51,602 nt of DNA from Candidatus Eremiobacteraceae bacterium (lineage in GTDB: Bacteria; Vulcanimicrobiota; Vulcanimicrobiia; Eremiobacterales; Eremiobacteraceae). The position numbers were made by a program, and so were the translations under genes. The notes beneath the pieces are model-generated. The model was not told the origin of the DNA. It did no database searches and worked only from the letters and a program-made list of their open reading frames with translations. Below, piece by piece: positions 1 to 51,602 of this stretch. Each line of letters begins with the position of its first letter. The stretch's first letter is position 1. The stretch is from the NCBI GenBank assembly GCA_036511855.1, contig DATCBN010000022.1:1-51602 (forward strand). The letters run 5' to 3'.

Positions 1-1389
1 CCCGCCGCTCATCTCTCCGACACGCTCGCAGCAGGAGCCGGACTCTGCGACGAAGCGGCAGCAGCGATCGTCGCGTCGGAAGCGCCGCGACGCGTCGACG
101 AACTCATACGTCTCGGCGTCGCGTTCGACCTAGCGGGCCCCGGCGAGCTCGATCTCACGCGCGAAGCGGCCCACAGTGCGGCGCGCGTCGCCCACGCCGC
201 CGATGCGACGGGCCGCGCGATAACCGAGACGCTGTCAGCGCGCGCCATGCGCCATCCGAACGTCAGCGTGCTCGAACGCGCGACCGCCGTCGAACTCATC
301 GTCGATGATCGCGGCTGCCGCGGCGCGTGGCTGCACGTGAACGACCGACTCGTCGCCGTGCTCGCGCCCGTCACCGCGCTCGCGACCGGCGGCAGCGGAC
401 GCATGTTCGCGCGCACCACGAACCCCGCCGGCGCAACCGCCGACGGTTTGCTGCTCGCGCTCAACGCCGGCGCGATGCTCGCCGACGTCGAGTTCGTTCA
501 ATTTCATCCGACCGCTCTCGCGCTCGCGGGCGCGCCGGCGCTTCTCGTCTCGGAAGCCGCGCGTGGCGAAGGGGCGATCTTGGTAGACTCGGCCGGCAGA
601 CGCTTCTGCTTCGACGCGGATCCGCGCGGCGAGCTCGCGCCACGCGACATCGTGGCTCGCGCCATCGCCCGCCAGTTGCAACGCGATCCCGCCGGGCTGG
701 TGAGGCTCGACGCGCGTCCGATCGGGTCGCCGGAATACGTGCGGTCACGATTCCCCAACATCGCCGCCGCGTGCGCGCGATTCGGCATCGACATCGGCAC
801 GACGCCGATTCCCGTATCGCCGGCGGCGCATTACCACATGGGCGGAGTCCGAACCGATCTTTGGGGCCGCACGTCGGTGGCCGGATTGTATGCAATCGGC
901 GAGTGCGCGTGCACCGGTTTGCACGGCGCGAATCGATTGGCGTCCAATTCGCTAGCGGAATGTCTCGTCTTCGCGGCGCGAGCCGCCGACGATATCCGCG
1001 GATCGGACAGCGAAGGATTTGCGATCGACGACCCCAACGCTGCGCCCGCCATTGTCGAGGCGCCCGATGGAATCGCAGCGGTCGCAGAGTTGATGTGGAG
1101 CGCTGCCGGACTGGAACGCGATGCGGCGCCGCTGCGCGCGGCGATCGACGTGCTCGACGCGATGCCCCGTGAACCGCGTCCGATCTCTCGCGCTGCGCTG
1201 GAAGCGCGTTCGGTGCTCTCGGCAGGATCCATCGCCGCTCGCGCGGCGCTCATGCGCGAGGAAAGCCGAGGCAGCCATTATCGCGACGATTTCATCGACC
1301 GCGATGACGCGAAATGGCGCACCCGGATTCTTTGGTCGTCGAGCGGTCCGTCGTTCGAACCGGTCGCCGCACCCGTGCCGAACGCATAG
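1..1389 (+). CDS. nadB: L-aspartate oxidase, 5'-truncated by window edge
   Basis: NadB oxidises L-aspartate to iminoaspartate with FAD, the first step of de novo NAD synthesis. The reading frame is already open at base 1, so the N-terminus with the FAD-binding Rossmann segment lies outside the window. In the visible part the frame begins with a HLSDTLAAGAGLCDEAA stretch, then EAAHSAARVAHAADATGR, both typical of NadB. Later come the FQFHPTAL-like segment and the GGVRTD...GLYAIGECACTGLHGANRLASNSL block, the conserved C-terminal FAD/substrate region of the fumarate reductase/NadB family. The first internal ATG at 247 is not the real start because conserved sequence precedes it. The nadC start lies 9 nt after the stop, so the two are very likely one operon. 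nadA is not visible and may lie upstream. Confidence 0.93.
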   Translation, partial: PAAHLSDTLAAGAGLCDEAAAAIVASEAPRRVDELIRLGVAFDLAGPGELDLTREAAHSAARVAHAADATGRAITETLSARAMRHPNVSVLERATAVELIVDDRGCRGAWLHVNDRLVAVLAPVTALATGGSGRMFARTTNPAGATADGLLLALNAGAMLADVEFVQFHPTALALAGAPALLVSEAARGEGAILVDSAGRRFCFDADPRGELAPRDIVARAIARQLQRDPAGLVRLDARPIGSPEYVRSRFPNIAAACARFGIDIGTTPIPVSPAAHYHMGGVRTDLWGRTSVAGLYAIGECACTGLHGANRLASNSLAECLVFAARAADDIRGSDSEGFAIDDPNAAPAIVEAPDGIAAVAELMWSAAGLERDAAPLRAAIDVLDAMPREPRPISRAALEARSVLSAGSIAARAALMREESRGSHYRDDFIDRDDAKWRTRILWSSSGPSFEPVAAPVPNA

Positions 1390-1398
1390 TCGTCGCTC

Positions 1399-2283
1399 AT
1401 GCGTCATCCGTATCAATCGTCGCCGCCGTTCACACCGATGACCGAACTCGAGGCAACGACGTTCGATTCGTTCTTGCACGCCGCCATCGCGGAAGACGTG
1501 GGCGGCGGCGACATCACGACCGATTCGGTCGTTCCGACCTCCGCGTCGGCCACGGCGGATGTGATCGTGCGAGACGAGGGCGTGCTTGCGGGCCTCGCGG
1601 TCGCGCTGCGTGCTTTCGCAATCGTCGAGCCGCGAATCGATCGCGATCTCAGAATCCAGGACGGCACGCGAGTTGGCGCGGGCACGACGGTCGCGCGATT
1701 GTCCGGACCGGCCCGAGGCATTCTGACCGCCGAACGCGTCGCCCTTAATCTGCTCGGGAGGCTTTCGGGCATTGCAACGCTCACGCGTTCGTACGTCGAC
1801 GAAATTAGCGGCTCTAAAGCAAAGATCGCAGACACGCGCAAGACCACTCCGGGTCTGCGTTCGCTCGAACGCTACGCGGTGCGAGCCGGCGGCGGCGTCA
1901 ATCACCGCTTCGGGCTGCACGACGCCGTGTTGATCAAAGACAATCACCTCGCCGCCGACGGGGGCGTCGGTGAAGCGGTCGCCCGCAGCCGGACAGGCGC
2001 TCCGGGCGGCCCCGTGATCGAGGTGGAGTGCGACACGCTCCAGCAGGTGACCGAAGCGCTGGCCGCAGGCGTCGACGCCGTCCTGCTCGACAATATGAAC
2101 GAAGCGACGATCGCAAAGGCTGTCCATATGGCGGCCGGACGAGCCATCGTCGAAGCGTCCGGAGGCATCAACTTGCGCACGGTGCGGGGCGTGGCGGCGA
2201 CCGGCGTTGACGTGATTTCGGTTGGCGCGCTCACGCACGGCGCGGTCTCACTCGACGTCGCCCTCGACTTTGTGTTGCGCTGA
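1399..2283 (+). CDS. nadC: Nicotinate-nucleotide pyrophosphorylase (quinolinate phosphoribosyltransferase)
   Basis: NadC converts quinolinate and PRPP to nicotinate mononucleotide, CO2 and PPi, the third step of de novo NAD synthesis. The protein is 294 aa from this start. Family blocks visible in order are EDVGGGDITTD near the N-terminus, ERVALNLLGRLSGIATLT, the KIADTRKTTPGLRSLERYAVRAGGG catalytic-loop region, HRFGLHDAVLIKDNH, and the C-terminal VEASGGINLRTVRGVAATGVDVISVGALTH barrel strands. The ATG at 1399 follows the nadB stop by 9 nt without a clear ribosome binding site. The ATG at 1438 (MTELEATTF) would give 281 aa and is a reasonable alternative, since the first 13 residues are not conserved in character. 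It probably depends on nadB for transcription. Confidence 0.95.
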   Translation: MRHPYQSSPPFTPMTELEATTFDSFLHAAIAEDVGGGDITTDSVVPTSASATADVIVRDEGVLAGLAVALRAFAIVEPRIDRDLRIQDGTRVGAGTTVARLSGPARGILTAERVALNLLGRLSGIATLTRSYVDEISGSKAKIADTRKTTPGLRSLERYAVRAGGGVNHRFGLHDAVLIKDNHLAADGGVGEAVARSRTGAPGGPVIEVECDTLQQVTEALAAGVDAVLLDNMNEATIAKAVHMAAGRAIVEASGGINLRTVRGVAATGVDVISVGALTHGAVSLDVALDFVLR

Positions 2284-2318
2284 TCGCCGGCGCCGCCGAC
2301 TCGATGATGGAGAAAGAC

Positions 2319-2738
2319 ATGACAAAACGTCCGGAAGACGTCCAGCAGGACTGGGTCAACGCGCATCTCGGCCGGTCTTCAAAACAGACCGTGGAACGAT
2401 TGCTGACGAGCCCTCAGGCGAAGGCCCCCGAAGGCGCGCCCGTGCTCACGCTTCGCGGCGTGAAGGCGCGGTGCGTCGCCGGCGGTGCGTCGAATTTTTG
2501 GATCGTGGGCCACGAGGCCGCCGAGCCTATGCTCTCCGGCGATTTCCCCATGACGGGCATGTCCCCGACCGCCTATTTCGTGCTGGCCCCGGGCTTCAAT
2601 TTTCTTCCGTACGCGGTGCCGCGTGCGCAATTGACGCCCGAAAACCACTCGATCACGGGCGACCTCGACGCGCTCGAAGCACAAATGCGCGACGTCTACG
2701 GTCAGTCAACCGGGAGCAAAGGGGCGACCCTCCCGTGA
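2319..2738 (+). CDS. Hypothetical protein (about 139 aa)
   Basis: I do not recognise this family. The start at 2319 is preferred over in-frame ATGs at 2304 and 2307 because GGAGAAAG lies just upstream at 2309-2316. The predicted protein is soluble with no signal peptide or membrane segment. The N-terminal third is charged and may be helical (TKRPEDVQQDWVNAHLG, KQTVERLLTSPQ). The middle is rich in Gly, Phe and Pro (ASNFWIVGHEAAEPMLSG, TAYFVLAPGFNFLPYAVP), and the end is acidic-helical. It sits 35 nt after nadC in the same direction and is followed by a similar-sized unknown gene. Codon use looks like its neighbours. Function unknown. Confidence 0.72.
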   Translation: MTKRPEDVQQDWVNAHLGRSSKQTVERLLTSPQAKAPEGAPVLTLRGVKARCVAGGASNFWIVGHEAAEPMLSGDFPMTGMSPTAYFVLAPGFNFLPYAVPRAQLTPENHSITGDLDALEAQMRDVYGQSTGSKGATLP

Positions 2739-2813
2739 GCGAATCCTTCGCCAAGGACCTCCCACGCCTATTGCGCGCGTGTCCGACCTCCGGTCGAAAA
2801 TAAGGAGGCGTTC

Positions 2814-3209
2814 GTGAGCAAACCCATCGAGCCCGAACACGTCACGCTCGAGTTTTACACGATGTGCTCGTTCCATCCAGACGACGAACCGGCCACTGCA
2901 CCAGTACCCCTCTTCGTTCTAGGGTACCGAGAAGGCGGCGAGCCGGTTTTCGTTTGGCTTGTGGACAAGCATCATTTCGACGGATCACGATTGACCAAGG
3001 ACACCTACTGGCTCCACGCGCTGAACAATCTTGAAGAATATTTCCACAAGAAGCTCGCCAAGTGCGTCGAGGAAGAAGCCTGCGTCCGTGGCGGACTTGA
3101 GCTTCTCGTGCAGACGTATCAGGGCCAAATGAGATTTACTCCGCTCACGCCGGTCGCCGACCACGCCTTTGGCCTGCGCCGCGCCCAGGAACTTTCCACT
3201 GCCGTCTAA
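2814..3209 (+). CDS. Hypothetical protein (131 aa)
   Basis: Not recognised. The GTG start has a strong ribosome binding site, TAAGGAGG at 2801-2808, and the reading frame has normal high-GC codon use, so the gene is very probably real. The protein is soluble and acidic. It has aromatic and hydrophobic stretches (VPLFVLGYREGGEPVFVWLVDKHHF), a histidine/tyrosine-rich middle (DTYWLHALNNLEEYFHKKL) and two close cysteines in KCVEEEACVRGG that could form a metal or redox pair. No signal peptide is visible. It follows the 2319-2738 gene by 75 nt in the same direction, which suggests, but does not show, that the pair act together. Confidence 0.78.
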   Translation: MSKPIEPEHVTLEFYTMCSFHPDDEPATAPVPLFVLGYREGGEPVFVWLVDKHHFDGSRLTKDTYWLHALNNLEEYFHKKLAKCVEEEACVRGGLELLVQTYQGQMRFTPLTPVADHAFGLRRAQELSTAV

Positions 3210-3282
3210 CGGCCGACGCCGCGCACCAAACGCAACGGTTGACGGGCGGTCGTAAGGCCGCCCGCTCTATGCTTGAGGTCCT

Positions 3283-4365
3283 ATGCCCAGAGCCAACGTC
3301 ACCCAGGCCACGTCCCCCGGCCGTCAGCGAGTCGTCATCGCCGGCGTTGACACGGGCGACGATCACACGCGTTTCGACGTCGAAATGGACGAACTCGGCG
3401 CGTTGGCCAACGCCGCGGGCGCCGACGTCGTCGCGCGCATCGTGCAGCGCAGGTCCGCGGTCGACGCGGCCAGCCTTCTCGGCTCGGGAAAAGTGACCGA
3501 AGTGGCCGACGCGGCTCGGGCGAACGGCGCTTCGACCGTCCTCACGCTCAATGCGTTGCGGCCGCGGCAGCGCACGAATCTTGAGAAGCTGCTCGGCGGT
3601 GAGATCTCCGTGCTCGACCGGTCCGTGGTCATACTCGACATCTTCGCGCAGCACGCTCGCACCGGCGAGGGCAAACTGCAAGTCGAACTTGCACAGCTCA
3701 AACACCAGGCCGCGAATCTCATCGGCGCTCGAGACGCGCTGTCGCGTTTGGGCGGCGGCATTGGAACGCGCGGACCCGGCGAAACCAAACTCGAGGTCGA
3801 CCGCCGTCACATCCGAGCCCGCATCGAACTCCTTGAAAAGCAGCTCGACCACGTGCAAACGCGGAGGCGCGAACAGCGGCGCTCGCGAGAAGGCACGCCG
3901 GTCGTCGCGCTCGTCGGCTATACGAACGCCGGCAAATCCTCGCTGCTCAACGCGCTGTCCGGCGCGACCGTCTACGTGGCCGATCAGCCTTTCGCCACCT
4001 TAGACCCGACGTTGCGCAAAGTGCGACTTAGCGAAGAGCGCGACGTCGTGCTCGCCGATACGGTTGGATTCATCAGCGATCTGCCGAAGGAGCTGGTCGC
4101 GGCGTTTCGCGCGACCCTTGAAGAAGTCACCAGCGCCGCCGCGCTCGTCCACGTCATCGACGCCAGTAATCCTTTTTGGGCGCGGCAGCGCGAGTCGGTC
4201 GAGGTTATTCTGCGGGAACTCGGCGCCGGCGACAAACCAACCATTCTCGCATGGAACAAATCCGATGTCGCCGGATCGAACATTCTCGGCGACGGTGTAG
4301 CGGTTTCAGCCAAAACCGGCGCCGGATTGCCCGAATTGCGTGCTGCGATCGCCGCGCTTGTCTAG
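3283..4365 (+). CDS. hflX: GTPase HflX
   Basis: HflX is a ribosome-associated GTPase that splits or rescues stalled ribosomes under stress in species where it has been studied. The 360-aa protein has the HflX N-terminal domain, including the SLLGSGK and LTLNALRPRQRTNLEK segments and the GGGIGTRGPGETKLEVDRR block around residues 157-175. A short coiled linker follows, then the G domain: G1 GYTNAGKSS at 212-220, G3 DTVGF at 259-263 and G4 NKSD at 325-328. The C-terminus is short, as in compact HflX proteins. The start is preceded closely by GAGG at about 3275. The 73-nt gap upstream contains a GGGCGG/CCGCCC hairpin that could be a weak terminator for the preceding gene. Confidence 0.96.
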   Translation: MPRANVTQATSPGRQRVVIAGVDTGDDHTRFDVEMDELGALANAAGADVVARIVQRRSAVDAASLLGSGKVTEVADAARANGASTVLTLNALRPRQRTNLEKLLGGEISVLDRSVVILDIFAQHARTGEGKLQVELAQLKHQAANLIGARDALSRLGGGIGTRGPGETKLEVDRRHIRARIELLEKQLDHVQTRRREQRRSREGTPVVALVGYTNAGKSSLLNALSGATVYVADQPFATLDPTLRKVRLSEERDVVLADTVGFISDLPKELVAAFRATLEEVTSAAALVHVIDASNPFWARQRESVEVILRELGAGDKPTILAWNKSDVAGSNILGDGVAVSAKTGAGLPELRAAIAALV

Positions 4366-4377
4366 GGAGATTTATTT

Positions 4378-4445
4378 TGTAGGAGGGCAAGCATCGCTTG
4401 CCCATCGCAAAAAAAAATGGGTGAGCGATGCTCACCCTACTACAA
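4378..4445. repeat. Composite intergenic hairpin repeat, locus 1 (two units)
   Basis: Two hairpins of the same design face each other: GGGCAAGC-ATC-GCTTGCCC at 4385-4403 and GGGTGAGC-GAT-GCTCACCC at 4419-4437. They are separated by an A-tract and enclosed by an outer imperfect inverted repeat, TTGTAGGAGGG against CCCTACTACAA. The element fills the gap between the convergent ends of hflX and the methyltransferase gene. The same core recurs at four other intergenic loci in this window (8513, 24681, 37340 and 46813). The layout resembles REP/BIME elements. It may also act as a bidirectional terminator here, but that is inference. Confidence 0.9.
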
Positions 4446-4457
4446 TACCGGGGTATG

Positions 4458-4967
4458 TTACAGAAGCACGCCTTCGCGTTTGAGCAGCGCGCGCTTGCGT
4501 GCCACGCCCGCCGCACCGCCGCCGTATACACCTATGGTTCCATCAGCGCGCACCACGCGATGGCACGGTACAATCAGCCAGAGCGGATTGTGTGCGATGG
4601 CGCTAGCCGCGGCACGAACCGCGAGCGGCCGATGAGCCTCGCGCGCCAACCATCGGTACGGACGCGTCTCGCCCCACGGAATGCGCATCGCCGCGAACAG
4701 CACGTCGCGTTCGTAGTCGCGCGCCCACGTTAGATCGACGGGAACGTCGACGTCGCGCTCGCCGCGCGCGAGCGCCGCAAGCGATTCGCGGATGAGCTTT
4801 GGCACGGGTTTGCTCTCGAGCCGCATTTTGAGGCGGCGCTGCGCCTCGTCAACGGCCGCGCGCGAGTCTTTCTCCGCGAACGCTACGCCCATGAACGTCC
4901 ACACCACGCGAATGCTGTCTTTGCCGGCGCGGCAGACGCCCGTATAGGCGGTTGGTCTCGCGCTCAA
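4458..4967 (-). CDS. ogt: Methylated-DNA--protein-cysteine S-methyltransferase (Ogt/MGMT type)
   Basis: This enzyme removes alkyl groups from O6-alkylguanine (and O4-alkylthymine) in DNA by irreversible transfer to its own cysteine. The 169-aa protein carries the active-site motif PCHRVV at residues 134-139 with acceptor Cys135. The preceding helix-turn-helix region reads IPWGETRPYRWLAREA and ends AIAHNPLWLIVPCHR, and YGGG follows. The N-terminal region of about 85 residues is a poorly conserved ribonuclease-H-like domain, as usual. The start codon overlaps the stop of the upstream P1 peptidase gene by 4 nt (ATGA), indicating translational coupling. No Ada-type regulatory domain is present. 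Assignment to Ogt rather than another MGMT paralogue is by length and motif only. Confidence 0.94.
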   Translation of the reverse strand: MSARPTAYTGVCRAGKDSIRVVWTFMGVAFAEKDSRAAVDEAQRRLKMRLESKPVPKLIRESLAALARGERDVDVPVDLTWARDYERDVLFAAMRIPWGETRPYRWLAREAHRPLAVRAAASAIAHNPLWLIVPCHRVVRADGTIGVYGGGAAGVARKRALLKREGVLL

Positions 4968-6130
4968 TGTCCGTAGCGGCGCAATATCTGCAAAAGCCGA
5001 TCATGGGGTAGGCCGTACACTGTGTTCCCGTCGCGCCCCACCGTGGTCTGACCGGCCAGCAGCGCGTTGATGACCGCTTCCTCGGTCGCATCTTCTGTCG
5101 CGTCGAAAAGCGAATTGATGTGGTATTGATCGAGTACGGTCACCGTCATCGTGCGCGCGTCCGGATAGTGTGGCACGACGTTGGCCGTGGAGAACGCGAT
5201 GATGAGATCGCCGCTGCCGGTGCGAGCGGTCGCTCCCGTGCGCGCAAGGCCAAGTGCTGCGCGCTTTGCAAGCCGCTCCAACTGATCGTGCAGCAGCGGC
5301 GCGTCGGTCGCGATCACGATGATGACGGACCCGTCACCCGCCTTCGGTTCGCGCAGCTGCAGATCTTGGATATTAGCGCCGACCGGTGCGCCGTCAACCG
5401 TCAGTTCGGCGCGCCGCCCCGTATTGGTGTTGACGAGCACGCCCGTGGTGTAGCCGCCGTCGCGCTCGGTCAACACGCGCGACGCCGTGCCGATGCCGCC
5501 TTTGAACTCGAACGACACCATGCCGGTGCCCGCGCCCACGCCGCCTTGTGCGACTTGGCCGCCCACCGCGGCATCCAGTGCGGCGACCGCGTCTGCCGCT
5601 GTGTTATGCCGGCCCTGCTGATCGTTGAGGAACGCGTCGTCGCACTCGGCCACGACCGGCAGCGGCACATCGTCATCGATGCCGACGCCCGGATACTGCT
5701 TGAGGTACCACGAGACGACCCCATCGTCAACGCGACCCACGGACAGTGTGTCGGTGAGCAGCACCGGCACTTCCATCCATCCGGCTTCATTTATCCACGT
5801 GGTGCCGGTCATTTCGCCGTTGCCGTTGAGCGCCCACGCCGCCGCGAAGACCTTGCGATGCCAGACATCGGTTCGAGGCATCACGGCGGTGACGCCGGTG
5901 CGCACGGGGCCGACACCGGGCACGAGTTTTCCGGAGCCTGACACGTGCGTCACCTGGCCGACACGGACTCCCGCTACATCGGTTATCGCGTCGTACTTGC
6001 CGGGCTGGAGCCGGCCAATATGAATGCCGAGAGCCGGCGCTTTCACGTACGGTCCCGACGACGAATACGATCCGCTCGAGACTGGTGACGCGGCAGCGAC
6101 CGCGGACAAAAGAAGCGCCCCTATCATCAT
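4964..6130 (-). CDS. P1-family peptidase (DmpA/BapA-type aminopeptidase), exported
   Basis: Members of peptidase family S58/P1 (DmpA, BapA) are Ntn-like aminopeptidases that cleave themselves to form two chains; known substrates include L-aminoacyl amides and beta-peptides. From the ATG at 6130 the protein is 388 aa and starts with a signal-peptide-like MMIGALLLSAVAAASP. Family motifs are the ITDVAGVRVGQVTH opening, RTGVTAVMPR, GAGTGMVSFEFKGGIGTASR, LVNTNTGRRAELTVDGAPVG and the very characteristic VIIVIATDAPLLHDQLERLA followed by RAALGLARTGA. An upstream ATG at 6205 would overlap the divergent gene and puts charged residues before the signal, so 6130 is preferred. The stop overlaps the methyltransferase start. 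Substrate unknown. Confidence 0.9.
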   Translation of the reverse strand: MMIGALLLSAVAAASPVSSGSYSSSGPYVKAPALGIHIGRLQPGKYDAITDVAGVRVGQVTHVSGSGKLVPGVGPVRTGVTAVMPRTDVWHRKVFAAAWALNGNGEMTGTTWINEAGWMEVPVLLTDTLSVGRVDDGVVSWYLKQYPGVGIDDDVPLPVVAECDDAFLNDQQGRHNTAADAVAALDAAVGGQVAQGGVGAGTGMVSFEFKGGIGTASRVLTERDGGYTTGVLVNTNTGRRAELTVDGAPVGANIQDLQLREPKAGDGSVIIVIATDAPLLHDQLERLAKRAALGLARTGATARTGSGDLIIAFSTANVVPHYPDARTMTVTVLDQYHINSLFDATEDATEEAVINALLAGQTTVGRDGNTVYGLPHDRLLQILRRYGH

Positions 6131-6204
6131 GCCGCCTCGTTCGGCGCTTTGGTCCCTTGCCCTCGCCAAGGACTTCATGCCGCCCTGCGCGCAAGCCAGG
6201 CGCA

Positions 6205-7365
6205 ATGCGTCGTGGTAGATTCGCGTTAGGGGCGGCTTTCAGCGCCGTTGGTCTCGCGCTGTGCCGCGGACCCTCGCTCGCGCTGGAACTGCAGGACCAA
6301 GCACCGGCTGGTCAGCCCGAACCGCTTCAAGCGCGAAGCATCCGGATTCGTCTGTTCAGCGGCAAGTCATTGATCCGCGCCGACGTGACTGGTGCCGATG
6401 CGAACTGCACCCCCGTTCTGTTTTCATTCGATGCCAACACGACGTTCAAGCCGACCGCTATCGGCGGGGGCGTGCCGCTCAGCGTGACCGCCTACGACTC
6501 AGGCGGGCTCGTCGCGTCGCGGCGCTACGCCGGCACGGTGACCATCGCGCCCGACCCCGGTGGCATCTTGATCATCAACGCAGTGGACCTCGAGGCGTAT
6601 ACGCCGTCCGTGCTCGGCGCGGAGATGGGACCGAGCTGGCCCTTAGAAGCGCTCAAAGCGCAGGCGATATTAGTCCGGACCTATGCGTTGCATGCCGCAG
6701 CCTTCAGCAAGAAGCCGTACGATTTGGGCGATGACACTTCAAGCCAGGTCTATCACGGTATCGACGCGGTCGCCGATCGCTTCACGTCGGCGGCCCAATC
6801 CACGGCCGGTCTCGCTCTCTACGCGGGCGAGTCGGTCGCCGACATTTTTTACAGCGCCGCATGCGGTGGCCACACGGCAAGTTCGGTGGAACTCACGGGC
6901 GTCATCGCACCGCCGTACTTGCGGGGTATCGCCGACGTCGCCAACAACGGCGCGGCGTATTGTGCAAAAGCGCCGTATTTTTCGTGGCAGAATGTGATTC
7001 CGACGGGCGCGCTCGAACGGATCTTTGATCTCGATGCCGGCGATCTCGCGAGCATCGACGCGAGCGCCACGTGGCCGGATGGTCGCGTGAAGAACGTCAA
7101 AGCAAGAAGCCACCGTGGCTTTGAGAATACCATGGACGGCCGCGTGTTCTACGGCAGATGCGGTGCACAGTTGGGCTATAAGGTTTTGCCGAGCACGATG
7201 TTCGGGGTGGCGCCCGATCCCGGCGGCTACGGCTTTACCGGCCACGGCATCGGCCACGGCATTGGGATGTGCCAATGGGGGGCGCACGGCCGCGCCGACG
7301 CCGGCATGAACGCCGCCGCCATTTTGAGCGCCTACTTCCCGGGAACGGTCTCACGGCTGGCGTGA
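6205..7365 (+). CDS. SpoIID/LytB domain protein (peptidoglycan lytic transglycosylase-like), exported
   Basis: SpoIID domains cut peptidoglycan strands that lack stem peptides; the family also occurs in non-sporulating bacteria. The start at 6205 gives a 386-aa protein with a clear signal peptide (RFALGAAFSAVGLALC...A). The SpoIID region begins with a VDLEAYTPSVLGAEMGPSWP block, then LEALKAQAILVRTYAL with the conserved catalytic Glu region. It continues with YHGIDAVADRFTSAAQSTAG, a FYSAACGGHTASS block and the C-terminal GHGIGHGIGMCQWGAHGRAD motif diagnostic of the family. It is divergent from the P1 peptidase with only about 75 nt between starts. No other sporulation gene is visible, so a role in cell-wall remodelling is more likely than sporulation. 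Confidence 0.92.
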   Translation: MRRGRFALGAAFSAVGLALCRGPSLALELQDQAPAGQPEPLQARSIRIRLFSGKSLIRADVTGADANCTPVLFSFDANTTFKPTAIGGGVPLSVTAYDSGGLVASRRYAGTVTIAPDPGGILIINAVDLEAYTPSVLGAEMGPSWPLEALKAQAILVRTYALHAAAFSKKPYDLGDDTSSQVYHGIDAVADRFTSAAQSTAGLALYAGESVADIFYSAACGGHTASSVELTGVIAPPYLRGIADVANNGAAYCAKAPYFSWQNVIPTGALERIFDLDAGDLASIDASATWPDGRVKNVKARSHRGFENTMDGRVFYGRCGAQLGYKVLPSTMFGVAPDPGGYGFTGHGIGHGIGMCQWGAHGRADAGMNAAAILSAYFPGTVSRLA

Positions 7366-7453
7366 CAGCCGTCACTTCGACGGACCTTTGACCCCATTGC
7401 TGTGATGTTCCGCCTCCGCGCGTGTCATATGCTCGGAGGACTTACACATTCAC

Positions 7454-8491
7454 ATGGACACAAGCATTCACTTTTCTGAAGAAGCCACCCGCACGTACGG
7501 CCCGGATGAGCTCGAGCAGCATCTTCGCGCTCTTGCGCAAACGGCAGCTTCGTTCGCTCGCGACATCGACGTCGATACCATGCTCGCATATGCGCTCCGC
7601 GCGTCGGCCTCCGGCTGTCACGCAAAGCGCGCGTTTATGATGACCGTAGACGGCCGCGATCTTTCACTCCGAGGCGTCGCACCGGCGCTCGGCATACTGG
7701 ATTCCGATGCGATCTCGTTTCGCATGGTCGCGGGAGAATGCGCGGCGATCGACGCGGCGCTGCAGCGCGGCGAATCAACGATTTTTCAGAGCGCGGATGA
7801 TCTAACGGGTTTCCCGCAGGTCGCGGCTGCTCTTGGCGCCCAAAACTGCTTGATCGCCCCGGTTTCGGCGGGCAAAGACATCATCGGCGTATTGTTCCTG
7901 TTCGACAAATACGCCCCATACGGCGGCTTCAATGCTCTCGACGTCGCATTCGTGCGCACAACCGTCGGCTTGCTTGGCGGCGCGCTGCAGGGCATGAGCC
8001 TTCGCGATAACGCTCCCTCGTCGTTCGTCGGCAACGTCTCGGGATTGGTCGCACAGCATCTTTTCGACGAAACGTTCGCGCTTGAGATGGAGCGCGCGCA
8101 GCGACTTGGCCTCGCGCTCGGATGCGTGGTCTTCAAGGTCCTGGAACACGGCAGTATCGCACAGACGCACGGATTGTCCTCAGCCGATGTCGTCATGCGC
8201 CACCTCGGGCAGACGCTCGCAAAACACGTGCGCCAAATCGATATTCTTCTACGATACGACGAGCAGCGGATCGTGCTGCTCATGCCGGGCGAAAAGGCCG
8301 AGACGGCCCGTGCGGTGATGCGGCGGCTTGACGCCACAGTGGTGCGAATCTCGTGGCCGAAAGTTGGCAAGGTCAGCTTGTCCTGTGGCGTCGCATCGTA
8401 TCCCGAAGATGCGAAGTCCGCTAACGAACTCGTGGCGACGGCGATCAAACACTCAGGGACGGCGGCCGAAGCCGCGATCGACGCCGCGTAA
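7454..8491 (+). CDS. GAF domain protein with degenerate GGDEF domain
   Basis: A 345-aa soluble signalling protein. Residues about 25-180 form a GAF-like sensory domain (HLRALAQTAASFARDIDVDTMLAYALR near the start, NCLIAPVSAGKDIIGVLFLFDKY as the GAF core). Residues about 205-335 have the fold pattern of a diguanylate cyclase: LGLALGCVVFKVLEH, DVVMRHLGQTLAKHVRQIDILLRY, SLSCGVASYPEDA. The signature is RYDEQRIVLLMPG at 267-279 in place of RYGGDEF, so the catalytic GGDEF loop is lost and cyclase activity is unlikely. It may bind a nucleotide or act as a scaffold. GGAGGA at 7436-7441 is 12 nt before the ATG. The downstream neighbour is convergent, so the gene is probably a single-gene transcript. 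Confidence 0.85.
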   Translation: MDTSIHFSEEATRTYGPDELEQHLRALAQTAASFARDIDVDTMLAYALRASASGCHAKRAFMMTVDGRDLSLRGVAPALGILDSDAISFRMVAGECAAIDAALQRGESTIFQSADDLTGFPQVAAALGAQNCLIAPVSAGKDIIGVLFLFDKYAPYGGFNALDVAFVRTTVGLLGGALQGMSLRDNAPSSFVGNVSGLVAQHLFDETFALEMERAQRLGLALGCVVFKVLEHGSIAQTHGLSSADVVMRHLGQTLAKHVRQIDILLRYDEQRIVLLMPGEKAETARAVMRRLDATVVRISWPKVGKVSLSCGVASYPEDAKSANELVATAIKHSGTAAEAAIDAA

Positions 8492-8512
8492 ATCCCAATT
8501 CTTATTGGCCAG

Positions 8513-8538
8513 TAGGAGGGCAAGCAGCGCTTGCCCCT
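8513..8538. repeat. Intergenic hairpin repeat, locus 2 (single unit)
   Basis: TAGGA precedes GGGCAAGC-AGC-GCTTGCCC at 8518-8536. This has the same flank and core as the composite elements at 4378, 24681, 37340 and 46813, but only one unit is present. It lies between two convergent genes, the GAF protein and the PBP4-type peptidase. Confidence 0.85.
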
Positions 8539-8544
8539 CGTGGT

Positions 8545-10128
8545 TCAATACCTCGCGATCTGCGCGAGCAAGCCGTCCTCGCCGGCCCACACCGAATCGA
8601 GTCCGTGTTCCCAGCCGTTGACCAGGAACGCGTAGATCACAACACCGTGATGCGCGGTCTTCACATACCCCGCCAGACTGCTCACTCCCTCGATGTATCC
8701 GTCTTTGCCGAGCACGCGACCAAGCGCATCGGGGGCGAGATCCCGTACGTGCACCGTTCCGTCTAAACCCACGCGCGGCAGCAGCGCCGCATACTTTGCG
8801 GCGTCGGGACCCGAGACGAGTTCACGCAGCACGGCCGCCACCGCCGAAGCGTCGATCCGGTTCGCCGTGGATAGACCCGACCCGTCCGCAAGGCCAGAAC
8901 CGGCCTCGGAAACGCCGACCTCTCGCAAGTGATCTCTTTCTGCCGCGAGTCCGTTTGCCAACGTACCGACACCGAATCGCTGTGCGCCGACGGAGCGGAG
9001 CAGTTGCTCGGCGATGTGATTGTCGCTATCGACCATCATGCGGTGGATGATCGCCGTGAGTGGCCTCGACTCTCGAGTCCAGATTGCGACGCCGCCGGGC
9101 GGGGCAGTGCCTACCGACGCATCGCCGCCAACGACAATTCCGGCTTTCACGAGCATTGCTTTCAGCGCGACGGCCGCTTTTTGCGTCGGATTCGAAAGGC
9201 TCCGCCAATATTTTTGCGGTGCGCCGTACGGGATCAGGCCCGAGACTTGAAAGCCGCCGCCGTCTGGCAGCGGATCTATCCGGAGCGTGTTTTGAGCATC
9301 GGACGAAGTCGTCCGAATGGTTCCGACCACAGCGCCGGCGATCGCATCCGGATCGACGCGCACATTCGCGGCGCCGCCGCTCGGGTAGGGGGTGATTGTG
9401 AACTGCGCCGTGCCCCCGTCCATCGTCACCGCACTCGTGAGCGCGGCATACCCATATTCGAGGTCGTCGGCAGCCCACGTCGGGTTCACCTCGTCGGGTC
9501 CGAAAAGACTGCCGTCGGCGATCACGTCACCGTCGATTCGGTCGATGCCGGACGCCCTCATCGCCGCGACCGCGCGTTGCAGATCGGCGCTCGTCAATTC
9601 GGGATCGCCGCCTCCAACAAACCAGAGAGAGCCGGTGATCGCATTTCCTTGCGGCGCCTGACCGGTGACAAACCGAGACGTAAATCGATACGCGGGTCCT
9701 AGGTCGCGCAGCGCGGTCGCCGCGACGACGAGCTTGAGCACCGACGCGGGCGCGAGCGCGCCATTCGCGTTGCGCGCGTAGAGTTTCGCGCCGGTCCGCG
9801 CATCTTCGATCACGACGCCGGTGGACGCTGGGAAATCGCCATTCCCGAATACGCTGCCGGCAGCGCCTGCGATTTCATGCGTTTGCCGAGCAGACCAAGG
9901 CGACCCGGCGCGAATGAAGTTGCTGGCGAACGCGGGCGGTCGAGGCGTCGCGTGCGCGACAACCGTCGTCTTTGGATGCGGCGCGAAGACGTGTGCGATC
10001 CAGATAACGGCTAGGACAATTGCAGCGAGGACGCATACGGCGGCAAACCGGCGCCGCGCCGCGCGAAGACGCGCCCGGCGGAGACGACGCGGTTGGTACG
10101 CGTCAGGCGGAGGAACGGCCGCTCGCAT
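8545..10128 (-). CDS. dacB: D-alanyl-D-alanine carboxypeptidase/endopeptidase, PBP4 (S13) family
   Basis: PBP4-type enzymes trim or cut peptide cross-links in peptidoglycan outside the membrane. The start at 10128 gives 527 aa: an Arg-rich cytoplasmic tail, one membrane anchor at about residues 28-48 (FAAVCVLAAIVLAVIWIAHVF), then the peptidase. The serine acylation motif SVLK is at 129-132 within APASVLKLVVAATALRDLG. The second motif, SDN, occurs in MVDSDNHIAEQLLRSVG. The third motif, normally KTG, reads KTA in GYVKTAHHGVVIYAFLVNG near the C-terminus. The start overlaps the end of the upstream glycosylase gene by 26 nt, and AAG-rich sequence containing GGGAAG precedes it. The KTA change is unusual but conservative and need not abolish activity. 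Confidence 0.92.
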   Translation of the reverse strand: MRAAVPPPDAYQPRRLRRARLRAARRRFAAVCVLAAIVLAVIWIAHVFAPHPKTTVVAHATPRPPAFASNFIRAGSPWSARQTHEIAGAAGSVFGNGDFPASTGVVIEDARTGAKLYARNANGALAPASVLKLVVAATALRDLGPAYRFTSRFVTGQAPQGNAITGSLWFVGGGDPELTSADLQRAVAAMRASGIDRIDGDVIADGSLFGPDEVNPTWAADDLEYGYAALTSAVTMDGGTAQFTITPYPSGGAANVRVDPDAIAGAVVGTIRTTSSDAQNTLRIDPLPDGGGFQVSGLIPYGAPQKYWRSLSNPTQKAAVALKAMLVKAGIVVGGDASVGTAPPGGVAIWTRESRPLTAIIHRMMVDSDNHIAEQLLRSVGAQRFGVGTLANGLAAERDHLREVGVSEAGSGLADGSGLSTANRIDASAVAAVLRELVSGPDAAKYAALLPRVGLDGTVHVRDLAPDALGRVLGKDGYIEGVSSLAGYVKTAHHGVVIYAFLVNGWEHGLDSVWAGEDGLLAQIARY

Positions 10129-11056
10129 CTTCCCACCACGCGAGTTGTGCATCCCAGCGCGCGAACCAATAGACGAGCGATTGCCATTCGCCGAATTCCG
10201 CGAACCGCTTGCGGATCTGCTTCTCCGTGGGCCGCCGCCCGTTGAACAGTTCACGTTTGGCATACGCGTACGTGGCGCTATCAACCGAGATGTGGTCGTA
10301 GTGGCCTAAGAGATTCATCAGGAAATGCGCCGACGACTTTCCGACGCCTTTCAATTTTGTGAGGGTCTTGAACACCGTCTCGGCGTCGGCGGTGGACGCT
10401 TGCGCGTCGATCGCGTCGAGGTCGATGTCGCCCGATTTTTGGCGCCGGGCGAGCTCAAAGATGTATGGCGCCCGGTAGCCGGCGCGAACGTAATCGCGAA
10501 ACCAGCGTTCGCCGGCGCGTGTGACCTGGCCCGGAGTGGGCCACGAACGCAGCGACGGTTCGGCTGGGCACACGTCGCCGAGCTCCGCTACGCGATTGAT
10601 CATGACGACGGCTTGCTTCCATAGCACATTGGTGCCGAGTATGGCCTTGATCACGTCTTCGAAAAGCGTCGGCGCGCGCATGCAACGGCCCGCGCCATGC
10701 AGGTGCGCCGACTGCAGCTCCTCGCGCTGTGTGCAAAGCCGGTAGAATCCTCGCAGATCCTCTTCGGCGTGCATCATCACCGCGCAGCGGCGCGCCATCT
10801 CCTGTGCCACCCCTAGATCGCCTGCGCCATCGCCGGTGACGCTTATCGCCACATCGACATGTCCTCGCTTTGACGATTTATCTTCAACCATCTCGACGAG
10901 CATCACGCGGCCATCATGCAATCGCTCCGCGCGCTGCAATACGCCGCGTTCGTGCTGCCATCGAAACGGCAAGGTCTGATACCATCCGTGCGAGATGACC
11001 GTCGAGAACAGTCCGAAGGGTTTCTTGATCGTGAGGCGGGCGGCGGCGGTTTCCAT
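10103..11056 (-). CDS. HhH-GPD superfamily base-excision DNA glycosylase
   Basis: A 317-aa protein of the endonuclease III/AlkA superfamily, which excises damaged bases. The C-terminal half has the hallmark helix-hairpin-helix, LKGVGKSSAHFLMNLLG, followed by the catalytic aspartate in HISVDSATYAYAKRE. The N-terminal half (KPFGLFSTVISHGWYQTLPF, then a beta-rich stretch) resembles the AlkA-type TBP-like N-domain. The block APTLFEDVIKAILGTNVLWKQAVVMINR matches the helical part of AlkA/OGG1-like proteins. There are no four cysteines for a 4Fe-4S cluster, arguing against endonuclease III or MutY. The best guess is a 3-methyladenine or 8-oxoguanine type glycosylase; substrate not determinable here. 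It shares a 26-nt overlap with dacB downstream. Confidence 0.87.
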   Translation of the reverse strand: METAAARLTIKKPFGLFSTVISHGWYQTLPFRWQHERGVLQRAERLHDGRVMLVEMVEDKSSKRGHVDVAISVTGDGAGDLGVAQEMARRCAVMMHAEEDLRGFYRLCTQREELQSAHLHGAGRCMRAPTLFEDVIKAILGTNVLWKQAVVMINRVAELGDVCPAEPSLRSWPTPGQVTRAGERWFRDYVRAGYRAPYIFELARRQKSGDIDLDAIDAQASTADAETVFKTLTKLKGVGKSSAHFLMNLLGHYDHISVDSATYAYAKRELFNGRRPTEKQIRKRFAEFGEWQSLVYWFARWDAQLAWWEDASGRSSA

Positions 11057-11101
11057 CTAGCCGTCGGAGTGAAACGCGACCGGAGTGATTCCCTGCCGGA
11101 G

Positions 11102-12648
11102 CTACTTTGCGGGAACGTAGAGATAGTTAATGTCAAAAGTTTGCGTCAGCGGCGCACCGTCCGCGGTATGCGGGACCACGTAGGTACTTTGCATCGCGGC
11201 GTTGAGAGCCGCTGCGGAAAACGCGGGCGCGTCGGAGACGTCATGGACTACTGCGACCAAAGGCTCGCCCGACGCGGACACATGAATGCTGACATGAATC
11301 GCAAGGGGCTGTGGGGGCTCAACCGCTGGAGCGTATTGTGGCCAGCTCACCGTCGCAAAACGCGCGGGCAGTACCGTCTCTACGATCGGCGCAGTCAACC
11401 ACGGTCGATCGGTTTGGGCGACTGCGACAAGCGAGTCGCTATCGAGCTTGTTTTGAACATTGGCTAGGTAAGGTCTGCACGTCGCGCTTTTCTTTAAATG
11501 TTCCGTGACCGTTTGGACGGTGCCCGACGTCAGTGCAGCGCCGGGCCAGAACAGCGCGCCGTCCATCGACGCGTAGTCCGTGCTGATGTCGCGACCAGCG
11601 CCCATCGTGTCGAAATATCCGCGCAAGAGGATTGTCCAAAGGAGATCGTTCGCATGTGAGGTGGAGTCGGTCATTCTTAGTGCAATGGAATCAAACTGTG
11701 ATTCTGCTATAGAGAGATTGACTTCGTACCAAGTTGCCGTTCCGGAATTCAGGCTCGCGACGACGAACGGGCTGTCGAGAATCGCGGGGCAGTACGTTTT
11801 GAGCAAATCCGAAATTTCCGGCGGCATGGGTTCGTCGTCCATGCGAAATTCATAGATGATCTTATACGTTGAGACAATCGGAATCCCATCCAACGTGCTT
11901 CCGGAAAATGCGCTTTTTCGCACCGCGTCCATCGCAGCAGAATCGAGCGCCTTGAATCCCGACGACACGCCGATGTGTGCGGATTCCAGCTGCCCCGCCG
12001 GACCAAGTTGGACGATCACGACGACTTTGCCGCTCACGTCCATACTTTGTGCCAGCAGAGGGTAGTTCGGGCTTGGCTTTGTCGTGAATTTCGCCTCCGT
12101 CGATCTGCCGCTGAACAATTTCGCCTGAGCCGCATCGGGCGAAGCCGCGCCAGCGTCACTAAAAGTTGCGTTAACCGTCGGAATGTCCCATCCGTTCAGC
12201 CCGGCGACTTGATCTTCTACCCGAACCTCCGGTGATGTGCACGGGCTCACCACATCGCCCGATACGGTATCGACAACGGCAACGCCCGTAACGTCTTGGG
12301 ATGGCCGGTCGAAGACCAGGACGTCGTCGTACGCGTCTTCGTCTCGATAGTATTGCAGGTGTGGTGTGCGAGCACGGAGCTGAGCGCCTCCGGTTCCCGC
12401 TTGGATCTGTAAGTCGATGTCTCTCGGCGCTTTATCCAAATTTGCTTCGACGACGACGCGGTAGCGATAAATCTGGCGGACGTTCCTTTGCCCTCTAAGC
12501 TCAGCGACAAGACGCCAACAGGACATACATCGGCACGGGCCGCGGCAACTGTCGATGCAAACAGAACAATCGCAGACAACGCAATAATACAAATGCGAAG
12601 AGACAAAGCACACCGATCTTGAGCCGTATCCGGCCCAGCGTCGTGCAT
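11102..12648 (-). CDS. TonB C-terminal domain protein, exported, apparent frameshift near 12481-12500
   Basis: The main frame (11102 up to about 12500) encodes a roughly 460-aa region with a TonB-type C-terminal domain: SPNYPLLAQSMDVSGKVVV, then QLGPAGQLESAHIGVSSGF and DSAAMDAVRKSAFSGSTLDG. A second, weaker repeat of this fold sits at the extreme C-terminus (VSASGEPLVAVVHDVSDAPAF, SAAALNAAMQSTYVVP). No proper N-terminus exists in this frame; its upstream extension is Cys-rich and unnatural. The neighbouring frame supplies a textbook signal peptide (LRICIIALSAIVLFASTVAAARA), starting from ATG 12648 or TTG 12606. It then leaves homologous-looking sequence at 12481-12500. Joining the two needs a one-base change, so this is either a sequence error or a recent frameshift. 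The exported protein may be an energy-transduction-like or simply secreted TonB-fold protein. Confidence 0.75.
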
Positions 12649-12700
12649 TCGCCGCGGTGGCGCGCAGGCACCCCTCGTACACGAGAGGAACTTCGCGCCG

Positions 12701-13699
12701 ATGCAGTCATCCGGCGCGATTGCCGACGCAAATCACGACGAACGCGGCCTCGAACTTGCAAAACGCGTCATCAAGGGCGATTGGCGCGCGCTTGCGCGCG
12801 CCATCACGATCGTCGAGAACGACGACCCCGCTGCCGGCGCGCTTGCCAAAGCACTTTATCCCCACACCGGCCACGCGCACGTCATCGGCATCACAGGTCC
12901 CCCGGGCGCGGGAAAAAGCACCTTGGTCGACGGCTTGGCTTCCGTGATCCGCAGTCAAGGGATGACGGTAGGGATTATCGCGGTCGATCCGTCGAGCCCA
13001 TATACCGGCGGCGCCGTGCTCGGCGATCGCGTGCGTATGCAGCGCCATGCCGGCGATTCCGGCGTCTTCATTAGAAGCATGGCGTCGCGCCGTCATCCAG
13101 GTGGACTTGCTCCGGCGACGCGCGACGTCATCCGCGCGTTCGATGCGTACGGCCACGACGTCGTACTCGTCGAGACCGTCGGCGTTGGACAGGTCGAGCT
13201 CGAGATCATGAAAGTGGCCGACACGGTTGTGGTCGTCACTGTTCCCGGTCTCGGCGACGGCGTCCAGACGATCAAGGCCGGACTGGTCGAAATCGCCGAT
13301 ATTTTCGTGGTCAACATGGCCGATCGGCCGGGCGCGAATCAGAGCGTCGCGGATCTGAAGATCATGCTCACATTGGGAGGCGCCGAAGAGCGGCGGCGGC
13401 GCTGGAAACCGCCGGTGCTGGAAACGGTCGCCACGGCCGGCACCGGAATCGTTGCGCTCTGGGAAAAATGCGTCGAGCACCGCCAGATACTCTTGGCGGA
13501 CGAACGGATGGGCCGGACGCATGACCGGTTGCGTGAGGAGGTCATCGAAGCCGTCCAGCAGCGAATCGGACGAATCGTGGGAGAACAACTCACTAAGGAC
13601 GGCTCGATGGAGCCCATCCTTGCGGCGGTGCTTCGCCGCGACATCGATCCTCGCGCCGCCGCCGGCAAGATCATCGACGAGTACCTAAAACAAGCATAG
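12701..13699 (+). CDS. meaB: MeaB/ArgK-type GTPase (methylmalonyl-CoA mutase chaperone family)
   Basis: MeaB-family G proteins load and protect adenosylcobalamin in methylmalonyl-CoA mutase and related mutases. The 332-aa protein has the Walker A/G1 motif GPPGAGKST at 66-74, the family block VDPSSPYTGGAVLGDRVRM at 96-113, SMASRRHPGGLAPAT at 127-140, and the G3-like ETVGVGQ at 158-164. The G4 motif, usually NKAD, reads NMADRPG at 205-211. This might change guanine recognition or simply be a lineage variant. The C-terminal dimerisation helix region (RLREEVIEAVQQRIGR) is present. No mutase gene is adjacent, so the partner is elsewhere. The 5' neighbour is divergent, so the promoter must lie in or near the 12607-12700 region. 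Confidence 0.93.
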   Translation: MQSSGAIADANHDERGLELAKRVIKGDWRALARAITIVENDDPAAGALAKALYPHTGHAHVIGITGPPGAGKSTLVDGLASVIRSQGMTVGIIAVDPSSPYTGGAVLGDRVRMQRHAGDSGVFIRSMASRRHPGGLAPATRDVIRAFDAYGHDVVLVETVGVGQVELEIMKVADTVVVVTVPGLGDGVQTIKAGLVEIADIFVVNMADRPGANQSVADLKIMLTLGGAEERRRRWKPPVLETVATAGTGIVALWEKCVEHRQILLADERMGRTHDRLREEVIEAVQQRIGRIVGEQLTKDGSMEPILAAVLRRDIDPRAAAGKIIDEYLKQA

Positions 13700-13844
13700 T
13701 TGTCCCGCGTCTCGAGCCGAATTCACAATTACTCCGACCGAAATAGGAATAAAGTTTCAAGACATTGGTGCTTGGGTAGAAGAAACTTACTACATTCGAG
13801 ATACGGCCCCGTGAAAGTACTTTACTTCCCAACGAGGAGCATCC

Positions 13845-14024
13845 ATGATCACATTACCCGACGACTTCTTTCGCGAACCAACCGAGCACGACGTTCTCAA
13901 GCTAGATGTCGTGAACGAGTACGAGCGGCGGCGCTTGATGCGCCAAGTCGCGGATAACATCGTCGCGGAAACCGGCGACGACTCGTCGGCGATGGTCAAA
14001 CGGGGCCATCCCACCGGACCATAA
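13845..14024 (+). CDS. Small charged orphan protein (59 aa)
   Basis: A short gene with good support. GAGGAGC at 13834-13840 is placed correctly before the ATG, and a strong intrinsic terminator follows the stop by under 30 nt. The protein begins MITLPDDFFREPTEHDVLKL and is acidic and probably helical in the middle (NEYERRRLMRQVADNIVAE), with a basic, glycine/proline-containing end (VKRGHPTGP). There is no signal peptide, membrane segment or cysteine. I do not recognise it. The 145-nt region upstream is AT-richer than its surroundings and presumably carries the promoter. TTGGTG at 13765 and TACTAC at 13788 are 17 nt apart, but this is only a weak match. Confidence 0.72.
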   Translation: MITLPDDFFREPTEHDVLKLDVVNEYERRRLMRQVADNIVAETGDDSSAMVKRGHPTGP

Positions 14025-14051
14025 ACTCGGGGCAGCCCGACCTTCCAATAA

Positions 14052-14085
14052 GAAGCGGCCGACAAATCGCGGCCGCTTCATTTTA
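14052..14085 (+). terminator. Rho-independent terminator after the 59-aa gene
   Basis: A perfect 10-bp GC-rich stem, GAAGCGGCCG (14052-14061) with CGGCCGCTTC (14070-14079), 8-nt loop, followed by ATTTTAT. It ends the plus-strand transcript of the small gene. The complementary strand lacks a good T-run before the convergent ribonuclease gene's end at 14108, so it is mainly plus-strand. Confidence 0.88.
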
Positions 14086-14107
14086 TGATTCTCAAGACTC
14101 GATTGCG

Positions 14108-15484
14108 CTACGGTATCTCGACTTTCTCGCCGGCTCGCGCCGGCGTCGCGTTGATGCCGCATTTCGCCATGACCGCCGCCGAAAGAGACTCCGCCGCCAC
14201 CGGCTCACCGTGAACGATGTACGCGCGCGGTTTGTTGGTGAAGTAACCAAACCAGCGCAGTAGTTCGCCGCGGTCCGCGTGGGCTGAAAACCCATCGATA
14301 TGCGTTACGTGCGCGGCGACGGGAACCGGCACGCCGAAGATGCGGACGGTCGGCGCGCCGCCGAGAAGCGTTCGACCGAGCGTGCCCGGCGCTTGAAATC
14401 CGACAAAGCACACGGTATCGTTGCGGCGCGGCAACCGGTTTCGCAAATGATGGAGGATCCGTCCGCCGCTCGCCATGCCGCTCGCGGAGATGATCACCGC
14501 GTTCGAAGCGATATCGTTGAGCGCGATCGATTCTTGTGCCGAGACCGTCGTCTTGACGAACTGCGCGCCGAGGCTCTCGTCCGCTGGACCAAAACGCGCC
14601 TTGGGATTGAATCGCATGGCTTCGGGGTGACGCTCCATTATCGCGTCTGCAGCGATCGCCATCGGGCTATCCACGAAGACCTTCAGTTTAGGAATCGCGC
14701 CCGTTGATTGGAGCTGGCCGATCGCGTAAAGTAATTCTTGCGTCCGGCCAACCGCGAACGACGGCACGACCAGGACGCCTCCACGCTTGATCGCTGCGTT
14801 GATCGTGTCGCCAAGATCCGCCTGCGGATCGGTCTCCGGATGCATGCGGTCACCGTAGGTCGACTCGCATAGGACGAAATCGCTCTCCGCGATAGGTGTC
14901 GGGTCGTTGAGCAGCGGTCGTCCATATCGGCCAAGGTCGCCGGTGAACGTCAGCTTTTTCTTGTCGAACCAGACCTCGATGATTGCCGAGCCCAGGATGT
15001 GGCCTGCATCGTTCAATTTGAACGTCATGCCGGCGATGTCGCCGCGAGTTTCGCCGTAATTGACCGGCTCGAAGAGGGAGGCGACTTTATCGACGTCCGC
15101 TGAGGTATAGAGCGGCGTCGTGTGCAGCCTGCGATCGGGGTGTTTGGCCGCGCGCAATGCTTCTTCTTGTTGCAGATGCGCCGAGTCTCGCAAGACGAGA
15201 GAGGCCACTTCGATCGTGGCCGGCGTCGTATAGATCGGCCCGGAGAAACCCGCTTGGGCGAGGGCGGGAAGATAACCGCAATGATCGAGGTGGCCGTGCG
15301 ATACGATGACCGCGTCGACGGTTTTCGGATCGACGGGCGGGGGCGTCCAGTTCCGTGCTTCGAGATCGCGCATGCCTTGATACATGCCGCAATCGAGCAA
15401 GACGCGTTTGCCTTCGGTTGTCTCAATAAGATGCTTGCTGCCGGTGACGACGCCGGCAGCGCCGATGAAAGTGATGGTTGCCAT
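14108..15484 (-). CDS. Beta-CASP metallo-beta-lactamase-fold ribonuclease (CPSF-like)
   Basis: Beta-CASP MBL enzymes process or degrade RNA with two zinc ions. The start at 15484 (MATITFIGAAGVVTGSKHL) is chosen because AGAAGGA lies just upstream; an ATG 33 nt earlier adds a basic tail of no clear meaning. The 458-aa protein has the metal motif HGHLDHCG with H63, H65, D67 and H68. The DAGHILGSAIIE, FTGDLGRYGRP and CESTYGDR blocks follow, then the beta-CASP insert (PSFAVGRTQELLYAIGQL, VDSPMA). The ISASGMASGGRILHHL and FVGFQAPGTLGRTLL blocks come next, and the C-terminal HIDGFSAHADRGELLRW and VHGEP motifs. All catalytic motifs look intact. It is 10 nt downstream of the SLOG protein, suggesting co-transcription. 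Confidence 0.94.
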   Translation of the reverse strand: MATITFIGAAGVVTGSKHLIETTEGKRVLLDCGMYQGMRDLEARNWTPPPVDPKTVDAVIVSHGHLDHCGYLPALAQAGFSGPIYTTPATIEVASLVLRDSAHLQQEEALRAAKHPDRRLHTTPLYTSADVDKVASLFEPVNYGETRGDIAGMTFKLNDAGHILGSAIIEVWFDKKKLTFTGDLGRYGRPLLNDPTPIAESDFVLCESTYGDRMHPETDPQADLGDTINAAIKRGGVLVVPSFAVGRTQELLYAIGQLQSTGAIPKLKVFVDSPMAIAADAIMERHPEAMRFNPKARFGPADESLGAQFVKTTVSAQESIALNDIASNAVIISASGMASGGRILHHLRNRLPRRNDTVCFVGFQAPGTLGRTLLGGAPTVRIFGVPVPVAAHVTHIDGFSAHADRGELLRWFGYFTNKPRAYIVHGEPVAAESLSAAVMAKCGINATPARAGEKVEIP

Positions 15485-15494
15485 CTGGTTCCTT

Positions 15495-16178
15495 CTAGGC
15501 CGTCTTCTCTTCGACAAACGTGGATGGACGTAAGTAGTGCGAATCTCGGTATGCGACGATACAACTGTTGATGAGCACTTCGGGGTCGGATTCGTAGACC
15601 AAGAGCGCGCCGGTTGCCTTGCCCAGTTTCGGTACGATCGACTTCAGTTCGTCCGCGATGCCGCCCGAGCCGGTCAGCACGCCGATGAGTTTGCCTTCGT
15701 CGTATGCGATGCAGAACTCGCCAAGCGTTCCGGAGCGGCCGCCGGCGATCACGACAAAGTCGGAGGAGTGGATATTGTGGACTTCGCGACCCATGAGCCC
15801 GCTGCCGGTGTAGATGATGACATCGTACGCATCGACGGGCGATTCATATTTGTTGACGTGTTCGCTGCGCGAGAGCGCCGGCGAAACGCCGACGGAGAGA
15901 CCGCCGGAATCGCGTGCGCCGCGCGCGGCGTCGTAGGGAAGTCCAGGACATGCGCCCGTGACCAGAACGCAGCCGGCTCGTGCGATGGCGGCTCCTAATA
16001 CGTAGCATCGCCGTCGTATCTCCGGCAGAAGTTCGCCGCCGGCCGCACCCATCACGCCGATCGCGCGGACGGTCGGATCGTGATCGGGATCGTACGATGG
16101 GTCGGCGTCGGGCGCCACATCGCCCGTATACGGGCGCAACTCTTGACGCGTCGGATTGTCGCTCTCTGAATCGATCAT
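15495..16178 (-). CDS. SLOG/LOG-like nucleotide-binding protein (TIGR00725-type)
   Basis: The protein has the Rossmann-like SLOG fold shared by LOG phosphoribohydrolases, DprA and TIGR00725 proteins: RAIGVMGAAGGELLPEIRRR opens the domain, then AAIARAGCVLVTGACPGLPYDAARGA, and the signature GGRSGTLGEFCIAYDEGKLIGVL. The usual LOG motif PGGxGTxxE appears here as GGRSGTLGE, closest to TIGR00725-type proteins of unknown activity. From 16178 it is 227 aa; an in-frame ATG at 16229 (MADRKAGHL) adds 17 residues and cannot be excluded. The first 35 residues are low-complexity and acidic (DPSYDPDHDP). Ligand and role are unknown. It sits 10 nt upstream of the beta-CASP RNase in the same direction. Confidence 0.8.
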   Translation of the reverse strand: MIDSESDNPTRQELRPYTGDVAPDADPSYDPDHDPTVRAIGVMGAAGGELLPEIRRRCYVLGAAIARAGCVLVTGACPGLPYDAARGARDSGGLSVGVSPALSRSEHVNKYESPVDAYDVIIYTGSGLMGREVHNIHSSDFVVIAGGRSGTLGEFCIAYDEGKLIGVLTGSGGIADELKSIVPKLGKATGALLVYESDPEVLINSCIVAYRDSHYLRPSTFVEEKTA

Positions 16179-16305
16179 CGTGCACGTTTCCGCTTCATCG
16201 CTTAGATGCCCGGCCTTTCTGTCAGCCATAGCGGGCTGCCTGCGAACGACGAAAGTCGAGTTGTCAACGGGTCGTTCGTGCGTTAAAGTCGTATATGTCT
16301 TGGTA

Positions 16306-18144
<1,839 letters not shown>

Positions 18145-18157
18145 CGGACGGCAGTCC

Positions 18158-18526
18158 TTACTTCGCCGCTCCGTCGGGCTGCATCACACCAAAAATGTTT
18201 TCGTCGAGATCCTTGAAGTAGGCGAGCCAGCCAACTCCGGGTATCGCCATCTTCGGCACGCACATCGTGCCGCCCGAGGACAAAATAGTCCCCATTGTTT
18301 TTTCCAGGTCGGGCACCGTGATCGTATTGACACAAGGCTGCACGGGATCTCGGCGTTTCAAGAGACCGCCATCGATGCCGGGCTCCGATGCGTCGCCTGT
18401 GGAGACCAGCCAATACTCCGTCGGGCCATCCCACTTGGTGATCTTCCAACCAAAGATTTTGGTGTAGAAATCGGCTGCCTTCTGCGGATTGTCGGATGGA
18501 ATTTCGAAATGCGTCGGACGCGGCAT
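18158..18526 (-). CDS. VOC/glyoxalase-superfamily protein
   Basis: A 122-aa single-domain vicinal oxygen chelate protein. It opens with MPRPTHFEIPSDNPQKAADF, then FYTKIFGWKITKW, the usual first beta-alpha-beta module with its metal-position His6. It continues with the second module, NTITVPDLEKTMGTILSSGG, ending GWLAYFKDLDENIFGVMQ. GAGGAGTGACC directly before the ATG fixes the start at 18526 rather than an upstream ATG at 18556. Proteins of this sub-type are annotated as glyoxalase-like or bleomycin-resistance-like, but the substrate cannot be predicted. The stop is only 14 nt from the convergent typA stop. Confidence 0.87.
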   Translation of the reverse strand: MPRPTHFEIPSDNPQKAADFYTKIFGWKITKWDGPTEYWLVSTGDASEPGIDGGLLKRRDPVQPCVNTITVPDLEKTMGTILSSGGTMCVPKMAIPGVGWLAYFKDLDENIFGVMQPDGAAK

Positions 18527-18720
18527 GGTCACTCCTCTGCGCAACATGCGGTGCAATGAGCGCCCGGTGTTCGGATGCCCGCGGGCTGAGACCTGTCAAG
18601 AGCTTCGTCGAAAGCGAATCCATATGGAAAGCGCACAATGCCGCAGATTAGCGGCAAATGAATGCTTGCAGGCAGCGATGAGGAACAAAGAAGGTCGGTG
18701 CAAATTTTGCTCCGTCGATC

Positions 18721-19707
18721 GTGAGTACATCAATGCAAGTTTCCGCGAAGTTCCGGACACTGATCGCAGTCGTTGCGATGGCTCCGTTGTCCGCCTGCTC
18801 GACCATCGGGACCTCCGCCGTGGCGCCGGTGCCGTACTCGGCGGTGAGCAACCGGCACCTCGGGAGCTACTATTCATGCCCCGCGACCGGCTCAATCAAG
18901 TACGTTTCCGATCTCTTCTACAATGTCGTCAACGTCTATGTCGGAAGCTTTGTCGGTCAGGCGCCGTGCGGCCAGATCGCCTCATCGTCACTGAGATTTC
19001 CGACGGGACTCTACGTCCGGCCGGCGACTCACGACCTTTACGTCGCGAATCAGGGAGGCCACAACGTCCTGGTTTTTCATAGGGGCCACGCAGACCCATA
19101 CGACACGTATACCGACCCCACCGGTCAATTGCCGAACGACGTCGCAGTAGCCGGCGACGGCACCGTCATGGCGGCCAATTACATCAGTTTCACCAAAGAC
19201 GAAGGGTCAATATCGACGTGGACCGCGGGGCCGAACGGCGGCACATTTGTCGGAAATTTTCCTGAGACGCACTCTTACCAAGGCGCCCACATCGCCATCA
19301 AGAAAAACGGCATCGTCTACTTCGATGACGTCGATCTCCATATTCTCCAGGGATACGTATGGTCAGTTTCGTGTCCGGCCGGGGCGTGCGCCGCTCAACA
19401 TCGCGTTTCGGGCGTGATATTGAAATTTCCGGGCGGAATGGCTTGGGACGATAATGGCGACTTGTTGATTATCGATTCGATGGCGCTCACCGCCGATACA
19501 TTCGAATTGCCCAATCCAAACCCGTCGACATTTCCGCTCATCGGTTTTCCAGATGCTATGGCGATCAACAGGCACGACCATCATATGTTTGTCATAGACG
19601 GGTCCCGAGACCAAACCGAGGAGTACTCGTATCCGGGCGGTACGCTCATCGGAACCGTAAGCGGCCAGACCAATAGCATCCTCGCCGGAGTCGCCGTCGA
19701 TCCGTAA
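18721..19707 (+). CDS. Lipoprotein with NHL/beta-propeller-like repeats
   Basis: A secreted lipoprotein of about 328 aa. The N-terminus has a signal peptide ending in the lipobox LSAC with Cys26 (counted from GTG 18721); ATG 18733 is an equally possible start. The mature part consists of beta-strand repeats of the type VRPATHDLYVANQGGHNVLVF, LPNDVAVAGDGTVMAANY, GGMAWDDNGDLLIIDS and FPDAMAINRHDHHMFVIDG, as in NHL/SMP-30 propellers, where each blade ends in a V/I-rich strand. Two Cys pairs may be disulphides. The family is often expanded in related uncultured bacteria, but I cannot name a function. Convergent with egtA downstream. Confidence 0.8.
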   Translation: MSTSMQVSAKFRTLIAVVAMAPLSACSTIGTSAVAPVPYSAVSNRHLGSYYSCPATGSIKYVSDLFYNVVNVYVGSFVGQAPCGQIASSSLRFPTGLYVRPATHDLYVANQGGHNVLVFHRGHADPYDTYTDPTGQLPNDVAVAGDGTVMAANYISFTKDEGSISTWTAGPNGGTFVGNFPETHSYQGAHIAIKKNGIVYFDDVDLHILQGYVWSVSCPAGACAAQHRVSGVILKFPGGMAWDDNGDLLIIDSMALTADTFELPNPNPSTFPLIGFPDAMAINRHDHHMFVIDGSRDQTEEYSYPGGTLIGTVSGQTNSILAGVAVDP

Positions 19708-19762
19708 GCGGCGGCTCTGGTCACCGACGTGGACGAGAATCCATGGCGTTAGCGGGCACTTT

Positions 19763-21085
19763 TCACACCACCCGCCACGCCGCCATCGCACGCCCGACGT
19801 CGCCGCCGCTGTCGCGCAAGATGATATCGGCAGGAGCGACGCCGTCGTGCAGACGCGAGAGAAGCGGCTCGAGGTACCGCGCCTCGTCTGGCGCGACGCG
19901 CGACAATCCTTGTGCGGCCAGCGCCCCCGCAGCGCGGGCAACGGAGAGCACGTCGATGCTAACCGCGCGGGCAGCCAACGCTCGTGTCGCGATGTCGCCC
20001 TGCAATTCAACGAACTCCTGTGCATTGAGCGATGGCGCGAGCTCAAGCGCCGCGTCGAGCGTGGCCGCATCCCACGTGAGCCCTTTCCACAAAGCTATGA
20101 CTGCGAGCGCATCGGCGCTCGAGGAGCTATCGGCGCTGCGCATTTCCACATAACCCGGCCGGATGCGAGCTTCGGTGAAGATCGTGCTCAATGCGTCGGC
20201 AAAATCGGAAATGGTCGCGTCTTCGACTTGGCGCAACGTTCTGCCGGCTCCAACTTCGACGCTTCCTCCGCGATTGACAAAGATCAATGGCGTCGCGAAG
20301 ACCCGCTCGACGAATGCGGCCAACGAAAACTCAGGCATCACCGCGCTTGAATGCACGCCGCTTCTGTCCGCGTCAGTTTCCAACCACGCGGCGTAGCGCT
20401 CCGACTTTCGGCCAGTTGCAACGCCGTTGGCGAAGGGAGAATTTGCGAACATCGCCGCGACGATCGGTCCTAGCCGGTTGCCGAGGACGAACTTCTTGCC
20501 GAGATCTTCATCATCGCAGTAGTCGATGCTCGTCTGAATTGACGCCGTCCGCGTCATCATATCCCATGCACGCGCCCCGCGTTCGCGGAGGTAGGGCCGC
20601 ATGACGTCGTAGCGCAGCTTTTGAATCCAGCGCTGTTCATCGAGACGCCGGAGCGGATCGAATCCCACAGCCAAAAAATCTATGCCGAGCGATTGGCCCA
20701 CGCCGACGAGTTGGACGAGATAACCGCGCAGGTCGGCCTCGATGCGGTGAAGCGTCCCTTGGGCCGATCCTGAAAATTCAATCTGACCGCCGGGCTCGAG
20801 CGTTATGCGACCGGAGGGAAGCGTGACGGCGACGATGTCTGCGCCTTCCAATTCCCATTGCGCAGGATCAGGACACAATTTTTCGAGGATGCTGCGCACC
20901 TGCTCGGGCGATATGCGCCGCAGGCTGGAACGGTCAAAACCGATGAGTTCGAGTTCGAGGCCAGACGACCAAGCAGGGCGAGGCTTAGCGCCGGCGCGCA
21001 AAAACTCGACCGCCTCATCCACTTTGGGCGCACGCAGCGGACGGGCGAGGAAGGACCCGCCGGAATCGGCAACTATATCGCGCAT
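19763..21085 (-). CDS. egtA: Glutamate--cysteine ligase, EgtA/GshA2 type
   Basis: This enzyme joins glutamate and cysteine to gamma-glutamylcysteine using ATP; in actinobacterial ergothioneine synthesis the product is the sulphur donor for EgtB. The 440-aa protein shows the GCS2 family blocks SSGLELELIGFD (E-x-E near the N-terminus), VTLPSGRITLEPGGQIEFSG, HRIEADLRGYLVQLVGVGQS, FLAVGFDPLRR, and MTRTASIQTSIDYCDDEDLGKK, with RPGYVEMRSAD near the end. The start, MRDIVADSGG at 21085, shares its CATG with the divergent egtB start. The role in ergothioneine synthesis rests on its neighbour; the sequence could equally serve glutathione synthesis. Confidence 0.9.
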   Translation of the reverse strand: MRDIVADSGGSFLARPLRAPKVDEAVEFLRAGAKPRPAWSSGLELELIGFDRSSLRRISPEQVRSILEKLCPDPAQWELEGADIVAVTLPSGRITLEPGGQIEFSGSAQGTLHRIEADLRGYLVQLVGVGQSLGIDFLAVGFDPLRRLDEQRWIQKLRYDVMRPYLRERGARAWDMMTRTASIQTSIDYCDDEDLGKKFVLGNRLGPIVAAMFANSPFANGVATGRKSERYAAWLETDADRSGVHSSAVMPEFSLAAFVERVFATPLIFVNRGGSVEVGAGRTLRQVEDATISDFADALSTIFTEARIRPGYVEMRSADSSSSADALAVIALWKGLTWDAATLDAALELAPSLNAQEFVELQGDIATRALAARAVSIDVLSVARAAGALAAQGLSRVAPDEARYLEPLLSRLHDGVAPADIILRDSGGDVGRAMAAWRVV

Positions 21086-22379
21086 GATTGCTTCGCTGAC
21101 CGTGACGCAGCGCCAAGACGCGCTCGCAAAGACCAGGGCGCGGACGTTCCAACTCTTCGACCTTGCCACCTCCGAGGCCGTGCTCCATGGCGCGCCGTTG
21201 CCCGGATTCCGGCCGGTGCTTTGGCATCTCGCGCATATCGGCGCGTTCGAGGGATATTGGGTTCTCCAACGAGCGCTCGGTAGCCCGAGCATCAATCCGC
21301 GTTACGACGTGCTGTTCGATCCCATCAAGACGCCGCGCGAACAGGCCGACGTGCTGCCAAGCCGCGCGGAAATGCAATCCTATCTCGATCAAACGCGCGC
21401 AGACGTTTTACGAGCGCTCGAAGAGACCGATGGGGCGCGCTCGGACAACGTGCTGTTGAAAGATGGCTATGTCTTCGATCTCGTGCTGGAGCACGAACGT
21501 CAGCATCAAGAGACTCTCGCCGCGCTGATCAACGCGATGCCGCACCAGCTCAAGAATTCAGGGCCGCCCGCAGTTCAAGGAAAGCGGCGGATGCCAGCCG
21601 GAGAAATAACCATTCCCGCAGTCCGCTTTCGCATCGGCGGCAACGGCACGTCGTTCGAATACGACAACGAGCTTCCACCGTTCGACATCGATATCGCCGC
21701 TTTTCGCATCGATCGCGATCTCACGACGAATGCGGAATATGCAGAGTTCATCGATCGCGGTGGTTACTCGCGGCGCGAATGGTGGAGCGACGACGGATGG
21801 GCTTGGAAAGAGCAAGAACAAATCGCAAATCCGCTCGGCTGGTCCGGCCCGCCGTGGCGCGAGCGCAGGTTTTTCGATGAGGGCCCATTGCGCGAAGACG
21901 CGCCGGTTACCGGCGTCTCGTGGTTCGAGGCCGACGCGTTTGCGCGGTCGCTCGGCAAACGCTTACCTACCGAATTCGAATGGGAAGCTGCGTCCGCGTG
22001 GGACGACGCGGCTAAACGCCGGCGCACGTTCCCGTGGGGCGACGCTGCGTTCACGCCCGAGCTTGCCAATGCCGCCGCCATCGTTTGGTCCACCACGCCG
22101 GTCGGTTCGTATCCCCTTGGCGATGCGCAATCCGGCTTGCACGACGCCGCGGGCAATCTTTGGGAATGGACATCGTCTGCGTTCGAGGGCTATCCCGGCT
22201 TCCGCGCCGACCCGTACCCGGAATACTCAGAGCTGTGGTTCGACGGCGATCACCGCGTCGCACGCGGCGGGTCGTGGTTCACCGCGCCGGCGCTTTTGCG
22301 CGCATCGTTCCGCAATTTCTACAGGCGCAATTTCCGCCTTGGTTTCCTCGGAATCCGCTGCGCGCGCGACGGCGTCTGA
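21084..22379 (+). CDS. egtB: Ergothioneine biosynthesis sulfoxide synthase EgtB-like
   Basis: EgtB is a non-haem iron enzyme that couples hercynine with a thiol donor using oxygen. From ATG 21084 the protein is 431 aa. The N-terminal DinB_2 domain has LWHLAHIG (H48/H51) and EHERQHQET (H137, H141), the probable three-His iron site. The C-terminal FGE-sulfatase domain has FRIDRDLTTNAEYAEFI, VTGVSWFEADAFARSLGKRL and PTEFEWEAA. The EgtB-like end reads DAAGNLWEWTSSAFEGYPGF, then DGDHRVARGGSWFT and RASFRNFYRR. The last blocks favour EgtB over generic formylglycine-generating proteins. The ATP-grasp gene downstream overlaps its end. EgtC, EgtD and EgtE are not in this window. Confidence 0.88.
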   Translation: MIASLTVTQRQDALAKTRARTFQLFDLATSEAVLHGAPLPGFRPVLWHLAHIGAFEGYWVLQRALGSPSINPRYDVLFDPIKTPREQADVLPSRAEMQSYLDQTRADVLRALEETDGARSDNVLLKDGYVFDLVLEHERQHQETLAALINAMPHQLKNSGPPAVQGKRRMPAGEITIPAVRFRIGGNGTSFEYDNELPPFDIDIAAFRIDRDLTTNAEYAEFIDRGGYSRREWWSDDGWAWKEQEQIANPLGWSGPPWRERRFFDEGPLREDAPVTGVSWFEADAFARSLGKRLPTEFEWEAASAWDDAAKRRRTFPWGDAAFTPELANAAAIVWSTTPVGSYPLGDAQSGLHDAAGNLWEWTSSAFEGYPGFRADPYPEYSELWFDGDHRVARGGSWFTAPALLRASFRNFYRRNFRLGFLGIRCARDGV

Positions 22380-23748
22380 CGCCGCGCTGACGCGCGCGAT
22401 CGATCGCTACAACGCGCTGTGTGCCGACCCGTCGCTCGTCGACCGGAAGATAATCGCCGCTTTCTGCGATGCGATGCGCATGCGGGGCCTTACGTTCGAT
22501 GGGTCGCCGCAGTGCCGCAGCTTGCGGCCGGCTTTCCTCTCATACGATCGTGTCGCTGAACTAGGCGCAGCCGTCCGTGCCATGTCGGCAGCGTTCGCGG
22601 TCATCGAGCGGCGCGCGCTTGACGACCCCTCGGTCGCGCGAGAACTCGGACTTTCATCGGATGAAGCGGCGCTTGCGGCGGTAGACCCCGGTTATGAAGG
22701 ATCGACCGCCGTCTCACGGCTCGACACTTTTTTTGACGAACGCGTGCAAGTCGTGGAGTATAACGCGGATAGTCCGGCGGGCATGTCTTACGACGCCGGT
22801 CAGGCGCACCTCGTTCGCGATCTCCCAGTGATGCGGCGCTTCATGGAAGAGTATGACGTCGAACACGTCGCGGCCGACCGCGGTCTGCGTGAGTCGTTGC
22901 TTTCGGTATGGGCTGAATTTCGCCGGCGCCGAGCGCCGGATGCATCGCCGGTCCCGACCGTGGCGATCGTCGATCTCGCCGGGGCTCCGACGACCGCCGA
23001 ATTCCACCTCGTCGCGCGCGATTTCGGCGAGCATGGCGTGAAGGCAGCCGTGTGCTCGCCGGAGGAGCTCACGTACGATGGTAAGGAGCTGCGGGCCGGC
23101 GGGTCGCACGTCGATCTCGTCTATCGGCGATTGCTCGTTGCCGACTTCTTCGCCCACTATGACCTACGACATCCGCTCGCAGCCGCATACCGCGATGGAG
23201 CCGTCTGCGTCGCAAGCTCTTTCCGGTGTAAGTTCACCCACAAGAAGATGGCGCTCGCGATGATGTGCGATCCGGCGAAGCGGACATGGTTCGACGAAAA
23301 CCAACTCGATGCAATCGCGCGGCTCGTGCCGCACACATCGTCGCTCGACGGCGACGCGGTCGGCCATGCCGTTGAAAATCGAAGTTCGCTCGTCCTTAAG
23401 CCCAATGACGATTATGGCGGACGAAATGTGATCGTGGGTTGGGAATGTGATGACGCTTCGTGGCGGGCTGCGGTCGAGAGCGCTGCGCGCGCGGGCGGCT
23501 TCGTGGTCCAGTCGCGCGCAACCGCGCATTTCGAAGACTTCCCGATCTTCGATCCCGATGCGCCGGAACTCGGGTACCGGATTCAGCGGCTGCTCGCCGA
23601 TTGCAATCCGTTCATCTTTCGCAATGGTGAAGTGGGCGGATATCTTACCCGCCTCTCCCCGTCATCGATCGTCAACGTGGCGCGCGGGGGTCAGGCGATC
23701 CCGACATTTGTGATCTGCCCGCGGGCGGATGCTCCTCAGACGCCCTGA
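22339..23748 (+). CDS. ATP-grasp domain protein (circularly permuted type) next to egtB
   Basis: The protein (about 469 aa if started at TTG 22339; no ATG or GTG occurs near the natural N-terminus, so the start is uncertain) looks like a circularly permuted ATP-grasp ligase. Visible blocks are VVEYNADSPAGMSYDAGQ, ASSFRCKFTHKKMALAMM, then SSLVLKPNDDYGGRNVIVGW (ATP-binding lysine and glycine loop), AGGFVVQSRA and NPFIFRNGEVGGYLTRL with the metal-ligand region. The family joins a carboxylate to an amine or thiol using ATP, through an acyl-phosphate. It overlaps egtB by about 40 nt and ends in a 13-nt convergent overlap with a VOC gene, so co-expression with egtB is likely. Its substrate in this setting is unknown; a peptide or thiol ligase is one guess. 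Confidence 0.78.
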   Translation: MVSSESAARATASDAALTRAIDRYNALCADPSLVDRKIIAAFCDAMRMRGLTFDGSPQCRSLRPAFLSYDRVAELGAAVRAMSAAFAVIERRALDDPSVARELGLSSDEAALAAVDPGYEGSTAVSRLDTFFDERVQVVEYNADSPAGMSYDAGQAHLVRDLPVMRRFMEEYDVEHVAADRGLRESLLSVWAEFRRRRAPDASPVPTVAIVDLAGAPTTAEFHLVARDFGEHGVKAAVCSPEELTYDGKELRAGGSHVDLVYRRLLVADFFAHYDLRHPLAAAYRDGAVCVASSFRCKFTHKKMALAMMCDPAKRTWFDENQLDAIARLVPHTSSLDGDAVGHAVENRSSLVLKPNDDYGGRNVIVGWECDDASWRAAVESAARAGGFVVQSRATAHFEDFPIFDPDAPELGYRIQRLLADCNPFIFRNGEVGGYLTRLSPSSIVNVARGGQAIPTFVICPRADAPQTP

Positions 23749-24137
23749 TACACCACTTCGATGCGGAGTCCGCTGGGGTCGCGCACCCACATCGCATAGT
23801 AATCTTCGCCGTAGTCGGTCACGACCGAAGGTTCGTCGTCGATTTCGGCGCCCAACTCGTCCAGGAGCTTCTGGCACTCATCTACTTTCGTCCGTGAATC
23901 CGCGTTCAGCGCGAGGTGATCGAAGCCAACGCGTTTTTCGCCGTCGTAAAGGTCATCGGCCGTCTTCTTGCCCCTGACGATGATGATCTCAAAGCCTTCG
24001 CGCTGATAGCCGAAAGATTCGTCTTTATCGAAGACCAGATCGAAGCCGAGCGCGGGCAGAAGCGCGCCGTAGAATTTTTTGGCGACCTTCAGGGCGTCGG
24101 TGCCGATGGTCAAATGGTGGATCGGGTGTACCGGCAT
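23736..24137 (-). CDS. VOC/glyoxalase-superfamily protein
   Basis: A single-domain VOC protein of about 133 aa from ATG 24137 (MPVHPIHHLTIGTDAL); an in-frame ATG at 24155 would add six residues. The fold is seen in HHLTIGTDALKVAKKFYGAL with a metal-position His, GFDHLALNADSRTKVDE in the second module, and the terminal YYAMWVRDPSGLRIEVVY with the conserved Glu. This end resembles glyoxalase or dioxygenase-like VOC proteins. It is separate from the VOC gene at 18158 and only distantly similar in composition. The stop overlaps the ATP-grasp stop by 13 nt. Substrate unknown. Confidence 0.88.
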   Translation of the reverse strand: MPVHPIHHLTIGTDALKVAKKFYGALLPALGFDLVFDKDESFGYQREGFEIIIVRGKKTADDLYDGEKRVGFDHLALNADSRTKVDECQKLLDELGAEIDDEPSVVTDYGEDYYAMWVRDPSGLRIEVVYQGV

Positions 24138-24344
24138 AGTTGTGGACGAATCCATTCCTTGAGAGCGAGTGGTTGAAAAAGCGCGAGCGAACAGCGCGTA
24201 CCACTTGGAGCGCACTCGCTAGTTGCGACAACGGGAACGGCTTGTTCCTGCCTGAATGCAGCGCTTTCGGACGATATCGTCCGGATGTGAGGGCTGCCGG
24301 CGCCCGTTCGCTCAGGCGCGGTGCGACAAAAAAAGGATGTTGAC

Positions 24345-24677
24345 GTGGACCATAGGCTAGTTACCACCGGATTTGATATACCGGGTTATAAGATTCAGCG
24401 CACACTTGGCGTAGTTCGCGGCATCACCGTTCGCTCGCGGAGCATCTTCGGCAACATCGGTGCGGGGATTCAATCGCTCTTCGGCGGCAACATCACCCTC
24501 TACACCGAGCTCTGTGAAGCGGCGCGCTCCGAGGCGTACTCGCTGATGATCCAACACGCCGAGGTGATAGGTGCGAACGCGCTGATCGGCGTGCGCTACG
24601 ACGCCGCCGAAGTCGCCGGCGGTATCTCGACGGAAGTGCTTTGTTACGGCACTGGCGTGGTGCTCGAACCGGCGTAG
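24345..24677 (+). CDS. YbjQ/UPF0145 family protein
   Basis: A 110-aa protein of the YbjQ family, annotated elsewhere as a possible heavy-metal-binding domain and forming oligomers in known structures. Characteristic blocks are VTTGFDIPGYKIQRTLGVVRGITVR, SEAYSLMIQHAEVIGANALIGVRYD and the end STEVLCYGTGVVLE. The GTG at 24345 is preferred because AAGGA precedes it by about 7 nt; an upstream GTG at 24321 would add a lysine-rich tail with no ribosome binding site. There is no membrane segment. It stands alone, followed directly by the multi-unit hairpin repeat. The 24138-24344 region upstream holds no other gene that I can see. Confidence 0.9.
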   Translation: MDHRLVTTGFDIPGYKIQRTLGVVRGITVRSRSIFGNIGAGIQSLFGGNITLYTELCEAARSEAYSLMIQHAEVIGANALIGVRYDAAEVAGGISTEVLCYGTGVVLEPA

Positions 24678-24680
24678 GTG

Positions 24681-24799
24681 GGTGAGCAACCCGTACTAGG
24701 GTGAGCAGAGCTCACCCACTCTTGTACTAGGGCGAGCATCGCTCGCCCATAAAAAAATGGGGCAAGCGATGCTTGCCCTAGTACGGCTTGCCCTCCTAC
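24681..24799. repeat. Composite intergenic hairpin repeat, locus 3 (three complete units plus fragments)
   Basis: Three intact hairpins: GGGTGAGC-AGA-GCTCACCC (24699-24717), GGGCGAGC-ATC-GCTCGCCC (24730-24748) and GGGCAAGC-GAT-GCTTGCCC (24760-24778). An A-tract lies between units two and three. Half units flank them: GGTGGGTGAGC at 24678 and GCTTGCCCTCCTAC at 24786. The spacer motif GTACTAGGG/CCCTAGTAC recurs between units. It lies between the convergent YbjQ and sufU genes and is the longest of the five loci. Confidence 0.92.
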
Positions 24800-24804
24800 A
24801 TGAG

Positions 24805-25236
24805 CTACGAAGGGCGGCCGTCGGGGAACGCTTCTTCTTCCGGCGACGGTTCGTATTTCATGGCCAAGGCCTGCTTAAGCACTTTGATGCCCAAGAGCGC
24901 GCATTTCAACCGCGCAGCCGATATGCTGATGCCGACGTTGGCCAGCACTTCATCCTTGCCGATCTTCGCGATTTCGGTCAAGGGCATCCCCTTGATCTGC
25001 TCTGTGAGCAGGGAAGCCGACGCCATTGAGATCGCGCAGCCGCGGCCGGCGAACTTGACCTCGGTCACTTTCCCATCTTCGACGCGCAGATCCATCCGGA
25101 TCTTGTCGCCGCACAGCGGGTTGTTGTCCTCGAAGGTCGCGTCGGGATCCGTCAACGTCCCCGCATTGCGCGGATTGCGATAGTGATCCAAGATGAAGTC
25201 GCGATAGAGTTCGTCCATGGCGCCGAAGTCGTTCAT
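24805..25236 (-). CDS. sufU: Fe-S cluster assembly scaffold/sulfur acceptor SufU
   Basis: SufU accepts sulphur from SufS and passes it into cluster building; a zinc site holds the active cysteine. The 143-aa protein has NPLCGDKI with Cys42 and Asp44, GRGCAISMASASL with Cys67, and RLKCALLG with Cys112, the complete SufU/IscU ligand set. The insertion between the second and third ligands (KGMPLTEIAKIGKDEVLAN) is typical of SufU. The start overlaps the sufS stop by 4 nt. A second ATG at 25218 (MDELYRDFIL) matches most homologues' starts and may be the real one. It is the last gene of the suf operon. Confidence 0.95.
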   Translation of the reverse strand: MNDFGAMDELYRDFILDHYRNPRNAGTLTDPDATFEDNNPLCGDKIRMDLRVEDGKVTEVKFAGRGCAISMASASLLTEQIKGMPLTEIAKIGKDEVLANVGISISAARLKCALLGIKVLKQALAMKYEPSPEEEAFPDGRPS

Positions 25237-26501
25237 TTTATCTTGAAGACGGACTTGGCCTTATCGATCGCACGGACGAGCGCATCGACTTCCGCCGGCG
25301 TATTGTAGAGGTAGAACGACGCGCGGGCGGTGGCTGCCACGCCGAGCTTTTCCATCAGTGGCTGATTGCAATGATGGCCCGCACGTACGCATACGCCTTC
25401 ACTGTCGAGAATCGTCGCCAGATCGTGCGCGTGGATGTCGCCGACGGTCATCGATACGACGCCGGTCCGATGGGCGAGCGAGGGTCCGTAGACCGTGACC
25501 GCCGGCATCTGCGCAAGCCGCGAGAGCGCGTACTCGGTCAATCGAAGTTCGTATTCGTGGATTCGCGCCATGCCGATCGCCTCGAGATAGTCGACAGCCG
25601 CGCCGAGGCCGACCGCCTCAGCGATCGCCGGAGTGCCGGCTTCAAAGCGCGCAGGGACACCCGCGTACGTCGATGACTCGAGCCCCACGACGTTGATCAT
25701 GCCGCCGCCCGATAAGAAGGGAGGCATCGCGTCGAGCAGTTCTCTGCGGCCCCAAAGAATGCCGACCCCGGTCGGCCCCAACATCTTGTGCGCCGAAAAA
25801 GCTGCGAAATCGCATCCCCATGCTTGCACGTCGACGGGCATCCGAGGCACGGCTTGGCACGCGTCCACGACCGAGACGGCGCCCGCCGCCCGCGCTCGCG
25901 CCGTTAGCGTGGCGACGTCGTTTATCGTCCCAAGCGTATTGCTGACCGCGGTGAACGCGAAGAGCGCCGCACCATCGAGCAGTGCATCGAGGTTTGAAAG
26001 ATCGAGCAGTCCATCATCGTCGACACGCACGAATCGCAACGACGCTCCGGTGTGCTGCGCGAGGATCTGCCACGGAACGAGGTTGGAATGGTGTTCCATC
26101 TCGGTGAGAACTATCGCATCGCCCTTGCGCACATTCTGGCGGCCCCACGAGTACGCCACGAGATTCAGCGCTTCGGTCGCGTTGCGGACGTAGATGCATT
26201 CCGAGGCGGACGGAGCGCCGATGAAGCGAGCCACTTTGCGCCGCGCTTCTTCATACGCCTCGGTGGCCAATTCGCTGATGTGATAGACGCCGCGATGAAT
26301 GTTGGCGTGATAGCGACGGTAGTAGTCGTCCATCGCGTCGATGACTTGGATAGGCTTCTGCGACGACGCCGCGCTGTCCAAGAACACCAGGGGTTTGCCG
26401 TGCGGCCGCTCCTTGAGGATCGGGAACTCGGCGCGGATGCGCGCGACATCCGTTTCGGTAAGGGGCTGAGCGGCGGGTCCTGCGATAGCCGACATTTTCA
26501 T
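25233..26501 (-). CDS. sufS: Cysteine desulfurase SufS
   Basis: SufS is a group II PLP-dependent cysteine desulfurase giving persulfide sulphur for Fe-S clusters. The 422-aa protein has the PLP lysine in FSAHKMLGPTGVGILWG (K239), the cofactor histidine in TEMEHHSNLVPW, and the short active loop RAGHHCNQPLM with catalytic Cys378, the group II form. The N-terminal FLDSAASSQKP and YRRYHANIHRGVYHIS blocks are typical. It overlaps both the upstream Rieske gene and downstream sufU by 4 nt, so the three are translationally coupled. Confidence 0.97.
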   Translation of the reverse strand: MKMSAIAGPAAQPLTETDVARIRAEFPILKERPHGKPLVFLDSAASSQKPIQVIDAMDDYYRRYHANIHRGVYHISELATEAYEEARRKVARFIGAPSASECIYVRNATEALNLVAYSWGRQNVRKGDAIVLTEMEHHSNLVPWQILAQHTGASLRFVRVDDDGLLDLSNLDALLDGAALFAFTAVSNTLGTINDVATLTARARAAGAVSVVDACQAVPRMPVDVQAWGCDFAAFSAHKMLGPTGVGILWGRRELLDAMPPFLSGGGMINVVGLESSTYAGVPARFEAGTPAIAEAVGLGAAVDYLEAIGMARIHEYELRLTEYALSRLAQMPAVTVYGPSLAHRTGVVSMTVGDIHAHDLATILDSEGVCVRAGHHCNQPLMEKLGVAATARASFYLYNTPAEVDALVRAIDKAKSVFKIK

Positions 26502-26809
26502 TCCACCTCGACCTTGATCATGCCGTCATCGACGCGCACCGGATACGTGCGGACGGGTTGGATGGCCGGCAATCGTGTGGCCCGTCCCGTGGCCACGTCG
26601 AACCGGGCGCCATGGCGCGGGCATTCGATCTCGCCGCCGATCAATTCGCCCTGGTCCAACGGACCGCGATCGTGCGTGCACACGTCGTCGATCGCGTACA
26701 CGGAGCCCTCGAACTTGCAGAGCGCGATGCGATGGCCGCCAGCTTCCACGACTTTGACGGCGCCCTCGACGAGTTCGCTGTCTTGTCCGACCGCGACTAG
26801 CTGCGGCAT
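26498..26809 (-). CDS. Rieske-type [2Fe-2S] ferredoxin in the suf operon
   Basis: A 103-aa soluble Rieske protein. Cluster ligands are CTH (Cys44, His46) and CPRHGARFD (Cys63, His66), in the NirD/biphenyl-dioxygenase ferredoxin style rather than the membrane-bound bc1 type; there is no signal or anchor. Similar small Rieske ferredoxins occur within suf operons of actinobacteria and other high-GC bacteria, between sufD and sufS. A role as electron donor or regulator in cluster assembly is plausible but not shown. It starts 4 nt after sufD and overlaps sufS by 4 nt. Confidence 0.94.
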   Translation of the reverse strand: MPQLVAVGQDSELVEGAVKVVEAGGHRIALCKFEGSVYAIDDVCTHDRGPLDQGELIGGEIECPRHGARFDVATGRATRLPAIQPVRTYPVRVDDGMIKVEVE

Positions 26810-26813
26810 GCCC

Positions 26814-28022
26814 CTATTGCGCCCCGAGACGGCCGATATGTGGTGCGATCAGCTCTTGAAGCGATGCGGTCAGGCGTTCGTCGCCGACCTTCGCGAAGAC
26901 ATCCTGGAAAAATCCCTCGGCGATGATCTTCGTGGCCGCTTGTGGATCGATTCCCCGGCTGCGCAAATAGAATAGCTGTTCTTCGTCGATCGGCCCGACC
27001 GTGGCGCCGTGGGTGCAGCGCGTAACATCGTCGATGAGAATCGCCAACTTCGGTTCGGTGTCGGCGCGGGCTCCGTCGGACAACAGCAGATTCCGGTTGG
27101 CCTGATACGCCTCGCTTCGCGGCGCATCGTGACCGATCTCGATCACGCCGGTATAGCTTGAGTGCGACTGATCGTCCAGCGCGCTCTTGTAGAGCAGATC
27201 ACTGCGCGTGTCCGGCGCGTGATGGCCCTGCAGCGTTTGAAACGCGAATTGCTGATCGCCTTCGCCGAAGACGAGGCCGAGCATATCGCTCTCGGCTCCT
27301 TGGCCGGCGAGATTCACCTCGACGTCGGCGCGCGAAAGTTTGCCGCCGATGGCGAAGTTCAACGTGATGAGCTTGGCGTTACGGCCGAGCTTGGCTCGCT
27401 GATGAGAGAAGACCACCGCATCGCGCGGCGCATTCTGCGCGTGGACGTACGTGAGGTGCGCATCGTCGTCGACATGGATGTCCACGATCCCCGTGGTCAA
27501 CCTACCCGGCAGCGAGCTCATCTCGAGAACGGATGCGCGCGCACCTTTGCCGATATAAATATCTAAGCGAGGATACGAGCCCGATTTCCAATCGACGATG
27601 ATCGGCGCGGTCATTTCGACTCCGGCTGGGATATGGATGCTCCCGCCCGAGATCCACAGTGCCTGCGCGAGCGCGGAGAACTTTGAAATCGAGAGGCCGG
27701 TATCCGTATTTAGGGCGCTTGTGGCGCCACGGGCAACGCTCTCTTCGAGGATGTCGACCACAAAACCGCGCCCGGAATCCGAAGGCGCGACCGTAAATGC
27801 GCACACCGCGCGATCGGGAGAGACCGGCGAAAGATCGATGCCGCCGAAGTTCGTCCGGCGCCAGCCTTCGGTGCGCTCGCCGGGCATCGGCAAGGCGAGA
27901 TACTTCTCAAACGCGTTCAGGCGAGCCTCGAGCACGTCGTGAGGTTCTAGTGACTGATGCTTCGACAGCGCCTCGATGCTCGCGCGATCGGGCAAATATT
28001 CGCCGAGGGTCTCGGTGGCCAT
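26814..28022 (-). CDS. sufD: Fe-S cluster assembly protein SufD
   Basis: SufD pairs with SufB and SufC in the SufBC2D scaffold complex. The 402-aa protein has an N-terminal helical region with WRRTNFGGIDLS and the beta-helix core typical of the SufB/SufD family. The C-terminal family block runs from SHSSYTGVIEIGHDAPRSEA through QANRNLLLSDGARADTEP and LAILIDDVTRCTHGATVGPI to EEQLFYLRSRGI. The motif TRCTHGATVG is the usual site shared with SufB; the histidine in THGA is the one important at the SufB-SufD interface. It starts 2 nt after sufB, consistent with equal expression of the complex. Confidence 0.95.
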   Translation of the reverse strand: MATETLGEYLPDRASIEALSKHQSLEPHDVLEARLNAFEKYLALPMPGERTEGWRRTNFGGIDLSPVSPDRAVCAFTVAPSDSGRGFVVDILEESVARGATSALNTDTGLSISKFSALAQALWISGGSIHIPAGVEMTAPIIVDWKSGSYPRLDIYIGKGARASVLEMSSLPGRLTTGIVDIHVDDDAHLTYVHAQNAPRDAVVFSHQRAKLGRNAKLITLNFAIGGKLSRADVEVNLAGQGAESDMLGLVFGEGDQQFAFQTLQGHHAPDTRSDLLYKSALDDQSHSSYTGVIEIGHDAPRSEAYQANRNLLLSDGARADTEPKLAILIDDVTRCTHGATVGPIDEEQLFYLRSRGIDPQAATKIIAEGFFQDVFAKVGDERLTASLQELIAPHIGRLGAQ

Positions 28023-28024
28023 GC

Positions 28025-29437
28025 CTATCCGACAGACCCTTCCATTTCAAGCGCGATCAAACGGTTCAGTTCGACCGCATATTCCATCGGCAGCTCTTTG
28101 ACGAACGGTTCGAAGAAGCCATTGACGATCATCGTGGTGGCTTCGACCTCGGTGAGGCCGCGGCTCATCACGTAGAACAGTTGCTCCTCGCCGACCTTGG
28201 ACACGGTGGCCTCGTGCTCGATGCGCACGTTCTTGGCGTCGATCTCCATGGTAGGATATGTGTACGAGCGCGATTCGGCATCCATGAGCAGCGCATCGCA
28301 GCGCACGTTGGACTTCACGCCGTCGCAGCCTTCGTACACCTTGACCAACCCGCGATAGGTGGTCTGACCGCCGCCCTTGCTGACCGATTTGCTCGTGATA
28401 ATAGACGTGGTGTTCGGCGCCGCGTGCACCATCTTCGAGCCGGCGTCTTGGTGCATGCCCGAATTGGCGTATGCGATCGACAGGACTTCGCCCCGTGCGC
28501 CTTCACCCATCAGATAGACGGCCGGATACTTCATGGTGAGCTTAGAGCCGATGTTGCCGTCGACCCATTCGACGTGTGCGTTCTTGTACGCCACCGCGCG
28601 CTTGGTCACGAGGTTGTAGATATTCTTATACCAGTTCTGGATCGTGGTGTAGCGGATGTGCGCGCCTTCCATGGCGATGAGCTCCACCACGGCGGAATGT
28701 AGAGAATTGCTCGAATATTTCGGCGCCGTGCATCCTTCGATGTAATGGACGAAGGAGCCGGGCTCGGCGATGATAAGCGTGCGCTCGAACTGACCCATGT
28801 TCTCGGCGTTGATGCGGAAGTACGCTTGAACCGGAACGGAGACGTGCACGCCAGCCGGCACCCAGACGAACGAGCCGCCGGACCAGACCGCAGAATTGAG
28901 CGCGGCGAACTTGTTGTCCGCGGCCGGGATGACAGATCCGAAATACTTCTTAACCGTGGCTTCGTACTCGCGCAAGCCCGTGCCCATATCGGTGAAGATG
29001 ACGCCCTGTGCTTCGAGGTCCTTGCGGATGCTGTGATACACCACTTCGGAGTCGTACTGCGCCGTGACGCCGCCGAGGAATTTGCGCTCGGCCTCGGGCA
29101 CGCCCAAACGGTCGAACGTTCTCTTGATCTCTTCGGGCACTTCGTCCCAGGTCACGCCCTCGACGTCGGAAGCGCGCATGTAATAGAAAATGTCCGCGAA
29201 GTCGATCTGCTCGAGCAGCTCGACGTTCGCCCACGGCGGCAGCGGCTTGGCGAAAAAGATGTCGAGTGCGCGGTGGCGCTGATCGCGCATCCATTGCGGC
29301 TCGTCTTTTATCTTCGCGATCTGCTCGACGATGTCGTGATCGATGCCTTTGCGCGACTTGAACGTGTACTTGACATCGTCGTCGCGAAATCCGTACTTGT
29401 AATCTTGGTCGACGAGTTCATCGTGCTTGAGAGCCAT
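28025..29437 (-). CDS. sufB: Fe-S cluster assembly protein SufB
   Basis: SufB is the cluster-building subunit of SufBC2D. The 470-aa protein starts with the [21 protein letters not shown] region, characteristic of SufB. It has the long central blocks [22 protein letters not shown]-like and [20 protein letters not shown], then [21 protein letters not shown] with the conserved Cys, and [23 protein letters not shown]. The C-terminal blocks are [20 protein letters not shown] and [13 protein letters not shown]. Length and motif set are complete. The gap after sufC is 6 nt and before sufD 2 nt. Confidence 0.97.
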
Positions 29438-29443
29438 GACTTG

Positions 29444-30211
29444 TTAAGCCTCCGCCGGTTCGAGTTCTTTGATGAGAGGATCGTAGCCGGCTGCCTCGAG
29501 CTCGTGCGCGAGTTCCGGTCCGCCTTCTTTGATGATCTTGCCCTTGACGAGGACGTGCACCACATCGGGCCTCACGTAGTTGAGGACGCGCTGATAATGC
29601 GTGATGAGCAGCACGGAGCGCTCCGGCGCGCGCTGGGCTTCGATGCCCTCGGCGATAATCCGGAGTGCGTCGATGTCCAAACCGGAGTCGGTCTCGTCGA
29701 GAATGGACAGCGTTGGCTGCAGGACGAGCGCCTGCAGCATTTCCAGGCGCTTTTTCTCGCCGCCCGAGAAACCGTCGTTGACGTAACGCCGCAGGGTGGC
29801 CGGATCCATCTTCAGCCGCGCGCAGCCGTCGTCGAGCAATTTCTTGAACTCGATGGGTGTGAGCGGCGCAGCGCCTTTTCGGCGAGCCATCAGGCAATTG
29901 CGCAGAAAATTCGCGACGCTGACGCCCGGCACCGCCGACGGATATTGGAAACACAAGAACATGCCCGCGAGCGAACGCTCGTCCGGCGCCATTTCCAAGA
30001 TGCTTTTGCCCTGAAAGAGAATGTCGCCCTTGGTCACCGTGTATTTCGGATGCCCCATAAGGGCGAACGAAAGCGTGCTCTTGCCAGATCCATTTGGTCC
30101 CATGAGCGCATGCACGGTGCCGCGTTCGATAGTCAGATCGACGCCCCGGATGATCTCGGTGTCGCCCACGGAGACGTGAAGGTCGCGAAGCTCAAGGATT
30201 ACGTCGGCCAT
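29444..30211 (-). CDS. sufC: Fe-S cluster assembly ATPase SufC
   Basis: SufC is the soluble ABC-type ATPase that drives conformational change in the SufBCD complex. The 255-aa protein has Walker [10 protein letters not shown] at 38-46, the Q-loop in [12 protein letters not shown], the ABC signature FSGGEKKR at 148-155, Walker [17 protein letters not shown] at 168-183 and the H-loop in [10 protein letters not shown]. It opens the suf operon; AGAGGAACC stands immediately before the ATG. Promoter boxes lie at 30298-30303 and 30275-30280, giving a leader of roughly 55 nt. It is transcribed divergently from sufR. Confidence 0.97.
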
Positions 30212-30274
30212 GGTTCCTCTCGAAGTGACAGTCGTCTCTCAAAACGGGACAGAAAATGATTGATGCTCAACCTC

Positions 30275-30303
30275 ATTGTAGGCAGAGCATGCTAGATAGT
30301 CAA
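30275..30303 (-). promoter_or_regulatory. Promoter of the suf operon
   Basis: Read on the minus strand: -35 TTGACT (30303-30298), 17-nt spacer, -10 TACAAT (30280-30275). Five of six positions match the sigma-70-type consensus in each box. The -35 box is overlapped by the SufR-type operator at 30301-30314. A second short palindrome, TTGA-TGC-TCAA at 30260-30270, lies close to the expected transcription start and might be a further site. Confidence 0.8.
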
Positions 30304-30314
30304 TATTTATGTTG
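30301..30314. promoter_or_regulatory. Putative SufR operator between sufC and sufR
   Basis: CAAT-ATTTAT-GTTG is an inverted repeat with 6-nt spacing, one base from the CAAC-N6-GTTG operator known for cyanobacterial SufR. It covers the -35 box of the suf promoter on one side and of the sufR promoter on the other. A bound repressor could therefore block both transcripts. Assignment rests on the motif and position; binding is not shown. Confidence 0.7.
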
Positions 30315-30341
30315 ATAATCTTGGCGACTTTGGACTATAAT
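30312..30341 (+). promoter_or_regulatory. Promoter of sufR and the IscU-like gene
   Basis: -35 TTGATA (30312-30317), 18-nt spacer and a perfect -10 TATAAT (30336-30341). The expected start of transcription is about 30348, only a few bases before the sufR ATG at 30354. The mRNA should therefore be leaderless or nearly so, which agrees with the lack of a ribosome binding site there. Confidence 0.82.
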
Positions 30342-30353
30342 ACCTTTGAAGCC

Positions 30354-31001
30354 ATGAGAGAAGCTAGCTTTTTCCAGACCACACGCGGACGAATCGTCGA
30401 GTCGCTCAAACGCGGTCCTATGACCGTGATCGAACTCTCTACCGAACACGGCCTCACCCCGAACGCCGTTCGCCAGCATCTTTCGCGCCTCGAACGCGAC
30501 GCGCTCGTAACCGAGACGTCATCGCGCCGCGGCCCCACCAAGCCGAGCCTCGTCTACGCCCTTACGGCGGATGGCGATCGGCTGTTCCCGCAGCGCTACG
30601 ACGTTCTACTGAACGCGGTACTGAACGAAGTACGCCGCGGCGGTGGTCCCGACGCGGTCGCCTCCTTGTTCCGCAATATCGGAGCGCGCTCGGCCCGAAA
30701 GAACGCGCATCGCTTCGAAGGTAAGGACACCGCCGGACGCATGACCGAAGTGGTCAAGATCCTCGGTGAACAGGGCGTTATGGCCGATGTCGAACAAGAG
30801 GCTGAGGGTTTCGTGCTCCGCGAGCACAACTGCCCGTTTAAAGAGACCGCGGTCGCACATCCCCAAGTATGCACCGTCGTGCACACGCTGCTGGAACAAG
30901 CGCTTCCGGTCAGACCGCAACAGCGCACGTCGATCGCTCGCGGCGACGACGCATGTGAATTTCTATTGCCGGTGGAATCCGGCTCCGCCGGAGGTATTTA
31001 A
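30354..31001 (+). CDS. sufR: SufR-type Fe-S-sensing transcriptional regulator
   Basis: SufR represses suf genes while carrying an Fe-S cluster and releases DNA when the cluster is lost. The 215-aa protein has an N-terminal winged helix (GPMTVIELSTEHGLTPNAVRQHLSRLERD) and a C-terminal cysteine set: Cys160 in REHNCPF, Cys173 in HPQVCTV and Cys201 in DDACEFL. This matches the C-x12-C spacing and the distal Cys that hold the cluster in known SufR proteins. The start at 30354 is preferred over 30309 because the -10 box lies between them. It is divergent from sufC, and its stop overlaps the next start (TAATG). Confidence 0.93.
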   Translation: MREASFFQTTRGRIVESLKRGPMTVIELSTEHGLTPNAVRQHLSRLERDALVTETSSRRGPTKPSLVYALTADGDRLFPQRYDVLLNAVLNEVRRGGGPDAVASLFRNIGARSARKNAHRFEGKDTAGRMTEVVKILGEQGVMADVEQEAEGFVLREHNCPFKETAVAHPQVCTVVHTLLEQALPVRPQQRTSIARGDDACEFLLPVESGSAGGI

Positions 31002-31408
31002 TGGATTTCCCGAAGTTCCAGGAACTCGTCACAACCCGCTTCGGCTTCGCGCAGATGGAGAATCCCACTGCGACCGGCGAGTATTTCTCCGATTCCTGTG
31101 GTGATATGTACACTTTCTACCTCAAGATCGATGCCGACCAACGTATTCAAGACATTTCGTATTTCACCACCGGTTGCGGCTTCGGTGTCGCGACGTGCGC
31201 GATTCTCACGACGCTGGTCAAGGGCAAGACTGTGGACGAGGCTGCGGCCATCGTACCGGCCGAGATTGAAAGTTTTCTGGGCGGCTTCCCGGAACGAAAG
31301 AAAGATTATCCGGAACGAGTTCTCGAGGCGCTGCACGTCGCCATCGGCAACTACCGTAAGGCCATCAAACCGGTCAGCGCAGCGGAGCACTTCGCAAAGA
31401 TTAATTAG
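31001..31408 (+). CDS. IscU/NifU-N-like Fe-S scaffold paired with sufR
   Basis: A 135-aa protein of the NifU N-terminal fold. It keeps DSCGDMYTFYLKID with Cys33 and Asp35 and FTTGCGFGVATCAIL with Cys59 and Cys66. It lacks the third IscU-type ligand cysteine near the C-terminus, and the C-terminal half is FLGGFPERKKDYPERVLEALH. It is thus clearly different from sufU at 24805. The start overlaps the sufR stop (TAATG) with GGAGG just upstream, so it is translationally coupled to sufR and shares its promoter. Possible roles are delivering a cluster to SufR or acting as an alternative scaffold; neither can be decided from sequence. Confidence 0.88.
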   Translation: MDFPKFQELVTTRFGFAQMENPTATGEYFSDSCGDMYTFYLKIDADQRIQDISYFTTGCGFGVATCAILTTLVKGKTVDEAAAIVPAEIESFLGGFPERKKDYPERVLEALHVAIGNYRKAIKPVSAAEHFAKIN

Positions 31409-31425
31409 AGCTTAGAAGATTAACT

Positions 31426-31454
31426 TTGCGTTATTAGTCAATTCGCCTTATATT
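31426..31454 (+). promoter_or_regulatory. Promoter upstream of the STAS gene
   Basis: -35 TTGCGT (31426-31431), 17-nt spacer, -10 TATATT (31449-31454). The transcript would start near 31461 and carry a leader of about 100 nt before the STAS start at 31566. Confidence 0.7.
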
Positions 31455-31460
31455 CTCACG

Positions 31461-31565
31461 ATATCGTAACAATTCAGGACGACAATGGTACTCATAGAAG
31501 AGAACCATTAGCGGGGCTGCGTCGTATATCGTATAGACGCATCGCCCAGACTGAAGTCAAGGAAT
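31461..31565 (+). promoter_or_regulatory. Structured leader with 8-codon mini-ORF
   Basis: The leader contains an ATG at 31485 opening an 8-codon frame (MVLIEENH, stop at 31509-31511), whose ends pair as ATGGT...ACCAT. A second hairpin follows at 31519-31540: GCGTC/GACGC with an inner TATA/TATA around TCG. No T-run follows, so it is not an obvious terminator. A regulatory leader is possible but unproven. Confidence 0.45.
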
Positions 31566-31967
31566 ATGAAGAACGCCTCAACGATCACCAGACCCAGAAC
31601 CACGGCCATCGCGCACGGCCGCCGCGATTTCGCCGACGACGTCATCGTCGTCGGCGCGCGGCTGGACGCGTCCACTTCGAAGCGGTTCGCGCGATCGATG
31701 ACGCGCTGGCTCGAGCGCGGCAATCGCGAGTGCGTCATCGACATGTCGTCGATCGAAGCTGTCGATTCGTCGGGCTTCGGCTCGCTCATCGCCGCGGTGC
31801 GCAAAGTCGAGGAAGCGGGCGGCGCCACAACGGTCGTCTGCACAAACCCAACCGTACGCCGCCTGTTTGAAGTCGCGGGCGTCACTCGTCTCGTGCCCGT
31901 CGTGAAGCGCATCGAAGATGCGCGCGCGCTTCTCTCCGCTTTCGAACGCGGAGAGCTCGCGAGCTGA
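31566..31967 (+). CDS. STAS domain protein (anti-sigma factor antagonist-like)
   Basis: A 133-aa single STAS domain. The core is CVIDMSSIEAVDSSGFGSLI, containing the conserved D-S-S-G loop whose serine is the phosphorylation site in SpoIIAA/RsbV-type antagonists. It is followed by a helix and strand (VRKVEEAGGATTVVC) and the C-terminal helix. A basic N-terminal tail of about 20 residues precedes the domain. No cognate anti-sigma kinase (RsbW-like) is adjacent. Its stop overlaps the start of a 59-aa gene (TGATG), and a second STAS gene lies 3 kb downstream. Membership in a partner-switching pathway is inferred from the family. Confidence 0.9.
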   Translation: MKNASTITRPRTTAIAHGRRDFADDVIVVGARLDASTSKRFARSMTRWLERGNRECVIDMSSIEAVDSSGFGSLIAAVRKVEEAGGATTVVCTNPTVRRLFEVAGVTRLVPVVKRIEDARALLSAFERGELAS

Positions 31968-32146
31968 TGGCAACCCCTATGCATGGAATTCGCGTCTTTG
32001 AATCGCTCGAAGAAGCCCGCAGGGAAGGCTACTTTCTCTTTGACAAGACAGCCGACGGCTTTCTCGTGCGCCGCGACCTAGGCGGAAAATTCGCACTCGC
32101 CATCGTCAAGATCACTCCTGCGAGTGTGAACGCTCCGGCCAGTTAG
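31967..32146 (+). CDS. Small protein (59 aa) coupled to STAS gene
   Basis: A short gene starting inside the STAS stop (TGATG) with GGAGAG about 13 nt upstream, so it should be made by translational coupling. The product begins MATPMHGIRVFESLEEARRE and continues GYFLFDKTADGFLVRRDLGG, with a hydrophobic strand AIVKI near the end. It looks like a compact alpha-beta module without membrane segment or cysteine. Not recognised. The stop overlaps the convergent GAF-GGDEF gene's stop by 4 nt. Its position suggests a role beside the STAS protein, but that is inference. Confidence 0.7.
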   Translation: MATPMHGIRVFESLEEARREGYFLFDKTADGFLVRRDLGGKFALAIVKITPASVNAPAS

Positions 32147-34674
32147 CCGGCGCTCTCCAACATCTTCACGAACTTCTCGACGACCGCCGGATCGAATTGC
32201 GATCCGGCGTTTGCTTTTAGTTCGGCGATCGCCTCGGCTTCCGGTCGCGCCCGCCTATATGGCCGCTCGCCCGTCATCGCCGAATATGCGTCCACCACCG
32301 ACATGATGCGCGCATCGCGCGGGATCGCATCGCCGCGCAATCCGCGCGGGTAGCCCGTTCCGTCGAATCGTTCGTGATGGCAGCGCACGACCTCGGCGAG
32401 CTCTTCGAAGCCGCCTGCAGGCCGGATCAACTCGTATCCGAGTTCAGGATGGCGGCGCATTATCGCGATTTCTTCGTCTTCTAGCGGTCCGGGTTTTCTC
32501 ATGATGGCGCTCGGCACGGCCAATTCGCCTGCATCGAGCAGCACCGACGCGAGCAACAGCAGCGTCCGTTCTTGGGGTGAGTTCTGTTCGTTTTTCGTCC
32601 ATCGAGCGGTCAGCTGATTGACGGAGCGCTGATGCGCGCGCGCGTAACCACTCCGGTTTGCGACGGCGACGATCAGCGCCTCAAACGGCGAGAATTCGCC
32701 GATCAGACCGGCGGTCGAAGCGGTCGCGCCGCCCGGTAGCGAATGGTCGCCGCGCTTTCCGGCGTACAAGGCATCGTCCGCGGCCACCAAGAGCGCTTCC
32801 CGGCGGTCGCCGTCTTCGGGGAATATCGCAAAGCCGGCCGACAACGCGATCGGCACCGGTCTGCGCCCTTCGAAGCGGAATGGCTCGCGCGCGATATCCT
32901 GGCCCAAACGATGCACGAACGCGCTTGCCGCAGCGCGGTCGGCGCCCGGCAATATCGCGCAGAACTCGTCGCCGCCGTAGCGGCCGACGGTGTCGCTCTC
33001 GCGCGCGACGCGTCGCAAAGATTCCGCCACCTGGCGCAGCACACGGTCGCCCACCGGATGCCCGTATGTGTCGTTGAAGCTTTTGAAATTGTCGACATCA
33101 AGCATGACGAGCGCGACGGGAGTGCTTTCGCGTTGGGCGCGTTTCAGTTCGATTGCCACTCGCTCTTGAATGGCGCGGTGGTGCAGCAGGCCGGTGAGCG
33201 GATCGTGGTCGGCCAAATCACGCGCCTGCTCGTACAGCCGCGCGTTCTGGACTGCGCCGGCGGATTGCTCGGCTATCGCCGAGAGCAGTTTGAGGTGCCG
33301 ATCGCTGTACGCATTCTTCTCGTACGACTGCACCGATAGAACCCCGATCGTCCGTCCGCCGATCGCCATCGGTGCGGCCACGATCGATTGGACGGTGACG
33401 GGTCCCTGACCGATGGTTTGTCGCGTCAGACGGTCGCGCTCGACCGCGTCTTGCACGAGCACGCCTCTACCCGATTCGAAGACCATCCCCACGATAGTGC
33501 CCTCGGTGGGAAACAACTGAGGCTCGAAGACTTTTTCGCCTTCCACGAGATATTCGAGCCGTACGGAATCGCGCTCACTCGTTTCGAGCGCGGCGAAGAA
33601 GAGCGGCGCGTCGATCACGCGCTTGACCTGACCGTGGATCTGCGCGAAGACGCGTTGCAGATCGAGCTCCGAAGACACGGCGTTGGCCACTTCCACCAAG
33701 AGGTTGAGGTCGGCCGCTCGCTGCGTGCTCGCATAGAGATTGCGCGCGTTTTCGACCGCGACTGCCGCCTGCTCGGAGACAGCCGTCAGAAGATCGCAGT
33801 GCGACTGATCGTACGCTTCGGCGCGATGGCTCTGCACGCTGAATACGCCGAGCACGCGTTCGCCGAGCTTGATCGGCACGAAGAGAGCGGAACATGGCGC
33901 CGGACCTTCGAGGATGTCGATAGTCGGGTACTGATCCCAATCTTCAGGATGCCGGTTGATCACGGCTTTGCCCGTGCGAACGACGACGCTCGACAGCGAG
34001 GTGGGCGGAATGACGATCATCTCCGTCGTCGATTGATCGAGTTCGGCCGCGTAGCGCAATTCGAGACGGCTGCCGTCTTCGCTGAGCAATGCCGCAAGGA
34101 AAGTGGTCGCGTCCATGACGCGGGCGATCTGGCCGTGGAATTTTCGGAAGAGAGTGGCGATGTCGAATTCGCTGGACAAGACGCGCGCCGTCTCGAGCAG
34201 CAGTCGCAGCGCACGCGCGCGCTCCTCCAACCTGCCGCTTTCGTCTGCCAACAGCGACTGATGCCCCGCGAGCACGGCGGCGGATTCCAGCAGCGCAAGA
34301 TCCTGAGGTTCGAACCGCCTCTCGCCTTGAGCCACGCAAAAACCGACTCGCGCACCGGCGGCATGAATGGGGCAGACCATCGTGTGGAGCGGCGCCGATG
34401 GGGCCGGTCCGCCGGCTCGGCGCAGAGACGAAACGGACGCCAATACAGCCGGTTCGTGCGCCGCGAGCGCGGCCGCGAGGGTGCCGGGATCCAGGGCTTC
34501 CGGTTCGGAGCGTCCGAGATCGCGATTGTAGCGGTAGCGCACCGGCGATTGTGCGTCGCCGTCCACCGTGGCCACAGCGAAGCGGCGCACTCCGTGGCGC
34601 GCGAGAATCTCATGCGCTTTGCCAAGCGCATCCGAGCCGCGCAGCTCTGCAAATGCTCCGGCAATCGCGAACAT
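32143..34674 (-). CDS. GAF-GAF-GGDEF-HD signalling protein (c-di-GMP related)
   Basis: From ATG 34674 (MFAIAGAFAELRG) the protein is about 843 aa; an ATG at 34791 would add 39 residues that run through a hairpin, so 34674 is preferred. Order: an N-terminal sensory region, GAF (about 155-315), a second similar GAF (about 325-485), then GGDEF (about 525-640) with intact GRYGGDEF at 564-571. RESD stands five residues before GGDEF, the usual inhibitory site. The C-terminal HD-GYP-like domain keeps HHERFDGTGYPRGLRG (766-781) and DAYSAMTGERPYRRA. However, the HDIGK motif is LDAGE at 713-717, so the first metal site is lost. It is probably a diguanylate cyclase with a non-catalytic or altered HD-GYP part, and is cytoplasmic. 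Confidence 0.9.
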   Translation of the reverse strand: MFAIAGAFAELRGSDALGKAHEILARHGVRRFAVATVDGDAQSPVRYRYNRDLGRSEPEALDPGTLAAALAAHEPAVLASVSSLRRAGGPAPSAPLHTMVCPIHAAGARVGFCVAQGERRFEPQDLALLESAAVLAGHQSLLADESGRLEERARALRLLLETARVLSSEFDIATLFRKFHGQIARVMDATTFLAALLSEDGSRLELRYAAELDQSTTEMIVIPPTSLSSVVVRTGKAVINRHPEDWDQYPTIDILEGPAPCSALFVPIKLGERVLGVFSVQSHRAEAYDQSHCDLLTAVSEQAAVAVENARNLYASTQRAADLNLLVEVANAVSSELDLQRVFAQIHGQVKRVIDAPLFFAALETSERDSVRLEYLVEGEKVFEPQLFPTEGTIVGMVFESGRGVLVQDAVERDRLTRQTIGQGPVTVQSIVAAPMAIGGRTIGVLSVQSYEKNAYSDRHLKLLSAIAEQSAGAVQNARLYEQARDLADHDPLTGLLHHRAIQERVAIELKRAQRESTPVALVMLDVDNFKSFNDTYGHPVGDRVLRQVAESLRRVARESDTVGRYGGDEFCAILPGADRAAASAFVHRLGQDIAREPFRFEGRRPVPIALSAGFAIFPEDGDRREALLVAADDALYAGKRGDHSLPGGATASTAGLIGEFSPFEALIVAVANRSGYARAHQRSVNQLTARWTKNEQNSPQERTLLLLASVLLDAGELAVPSAIMRKPGPLEDEEIAIMRRHPELGYELIRPAGGFEELAEVVRCHHERFDGTGYPRGLRGDAIPRDARIMSVVDAYSAMTGERPYRRARPEAEAIAELKANAGSQFDPAVVEKFVKMLESAG

Positions 34675-34756
34675 ATCGGAGTTCTCGCTCTGATCCTGCG
34701 ATGGTTGCGACGGCGGGCGGACTTCCAAGATGAACTTTCGGGCAGGCGCAGAGGGT

Positions 34757-34771
34757 GGCGCGTGACGCGCC
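34757..34771. repeat. Intergenic hairpin of a second type, copy 1
   Basis: GGCGCG-TGA-CGCGCC, flanked by GGGT and CCTATTA. It resembles in design the hairpin at 35304 (GC-rich arms around TGA/TCA). Its presence supports a start downstream at 34674 for the GGDEF gene. Two copies are too few to call a family. Confidence 0.4.
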
Positions 34772-34897
34772 CTATTAATAGGTATCGGCAAGTCGGCCGC
34801 GGGCGCCGCAGGATGCGCTGGGTCACAGCTTGTCCCGTATATGCAAATTCCGTAACGCCACCGCTTGGATACTGTCGTATTGGCATGGTAGTGATAA

Positions 34898-35290
34898 ATG
34901 CATAAGCGTGATAAGTATTATTCGGCGCTCGTCCGCGCCAAGGCCGCGGCCCGCGACGTCGAACGTGATGATGTTGAGATCATCCGCGTCGACGCCGCGC
35001 TCGATACTCGTGCTGCAGCAGTCATCAAGTCGGACTTCACTCGAATGATTTCGGATGGCCGGGCGCTCGCGGTGATCGATCTCACGAACGTCGCGATGAT
35101 CGATTCTGCCGGACTCGGTTCGCTTGTCTGTGCATTGCGGGCGGTTCGAGAGATCGGCGGCAGCGTTCGCCTCGTCGCGACCGGCGGCCGAGTGTTGCAG
35201 ATGCTCGAAAAGACCGCACTGACACGCGTGTTCAAAGTTCACCCTTCCGTCGGCGCTGCAATCGCTGCGTTCGCGCCGGCAGCGGCGTAA
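34898..35290 (+). CDS. STAS domain protein (anti-sigma factor antagonist-like), second copy
   Basis: A 130-aa single STAS domain with the core LAVIDLTNVAMIDSAGLGSLV, where D-S-A-G corresponds to the phosphorylatable serine loop. It is followed by LRAVREIGGSVRLVATGGRVL and the C-terminal FKVHPSVGAAIAAF helix. It is clearly related in fold, though not closely in sequence, to the STAS protein at 31566; the two flank the large GGDEF gene. It is divergent from that gene. Promoter elements upstream are unclear (TTGGAT near 34864 is only a weak -35). No kinase or phosphatase partner is in the window. Confidence 0.9.
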   Translation: MHKRDKYYSALVRAKAAARDVERDDVEIIRVDAALDTRAAAVIKSDFTRMISDGRALAVIDLTNVAMIDSAGLGSLVCALRAVREIGGSVRLVATGGRVLQMLEKTALTRVFKVHPSVGAAIAAFAPAAA

Positions 35291-35303
35291 GATCTGAGGC
35301 GGG

Positions 35304-35323
35304 AGCGGCGCTCACGCGCCGCT
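35304..35323. repeat. Intergenic hairpin of a second type, copy 2
   Basis: AGCGGCG-CTCACG-CGCCGCT lies just before the GH15 start. It has GC-rich arms and a central TCA, resembling 34757-34771. It may attenuate transcription into the glycosidase gene, but there is no T-run. Confidence 0.4.
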
Positions 35324-35336
35324 AAACCTTAAGTCC

Positions 35337-37322
35337 ATGCCTCGCGACATCCCCATCGGCAACGGCCGGATGCTCGTCACGTTTGACAACCGGTACCAGC
35401 TCCGCGACATCTACTTCCCATACGTCGGCGCCGAAAATCACAGTCCAGGAGACGTTTGCCGCACCGGTCTATGGATCGACGGCGACTTCGCGTGGTTTTC
35501 CGATGACGCTTGGCGCAGGTCGATCGGCTACGCGCACGAGACGATCGCCACCGACGTGACGCTCGAGCACGACCAACTCCAGGTCCGGGTCGAATGCCGT
35601 GATGCGGTCGACCGGGAACGCGACATCATGATCAGGCGCATCGCCGTCCACAATCTCGCCGACCGCCCGCGCGCCGCGAGGCTGTTCTTCCATTACGATC
35701 TCCATATCGAAGGCAACGGCATCGGCGATACGTTCGCCTATCGCCCCGACGTCCGCGCGCTGGTCGCTTACAAGCGCAGACGTTACTTCCTCATGAACGG
35801 TCAGGTCGGCGAAGGACCCGGCGTCTCAGCTGGAATCGATTCATGGGCGACCGGCGTCAAAGAGGTGAACGGCGCCGAAGGCACGTGGCGCGATGCCGAA
35901 GACGGCGTGCTCGAGCGCAATGCGATCGCGCAGGGCTCAGTGGACGGCACGATCGCGCTTCACGCACCGGATATCGAGTCCGGCGGCAATGCGGTGTTCC
36001 ATCATTGGCTTGCGCTCGGCAAGACGTGGCAGGACGTCTCCACGCTCGACGACGTCGTTCGCCTGCGGGGTCCCTCATGGTTTTTGTCGCGGACTGAAGA
36101 CTATTGGCGCCTGTGGGTCAACAAGGAAGAGCCGGATTTCGCCGACCTTTCGACGGATCTCGTCGACCTCTACAAACGCAGCCTGTTGATCATCCAGACG
36201 CAAGTCGACGAGCGGGGTGCGATCGTGGCGGCGAACGACTCCGATATCCTGCGCCAATCGCGCGATACCTACTCGTACGTCTGGCCGCGCGACGGTGCGC
36301 TCGTCGCCACCGCGCTCATCCATGCCGGCTACAGCGTGCCGGCGGCGCGTTTTTTCGAGTTCTGCGCTCAGGCCATGCCGCCCGAAGGCTACCTGCTGCA
36401 CAAATATAATCCGGGTGGATCGCTCGCGTCTTCGTGGCATCCGTGGCTTGACACGCTCGAGCGGCCGCAGCTTCCCATTCAGGAGGACGAGACCGCGCTC
36501 GTCTTGTGCGCGTTATGGGAGCACTATAAGCATTTTCGCGACGTCGATTTCCTTCGCTCGGTCTATCGCCGCCTTATCGTGAACCCGGCGCATTTCATGG
36601 CGACGTACCGCGAACCGCACACCGGTCTTCCCAGAGCATCGTGGGATCTTTGGGAAGAACGCCATGGCATTACCGCGTTCACCACATCGACCGTCTGGGC
36701 CGGGCTTCACGCAGCTGCCCGATTGGCCCGGCTCTTCGGCGACGAACCGCTCGCCGTGACGTCCGAGACCGCCGCGACCGAGATCAAAGCCGCTGCGCTT
36801 CGGTACCTCTGGTCGCCGGAGAACAACCGTTTTTCGCGCATGATCAACGTCGATGACGACGGCGAGATCGTCCGCGATGAGACCATCGAGAGCAGCATGA
36901 TGGGGTTATGGTATTTCGGGATGTTCGCGCCCGACGACCCACAGGTCGCTGCGACGATCAACGCGGTTCGCGAACGGCTGTGGGTGAAGACGCACATCGG
37001 CGGTTGCGCCCGCTACGAACACGACTGGTACCAGCGCGTGACCGACGACACGAACGAGGTGCCGGGCAACCCGTGGTTCATCTGCACGCTGTGGCTCGCG
37101 CAGTACGACATCGCCGTGGCTAAGACCCGGAACGATCTCGCGCGCGCCCGCGACTTGCTCAAGTGGCCACTGACGTGCGCGTTGCCAAGCGGCGTGCTAG
37201 CCGAACAGGCGCATCCGTATACCGGCGCGGCGCTCTCGGTCTCGCCGCTCACCTGGAGCCATGGCACGTATTGCTTGGCCGTCAGCGAATACGTCGCCAA
37301 ATGGAACGAGCTGGAGGGTTAA
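35337..37322 (+). CDS. Glycoside hydrolase family 15 protein (glucoamylase/trehalase-like)
   Basis: A 661-aa cytoplasmic protein without signal peptide. The N-terminal beta-sandwich (IPIGNGRMLVTFDNRYQLRD, IYFPYVGAENH) precedes an (alpha/alpha)6 barrel, as in prokaryotic GH15 enzymes. Barrel markers are SRDTYSYVWPRDGALVATAL and PWLDTLERPQLPIQEDETAL. SWDLWEERHGITAFTTSTVW contains a probable catalytic acid, ENNRFSRMINV follows, and VPGNPWFICTLWLAQYD is the second active-site segment. Family members cleave terminal glucose from starch-like chains, trehalose or related glycans; absence of a signal peptide points to intracellular storage-glucan or trehalose use. It stands alone in its direction, 46 nt after the STAS gene. 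Confidence 0.92.
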   Translation: MPRDIPIGNGRMLVTFDNRYQLRDIYFPYVGAENHSPGDVCRTGLWIDGDFAWFSDDAWRRSIGYAHETIATDVTLEHDQLQVRVECRDAVDRERDIMIRRIAVHNLADRPRAARLFFHYDLHIEGNGIGDTFAYRPDVRALVAYKRRRYFLMNGQVGEGPGVSAGIDSWATGVKEVNGAEGTWRDAEDGVLERNAIAQGSVDGTIALHAPDIESGGNAVFHHWLALGKTWQDVSTLDDVVRLRGPSWFLSRTEDYWRLWVNKEEPDFADLSTDLVDLYKRSLLIIQTQVDERGAIVAANDSDILRQSRDTYSYVWPRDGALVATALIHAGYSVPAARFFEFCAQAMPPEGYLLHKYNPGGSLASSWHPWLDTLERPQLPIQEDETALVLCALWEHYKHFRDVDFLRSVYRRLIVNPAHFMATYREPHTGLPRASWDLWEERHGITAFTTSTVWAGLHAAARLARLFGDEPLAVTSETAATEIKAAALRYLWSPENNRFSRMINVDDDGEIVRDETIESSMMGLWYFGMFAPDDPQVAATINAVRERLWVKTHIGGCARYEHDWYQRVTDDTNEVPGNPWFICTLWLAQYDIAVAKTRNDLARARDLLKWPLTCALPSGVLAEQAHPYTGAALSVSPLTWSHGTYCLAVSEYVAKWNELEG

Positions 37323-37339
37323 CACTCTGTCGGTTCTAT

Positions 37340-37400
37340 TGTAGGAGGGTGAGCATCGCTCACCCATTTTTTTTGGGCAAGCGCTGCTTGCCCTCCTACA
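37340..37400. repeat. Composite intergenic hairpin repeat, locus 4 (two units)
   Basis: GGGTGAGC-ATC-GCTCACCC (37347-37365) and GGGCAAGC-GCT-GCTTGCCC (37375-37393) flank a T-tract. A perfect outer inverted repeat, TGTAGGAGGG against CCCTCCTACA, closes the element. It lies between the convergent GH15 and PPOX-like genes. Its arrangement matches locus 1 with the middle tract inverted (T instead of A). Confidence 0.92.
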
Positions 37401-37412
37401 GACGAAATAAGA

Positions 37413-37829
37413 TTACGGCACGCGGTATGTCGGCGGCGCGATCATCGGCGATTCAGGTTCGAAATCGCGATAGACGTCTTGCACCGCGAGTTCGAAGGCC
37501 ACGCGGCTGGGATCGTCGCGAGACACGGTCGATGTCGAGCACGTCCCAGACACCGAATATGCGGCCGCGTCGAGCACGCACCACACCAAAGCCTTCGACT
37601 TGCGTTCGAGGTTTGCGGCGGTCGTCGATCCGGCGCGCACTTCTATATGAAGCACCTTGTCGCCGACCACTTTGATTTCGGCGGGCGAGAGGACCGCCAC
37701 GCGCGGTGCACCGTCTGCGCAGACTGTGACGAGCAACACTGCTCTGGCCGTCTCTCCACGCACCGGCGCTTGGCCAAGTTCGAATCGCATGGGAGCGGGC
37801 ACCGCATTTCCGATGCGTTCTGCCATCAC
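37413..37829 (-). CDS. FMN-binding split-barrel (PNPOx-like) domain protein
   Basis: A 138-aa protein with the pattern of the pyridoxamine 5'-phosphate oxidase-like split barrel: RAVLLVTVCADGAPRVAVLS, then PAEIKVVGDKVLHIEVRAGSTTAANLERKSKALVW, and a C-terminal AFELAVQDVYRDF strand-helix. These blocks match the flavin-binding first strands and the helix that packs the dimer. Known relatives are FMN or F420 reductases and haem-handling proteins, so a precise function cannot be given. The start at 37829 is the first of two adjacent ATGs. Neighbours are unrelated. Confidence 0.75.
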   Translation of the reverse strand: MMAERIGNAVPAPMRFELGQAPVRGETARAVLLVTVCADGAPRVAVLSPAEIKVVGDKVLHIEVRAGSTTAANLERKSKALVWCVLDAAAYSVSGTCSTSTVSRDDPSRVAFELAVQDVYRDFEPESPMIAPPTYRVP

Positions 37830-37913
37830 TATTTGTCCTTACTGTTCGGCGTCCGTGTAACGCTCGCGTCTCCCGGTTGTCCTATTGACGAGCGAGTGAG
37901 TGCGAGGATCCTT

Positions 37914-38111
37914 ATGACGAAGATATTCTACTATTGCACGCGGTGTGCGTGCAGCCTCGAAGTGAGCGACGAGACGTGCGCCGCCTGCGGCGTTGAAACG
38001 ATGGACTCAAATCGCGTTATCCATTTGCAAACCGAAGGCAGTCGCTATAGCCGCAAACGGCCTCGCGGCGCGGCCGCTCCGTCGTTCACCCCTCCTCCAA
38101 CTCCGCGTTAA
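37914..38111 (+). CDS. Small zinc-ribbon protein (65 aa)
   Basis: A 65-aa protein beginning MTKIFYYCTRCACSLEVSDE, followed by TCAACG, giving two CxxC pairs (YYCTRC, TCAAC) about 12 residues apart: a classic rubredoxin-knuckle zinc ribbon. The rest is basic and proline-rich (SRKRPRGAAAPSFTPPPTPR), perhaps a flexible nucleic-acid-contacting tail. GAGG lies about 8 nt before the ATG. Not recognised as a named family. It points towards the convergent MBL hydrolase, with 16 nt between stops. Confidence 0.72.
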   Translation: MTKIFYYCTRCACSLEVSDETCAACGVETMDSNRVIHLQTEGSRYSRKRPRGAAAPSFTPPPTPR

Positions 38112-38127
38112 CACCGAGCCGCAGCTT

Positions 38128-38769
38128 TCAATCTAAACCTTTCGTCAGGAACGGATTCTCCGCGCGCTCGCGACCAATCGTCGTCATCGGCCCGTGACCG
38201 CAGATCACCGCACATTCATCCGGCATCGTGAGAAGCTGTGAGCGAATGGAAGCGATGATGGTGTCGTACGATCCGCCCCACAGATCGGTGCGGCCGATGC
38301 TCCCCGCAAACAGCGTGTCGCCGGATAGGATGAGTGGAGCGGAGCCTGGGCCGACGAACGTCACGCTTCCCGGTGAATGGCCGGGGGTGTGTAGCACGTC
38401 GAGACCCGAAGCACCGAACTCGACTCTGCCGCCGTCTTTGAGAAAAGCGTCGATGTCCGCTATCGGCGGCGTCGCGACACCAAGCCAACGGGCTTGAACC
38501 TCGAGTTCACGATATAATTCCAGATCCTCTTCGTGCAGCATCGCCTTCGCGCCGGTGATCTGCTTCAAATCTGCCATGCCGCCGACGTGATCGATGTGCG
38601 CGTGCGTCGCGACGATCGCAGCGACAGTCAGGCCGTGTTTGGCGAGCGCGGCTTCGATGCGGCTGACATCGTCGCCGGGATCGACGACCACGGCGCGTTT
38701 CGTCTTCTCGTCTCCAAGGATGACGCAATTGCACTGCAACATGCCGACCGGAAAATGCTCGACGATCAT
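38128..38769 (-). CDS. MBL-fold hydrolase, glyoxalase II-like
   Basis: A 213-aa metallo-beta-lactamase-fold hydrolase from ATG 38769. The metal site is THAHIDHVGG at 55-64, then the third His in HTPGHSPGS, Asp in LSGDTLFAGSIGRTDL and His in CGHGPMTTIG, the complete two-metal set of the glyoxalase II/YcbL group. The opening MIVEHFPVGMLQCNCVILGD is typical. It probably hydrolyses a thioester; activity with hydroxyacyl-glutathione, bacillithiol or CoA esters cannot be told apart. The start overlaps the thioesterase stop by 4 nt (ATGA), so the two are coupled and may act on related thioesters. Confidence 0.92.
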   Translation of the reverse strand: MIVEHFPVGMLQCNCVILGDEKTKRAVVVDPGDDVSRIEAALAKHGLTVAAIVATHAHIDHVGGMADLKQITGAKAMLHEEDLELYRELEVQARWLGVATPPIADIDAFLKDGGRVEFGASGLDVLHTPGHSPGSVTFVGPGSAPLILSGDTLFAGSIGRTDLWGGSYDTIIASIRSQLLTMPDECAVICGHGPMTTIGRERAENPFLTKGLD

Positions 38770-39170
38770 GATGTTGCGCCCGAACGCTTTGCAGACGCCT
38801 TGGCGAGAAACGGCGCAGTCTCCACGATGAACCGCTCGTGCGTTCCCGACATGATTATTTCGGTGTCGTCGCGTGCTTCGACGTTGAAGACCAACCGCCG
38901 GCGGTCGATTTCCGCGAGCTCGGCGGTGATGGTGAACGACATGCCCTCCGGCGTGGCGGCGAGATGCCGCACATCGACGCGCGTGCCCACCGTGGATTGG
39001 CCTGGATCGAGCCCGCCACTCACGCACGAAAGACATTCTGTCTCAAGAAGACTGACGAGATGCGGCGTCGCAAGAACGCGAACACCGGGATTGCCGTAGT
39101 GGTCGGCGAGCCGCTCGGCATCGGCGCGATAAGTGTGCGACGATCGCATGCCGGGTTGAAGACGGTGCAT
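38766..39170 (-). CDS. Hotdog-fold thioesterase, FlK-like
   Basis: A 134-aa hotdog thioesterase of the fluoroacetyl-CoA thioesterase (FlK)-like group. Blocks are YGNPGVRVLATPHLVSLLET with the catalytic-Glu region, STVGTRVDVRHLAATPEGM with a catalytic-His-like position, and RRLVFNVEARDDTEIIMSGT with HERFIV. The start at 39170 (MHRLQPGM) is preferred over 39200 because homologues begin with this LxPGM phrase. Such enzymes hydrolyse short or medium acyl-CoAs. It is divergent from the LuxE-like gene (gap about 50 nt) and overlaps the MBL hydrolase. A shared acyl-handling theme across this junction is inferred. Confidence 0.85.
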   Translation of the reverse strand: MHRLQPGMRSSHTYRADAERLADHYGNPGVRVLATPHLVSLLETECLSCVSGGLDPGQSTVGTRVDVRHLAATPEGMSFTITAELAEIDRRRLVFNVEARDDTEIIMSGTHERFIVETAPFLAKASAKRSGATS

Positions 39171-39217
39171 GACGTCGCGCCTTCGCGAAAGGTGCGCCAC
39201 GGCCCCCGTGCAAGTCT

Positions 39218-40351
39218 ATGCCGGCTACGATGAAGACGACAACCATCCGCGATAACCGCGACGACGCCGGCCGGGCGCTGGACGCGCGGATCCTCGCGCT
39301 TATGGATGCTTCCGGCGATGATGCCGCTTTCGACCGCCTCGCGGTCGATATATACGCGTATCAGTTCGAGCGCAACGCTCCATACCGGCGATTCTGCGAG
39401 CGTATGGGCAGCGATCCATCGCGCGCGTCGTCGTGGCGTGACGTCCCCGCGGTAGCCGCGGCGTCTTTTGGTGACGCACGCCTCGCGTGCTTTGCGCCCG
39501 ACCGCAACGCACTCACCTTTGTCTCCAGCGGCACCACGACCGGCGGCGCACGCGCATCGCGCCACGAGCTCGATGCTGCTGAACTCTACGACGCGGCGCT
39601 GGCCGCGCAGTATCGCGCTCTCGTGCTGCCCGATGTCCCAGCTCTGCCGCACGTGTTCCTCGCGCCGGCGTTCTCCGATGCGCCCACCTCTTCACTCTCG
39701 TACATGCTTTCCGCGATCGATCTGCGCTTCGGTGCTGCAGGCGGCGGATTTTACGTGCGAGCGGGCGCGTTGGACTTCGGGGGACTTCGCGCCGCGCTCT
39801 CGGTGAAACAACCACGCGTGGTCTTTGGCACGGCATTTTCCTTCGTCCATCTCGCAGAGCAATGCCGCGCGACACGCACGCGTTTCTCCCTCGCTGCGGG
39901 AAGCCGCGTGGTGGAGACGGGCGGTTTCAAAGGAAAGTCGCGCGAAATCACGCGCGAAGAGCTGTATGCGTCGTTCGACGAGCTTCTCGGCGTGCCGCCG
40001 GAGCATTGTCTCTCAGAGTACGGCATGTGCGAATTGGGCAGCCAATGGTATGATGCGAATATCGCCGATGTCTCCGCGGGCCGCAATCCGCGACGCCACG
40101 TCAAAATCGGACCGCATTGGACTCGCACCGTCATCGTCGATCCGGTAACCACTTCGCCCCTCGCATCCGGCGAGACCGGGCTCCTTCAGATCTTCGACAT
40201 GAGCAATCGCGGTTCGGTGGCCGCGGTCCTCACGGGCGATCTTGCGCGCGAACGCGACGGCGGCATCGAGGTCGTCGGCCGACATCCCGGCGCGCCGCCG
40301 AAAGGCTGCAGCATCGCGGCCGATGCGAACCTTCGCGGACTTGCGACATGA
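39218..40351 (+). CDS. LuxE-type acyl-protein synthetase
   Basis: LuxE enzymes activate a carboxylic acid as acyl-AMP and load it onto a cysteine. The 377-aa protein (ATG 39230 is an alternative start) has the adenylate-forming P-loop LTFVSSGTTTGGARAS and the family block RVVETGGFKGKSREITREEL. SEYGMCELGSQWYD follows, along with GETGLLQIFDMSNRGSVAAVL and a C-terminal PPKGCSIAADANLRG. The Cys of the GCS phrase corresponds in place to the acyl-carrying cysteine of LuxE. The stop overlaps the LuxC-like start (ATGA). No luxAB genes are near, so bioluminescence is not implied. The likely role is providing acyl groups to the next enzyme. Confidence 0.9.
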   Translation: MPATMKTTTIRDNRDDAGRALDARILALMDASGDDAAFDRLAVDIYAYQFERNAPYRRFCERMGSDPSRASSWRDVPAVAAASFGDARLACFAPDRNALTFVSSGTTTGGARASRHELDAAELYDAALAAQYRALVLPDVPALPHVFLAPAFSDAPTSSLSYMLSAIDLRFGAAGGGFYVRAGALDFGGLRAALSVKQPRVVFGTAFSFVHLAEQCRATRTRFSLAAGSRVVETGGFKGKSREITREELYASFDELLGVPPEHCLSEYGMCELGSQWYDANIADVSAGRNPRRHVKIGPHWTRTVIVDPVTTSPLASGETGLLQIFDMSNRGSVAAVLTGDLARERDGGIEVVGRHPGAPPKGCSIAADANLRGLAT

Positions 40352-41529
40352 CGACGCTTTCGCCCATCGGCGAGATCCGGGCGGCAGCCACGGAACGCTT
40401 CGTGCGCGAATGGCGCGACCCGTATTCGTGGGTGCGCCGGGAAGCGCGCGAACGGCTCGCAGGCGGGTTCTGGTCGGGGCAAGTCATCGAGCGTGCCTTC
40501 GACAAAGTGTTCAGTGATCGGGCCGAAGAAACTCCCAACATTCTCATTGGCAATTGGTTCGAGCACTGCAGCGACCATGCTCGTCGCGCGCTGGTGATCC
40601 TACCTGGTAACGTCATCGGCCCGGCGCTATGCGCCGCCTATTCGGTCGCGATAACCGGGGCCAGTGCAATTCTTAAGGCCGCAAGCTCGGAACGCGCCGT
40701 CGCCGATATCGTCGCACGCCAGTGGAACGAAATCGGATATCCGCTCGCCGGCGCGATCGAAGCGCGCTATTGGCCGGGCGGCGATCTTGCCGCGGAGGCC
40801 GATGCCGTCGCCGATGTCGATGGCGTGATCGCGTTTGGAAGCGATGAAACTATCGATTCCATTCGAGGCCGCGTGCCGGCGACGAAGCACTTCAAGGGTT
40901 ACGGCACGCGATATAGCTTGGGACTCGTGACGCACGGCGCCGATCTCTTGCCGGCCGCAGAGAGCGCCGCGATCGATGTGTCCATGTTCGATCAAGCCGG
41001 CTGTATGTCACCGCAGACCATCTACGTCGTCGGCGATGCGTCGCGGGCATTGCGTTTCGCCCACGCACTCGACGGTGCGCTGCACCGCACAAGCCTATGG
41101 TTGCCGCGAATAAAACCGTCCTACGATGAGGCGGCGGCCGCCAACGAAGTCTTGCGGCGATCGAACCTCACCGCGATGCCGGCTAATAGCCACGGCTTGT
41201 CGCCGATCCTCTCTGGGCCGGAGAACGGTGGCTGCGCGGACTATCTCATCGTCGTCGAGCCGCAGGGTCCGCCTCGCACGCACGGATTTGGGCGCATCGT
41301 CGTGGTTATGCCGCTCGAACTGGGGCGGCCGCCCGTGCTCACAATGCGATTCGAGGCACTCGGCATAGCGGCCGGCGATCGTGAAGAAATCGAAATCGAC
41401 GTCTTTCGCGCGCTACGGGGCGACGTTGAAAAGAATCAGCCCAATCTCGTCGACCTTGGCCGCATGCAAGAAGCTGTCGGTCTGCCGTCGGCCAACGACT
41501 TCATTCGCCGCACCGGCGATGTCGACTGA
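40348..41529 (+). CDS. LuxC-type acyl-CoA/acyl-protein reductase
   Basis: A 393-aa aldehyde-dehydrogenase-like reductase of the LuxC family, which reduces acyl-CoA or acyl-enzyme to an aldehyde with NADPH. Family marks are HVIPGNV-like ALVILPGNVIGPALCAAYSV, the GIAFGSDETIDSIR segment, KHFKGYGTRYSLGLV and the catalytic DQAGCMSPQTIYV with Cys219. The C-terminal region is PPVLTMRFEALGI and NDFIRRTGDVD. It is translationally coupled to the LuxE-like gene (ATGA overlap) and followed 24 nt later by an aminotransferase. The substrate chain length cannot be read from sequence. Confidence 0.88.
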   Translation: MTTLSPIGEIRAAATERFVREWRDPYSWVRREARERLAGGFWSGQVIERAFDKVFSDRAEETPNILIGNWFEHCSDHARRALVILPGNVIGPALCAAYSVAITGASAILKAASSERAVADIVARQWNEIGYPLAGAIEARYWPGGDLAAEADAVADVDGVIAFGSDETIDSIRGRVPATKHFKGYGTRYSLGLVTHGADLLPAAESAAIDVSMFDQAGCMSPQTIYVVGDASRALRFAHALDGALHRTSLWLPRIKPSYDEAAAANEVLRRSNLTAMPANSHGLSPILSGPENGGCADYLIVVEPQGPPRTHGFGRIVVVMPLELGRPPVLTMRFEALGIAAGDREEIEIDVFRALRGDVEKNQPNLVDLGRMQEAVGLPSANDFIRRTGDVD

Positions 41530-41553
41530 GATGGCGCTCGATTTGAGGCAAGT

Positions 41554-42852
41554 ATGAACGGTTGCGATCTGCCGGAAATCGTGGTGACGCCCCCGGGGCC
41601 GGAGAGCCGCCGCCTGTCTGCCGAGCTGAGGCAAGTCGAGAGCCGCAATGTCACCTTCGTCGGGCCGGACTCGCCCATATTCTTGAAAAGCGGCGCCGGC
41701 GCAAATCTGCAGGACGTGGATGGGAACACATACGTCGACCTATGCGCCGCGTTTGCCGTCGCGGCAGTCGGCCATAGCAATCCGCGAGTGATCTCGGCGA
41801 TCGCGAACCAAGCCGCCCGTCTGCTGCACGGGATGGGTGATGTCTATCCCACGGAAGAAAAGGTCGTCCTAGCGCACGAACTGTGCGCGCTCGCTCCTGG
41901 ACGGTTCGAGAAACGCGTTTATTTCGGCGTCACCGGCGCCGACGCGGTGGAAGCAGCCCTCAAGACCGCCATGATGGCCACGGGCAAACCCGGCGTCATC
42001 TGCTTTGAGGGCGCTTATCACGGACTATCCTATGGGGCGCTCGAGGTCACAGACCGCGATCATTTTCGCGCGCCTTTCGCCCGGCAACTGGGCGGCTTTT
42101 CGCGGCGCTTGCCCTATCCGGATGACTCGACATGGCTGGAGAGCATCGCAGCGATCGAGCTAATCCTCGGCGACCGCACGTCGCCTGGCATCGGTGCGGT
42201 GCTGGTCGAACCGATCCAAGGTCGCGGCGGCGATCGTCCCGCCCCGCTTGGCTGGCTGCGGGCGGTTCGCGAACTGTGCCGGACTGACGGGCCGCTCCTC
42301 GTCCTGGATGAGGTCTATTCCGGCTTTGGCAGGACAGGCCGCTGGTTTGCGTGCGAGCATGCCGGGATCGCGGCGGACCTGCTGTGCGTCGGGAAGGGCA
42401 TGGCGTCGGGGTTCCCGATCTCCGCATGCATCGGCCGCGCCGACGTGATGGATAGCTGGCCGCCCTCGACCGGCGAAGCCATTCATACAAGCACGTTCCT
42501 CGGCAGTCCCACGGGGTGCGCCGCGGCGCTCGCCTCGATCACGGAGCTCCGCGATCGGAAGCTGGTCGAACGCGCCGCTTCATTTGGGGTGCTCATCGAG
42601 GAGCTGCTCCGCGAGCTGCGCCGCGAAGCACCAGACAAAGTCAAAGCAGTGCGCGGCCGCGGCATGATGTGGGGCATCCAGTGCGCGAACGCCGAGATCG
42701 CGTCGAGGGCTGCGGTGGAGGCGCTTCGGCACGGTGTACTCGTTCTCACGAGCGGCGTGCTCAGCGACGTGATCGCTCTTTCTCCACCGCTCGTCATCAC
42801 CGAAGAACAACTGCGTCATGCCATCGGTGTACTTAGCAGTTCACTAAAATGA
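41554..42852 (+). CDS. Class III PLP-dependent aminotransferase
   Basis: A 432-aa fold-type I aminotransferase of the omega/class III group. PLP-site residues are Asp252 in LLVLDEVYSGFGRTGRW and the Schiff-base lysine Lys281 in LCVGKGMASGFPISACI. Other family blocks are VDLCAAFAVAAVGHSNPRV, FGVTGADAVEAALKTAM, EGAYHGLSYGALEV and HTSTFLGSPTGCAAALAS. TTGAGG stands 6 nt before the ATG. Similar enzymes move amino groups onto terminal aldehydes or ketones (GABA, ornithine, diamine, glutamate semialdehyde type). Following an acyl reductase, its natural substrate may be the aldehyde made by the LuxE/LuxC pair. Confidence 0.9.
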   Translation: MNGCDLPEIVVTPPGPESRRLSAELRQVESRNVTFVGPDSPIFLKSGAGANLQDVDGNTYVDLCAAFAVAAVGHSNPRVISAIANQAARLLHGMGDVYPTEEKVVLAHELCALAPGRFEKRVYFGVTGADAVEAALKTAMMATGKPGVICFEGAYHGLSYGALEVTDRDHFRAPFARQLGGFSRRLPYPDDSTWLESIAAIELILGDRTSPGIGAVLVEPIQGRGGDRPAPLGWLRAVRELCRTDGPLLVLDEVYSGFGRTGRWFACEHAGIAADLLCVGKGMASGFPISACIGRADVMDSWPPSTGEAIHTSTFLGSPTGCAAALASITELRDRKLVERAASFGVLIEELLRELRREAPDKVKAVRGRGMMWGIQCANAEIASRAAVEALRHGVLVLTSGVLSDVIALSPPLVITEEQLRHAIGVLSSSLK

Positions 42853-42893
42853 AGTTATCCACAATTTATTTTAAAAACGAACGAACATTCGGC

Positions 42894-42922
42894 TTGCGTG
42901 GCTATAACCTAGTGCTTATACT
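42894..42922 (+). promoter_or_regulatory. Strong promoter upstream of the structured RNA
   Basis: -35 TTGCGT (42894-42899), 17-nt spacer (42900-42916), -10 TATACT (42917-42922). Both boxes are close to consensus. The preceding 45 nt are AT-rich (TTATTTTAAAAACG), as in UP elements. Transcription should begin near 42929. Confidence 0.78.
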
Positions 42923-42928
42923 GCACTT

Positions 42929-43183
42929 ACACCGACCGCGCGGTGCCGAGACAGGAAGCACACAACGGATGCTGCGATTGCAATCGCAGAGAGCGGAACG
43001 ACTCGGGAAAGGCACCCCTGCCGTTGGGGATCCGGCTCCCGCCGGATGATGGACCTGGGGATCGCGTCCCAGAGAAGCCAACGTTAAGCGAGTAGAGGGT
43101 CCGGTACCCACCACTCAATGACGCGGCGACAGTGCCATCGGCCAATCAGATAACGGCCGGGCCGAAAGGCTCGGCTGTTTCTG
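42929..43183 (+). ncRNA. Candidate structured RNA / 5' leader, about 255 nt, class unknown
   Basis: A 348-nt gap without a coding gene carries a strong promoter, a run of hairpins and a final terminator. Visible hairpins: TGCGATTG/CAATCGCA at 42973-42988, ATCCGGC-TCCC-GCCGGAT at 43030-43047, CTGGG/CCCAG at 43055-43072, GGGT/ACCC at 43097-43109, and the terminator stem at 43156-43175. ACTCG near 43000 can pair with CGAGT near 43089, closing a multi-branch core. I find no hallmark of 6S RNA, SRP RNA, RNase P RNA, tmRNA or common riboswitches. Because the terminator stands just before the MFS start, it may be a riboswitch-like attenuator for that gene, or an independent small RNA. Confidence 0.62.
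43156..43183 (+). terminator. Terminator/attenuator hairpin before the MFS gene
   Basis: Stem GCCGGGCC (43156-43163) with GGCTCGGC (43168-43175), eight pairs including one G-U, closed by a GAAA tetraloop and followed by TGTTTCTG. The T-run is imperfect. GGAG for the MFS start follows about 10 nt later, the arrangement used by transcriptional attenuators. Confidence 0.7.
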
Positions 43184-43200
43184 TGGAGTAAAGCCTCGTC

Positions 43201-44469
43201 GTGCCCGAAACCCGCCTCCTTCGCGACGTAGTTCATGAAGAGCCGCCTCGCGACACCGCGCGCTTTGGCGCCTTCAGCTACCGCCAATTTCGACTGCTCT
43301 GGTTCGGCCTGCTCGTGTCCAATGCCGGATCGTGGATGCAGATGCTCGCGCAGGGCTGGCTCGTCGTGCAGTTGTCGAACAGCGCTGCCGAAGGGTCGTT
43401 CTATCTCGGCATGGTCGGCCTCGTGCGCGCCGCCCCGGTCCTTGCACTTTCGGGATTCGCCGGCGCGCTCGCCGACCGCCACGACCGGCGCCGGATTCTC
43501 ACGCTGACGCAAGTCTTGATGGGCTTGTCCGCGCTCGTACTTGGCATTCTCGTTGAGATCCACGCCGTGAAGATCTGGCACGTCATGATCATGGCGGCGA
43601 TTTCGGCGGGCGCGAACGCGTTTGACGCACCGACGCGGCAAGCGATGCTGCCACAACTCGTCGGCGAGCGCGATCTCATGAGCGCCATAGGGCTTAATTC
43701 CGCCGCATTCAACGGACCGGCCCTCGTCGGTCCGGCGCTCGGCGGCTTGGTCGTCGCGGCGGTCGGCATCGCCCCGTGCTTTTTCATCAACGCCGGATCG
43801 TACGTCGCCGTCTTGATCGCTCTCGCGATGATGACGCCCCAACCGCCCGTGAGCACCGCACGAAAGAGAAGCCTGTTGGGCGAAGCAATGGATGGATTTG
43901 CGTACGTCGGAAGGGAGCCGCGGCTGTTGGCGATCTTCGGCATGCTGTCGTTGATGGGGCTTGTCGCGCGGCCGTACCTGCAGCTGCTGCCGGCATTCAT
44001 CAAGGTGGTTCTCGGCGGCGGTCCTCAGGCGCTCGGCATCGTGATGGGGGCGGCCGGAGGAGGCGCGCTGCTGGGGTCGCTCGTCACGGCGCTCATCGGG
44101 ATCACGCGCGGCCGGGGCGCTCTGATGGTCGGCAGCGCGGCGTTTGCCGGCGCTGCGCTCGTCTGGTTCTCCTACAGCTCATCGGTGTGGGCGGCTTCGA
44201 CGGCGCTCATCGTGCTCGGCGGATCGATCATGGTGTTCATGGGCATGTCGAACACGCTGATCCAGACCTACACGCCGAGCGAAATGCGCGGACGCGTGAT
44301 CTCCATCTATACCATGACGGTGCTCGGCTTTATGCCGCTCGGTTCGGGCCTTCTCGGATGGACCGCGAGCCTGACGTCATTGCCGCTGACGTTTGCCGTG
44401 AGCGGCGCGTTGGTGGTCGCGGCCGCTGCATTACTCGCGTTGCGCAGCGACGTGCGCGCGCTGGCGTGA
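43201..44469 (+). CDS. MFS transporter, enterobactin-exporter-like (TMS family)
   Basis: A 422-aa major facilitator with about 12 membrane segments, for example FGLLVSNAGSWMQMLAQGWLVVQLS, ALSGFAGALADRHDRRRILTL (with the MFS loop D-R-x-x-R-R), FFINAGSYVAVLIALAMM and ALVVAAAALLALRSDV near the end. This variant is typical of EntS/TMS-like exporters for siderophores, drugs and metabolites. The GTG start has GGAG (43186-43189) about 11 nt upstream. It lies in the same direction as the LuxE/LuxC/aminotransferase operon, but behind its own promoter and the structured RNA, so it may be controlled separately. It could export the product of that operon; this is inferred. Confidence 0.9.
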   Translation: MPETRLLRDVVHEEPPRDTARFGAFSYRQFRLLWFGLLVSNAGSWMQMLAQGWLVVQLSNSAAEGSFYLGMVGLVRAAPVLALSGFAGALADRHDRRRILTLTQVLMGLSALVLGILVEIHAVKIWHVMIMAAISAGANAFDAPTRQAMLPQLVGERDLMSAIGLNSAAFNGPALVGPALGGLVVAAVGIAPCFFINAGSYVAVLIALAMMTPQPPVSTARKRSLLGEAMDGFAYVGREPRLLAIFGMLSLMGLVARPYLQLLPAFIKVVLGGGPQALGIVMGAAGGGALLGSLVTALIGITRGRGALMVGSAAFAGAALVWFSYSSSVWAASTALIVLGGSIMVFMGMSNTLIQTYTPSEMRGRVISIYTMTVLGFMPLGSGLLGWTASLTSLPLTFAVSGALVVAAAALLALRSDVRALA

Positions 44470-44485
44470 AGCCCGGCGAAAAGAT

Positions 44486-45787
44486 TTACTGCGGATAGCT
44501 CTCCAGCGTCTTTTTGACCGAGCTGAGGAAGCGCGAGGCCACTGCACCGTCAAGCACCCGGTGATCCAGACACAGACATAGATTCATGATGGAGCGGATC
44601 GCGATCGCATCGTTGACCACCCAGGGACGCTTCACGACTGCTTCCATAGTGATGATCGCGGCTTGCGGCGGATTGATAATCGGAACCGAAGCGACATTGC
44701 CGAGCGCGCCGGTGTTGTCGACCGTGATGGTGCCATCGGTGAGATCGGGCATGGTGAGCCGGCGCCGCCGCGCTTTGTCGACGAGTTCGGCGATGGATTG
44801 CGCAAGACCGGCTAGGCTCAAGCGGTCCGCGTCGCGCACGACCGGAACGACCAGTCCCTCTTCGACGTCGATCGCGATGCCGACGTTGATATGCTTGCGT
44901 TGGATGACATGATCGCCGCCCCACGCGCTGTTGACCAGCGGATTTTCTTTCAACGCACGGCAGACGGCTTGCACGACGATGGGCAAGTATGTGAGATTGA
45001 CGCCTTCGTGCGCCTTGAAGGCGGCCTTCTCGCGGTCGCGCCAGCGTGAAAGTTCGGTGACGTCGGCCTCCATCATGCACCACGCGTGCGGGATGGTGGT
45101 GGCGGCTTGCGTCATGCGCTCAGCGATGGTCTTGCGCATCTGCGAGAGGCGGATGATGGTGTCGTCGTCGCCGGCGTGCGCGAGAACGGGGGCATGCGCC
45201 GCGGACGGCGGGGCTGCCGTCCGGGCTTGGCTCGATCCAGCGGATGCGGCGGTTGCTTGCGCTACTTGTGCTGCCGGCGAGAACCTCGTGGCCACGCCGC
45301 TTTCAACCGCCTTTACGACATCTCGTGCGGTGATGCGGCCGGCGCGCCCAGTTCCCGCAACTCCGCCAAGATCCAGTTGATGCTCGCGCGCGAGCTTGCG
45401 CACTGCCGGAGAATAGCGGGCGCCGTTAGCCTGCGCGGGCGGCGCGGCCGTTCGAGAATTGCCGGGCGAGCTTGCGCTCGGCGCTGCCGAAGCTACATGG
45501 CTTGCCGCTGCTGCGGCCGGAGCACTTGTCGCGGCCGCCGGCGCTGCCGTTCCCGCTTCGATGATTTCGCATACCGTGGCGCCCACCGGCACGGTCTCGC
45601 CCTCTTGGACGAGAATCTCTCCGACGGTACCGCCGAACGGTGAGGGGATCTCCGACGCGACCTTATCGGTCTCGACTTCGAGCAGCGGCTCGTATTTGGC
45701 GATGGCTTCGCCCGTTTTCTTGAGCCAGCGTCCGACTGTGCCCTCGGTGACGGTCTCACCGAGTTGCGGCATGGTGACTTTTGCCAA
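44486..45787 (-). CDS. 2-oxoacid dehydrogenase E2, dihydrolipoamide acyltransferase
   Basis: The E2 core of a pyruvate- or branched-chain-type dehydrogenase complex: it carries acyl groups on lipoyl-lysine and passes them to CoA. In 433 aa: one lipoyl domain with VETDKVASEIPSP (Lys42), an Ala/Pro-rich linker (about 80-125), a peripheral-subunit-binding domain (YSPAVRKLAREHQLDLGGVA, TGRAGRITARDVVKAVE), a second linker, then the acyltransferase domain ending LDHRVLDGAVASRFL with catalytic His409 and Asp413. The start is TTG (MAKVTMPQLGETV) with AGAGGG 8 nt before; ATG 45772 is the alternative. It follows E1-beta by 12 nt. No E3 gene is adjacent. Confidence 0.95.
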   Translation of the reverse strand: MAKVTMPQLGETVTEGTVGRWLKKTGEAIAKYEPLLEVETDKVASEIPSPFGGTVGEILVQEGETVPVGATVCEIIEAGTAAPAAATSAPAAAAASHVASAAPSASSPGNSRTAAPPAQANGARYSPAVRKLAREHQLDLGGVAGTGRAGRITARDVVKAVESGVATRFSPAAQVAQATAASAGSSQARTAAPPSAAHAPVLAHAGDDDTIIRLSQMRKTIAERMTQAATTIPHAWCMMEADVTELSRWRDREKAAFKAHEGVNLTYLPIVVQAVCRALKENPLVNSAWGGDHVIQRKHINVGIAIDVEEGLVVPVVRDADRLSLAGLAQSIAELVDKARRRRLTMPDLTDGTITVDNTGALGNVASVPIINPPQAAIITMEAVVKRPWVVNDAIAIRSIMNLCLCLDHRVLDGAVASRFLSSVKKTLESYPQ

Positions 45788-45799
45788 TGATGCGACCCT

Positions 45800-46783
45800 C
45801 TAGAACGCCGCGAGATCGCGCAACGCCGCAGCGATGCGCTCGGGGCTCGGCATGAATGCTTCTTCGTAGACCTTAGAGTAGCCCATCGCCGGCACGTCGG
45901 GCCCGCAGAGGCGGCGGACCGGCGCATCGAGTTCGAACAACGCTTCCTCGGCGATGATGGCCGAGATCTCCGCGCCGACGCCGCCGAATTTGTTGTCCTC
46001 GTGAACGATAAGCACTTTGCGCGTTTTGGTGGCGGTAGTGAGAATCGCCTCGCGGTCCATCGGGCGGATCGATCGCAGATCGAGAACTTCGACGTCGATG
46101 CCGTCCTTGATCAATTCTTCCGCAGCCTGAACCGCGAAATGCCGCATAAGGCCGTACGTGATCACCGACAGATCGCGGCCCGGCCGCGCTATATCGGCCT
46201 TGCCGATGGGCACGGTGTGCCTTCCATCGGGCACATCGCCCTTTATCAGCCGGTAGGTCTTCTTGTGTTCGAGGAAAAGGACCGGATCTTCGTCCTCGAT
46301 CGCGGCGTTGAGCAATCCCTTCGCATCCGCGGGCGTGGACGGCGCGAGCACCTTCAGGCCCGGCACGTGGTAGAACAACGCTTCGATGCTCACCGAGTGC
46401 GACAACGCGCCGCCGACTCCGCCGCCATACGGCGTCCGGATGACAAGCGGACACGTGTTGCCGCCCGCGCTGCGGTAGCGAATTTTCGCCGCTTCGCCGA
46501 CTATTTGGCTGTACGCGGGATAGATGAAATCCGCGAATTGGATCTCGGCGATCGGCCGCAAGCCCGCGATTGCGGCGCCGATGGCCACTCCGATGATCGA
46601 CGCTTCTGCAAGCGGCGTGTCGAGGATGCGATCGCGGCCGAACTCCTCGAGAAAATCCTTGGTTATGAGGAAGACGTTGCCCCGTGCTCCGACATCTTCG
46701 CCGAGGATGAAGACCCGTTCGTCTCGCGCGAGCGCATCGTGCAATGTCTCGCGCACGGCTTCCAGTAGATTTTTGACTGCCAT
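45800..46783 (-). CDS. 2-oxoacid dehydrogenase E1 component, beta subunit
   Basis: The 327-aa E1-beta subunit of a pyruvate/branched-chain type dehydrogenase, which completes the thiamine diphosphate site with E1-alpha. Blocks are RVFILGEDVGARGNVFLITK, DTPLAEASIIGVAIGAAIAG, LRPIAEIQFADFIYPAYSQI, TPYGGGVGGALSHS and GLKVLAPSTPADAKGLL. The C-terminal half is the transketolase-C domain, with DLSVITYGLM and KVLIVHEDNKFGGVGAEISA. GAGG is 6 nt before the ATG. It lies 105 nt after E1-alpha; that gap holds the hairpin and tandem repeats. The substrate (pyruvate or branched-chain 2-oxoacids) cannot be fixed from sequence alone, though blocks are nearer to branched-chain forms. Confidence 0.95.
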   Translation of the reverse strand: MAVKNLLEAVRETLHDALARDERVFILGEDVGARGNVFLITKDFLEEFGRDRILDTPLAEASIIGVAIGAAIAGLRPIAEIQFADFIYPAYSQIVGEAAKIRYRSAGGNTCPLVIRTPYGGGVGGALSHSVSIEALFYHVPGLKVLAPSTPADAKGLLNAAIEDEDPVLFLEHKKTYRLIKGDVPDGRHTVPIGKADIARPGRDLSVITYGLMRHFAVQAAEELIKDGIDVEVLDLRSIRPMDREAILTTATKTRKVLIVHEDNKFGGVGAEISAIIAEEALFELDAPVRRLCGPDVPAMGYSKVYEEAFMPSPERIAAALRDLAAF

Positions 46784-46812
46784 CTAGATCCTCGAGGCGT
46801 TCGTGACGCAAT

Positions 46813-46831
46813 GGGCAAGCGATGCTTGCCC
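46813..46831. repeat. Intergenic hairpin repeat, locus 5 (single unit)
   Basis: GGGCAAGC-GAT-GCTTGCCC followed by TAGTAC, identical in core and flank to the last unit of locus 3. It lies within the E1-alpha/E1-beta gap, so unlike the other loci it sits inside a presumed operon. Confidence 0.9.
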
Positions 46832-46835
46832 TAGT

Positions 46836-46880
46836 ACGGAATCGGCCCTAACGGAATCGGCCCTAACGGAATCGGCCACA
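46836..46880. repeat. Tandem 15-bp direct repeat, three copies
   Basis: ACGGAATCGGCCCTA is repeated at 46836-46850, 46851-46865 and, with changes at its end (ACGGAATCGGCCACA), 46866-46880. It directly adjoins the hairpin unit and lies 9 nt before the E1-alpha stop. The repeat unit is a multiple of three but is not in any gene. Confidence 0.9.
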
Positions 46881-46889
46881 TAGAACACG

Positions 46890-47906
46890 TTAGGAAAGCG
46901 GGCCTTCGGCATAGACGTGCGTGTACAGGTCTTCAGGCGAGGGCGACGGTTGCATTTCGGCCCAATCGGTTGCTTCATTGACTTCAACAAGTGCGCGCGC
47001 CTTGAGCTCGGCGGCAGCCGGCTCGTCGAGGTAGCCGCGATCGGCGAGCCATGCCTCAAAGCGCGGCACCGGGTCGCGTTTCTTGACTGCTTCGATCTCG
47101 TCCGGCGTTCTATACGTGAGCTGATTGTCGTCGGTCGTGTGCGACATCGCGCGATAGCATTTTGCCTCGACGAGCGTGGCACCGCCGCCCGCGCGCGCGC
47201 GATCGACCGCTTCGCGCACGGTGACGTATGACGCGATCGGATCGGTGCCGTCGCAGATCACGCCCGGCAGGCCGTAGGCGACCGCGCGGTCGGCGACGTT
47301 CTTCACCGCCATCTGCATGGATTGCGGCACCGAGATCGCATACTCGTTGTTCTCGCACAAGAAGACGATCGGCAGTTTATGAATGCCGGCGAAGTTCAGC
47401 GCTTCGTGCCATTCGCCTTCGCTGGTCGAACCCTCGCCGAACGATGTCAGCACGACCGCATCTTGCTTGCGCATCTTGTGCGCGAGCGCCATGCCGACGG
47501 CATGCGTCACATGCGCCGCGATGATGGACGATATGCTCGCGATGTTGCGATCCGGCACGCTGTAATGATTGGGGAATTGGCGGCCGCTCGAAAACACGTC
47601 GGCTTTGCGCGCGAACAGGCACATCAGTTGCTCGCGCGGCGTCACGCCGAACGAAAGCGCCATGCACGTGTCACGATAGTAAGGGACGATCCAGTCGGTG
47701 CCGCGCCGCAATGCGAACGCAGCCGCGACTTGAATGGCCTCATGTCCCTGGCAGGTTGCGGCGAACGGTATCTTGCCCTGCCGGTTGAGCGCGAATCCGC
47801 GATCGTCGCACGTCCGCGTCAGAATCATGAAATAATACATATCGCGCAGACGATCGGGGGTGAGTCCCTCCGGCAACGTCTCGCGAACGCTCGGTTCGCT
47901 CTTCAT
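46890..47906 (-). CDS. 2-oxoacid dehydrogenase E1 component, alpha subunit
   Basis: The 338-aa E1-alpha subunit binding thiamine diphosphate. Blocks are YYFMILTRTCDDRGFALNRQ near the start and IPFAATCQGHEAIQVAAAFAL. The cofactor motif GEGSTSEGEWHEALNFAG follows, then KLPIVFLCENNEYAIS, SMQMAVKNVADRAVAYGLPG and the phosphorylation-loop region YRAMSHTTDDN typical of branched-chain or acetoin-type E1. It is the first gene of the E1-alpha, E1-beta, E2 group. Its start is 51 nt before the malic-enzyme stop in the same direction, so they may share a transcript. No clear ribosome binding site precedes the ATG. Confidence 0.95.
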   Translation of the reverse strand: MKSEPSVRETLPEGLTPDRLRDMYYFMILTRTCDDRGFALNRQGKIPFAATCQGHEAIQVAAAFALRRGTDWIVPYYRDTCMALSFGVTPREQLMCLFARKADVFSSGRQFPNHYSVPDRNIASISSIIAAHVTHAVGMALAHKMRKQDAVVLTSFGEGSTSEGEWHEALNFAGIHKLPIVFLCENNEYAISVPQSMQMAVKNVADRAVAYGLPGVICDGTDPIASYVTVREAVDRARAGGGATLVEAKCYRAMSHTTDDNQLTYRTPDEIEAVKKRDPVPRFEAWLADRGYLDEPAAAELKARALVEVNEATDWAEMQPSPSPEDLYTHVYAEGPLS

Positions 47907-47957
47907 GAGGAGCGAGGTTCGTTCCGTGCGGCCGCGTATTCCTGGGACGCGTTCGGC

Positions 47958-49394
47958 CTAAATCTCGATTCCGTCGTCGTGCGTCACCGTTTTGCGAGCG
48001 ACACCGGACTCGAACGCGGCATTGGAGACCGCCTTGGCGACTGCTTCGACAACGCGCGTGTCGAACACGCTAGGTACGATATATTCGTTCGACAGTTCGT
48101 CCGCCCCGATCACGGCGGCGATCGCATTGGCCGCCGCAAGTTTCATCGGCTCGTTGATCCGGCGCGCGCGCGCGTCGAGCGCGCCTCGGAAGACGCCGGG
48201 GAACGCGAGAAGATTGTTGACTTGATTCGGATAGTCGGACCGGCCTGTTGCCATCACCGCCACGTAAGGTTCGGCGATATCGGGCGCGATTTCGGGCAAA
48301 GGATTGGCCATCGCGAACACGATGGGGTCTTTGGCCATGGTCTTCAGATCCGCAACGGTCAGAACGTCCGGACGCGACAACCCGATGAAGACGTCTGCGC
48401 CGGGTAGCACGGCGGAGAGCGATCCCTCGCGCCGGTCTTTGTTGCCGTTGTCTGCGAGCCACTGCCACATCTCGTTGCCGGGATACGAGCGGCCAGCGAC
48501 GAGCGCACCGTCGCGATCGACGCCGATGACGTCGGCCGCGCCAGCAGAGATGAGGATCTTGGCGCATGCGCCGCCGGCCGCGCCGATGCCGTTGACCACG
48601 ATCCGCGTTTGCGACATTTTCTTGCCGACTACTTTGAGCGCGTTTAGCAGCGCCGCCAGGATCACGATGGCGGTGCCGTGCTGATCGTCGTGCATCACCG
48701 GGATTTCGAGAAGGTCGTCGAGTCTGCGCTCGATCTCAAAGCAGCGCGGCGACGAGATGTCCTCGAGATTCACGCCGCCGAAGACCGGCGCGATGCGCAC
48801 GACGGTGTCAACGATCTCGTCGACGACTTTTGTGTCGAGACAAATCGGAAAAGCGTCGACGCCGGCGAACGATTTGAACAGCATGGCCTTGCCCTCCATC
48901 ACGGGGAGCGCCGCGTATGGCCCGACATCGCCGAGCCCGAGCACCGCGGTGCCGTCCGTGACGATGGCCACCATGTTTCGTTTGACGGTGAGCGCATAAG
49001 CCTTCGCTGGGTCATCGGCGATGGCGAGACTCACTCGTGCGACGCCCGGCGTGTAAACACGCGAGAGGATCTCGCGGTTGTTGACCGGCATTCGCGGAAC
49101 GACCTCGATCTTGCCGCCCAAATGCGCAAGAAATGTGCGATCGCTGACGTTGATCACGCGGACTCCGTCCACGTTGCGTAACGCCGCCACCACCGCGAGC
49201 AGGTGATCGTCATCCTGCACGTCGATGCTTATATCGCGCAGCACGGTCTTCTTGCCGACGCGATTGACGTCGACCGCGCCGATCCGGCCGCCGGTTTCCG
49301 CTATCGCGTGCGCCACATTGGCAAAGGTGCCGAGCGCCGTTATCTGTTCGATCCGGACGATGGACGAAAAACCGATCTTCATTTGCTGTGACAC
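47958..49394 (-). CDS. NAD(P)-dependent malic enzyme with N-terminal ACT domain
   Basis: Malic enzyme converts malate to pyruvate and CO2, linking the citric acid cycle to pyruvate. The 478-aa protein has an N-terminal ACT-like domain (about 1-85: SSIVRIEQITALGTFANVAH, then VDVNRVGKKTVLRDISIDVQ), then the catalytic part. This includes YTPGVARVSLAIADDP, TDGTAVLGLGDVGPYAALPV, MEGKAMLFKSFAGVDAFPI, the metal site PVMHDDQHGTAIVIL and the NAD-binding fold VVNGIGAAGGACAKILI. The start is GTG 49394; ATG 49382 is an alternative. ACT domains usually bind amino acids, so allosteric control by an amino acid is likely. Pyruvate formed could feed the adjacent dehydrogenase. Confidence 0.95.
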   Translation of the reverse strand: MSQQMKIGFSSIVRIEQITALGTFANVAHAIAETGGRIGAVDVNRVGKKTVLRDISIDVQDDDHLLAVVAALRNVDGVRVINVSDRTFLAHLGGKIEVVPRMPVNNREILSRVYTPGVARVSLAIADDPAKAYALTVKRNMVAIVTDGTAVLGLGDVGPYAALPVMEGKAMLFKSFAGVDAFPICLDTKVVDEIVDTVVRIAPVFGGVNLEDISSPRCFEIERRLDDLLEIPVMHDDQHGTAIVILAALLNALKVVGKKMSQTRIVVNGIGAAGGACAKILISAGAADVIGVDRDGALVAGRSYPGNEMWQWLADNGNKDRREGSLSAVLPGADVFIGLSRPDVLTVADLKTMAKDPIVFAMANPLPEIAPDIAEPYVAVMATGRSDYPNQVNNLLAFPGVFRGALDARARRINEPMKLAAANAIAAVIGADELSNEYIVPSVFDTRVVEAVAKAVSNAAFESGVARKTVTHDDGIEI

Positions 49395-49489
49395 GTGACT
49401 GCTTGTCCCCCGTGCGGACAGAAAGGGAATGGCGCGTCGCGGACTAGAACGCCAGCCCTCACATTCCCCGATTCCGGAGGAAATCTTCG

Positions 49490-50593
49490 TTGCGCCGAAC
49501 GCTCGCGCTCGCAGTCATCGTCGTCACGCTGTGCGTGAACCTCGGCGCTTGTTCCACGCCGATCGACACGGGCAGCAATATCCCCGCACAGAGCCAGCCG
49601 ATCTACACCGTGCTCGCGCTCCTCGGATTAGGCATTGCCATTGCGGCGATTCACCATCACGCCGAGAAGCCGAGCTCGGGATCCCCGAAGATTGCGCAGA
49701 CGCCGAGCAGCGTTATTCCGCTCCGGTTGAGCAATGCGACGCCCTTCGACGTGACGCTCGATCCGCTCGTGCCGGGCCAGTTCGGCGCGCTGCTTGCTGG
49801 CTCGTCGGGGTCGGCGTCGGTGTTCGAGCTTGGCGATATCTCATCGGATGGGGTGACGTCGCAATACACGCTGCCGGTGGGATACCAGCCGGCGGCGGTC
49901 GCAATCGACGGCGGGGCCACCAACCAGGAGTGGTTCGTGAACGGCAGCGGTCTCGTAGACGGCTGTCAGATCGGGCCAACCGTTTGTACGCCAAGCCCTG
50001 CTCCGTTCTTCGATGCGCTTGCGACCGGCGGCACGCGATACATCGCCGCAGACGGCCAGCATCTCTTCATCGCACGAGACGATGGGGCCGGCACTGTCAC
50101 GTGGTCGGCGTTCGATCTCGCTGCCAACAACGTTGGAACGGGCTCATACACGTACACCTCGGGAACCGGCAAGGGGCTTTATCCAAGAGACGCGGTCGTA
50201 TCGATCGGAAGTTCGGTCAGCCAGTTCCTGCTCTTCCATCAAGATGGCACGACGCACGAGATCCAGTTGACGTCGCCACCAACCACCGGGCTTGGACCGA
50301 CTCTGAATCCGGTGCCCACGAATATCGGCAATGCGACCATCAACGGAGTTGATATCTACGGCTTCACCGGATCGCCATCCGCAGGACTGTACTCGATCGC
50401 ACGATATGACGCCGTTGGCACCGATCCGCTCGCCTACACCATTCAGGCGGTCACGCTGGTCGCTTTCAACGGCGTCACTAAACCGCCCATCGGCACCTCA
50501 TTCAAGGTACCGCTCACCAACCTGCATGCGGACGGCGCCGGGATCTACGGTCTGGATCCCAACGGCACGCTCGTGACGTTCAATGTTTTCTAA
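49490..50593 (+). CDS. Lipoprotein, Ser/Thr/Gly-rich beta-structure, function unknown
   Basis: A 367-aa exported lipoprotein. The TTG start is supported by GGAGGAAA at 49475-49482, 7 nt away. The signal peptide ends in the lipobox NLGAC (Cys21); a second hydrophobic stretch, VLALLGLGIAIAAIHHH at about 40-56, may be a membrane-contact segment. The mature protein has repeated short beta-strand phrases rich in Gly, Thr and Asp, such as GGTRYIAADGQHLFIARDDGAG and PSAGLYSIARYDAVGTD, suggesting a beta-propeller-like fold, as in the lipoprotein at 18721. Not recognised as a named family. Its stop overlaps the start of the HTH gene by 11 nt. Confidence 0.78.
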   Translation: MRRTLALAVIVVTLCVNLGACSTPIDTGSNIPAQSQPIYTVLALLGLGIAIAAIHHHAEKPSSGSPKIAQTPSSVIPLRLSNATPFDVTLDPLVPGQFGALLAGSSGSASVFELGDISSDGVTSQYTLPVGYQPAAVAIDGGATNQEWFVNGSGLVDGCQIGPTVCTPSPAPFFDALATGGTRYIAADGQHLFIARDDGAGTVTWSAFDLAANNVGTGSYTYTSGTGKGLYPRDAVVSIGSSVSQFLLFHQDGTTHEIQLTSPPTTGLGPTLNPVPTNIGNATINGVDIYGFTGSPSAGLYSIARYDAVGTDPLAYTIQAVTLVAFNGVTKPPIGTSFKVPLTNLHADGAGIYGLDPNGTLVTFNVF

Positions 50594-50948
50594 GAACGGC
50601 ATCGCCGCCAACGATGTGCTCCGCGCAGTCGCGGAAAACGCGGATGCCGTCGCGGCCGGCGTCTGCCGCCGCTTATTGCTGCCGCTTGAACGGGCCGATG
50701 AAGAGCGCGCAAGCCGGCTGCTCGACACCTTGCGCGGCTACTACGCATGCGGCGGAAGTGTGGCGAAGACGGCTGAAAAGTTGTTCCTGCACCGCAACAG
50801 CGTGCGCTACCGGCTGGATCGCGTGCGCTCATTGCTCGGCGCCGACATCGATCATCCGGAAGTCGCCGCAGCACTTCTCGCCGCATTCGCGGTGGCGTCC
50901 AGCGCGGTGCCCAAGAAGGAGTACCATGAAGCTCAGCGCGCGAAATAA
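50583..50948 (+). CDS. PucR-type helix-turn-helix protein, HTH domain only
   Basis: A 121-aa protein whose C-terminal half is the PucR/CdaR HTH_30 domain: LLDTLRGYYACGGSVAKTAE, LFLHRNSVRYRLDRVRSLLG. Full PucR regulators carry a long N-terminal sensory part (400 or more residues) that is missing here. The N-terminal 40 residues (NDVLRAVAENADAVAAGVCRRLLLPLERAD) look helical only. It is either a natural single-domain regulator or a shortened remnant; intact codon use and overlaps with both neighbours favour a working gene. It overlaps the lipoprotein's end by 11 nt and the Mop gene's start by 23 nt. Confidence 0.8.
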   Translation: MFSKNGIAANDVLRAVAENADAVAAGVCRRLLLPLERADEERASRLLDTLRGYYACGGSVAKTAEKLFLHRNSVRYRLDRVRSLLGADIDHPEVAAALLAAFAVASSAVPKKEYHEAQRAK

Positions 50949-51132
50949 ATTGCCGGGCGTCATAGAGCGCATCGAAGTCGACGGCATCACCGCGAAAGTC
51001 ACCATGCGCTGCGGCGACAACTGCCTTGTCGCCGTCATCACGCGCGAATCCGTCGAAGACATGGATCTTCACGTCGGTGACGCGGTCAGTGCCGTCATTA
51101 AGTCATCGTCGGTGATGCTCGCCAAAGAATGA
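50926..51132 (+). CDS. Molybdopterin/molybdate-binding Mop (TOBE) domain protein
   Basis: A 68-aa single Mop domain, the fold that binds molybdate or tungstate as an oligomer in molbindins and in ModE/ModC. The pattern is typical: MKLSARNKLPGVIERIEVDG, then ITAKVTMRCGDNCLVAVITRES, GDAVSAVIKSSSVMLAKE. AAGGAG lies 6 nt before the ATG. It starts within the PucR-like gene, implying coupled expression. It could store or sense molybdate for a molybdoenzyme; PucR-like HTH domains also occur near xanthine dehydrogenase genes, but no such enzyme is in view. Confidence 0.88.
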   Translation: MKLSARNKLPGVIERIEVDGITAKVTMRCGDNCLVAVITRESVEDMDLHVGDAVSAVIKSSSVMLAKE

Positions 51133-51136
51133 CCGG

Positions 51137-51602
51137 TCAGCCCAGGGGCAACCACACCCGGACCGTGGTCCCGCGGCCCGGCGTAGGCTCGACCGATATC
51201 CGTCCGCCATGGGCTTCAACGATGCGTTTGCTAAGGCTCAAACCCAGCCCGAGGCCCTGACTCGCGTTATTGTGTTTGCGCGCCGCGTGGTGATAGGGCG
51301 AAAAGAGATCGCCGACGACGGCGTCATCTATGCCCGAACCGCGATCGACGATCGCGATCGACACTCCGTCGTGGTCGAGTTCGGTGTTCACGACGATGTC
51401 GCCGTCGCCCGGCCAGTACCGATCGGCGTTGCCGATAAGATGCGCGAACGCCCGCGTGAGGCGGTCGAGGTCGGCCTCAAGAAATATTTCCGTCGCCTGA
51501 GTATCGATCCGCACCGCGTGCCGCGGCGAAAGATCAATGGCCGCCACCGAGGCGTCGAACACATCCGAAAGACACAGCCGGGCGATGCGCAACCCGGCGC
51601 GC
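51137..51602 (-). CDS. Sensor histidine kinase, C-terminal ATPase part (truncated by window edge)
   Basis: The visible 150 or so residues form the HATPase_c domain of a histidine kinase: N box HLIGNADRYWPGDGDIVV, G1 box VDRGSGIDD, F box LFSPYHHA, G2 box QGLGLGLSLSKRIVEAHGG, then PGRGTTVRVWLPLG at the end. The frame stays open to the window end (51602), and the phosphoacceptor histidine and sensor region lie outside. The first TTG at 51592 is therefore not a start. It converges with the Mop gene (4 nt between stops). The stimulus cannot be told. Confidence 0.9.
   Translation of the reverse strand, partial: RAGLRIARLCLSDVFDASVAAIDLSPRHAVRIDTQATEIFLEADLDRLTRAFAHLIGNADRYWPGDGDIVVNTELDHDGVSIAIVDRGSGIDDAVVGDLFSPYHHAARKHNNASQGLGLGLSLSKRIVEAHGGRISVEPTPGRGTTVRVWLPLG

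Follow-up and report, generated by a model that had tools for sequence, protein, structure and literature searches.

The contiguous LuxE-, LuxC- and aminotransferase-encoding genes described here likely specify, as judged from their sequences, a three-enzyme module for conversion of a carboxylic acid to a primary amine. We propose, with moderate confidence, that this trio makes 7-aminomethyl-7-deazaguanine (preQ1) from 7-carboxy-7-deazaguanine (CDG) in place of QueC and QueF and by way of an aldehyde, the substrate, the product and the order of reactions being those that we infer below. The broader proposal, that the whole class Eremiobacteria (Candidatus Eremiobacterota), to which the host belongs, makes preQ1 from CDG via 7-formyl-7-deazaguanine and so bypasses the nitrile preQ0, QueC and QueF, we regard as evenly balanced. 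The queuosine role is put forward because the class is without QueC and QueF, keeps TGT and is left with a missing step, CDG to preQ1, that is exactly an acid-to-amine conversion.

Operon architecture and proposed mechanism

The window, a 51,602-nucleotide stretch of a single contig, carries the three genes on its forward strand: a luxE-like acid-activating ligase or acyl-protein synthetase (39218..40351, 377 aa; Pfam PF04443, E 1.5e-8), a luxC-like acyl-protein thioester reductase (40348..41529, 393 aa; PF05893, E 9.9e-33) and a class III PLP aminotransferase (41554..42852, 432 aa; Aminotran_3 PF00202, E 2.2e-99). The ATG of LuxC at 40348 and the end of LuxE at 40351 share a 4-nt ATGA overlap, and a 24-nt gap precedes the aminotransferase gene. 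An earlier sequence-only reading had described a tight, same-direction operon with LuxC Cys219 and aminotransferase Lys281 as catalytic residues and without luciferase genes; Pfam, the coordinates and homologue alignment bear out this description, with both residues invariant among 36-37 homologues and no luciferase genes seen near the trio. Neither LuxD nor LuxAB was recognised adjoining the trio in the window or in related loci. The alignment further brings out a C-terminal LuxE cysteine absent from that reading, Cys364, which is invariant among 36-38 homologues, as well as conserved residues in the LuxE motifs SSGTT, TGGFKG, EYGMCEL and TGD across 38 homologues.

The arrangement is kept well beyond the window. 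The three genes directly adjoin one another in 79 of 117 class genomes; most of the others either retain the LuxC-aminotransferase pair and have LuxE at another site, or miss one gene in a fragmented assembly, so that the arrangement is not due to chance. As counted from our tables, 69 of 70 good class genomes have LuxE and about 67 of them the trio-type aminotransferase, while the trio was not found in any other Eremiobacterota searched. That the genes might fail to stay together in relatives, which the sequence-only reading had named as grounds for abandoning its proposal, is thus not what we observe. A scan of genome contigs with one protein returned one relative only, and the phages searched gave no match to LuxE.

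In the mechanism we propose, LuxE would activate a heteroaromatic acid with ATP, most likely CDG, the product of QueE, and the thioester would pass from LuxE Cys364 to LuxC Cys219, where NAD(P)H-dependent reduction would yield the aldehyde; the class III aminotransferase would then convert the aldehyde to the aminomethyl product preQ1, which is the base inserted into tRNA by TGT. The trio would in this way replace both QueC (acid to nitrile) and QueF (nitrile to amine), the intermediate being a formyl rather than a cyano compound. The overall conversion would be the same as that of the known pair (CDG to preQ0 to preQ1), from ring carboxylate to ring aminomethyl, downstream of QueD and QueE and upstream of TGT, QueA and QueG, but the nitrile synthase QueC and the nitrile reductase QueF would give way to a nonhomologous ligase, reductase and aminotransferase acting through an aldehyde.

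The queuosine pathway gap

Of the 117 class genomes, 106 have a TGT match above the cut-off of the model, whereas QueC is found in none of them (0/117) and QueF has no match in the same set; all three models do match in control genomes. The genome that contains the window shows the same pattern, with TGT present and both QueC and QueF absent. Two good genomes (G080 and G092) combine the trio with no TGT match, which lies within the expectation from MAG incompleteness. The upstream and downstream parts of the pathway are known from a single genome of another family in the class, f3 (G105; 2.0 of 2.54 Mb, or 79%, read), in which QueD lies next to QueE and the set is joined by QueA, QueG and TGT, with QueD, QueA, QueG and TGT passing NCBIfam cut-offs. 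Neither the YhhQ transporter nor FolE was found in the 79% of this genome that was read. The adjacent QueD and QueE suggest de novo CDG formation, so that salvage alone would leave the gap unexplained.

It should also be noted that none of the class loci read has a que gene in the vicinity of the trio, that neither a preQ1 nor a TPP riboswitch is found at the trio or at queD-queE, and that the trio/que profile is uniform within the class, for which reason gain and loss of the trio and of the que genes cannot be correlated. The lack of linkage to que genes leaves some room for a different assignment, in which the trio serves as an acid-to-amine module for another core metabolite, such as a lipid, a cofactor or a secondary-metabolite amine, perhaps exported by the MFS transporter in the window's own family (f1), with queuosine precursors salvaged or supplied by other enzymes. 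Several polar lipids of Vulcanimicrobium alpinus, with which the phylum was first brought into culture, are unidentified (PMC9758169), and the neighbours of the trio are family-specific, namely the exporter, thioesterase and MBL-fold genes in f1 and a MocA oxidoreductase in f3. The QueD-QueE adjacency, from which salvage would be insufficient, speaks against it, as do the class-wide retention of the trio and the heteroaromatic kinship of its LuxE, which on sequence grounds would fit a small-molecule housekeeping role; we consider such an alternative possible but rather unlikely.

QueC and QueF, responsible for nitrile formation and reduction, are described as required in the bacterial de novo preQ1 route (PMC11130926), and their joint absence is currently taken as queuosine auxotrophy in genome predictions (PMC6593275). 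A nitrile-free preQ1 route of the kind proposed here was not found in the literature searched, and the trio may represent an unrecognised replacement for the two enzymes. If so, the existence of a second, nitrile-free route would change the genome-based prediction of queuosine autotrophy, a class-wide luminescence-like gene set would gain a function, and LuxE/LuxC would emerge as a general heteroaromatic acid reductase.

LuxE kinship and the aminotransferase active site

In the LuxE tree the Eremiobacteria proteins group with the LuxE of TPP-riboswitch LuxE-LuxC-SDR operons and apart from luminescence and other LuxE proteins (branch 2.24, support 100/100). These operons, hosted by Pantoea, Azospirillum, Priestia and Lactiplantibacillus plasmids, probably convert a heteroaromatic (pyrimidine) acid to an alcohol. 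Identity to their proteins is only 30-36% for LuxE and about 21-23% for LuxC, and the LuxE-LuxC order and the TGGFK and GCS motifs are common to both systems; the place of the class's aminotransferase (acid to amine) is taken in the TPP-linked operons by an SDR (acid to alcohol), and the riboswitch is absent at the trio. Outside the class, the nearest LuxE relatives found are encoded immediately downstream of TPP riboswitches, which could point to thiamin-precursor metabolism, in which a pyrimidine carboxylic acid would be reduced by LuxE-LuxC and aminomethylpyrimidine made or recycled by the aminotransferase. We consider this improbable: neither the window nor nine other class loci have a TPP riboswitch ahead of the trio, the TPP riboswitch of the class being placed upstream of ThiC instead, ThiC itself is present in 70 of 70 good class genomes, and an aminotransferase stands in for the SDR of the TPP operons.

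The same grouping weakens the fatty-acid sense of the LuxE and LuxC names, since the LuxE of the trio clusters with TPP-operon rather than bioluminescence proteins. Of the sequence-only proposal, the acid-to-aldehyde-to-amine sequence therefore stands as the best chemical reading, whereas its fatty-acid connotation loses ground. The trio shares protein families and the LuxE and LuxC catalytic cysteines with bioluminescence LuxCDE, and LuxC finds its sole PDB match in the LuxC of 7xc6, but the trio lacks LuxD and luciferase, shows 18-19% identity, falls in a separate clade and has the additional aminotransferase; both proteins also miss their NCBIfam equivalog cut-offs by far (LuxE, 39.3 vs. 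550 bits; LuxC, 62.1 vs. 750 bits). Synthesis of long-chain fatty amines, as suggested by the names and by the TamA/TamH cascade, draws on the action of LuxE and LuxC on fatty acids in luminescent bacteria, on a less polar pocket implied by aminotransferase Leu158, and on the natural fatty acid-to-amine cascade reported in PMC9594044. Yet the LuxE of the trio has only 18% identity with its lux-operon counterpart and is placed at a great distance from it in the tree, and none of the genes beside the trio was recognised as encoding an acyl carrier protein, so that this role appears very doubtful. TamA/TamH (tambjamine) and PigE (prodigiosin) nevertheless offer natural examples of conversion of an acid or thioester to an aldehyde and on to an amine with a PLP transaminase (PMC9594044, PMC8341465), differing in the fusion of a thioester-reductase domain to the transaminase, in their place in secondary metabolism and in their unrelated activating and reducing enzymes.

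The aminotransferase has a class III fold with catalytic Lys281 and PLP-binding Asp252, as evidenced by Pfam, alignment and fold search. Compared with E. coli GabT and ArgD as references, it carries Leu158 in place of GabT Arg141 and Arg224 in place of GabT Glu211 in 36 of 36 trio proteins, none of which has an arginine at the position of GabT Arg398; Asp96 and Phe67 are also invariant. Because these substrate-binding Arg, Glu and Arg residues are changed, the enzyme is, on the evidence of its residues, not a GABA, ornithine or acetylornithine aminotransferase, and its best NCBIfam matches all fall below their cut-offs. A housekeeping GABA or ornithine enzyme, the other outcome that the sequence-only reading had named as refuting its idea, is at odds with these invariant changes. 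If the substrate is an aromatic aldehyde that bears no carboxylate, loss of the carboxylate-binding arginine of GabT and ArgD is to be expected. In the AlphaFold model (mean pLDDT 82.9), confidence is low for residues 65-74, 92-96 and 308-314, some of them active-site positions, and we accordingly take no pocket argument from it; Foldseek assigns the predicted structure to the GABA-aminotransferase fold and gives no finer information.

The same residues bear on amino-acid biosynthesis, where ArgB-ArgC-ArgD and LysZ-LysY-LysJ each activate, reduce and transaminate a carboxylate in a series of three reactions, as proposed for the trio, and pass through the same succession of acid, semialdehyde and amine. 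Replacement of such steps by the trio could be read into the lack of a clear ArgC in f1 and into the failure of all class III aminotransferases of the window's own genome to reach the argD cut-off. The known systems, however, use a kinase and acyl-phosphate chemistry, unlike the trio, and the arginines of ArgD that bind amino-acid carboxylates are lost from its aminotransferase. Canonical ArgC, moreover, coexists with the trio in most genomes of f2 and f3, and LysA is matched in 96 of 117 genomes, including the window's own, making such a replacement extremely unlikely. Lysine, arginine and thiamin roles fit the data worse than queuosine.

Flanking genes and a structured RNA

Upstream of the trio, a divergent pair on the reverse strand encodes an MBL-fold, glyoxalase II-like hydrolase (38128..38769) and a hotdog thioesterase of the FlK family (38766..39200; PF22636); downstream on the forward strand lie a conserved structured RNA (~42924..43190) and an MFS transporter (MFS_3; 43201..44469). 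All four are real, as supported by Pfam and by RNA covariation, but the link to the trio implied by the sequence-only reading is not supported, given that these elements adjoin it in f1 only. Family f3 has a Gfo/Idh/MocA oxidoreductase as its downstream partner instead, and f2 has neither this enzyme nor the MFS transporter there. Coupling to the exporter was dropped for this reason, and the transporter is probably outside the pathway. The MetY, LeuC/LeuD and CinA neighbours seen in f3 were judged to be unrelated housekeeping genes.

Promoter-like and terminator-like sequences of its own accompany the structured RNA, which stands between the operon and the exporter and is probably independent of the trio. 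Rfam gives no match for this RNA, of whose 75 predicted pairs 26 show compensatory changes in six relatives.

A conserved LuxE-LuxC-aminotransferase operon

Pfam assigns the three genes located by the sequence-only reading to LuxE (39218-40351), LuxC (40348-41529) and the class III aminotransferases (41554-42852), and the operon is real and conserved across the class Eremiobacteria. LuxC starts at 40348 within a 4-base overlap with the LuxE stop and is followed by the aminotransferase after 24 bases, a spacing that makes a single transcript very likely. The catalytic LuxC Cys219 and aminotransferase Lys281 named in that reading are indeed invariant across 36-37 homologues, and LuxE Cys364, within a C-terminal GCS motif, is likewise invariant. 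The contiguous trio is found in 12 of 14 genomes of the window's own family (f1; here a 3.07 Mb MAG), three of four in a second (f2) and 64 of 99 in a third (f3), with 14 further f3 genomes holding adjacent LuxC and aminotransferase genes and LuxE at a different site or on a separate contig (close to ribosomal genes in G041). By our own tally from the search table, LuxE is present in 69 of the 70 good-quality class genomes, and in the genomes sampled, trees of LuxE and of LuxC track host families, which indicates vertical inheritance. No trio was found in the other Eremiobacterota searched, and its composition is new as far as our searches show. In some other Eremiobacterota classes LuxE adjoins an 885-aa fusion of LuxC with a PaaK-like ligase (L052:4885-8828), without an aminotransferase; in genome G005 such a system lies close to a QueE gene.

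Probable acid-to-amine chemistry

Hits of the aminotransferase spread over many class III families, and the top-scoring ones all fall short of curated cut-offs. Alignment with E. coli GabT and ArgD places Leu at the Arg141 position and Arg at the Glu211 position in 36/36 trio enzymes, no Arg at Arg398 in any, Tyr or Phe at Gln242, Phe at Ile50 and Asp96 at Gln79. With such scores and the GabT/ArgD arginines replaced, it is not a housekeeping GABA- or ornithine-type enzyme, whereas being one would have counted against an acid-to-amine pathway; the window's genome encodes GabT, putrescine-aminotransferase-like and HemL proteins separately. In GabT both Arg141 and Arg398 hold substrate carboxylates, and their absence here suggests that the substrate should be an aldehyde without that carboxylate.

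The strongest LuxE hits among plasmid records (reaching 37.7% identity, E 1e-61) belong to LuxE-LuxC-SDR operons of Pantoea, Azospirillum, Priestia and Lactiplantibacillus. An ABC transporter accompanies some of these operons, and four of five records searched have a TPP riboswitch upstream (L088:8764-12309; also L089, L091, L092). In a tree, class and TPP-operon LuxE, which have motifs in common, form one group (100/100 support) separate from the luminescence and remaining LuxE proteins. Our literature search found no paper describing these operons; by inference, they likely convert a pyrimidine carboxylic acid to an alcohol for thiamin, making the plasmid TPP-riboswitch operons probable thiamin-precursor acid reductases. 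Whereas their LuxE-LuxC pair ends in an SDR, the class trio ends in an aminotransferase and would take an acid to an amine on a probably heteroaromatic ring. The acid-to-amine proposal stands, informally rated as highly probable and clearly above the queuosine assignment below, which adds a specific candidate substrate, 7-carboxy-7-deazaguanine (CDG).

Thiamin itself is a poor fit for the trio: ThiC occurs in 70/70 good genomes, the TPP riboswitch of the class lies there, and none was found at the trio in the window or the class loci searched. Lysine, with LysA widespread in the class, and arginine, with ArgC alongside the trio in most f2/f3 genomes, also fit poorly. Canonical ArgC (TIGR01850) is absent throughout f1, the window's genome included, and present in most f2/f3 genomes.

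Queuosine as candidate pathway

QueE produces CDG, a 7-deazaguanine that bears a carboxylic acid, and TGT uses preQ1, which has an aminomethyl group in that place; the usual link between the two is made by QueC and QueF via the nitrile preQ0 (PMC5372724, PMC11130926). TGT scores above cut-off in 106/117 class genomes, two good trio-bearing genomes without a match lying within MAG incompleteness. QueC reaches its cut-off in 0/117 and QueF has no match in 117/117, control genomes matching for both, and the class shows a gap between CDG and preQ1. QueD, QueE, QueA and QueG were searched for in one f3 genome, G105 (2.0 of 2.54 Mb covered), where QueD adjoins QueE and QueA, QueG and TGT are also present; QueD, QueA, QueG and TGT exceed NCBIfam cut-offs, and the top five models for QueE are all QueE, each under its subtype cut-off. 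The covered part yielded no YhhQ-type transporter, and QueD plus QueE without QueC and QueF is not among the published pathway variants we found. The G105 queD-queE pair sits in a gene run with futalosine hydrolase and an MqnD-like menaquinone-synthesis gene (L147:6446-8857).

For substrate, intermediates and donor we infer a route in which CDG and ATP would give CDG-AMP, then a thioester on LuxE Cys364 and from it one on LuxC Cys219, which would yield 7-formyl-7-deazaguanine with NADPH and finally preQ1 with PLP and an amino donor. We favour this CDG-to-preQ1 role by a little over even chances and no higher, because no que gene lies close to the trio in the class loci examined, the que/trio profile is uniform across the class and therefore allows no correlation, four Que proteins come from one genome, and two good genomes with the trio show no TGT match.

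Flanking genes and a structured RNA

Both flanks described earlier are present, a divergent FlK-type thioesterase and MBL protein upstream and a structured RNA and MFS gene downstream. Within f1 the trio has the thioesterase, MBL and MFS genes as conserved neighbours; in f3, genes for MetY, a CoA-binding protein, LeuC/LeuD and a Gfo/Idh/MocA oxidoreductase flank many trios, and none of these f1 or f3 genes was seen at f2 loci. Conservation beside the exporter, the proposed check, thus holds class-wide for the trio itself but not for the MFS gene, an f1 neighbour, and because the class shares only the trio, exporter and RNA are unlikely parts of the pathway. In most f3 loci examined the Gfo/Idh/MocA gene lies directly 3' of the aminotransferase (e.g. 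L048:9063-10091). The f1-conserved RNA (42924-43190, ~260 nt) matches no Rfam family, carries its own promoter-like and terminator-like sequences, and shows compensatory changes in 26 of 75 predicted pairs across six relatives.
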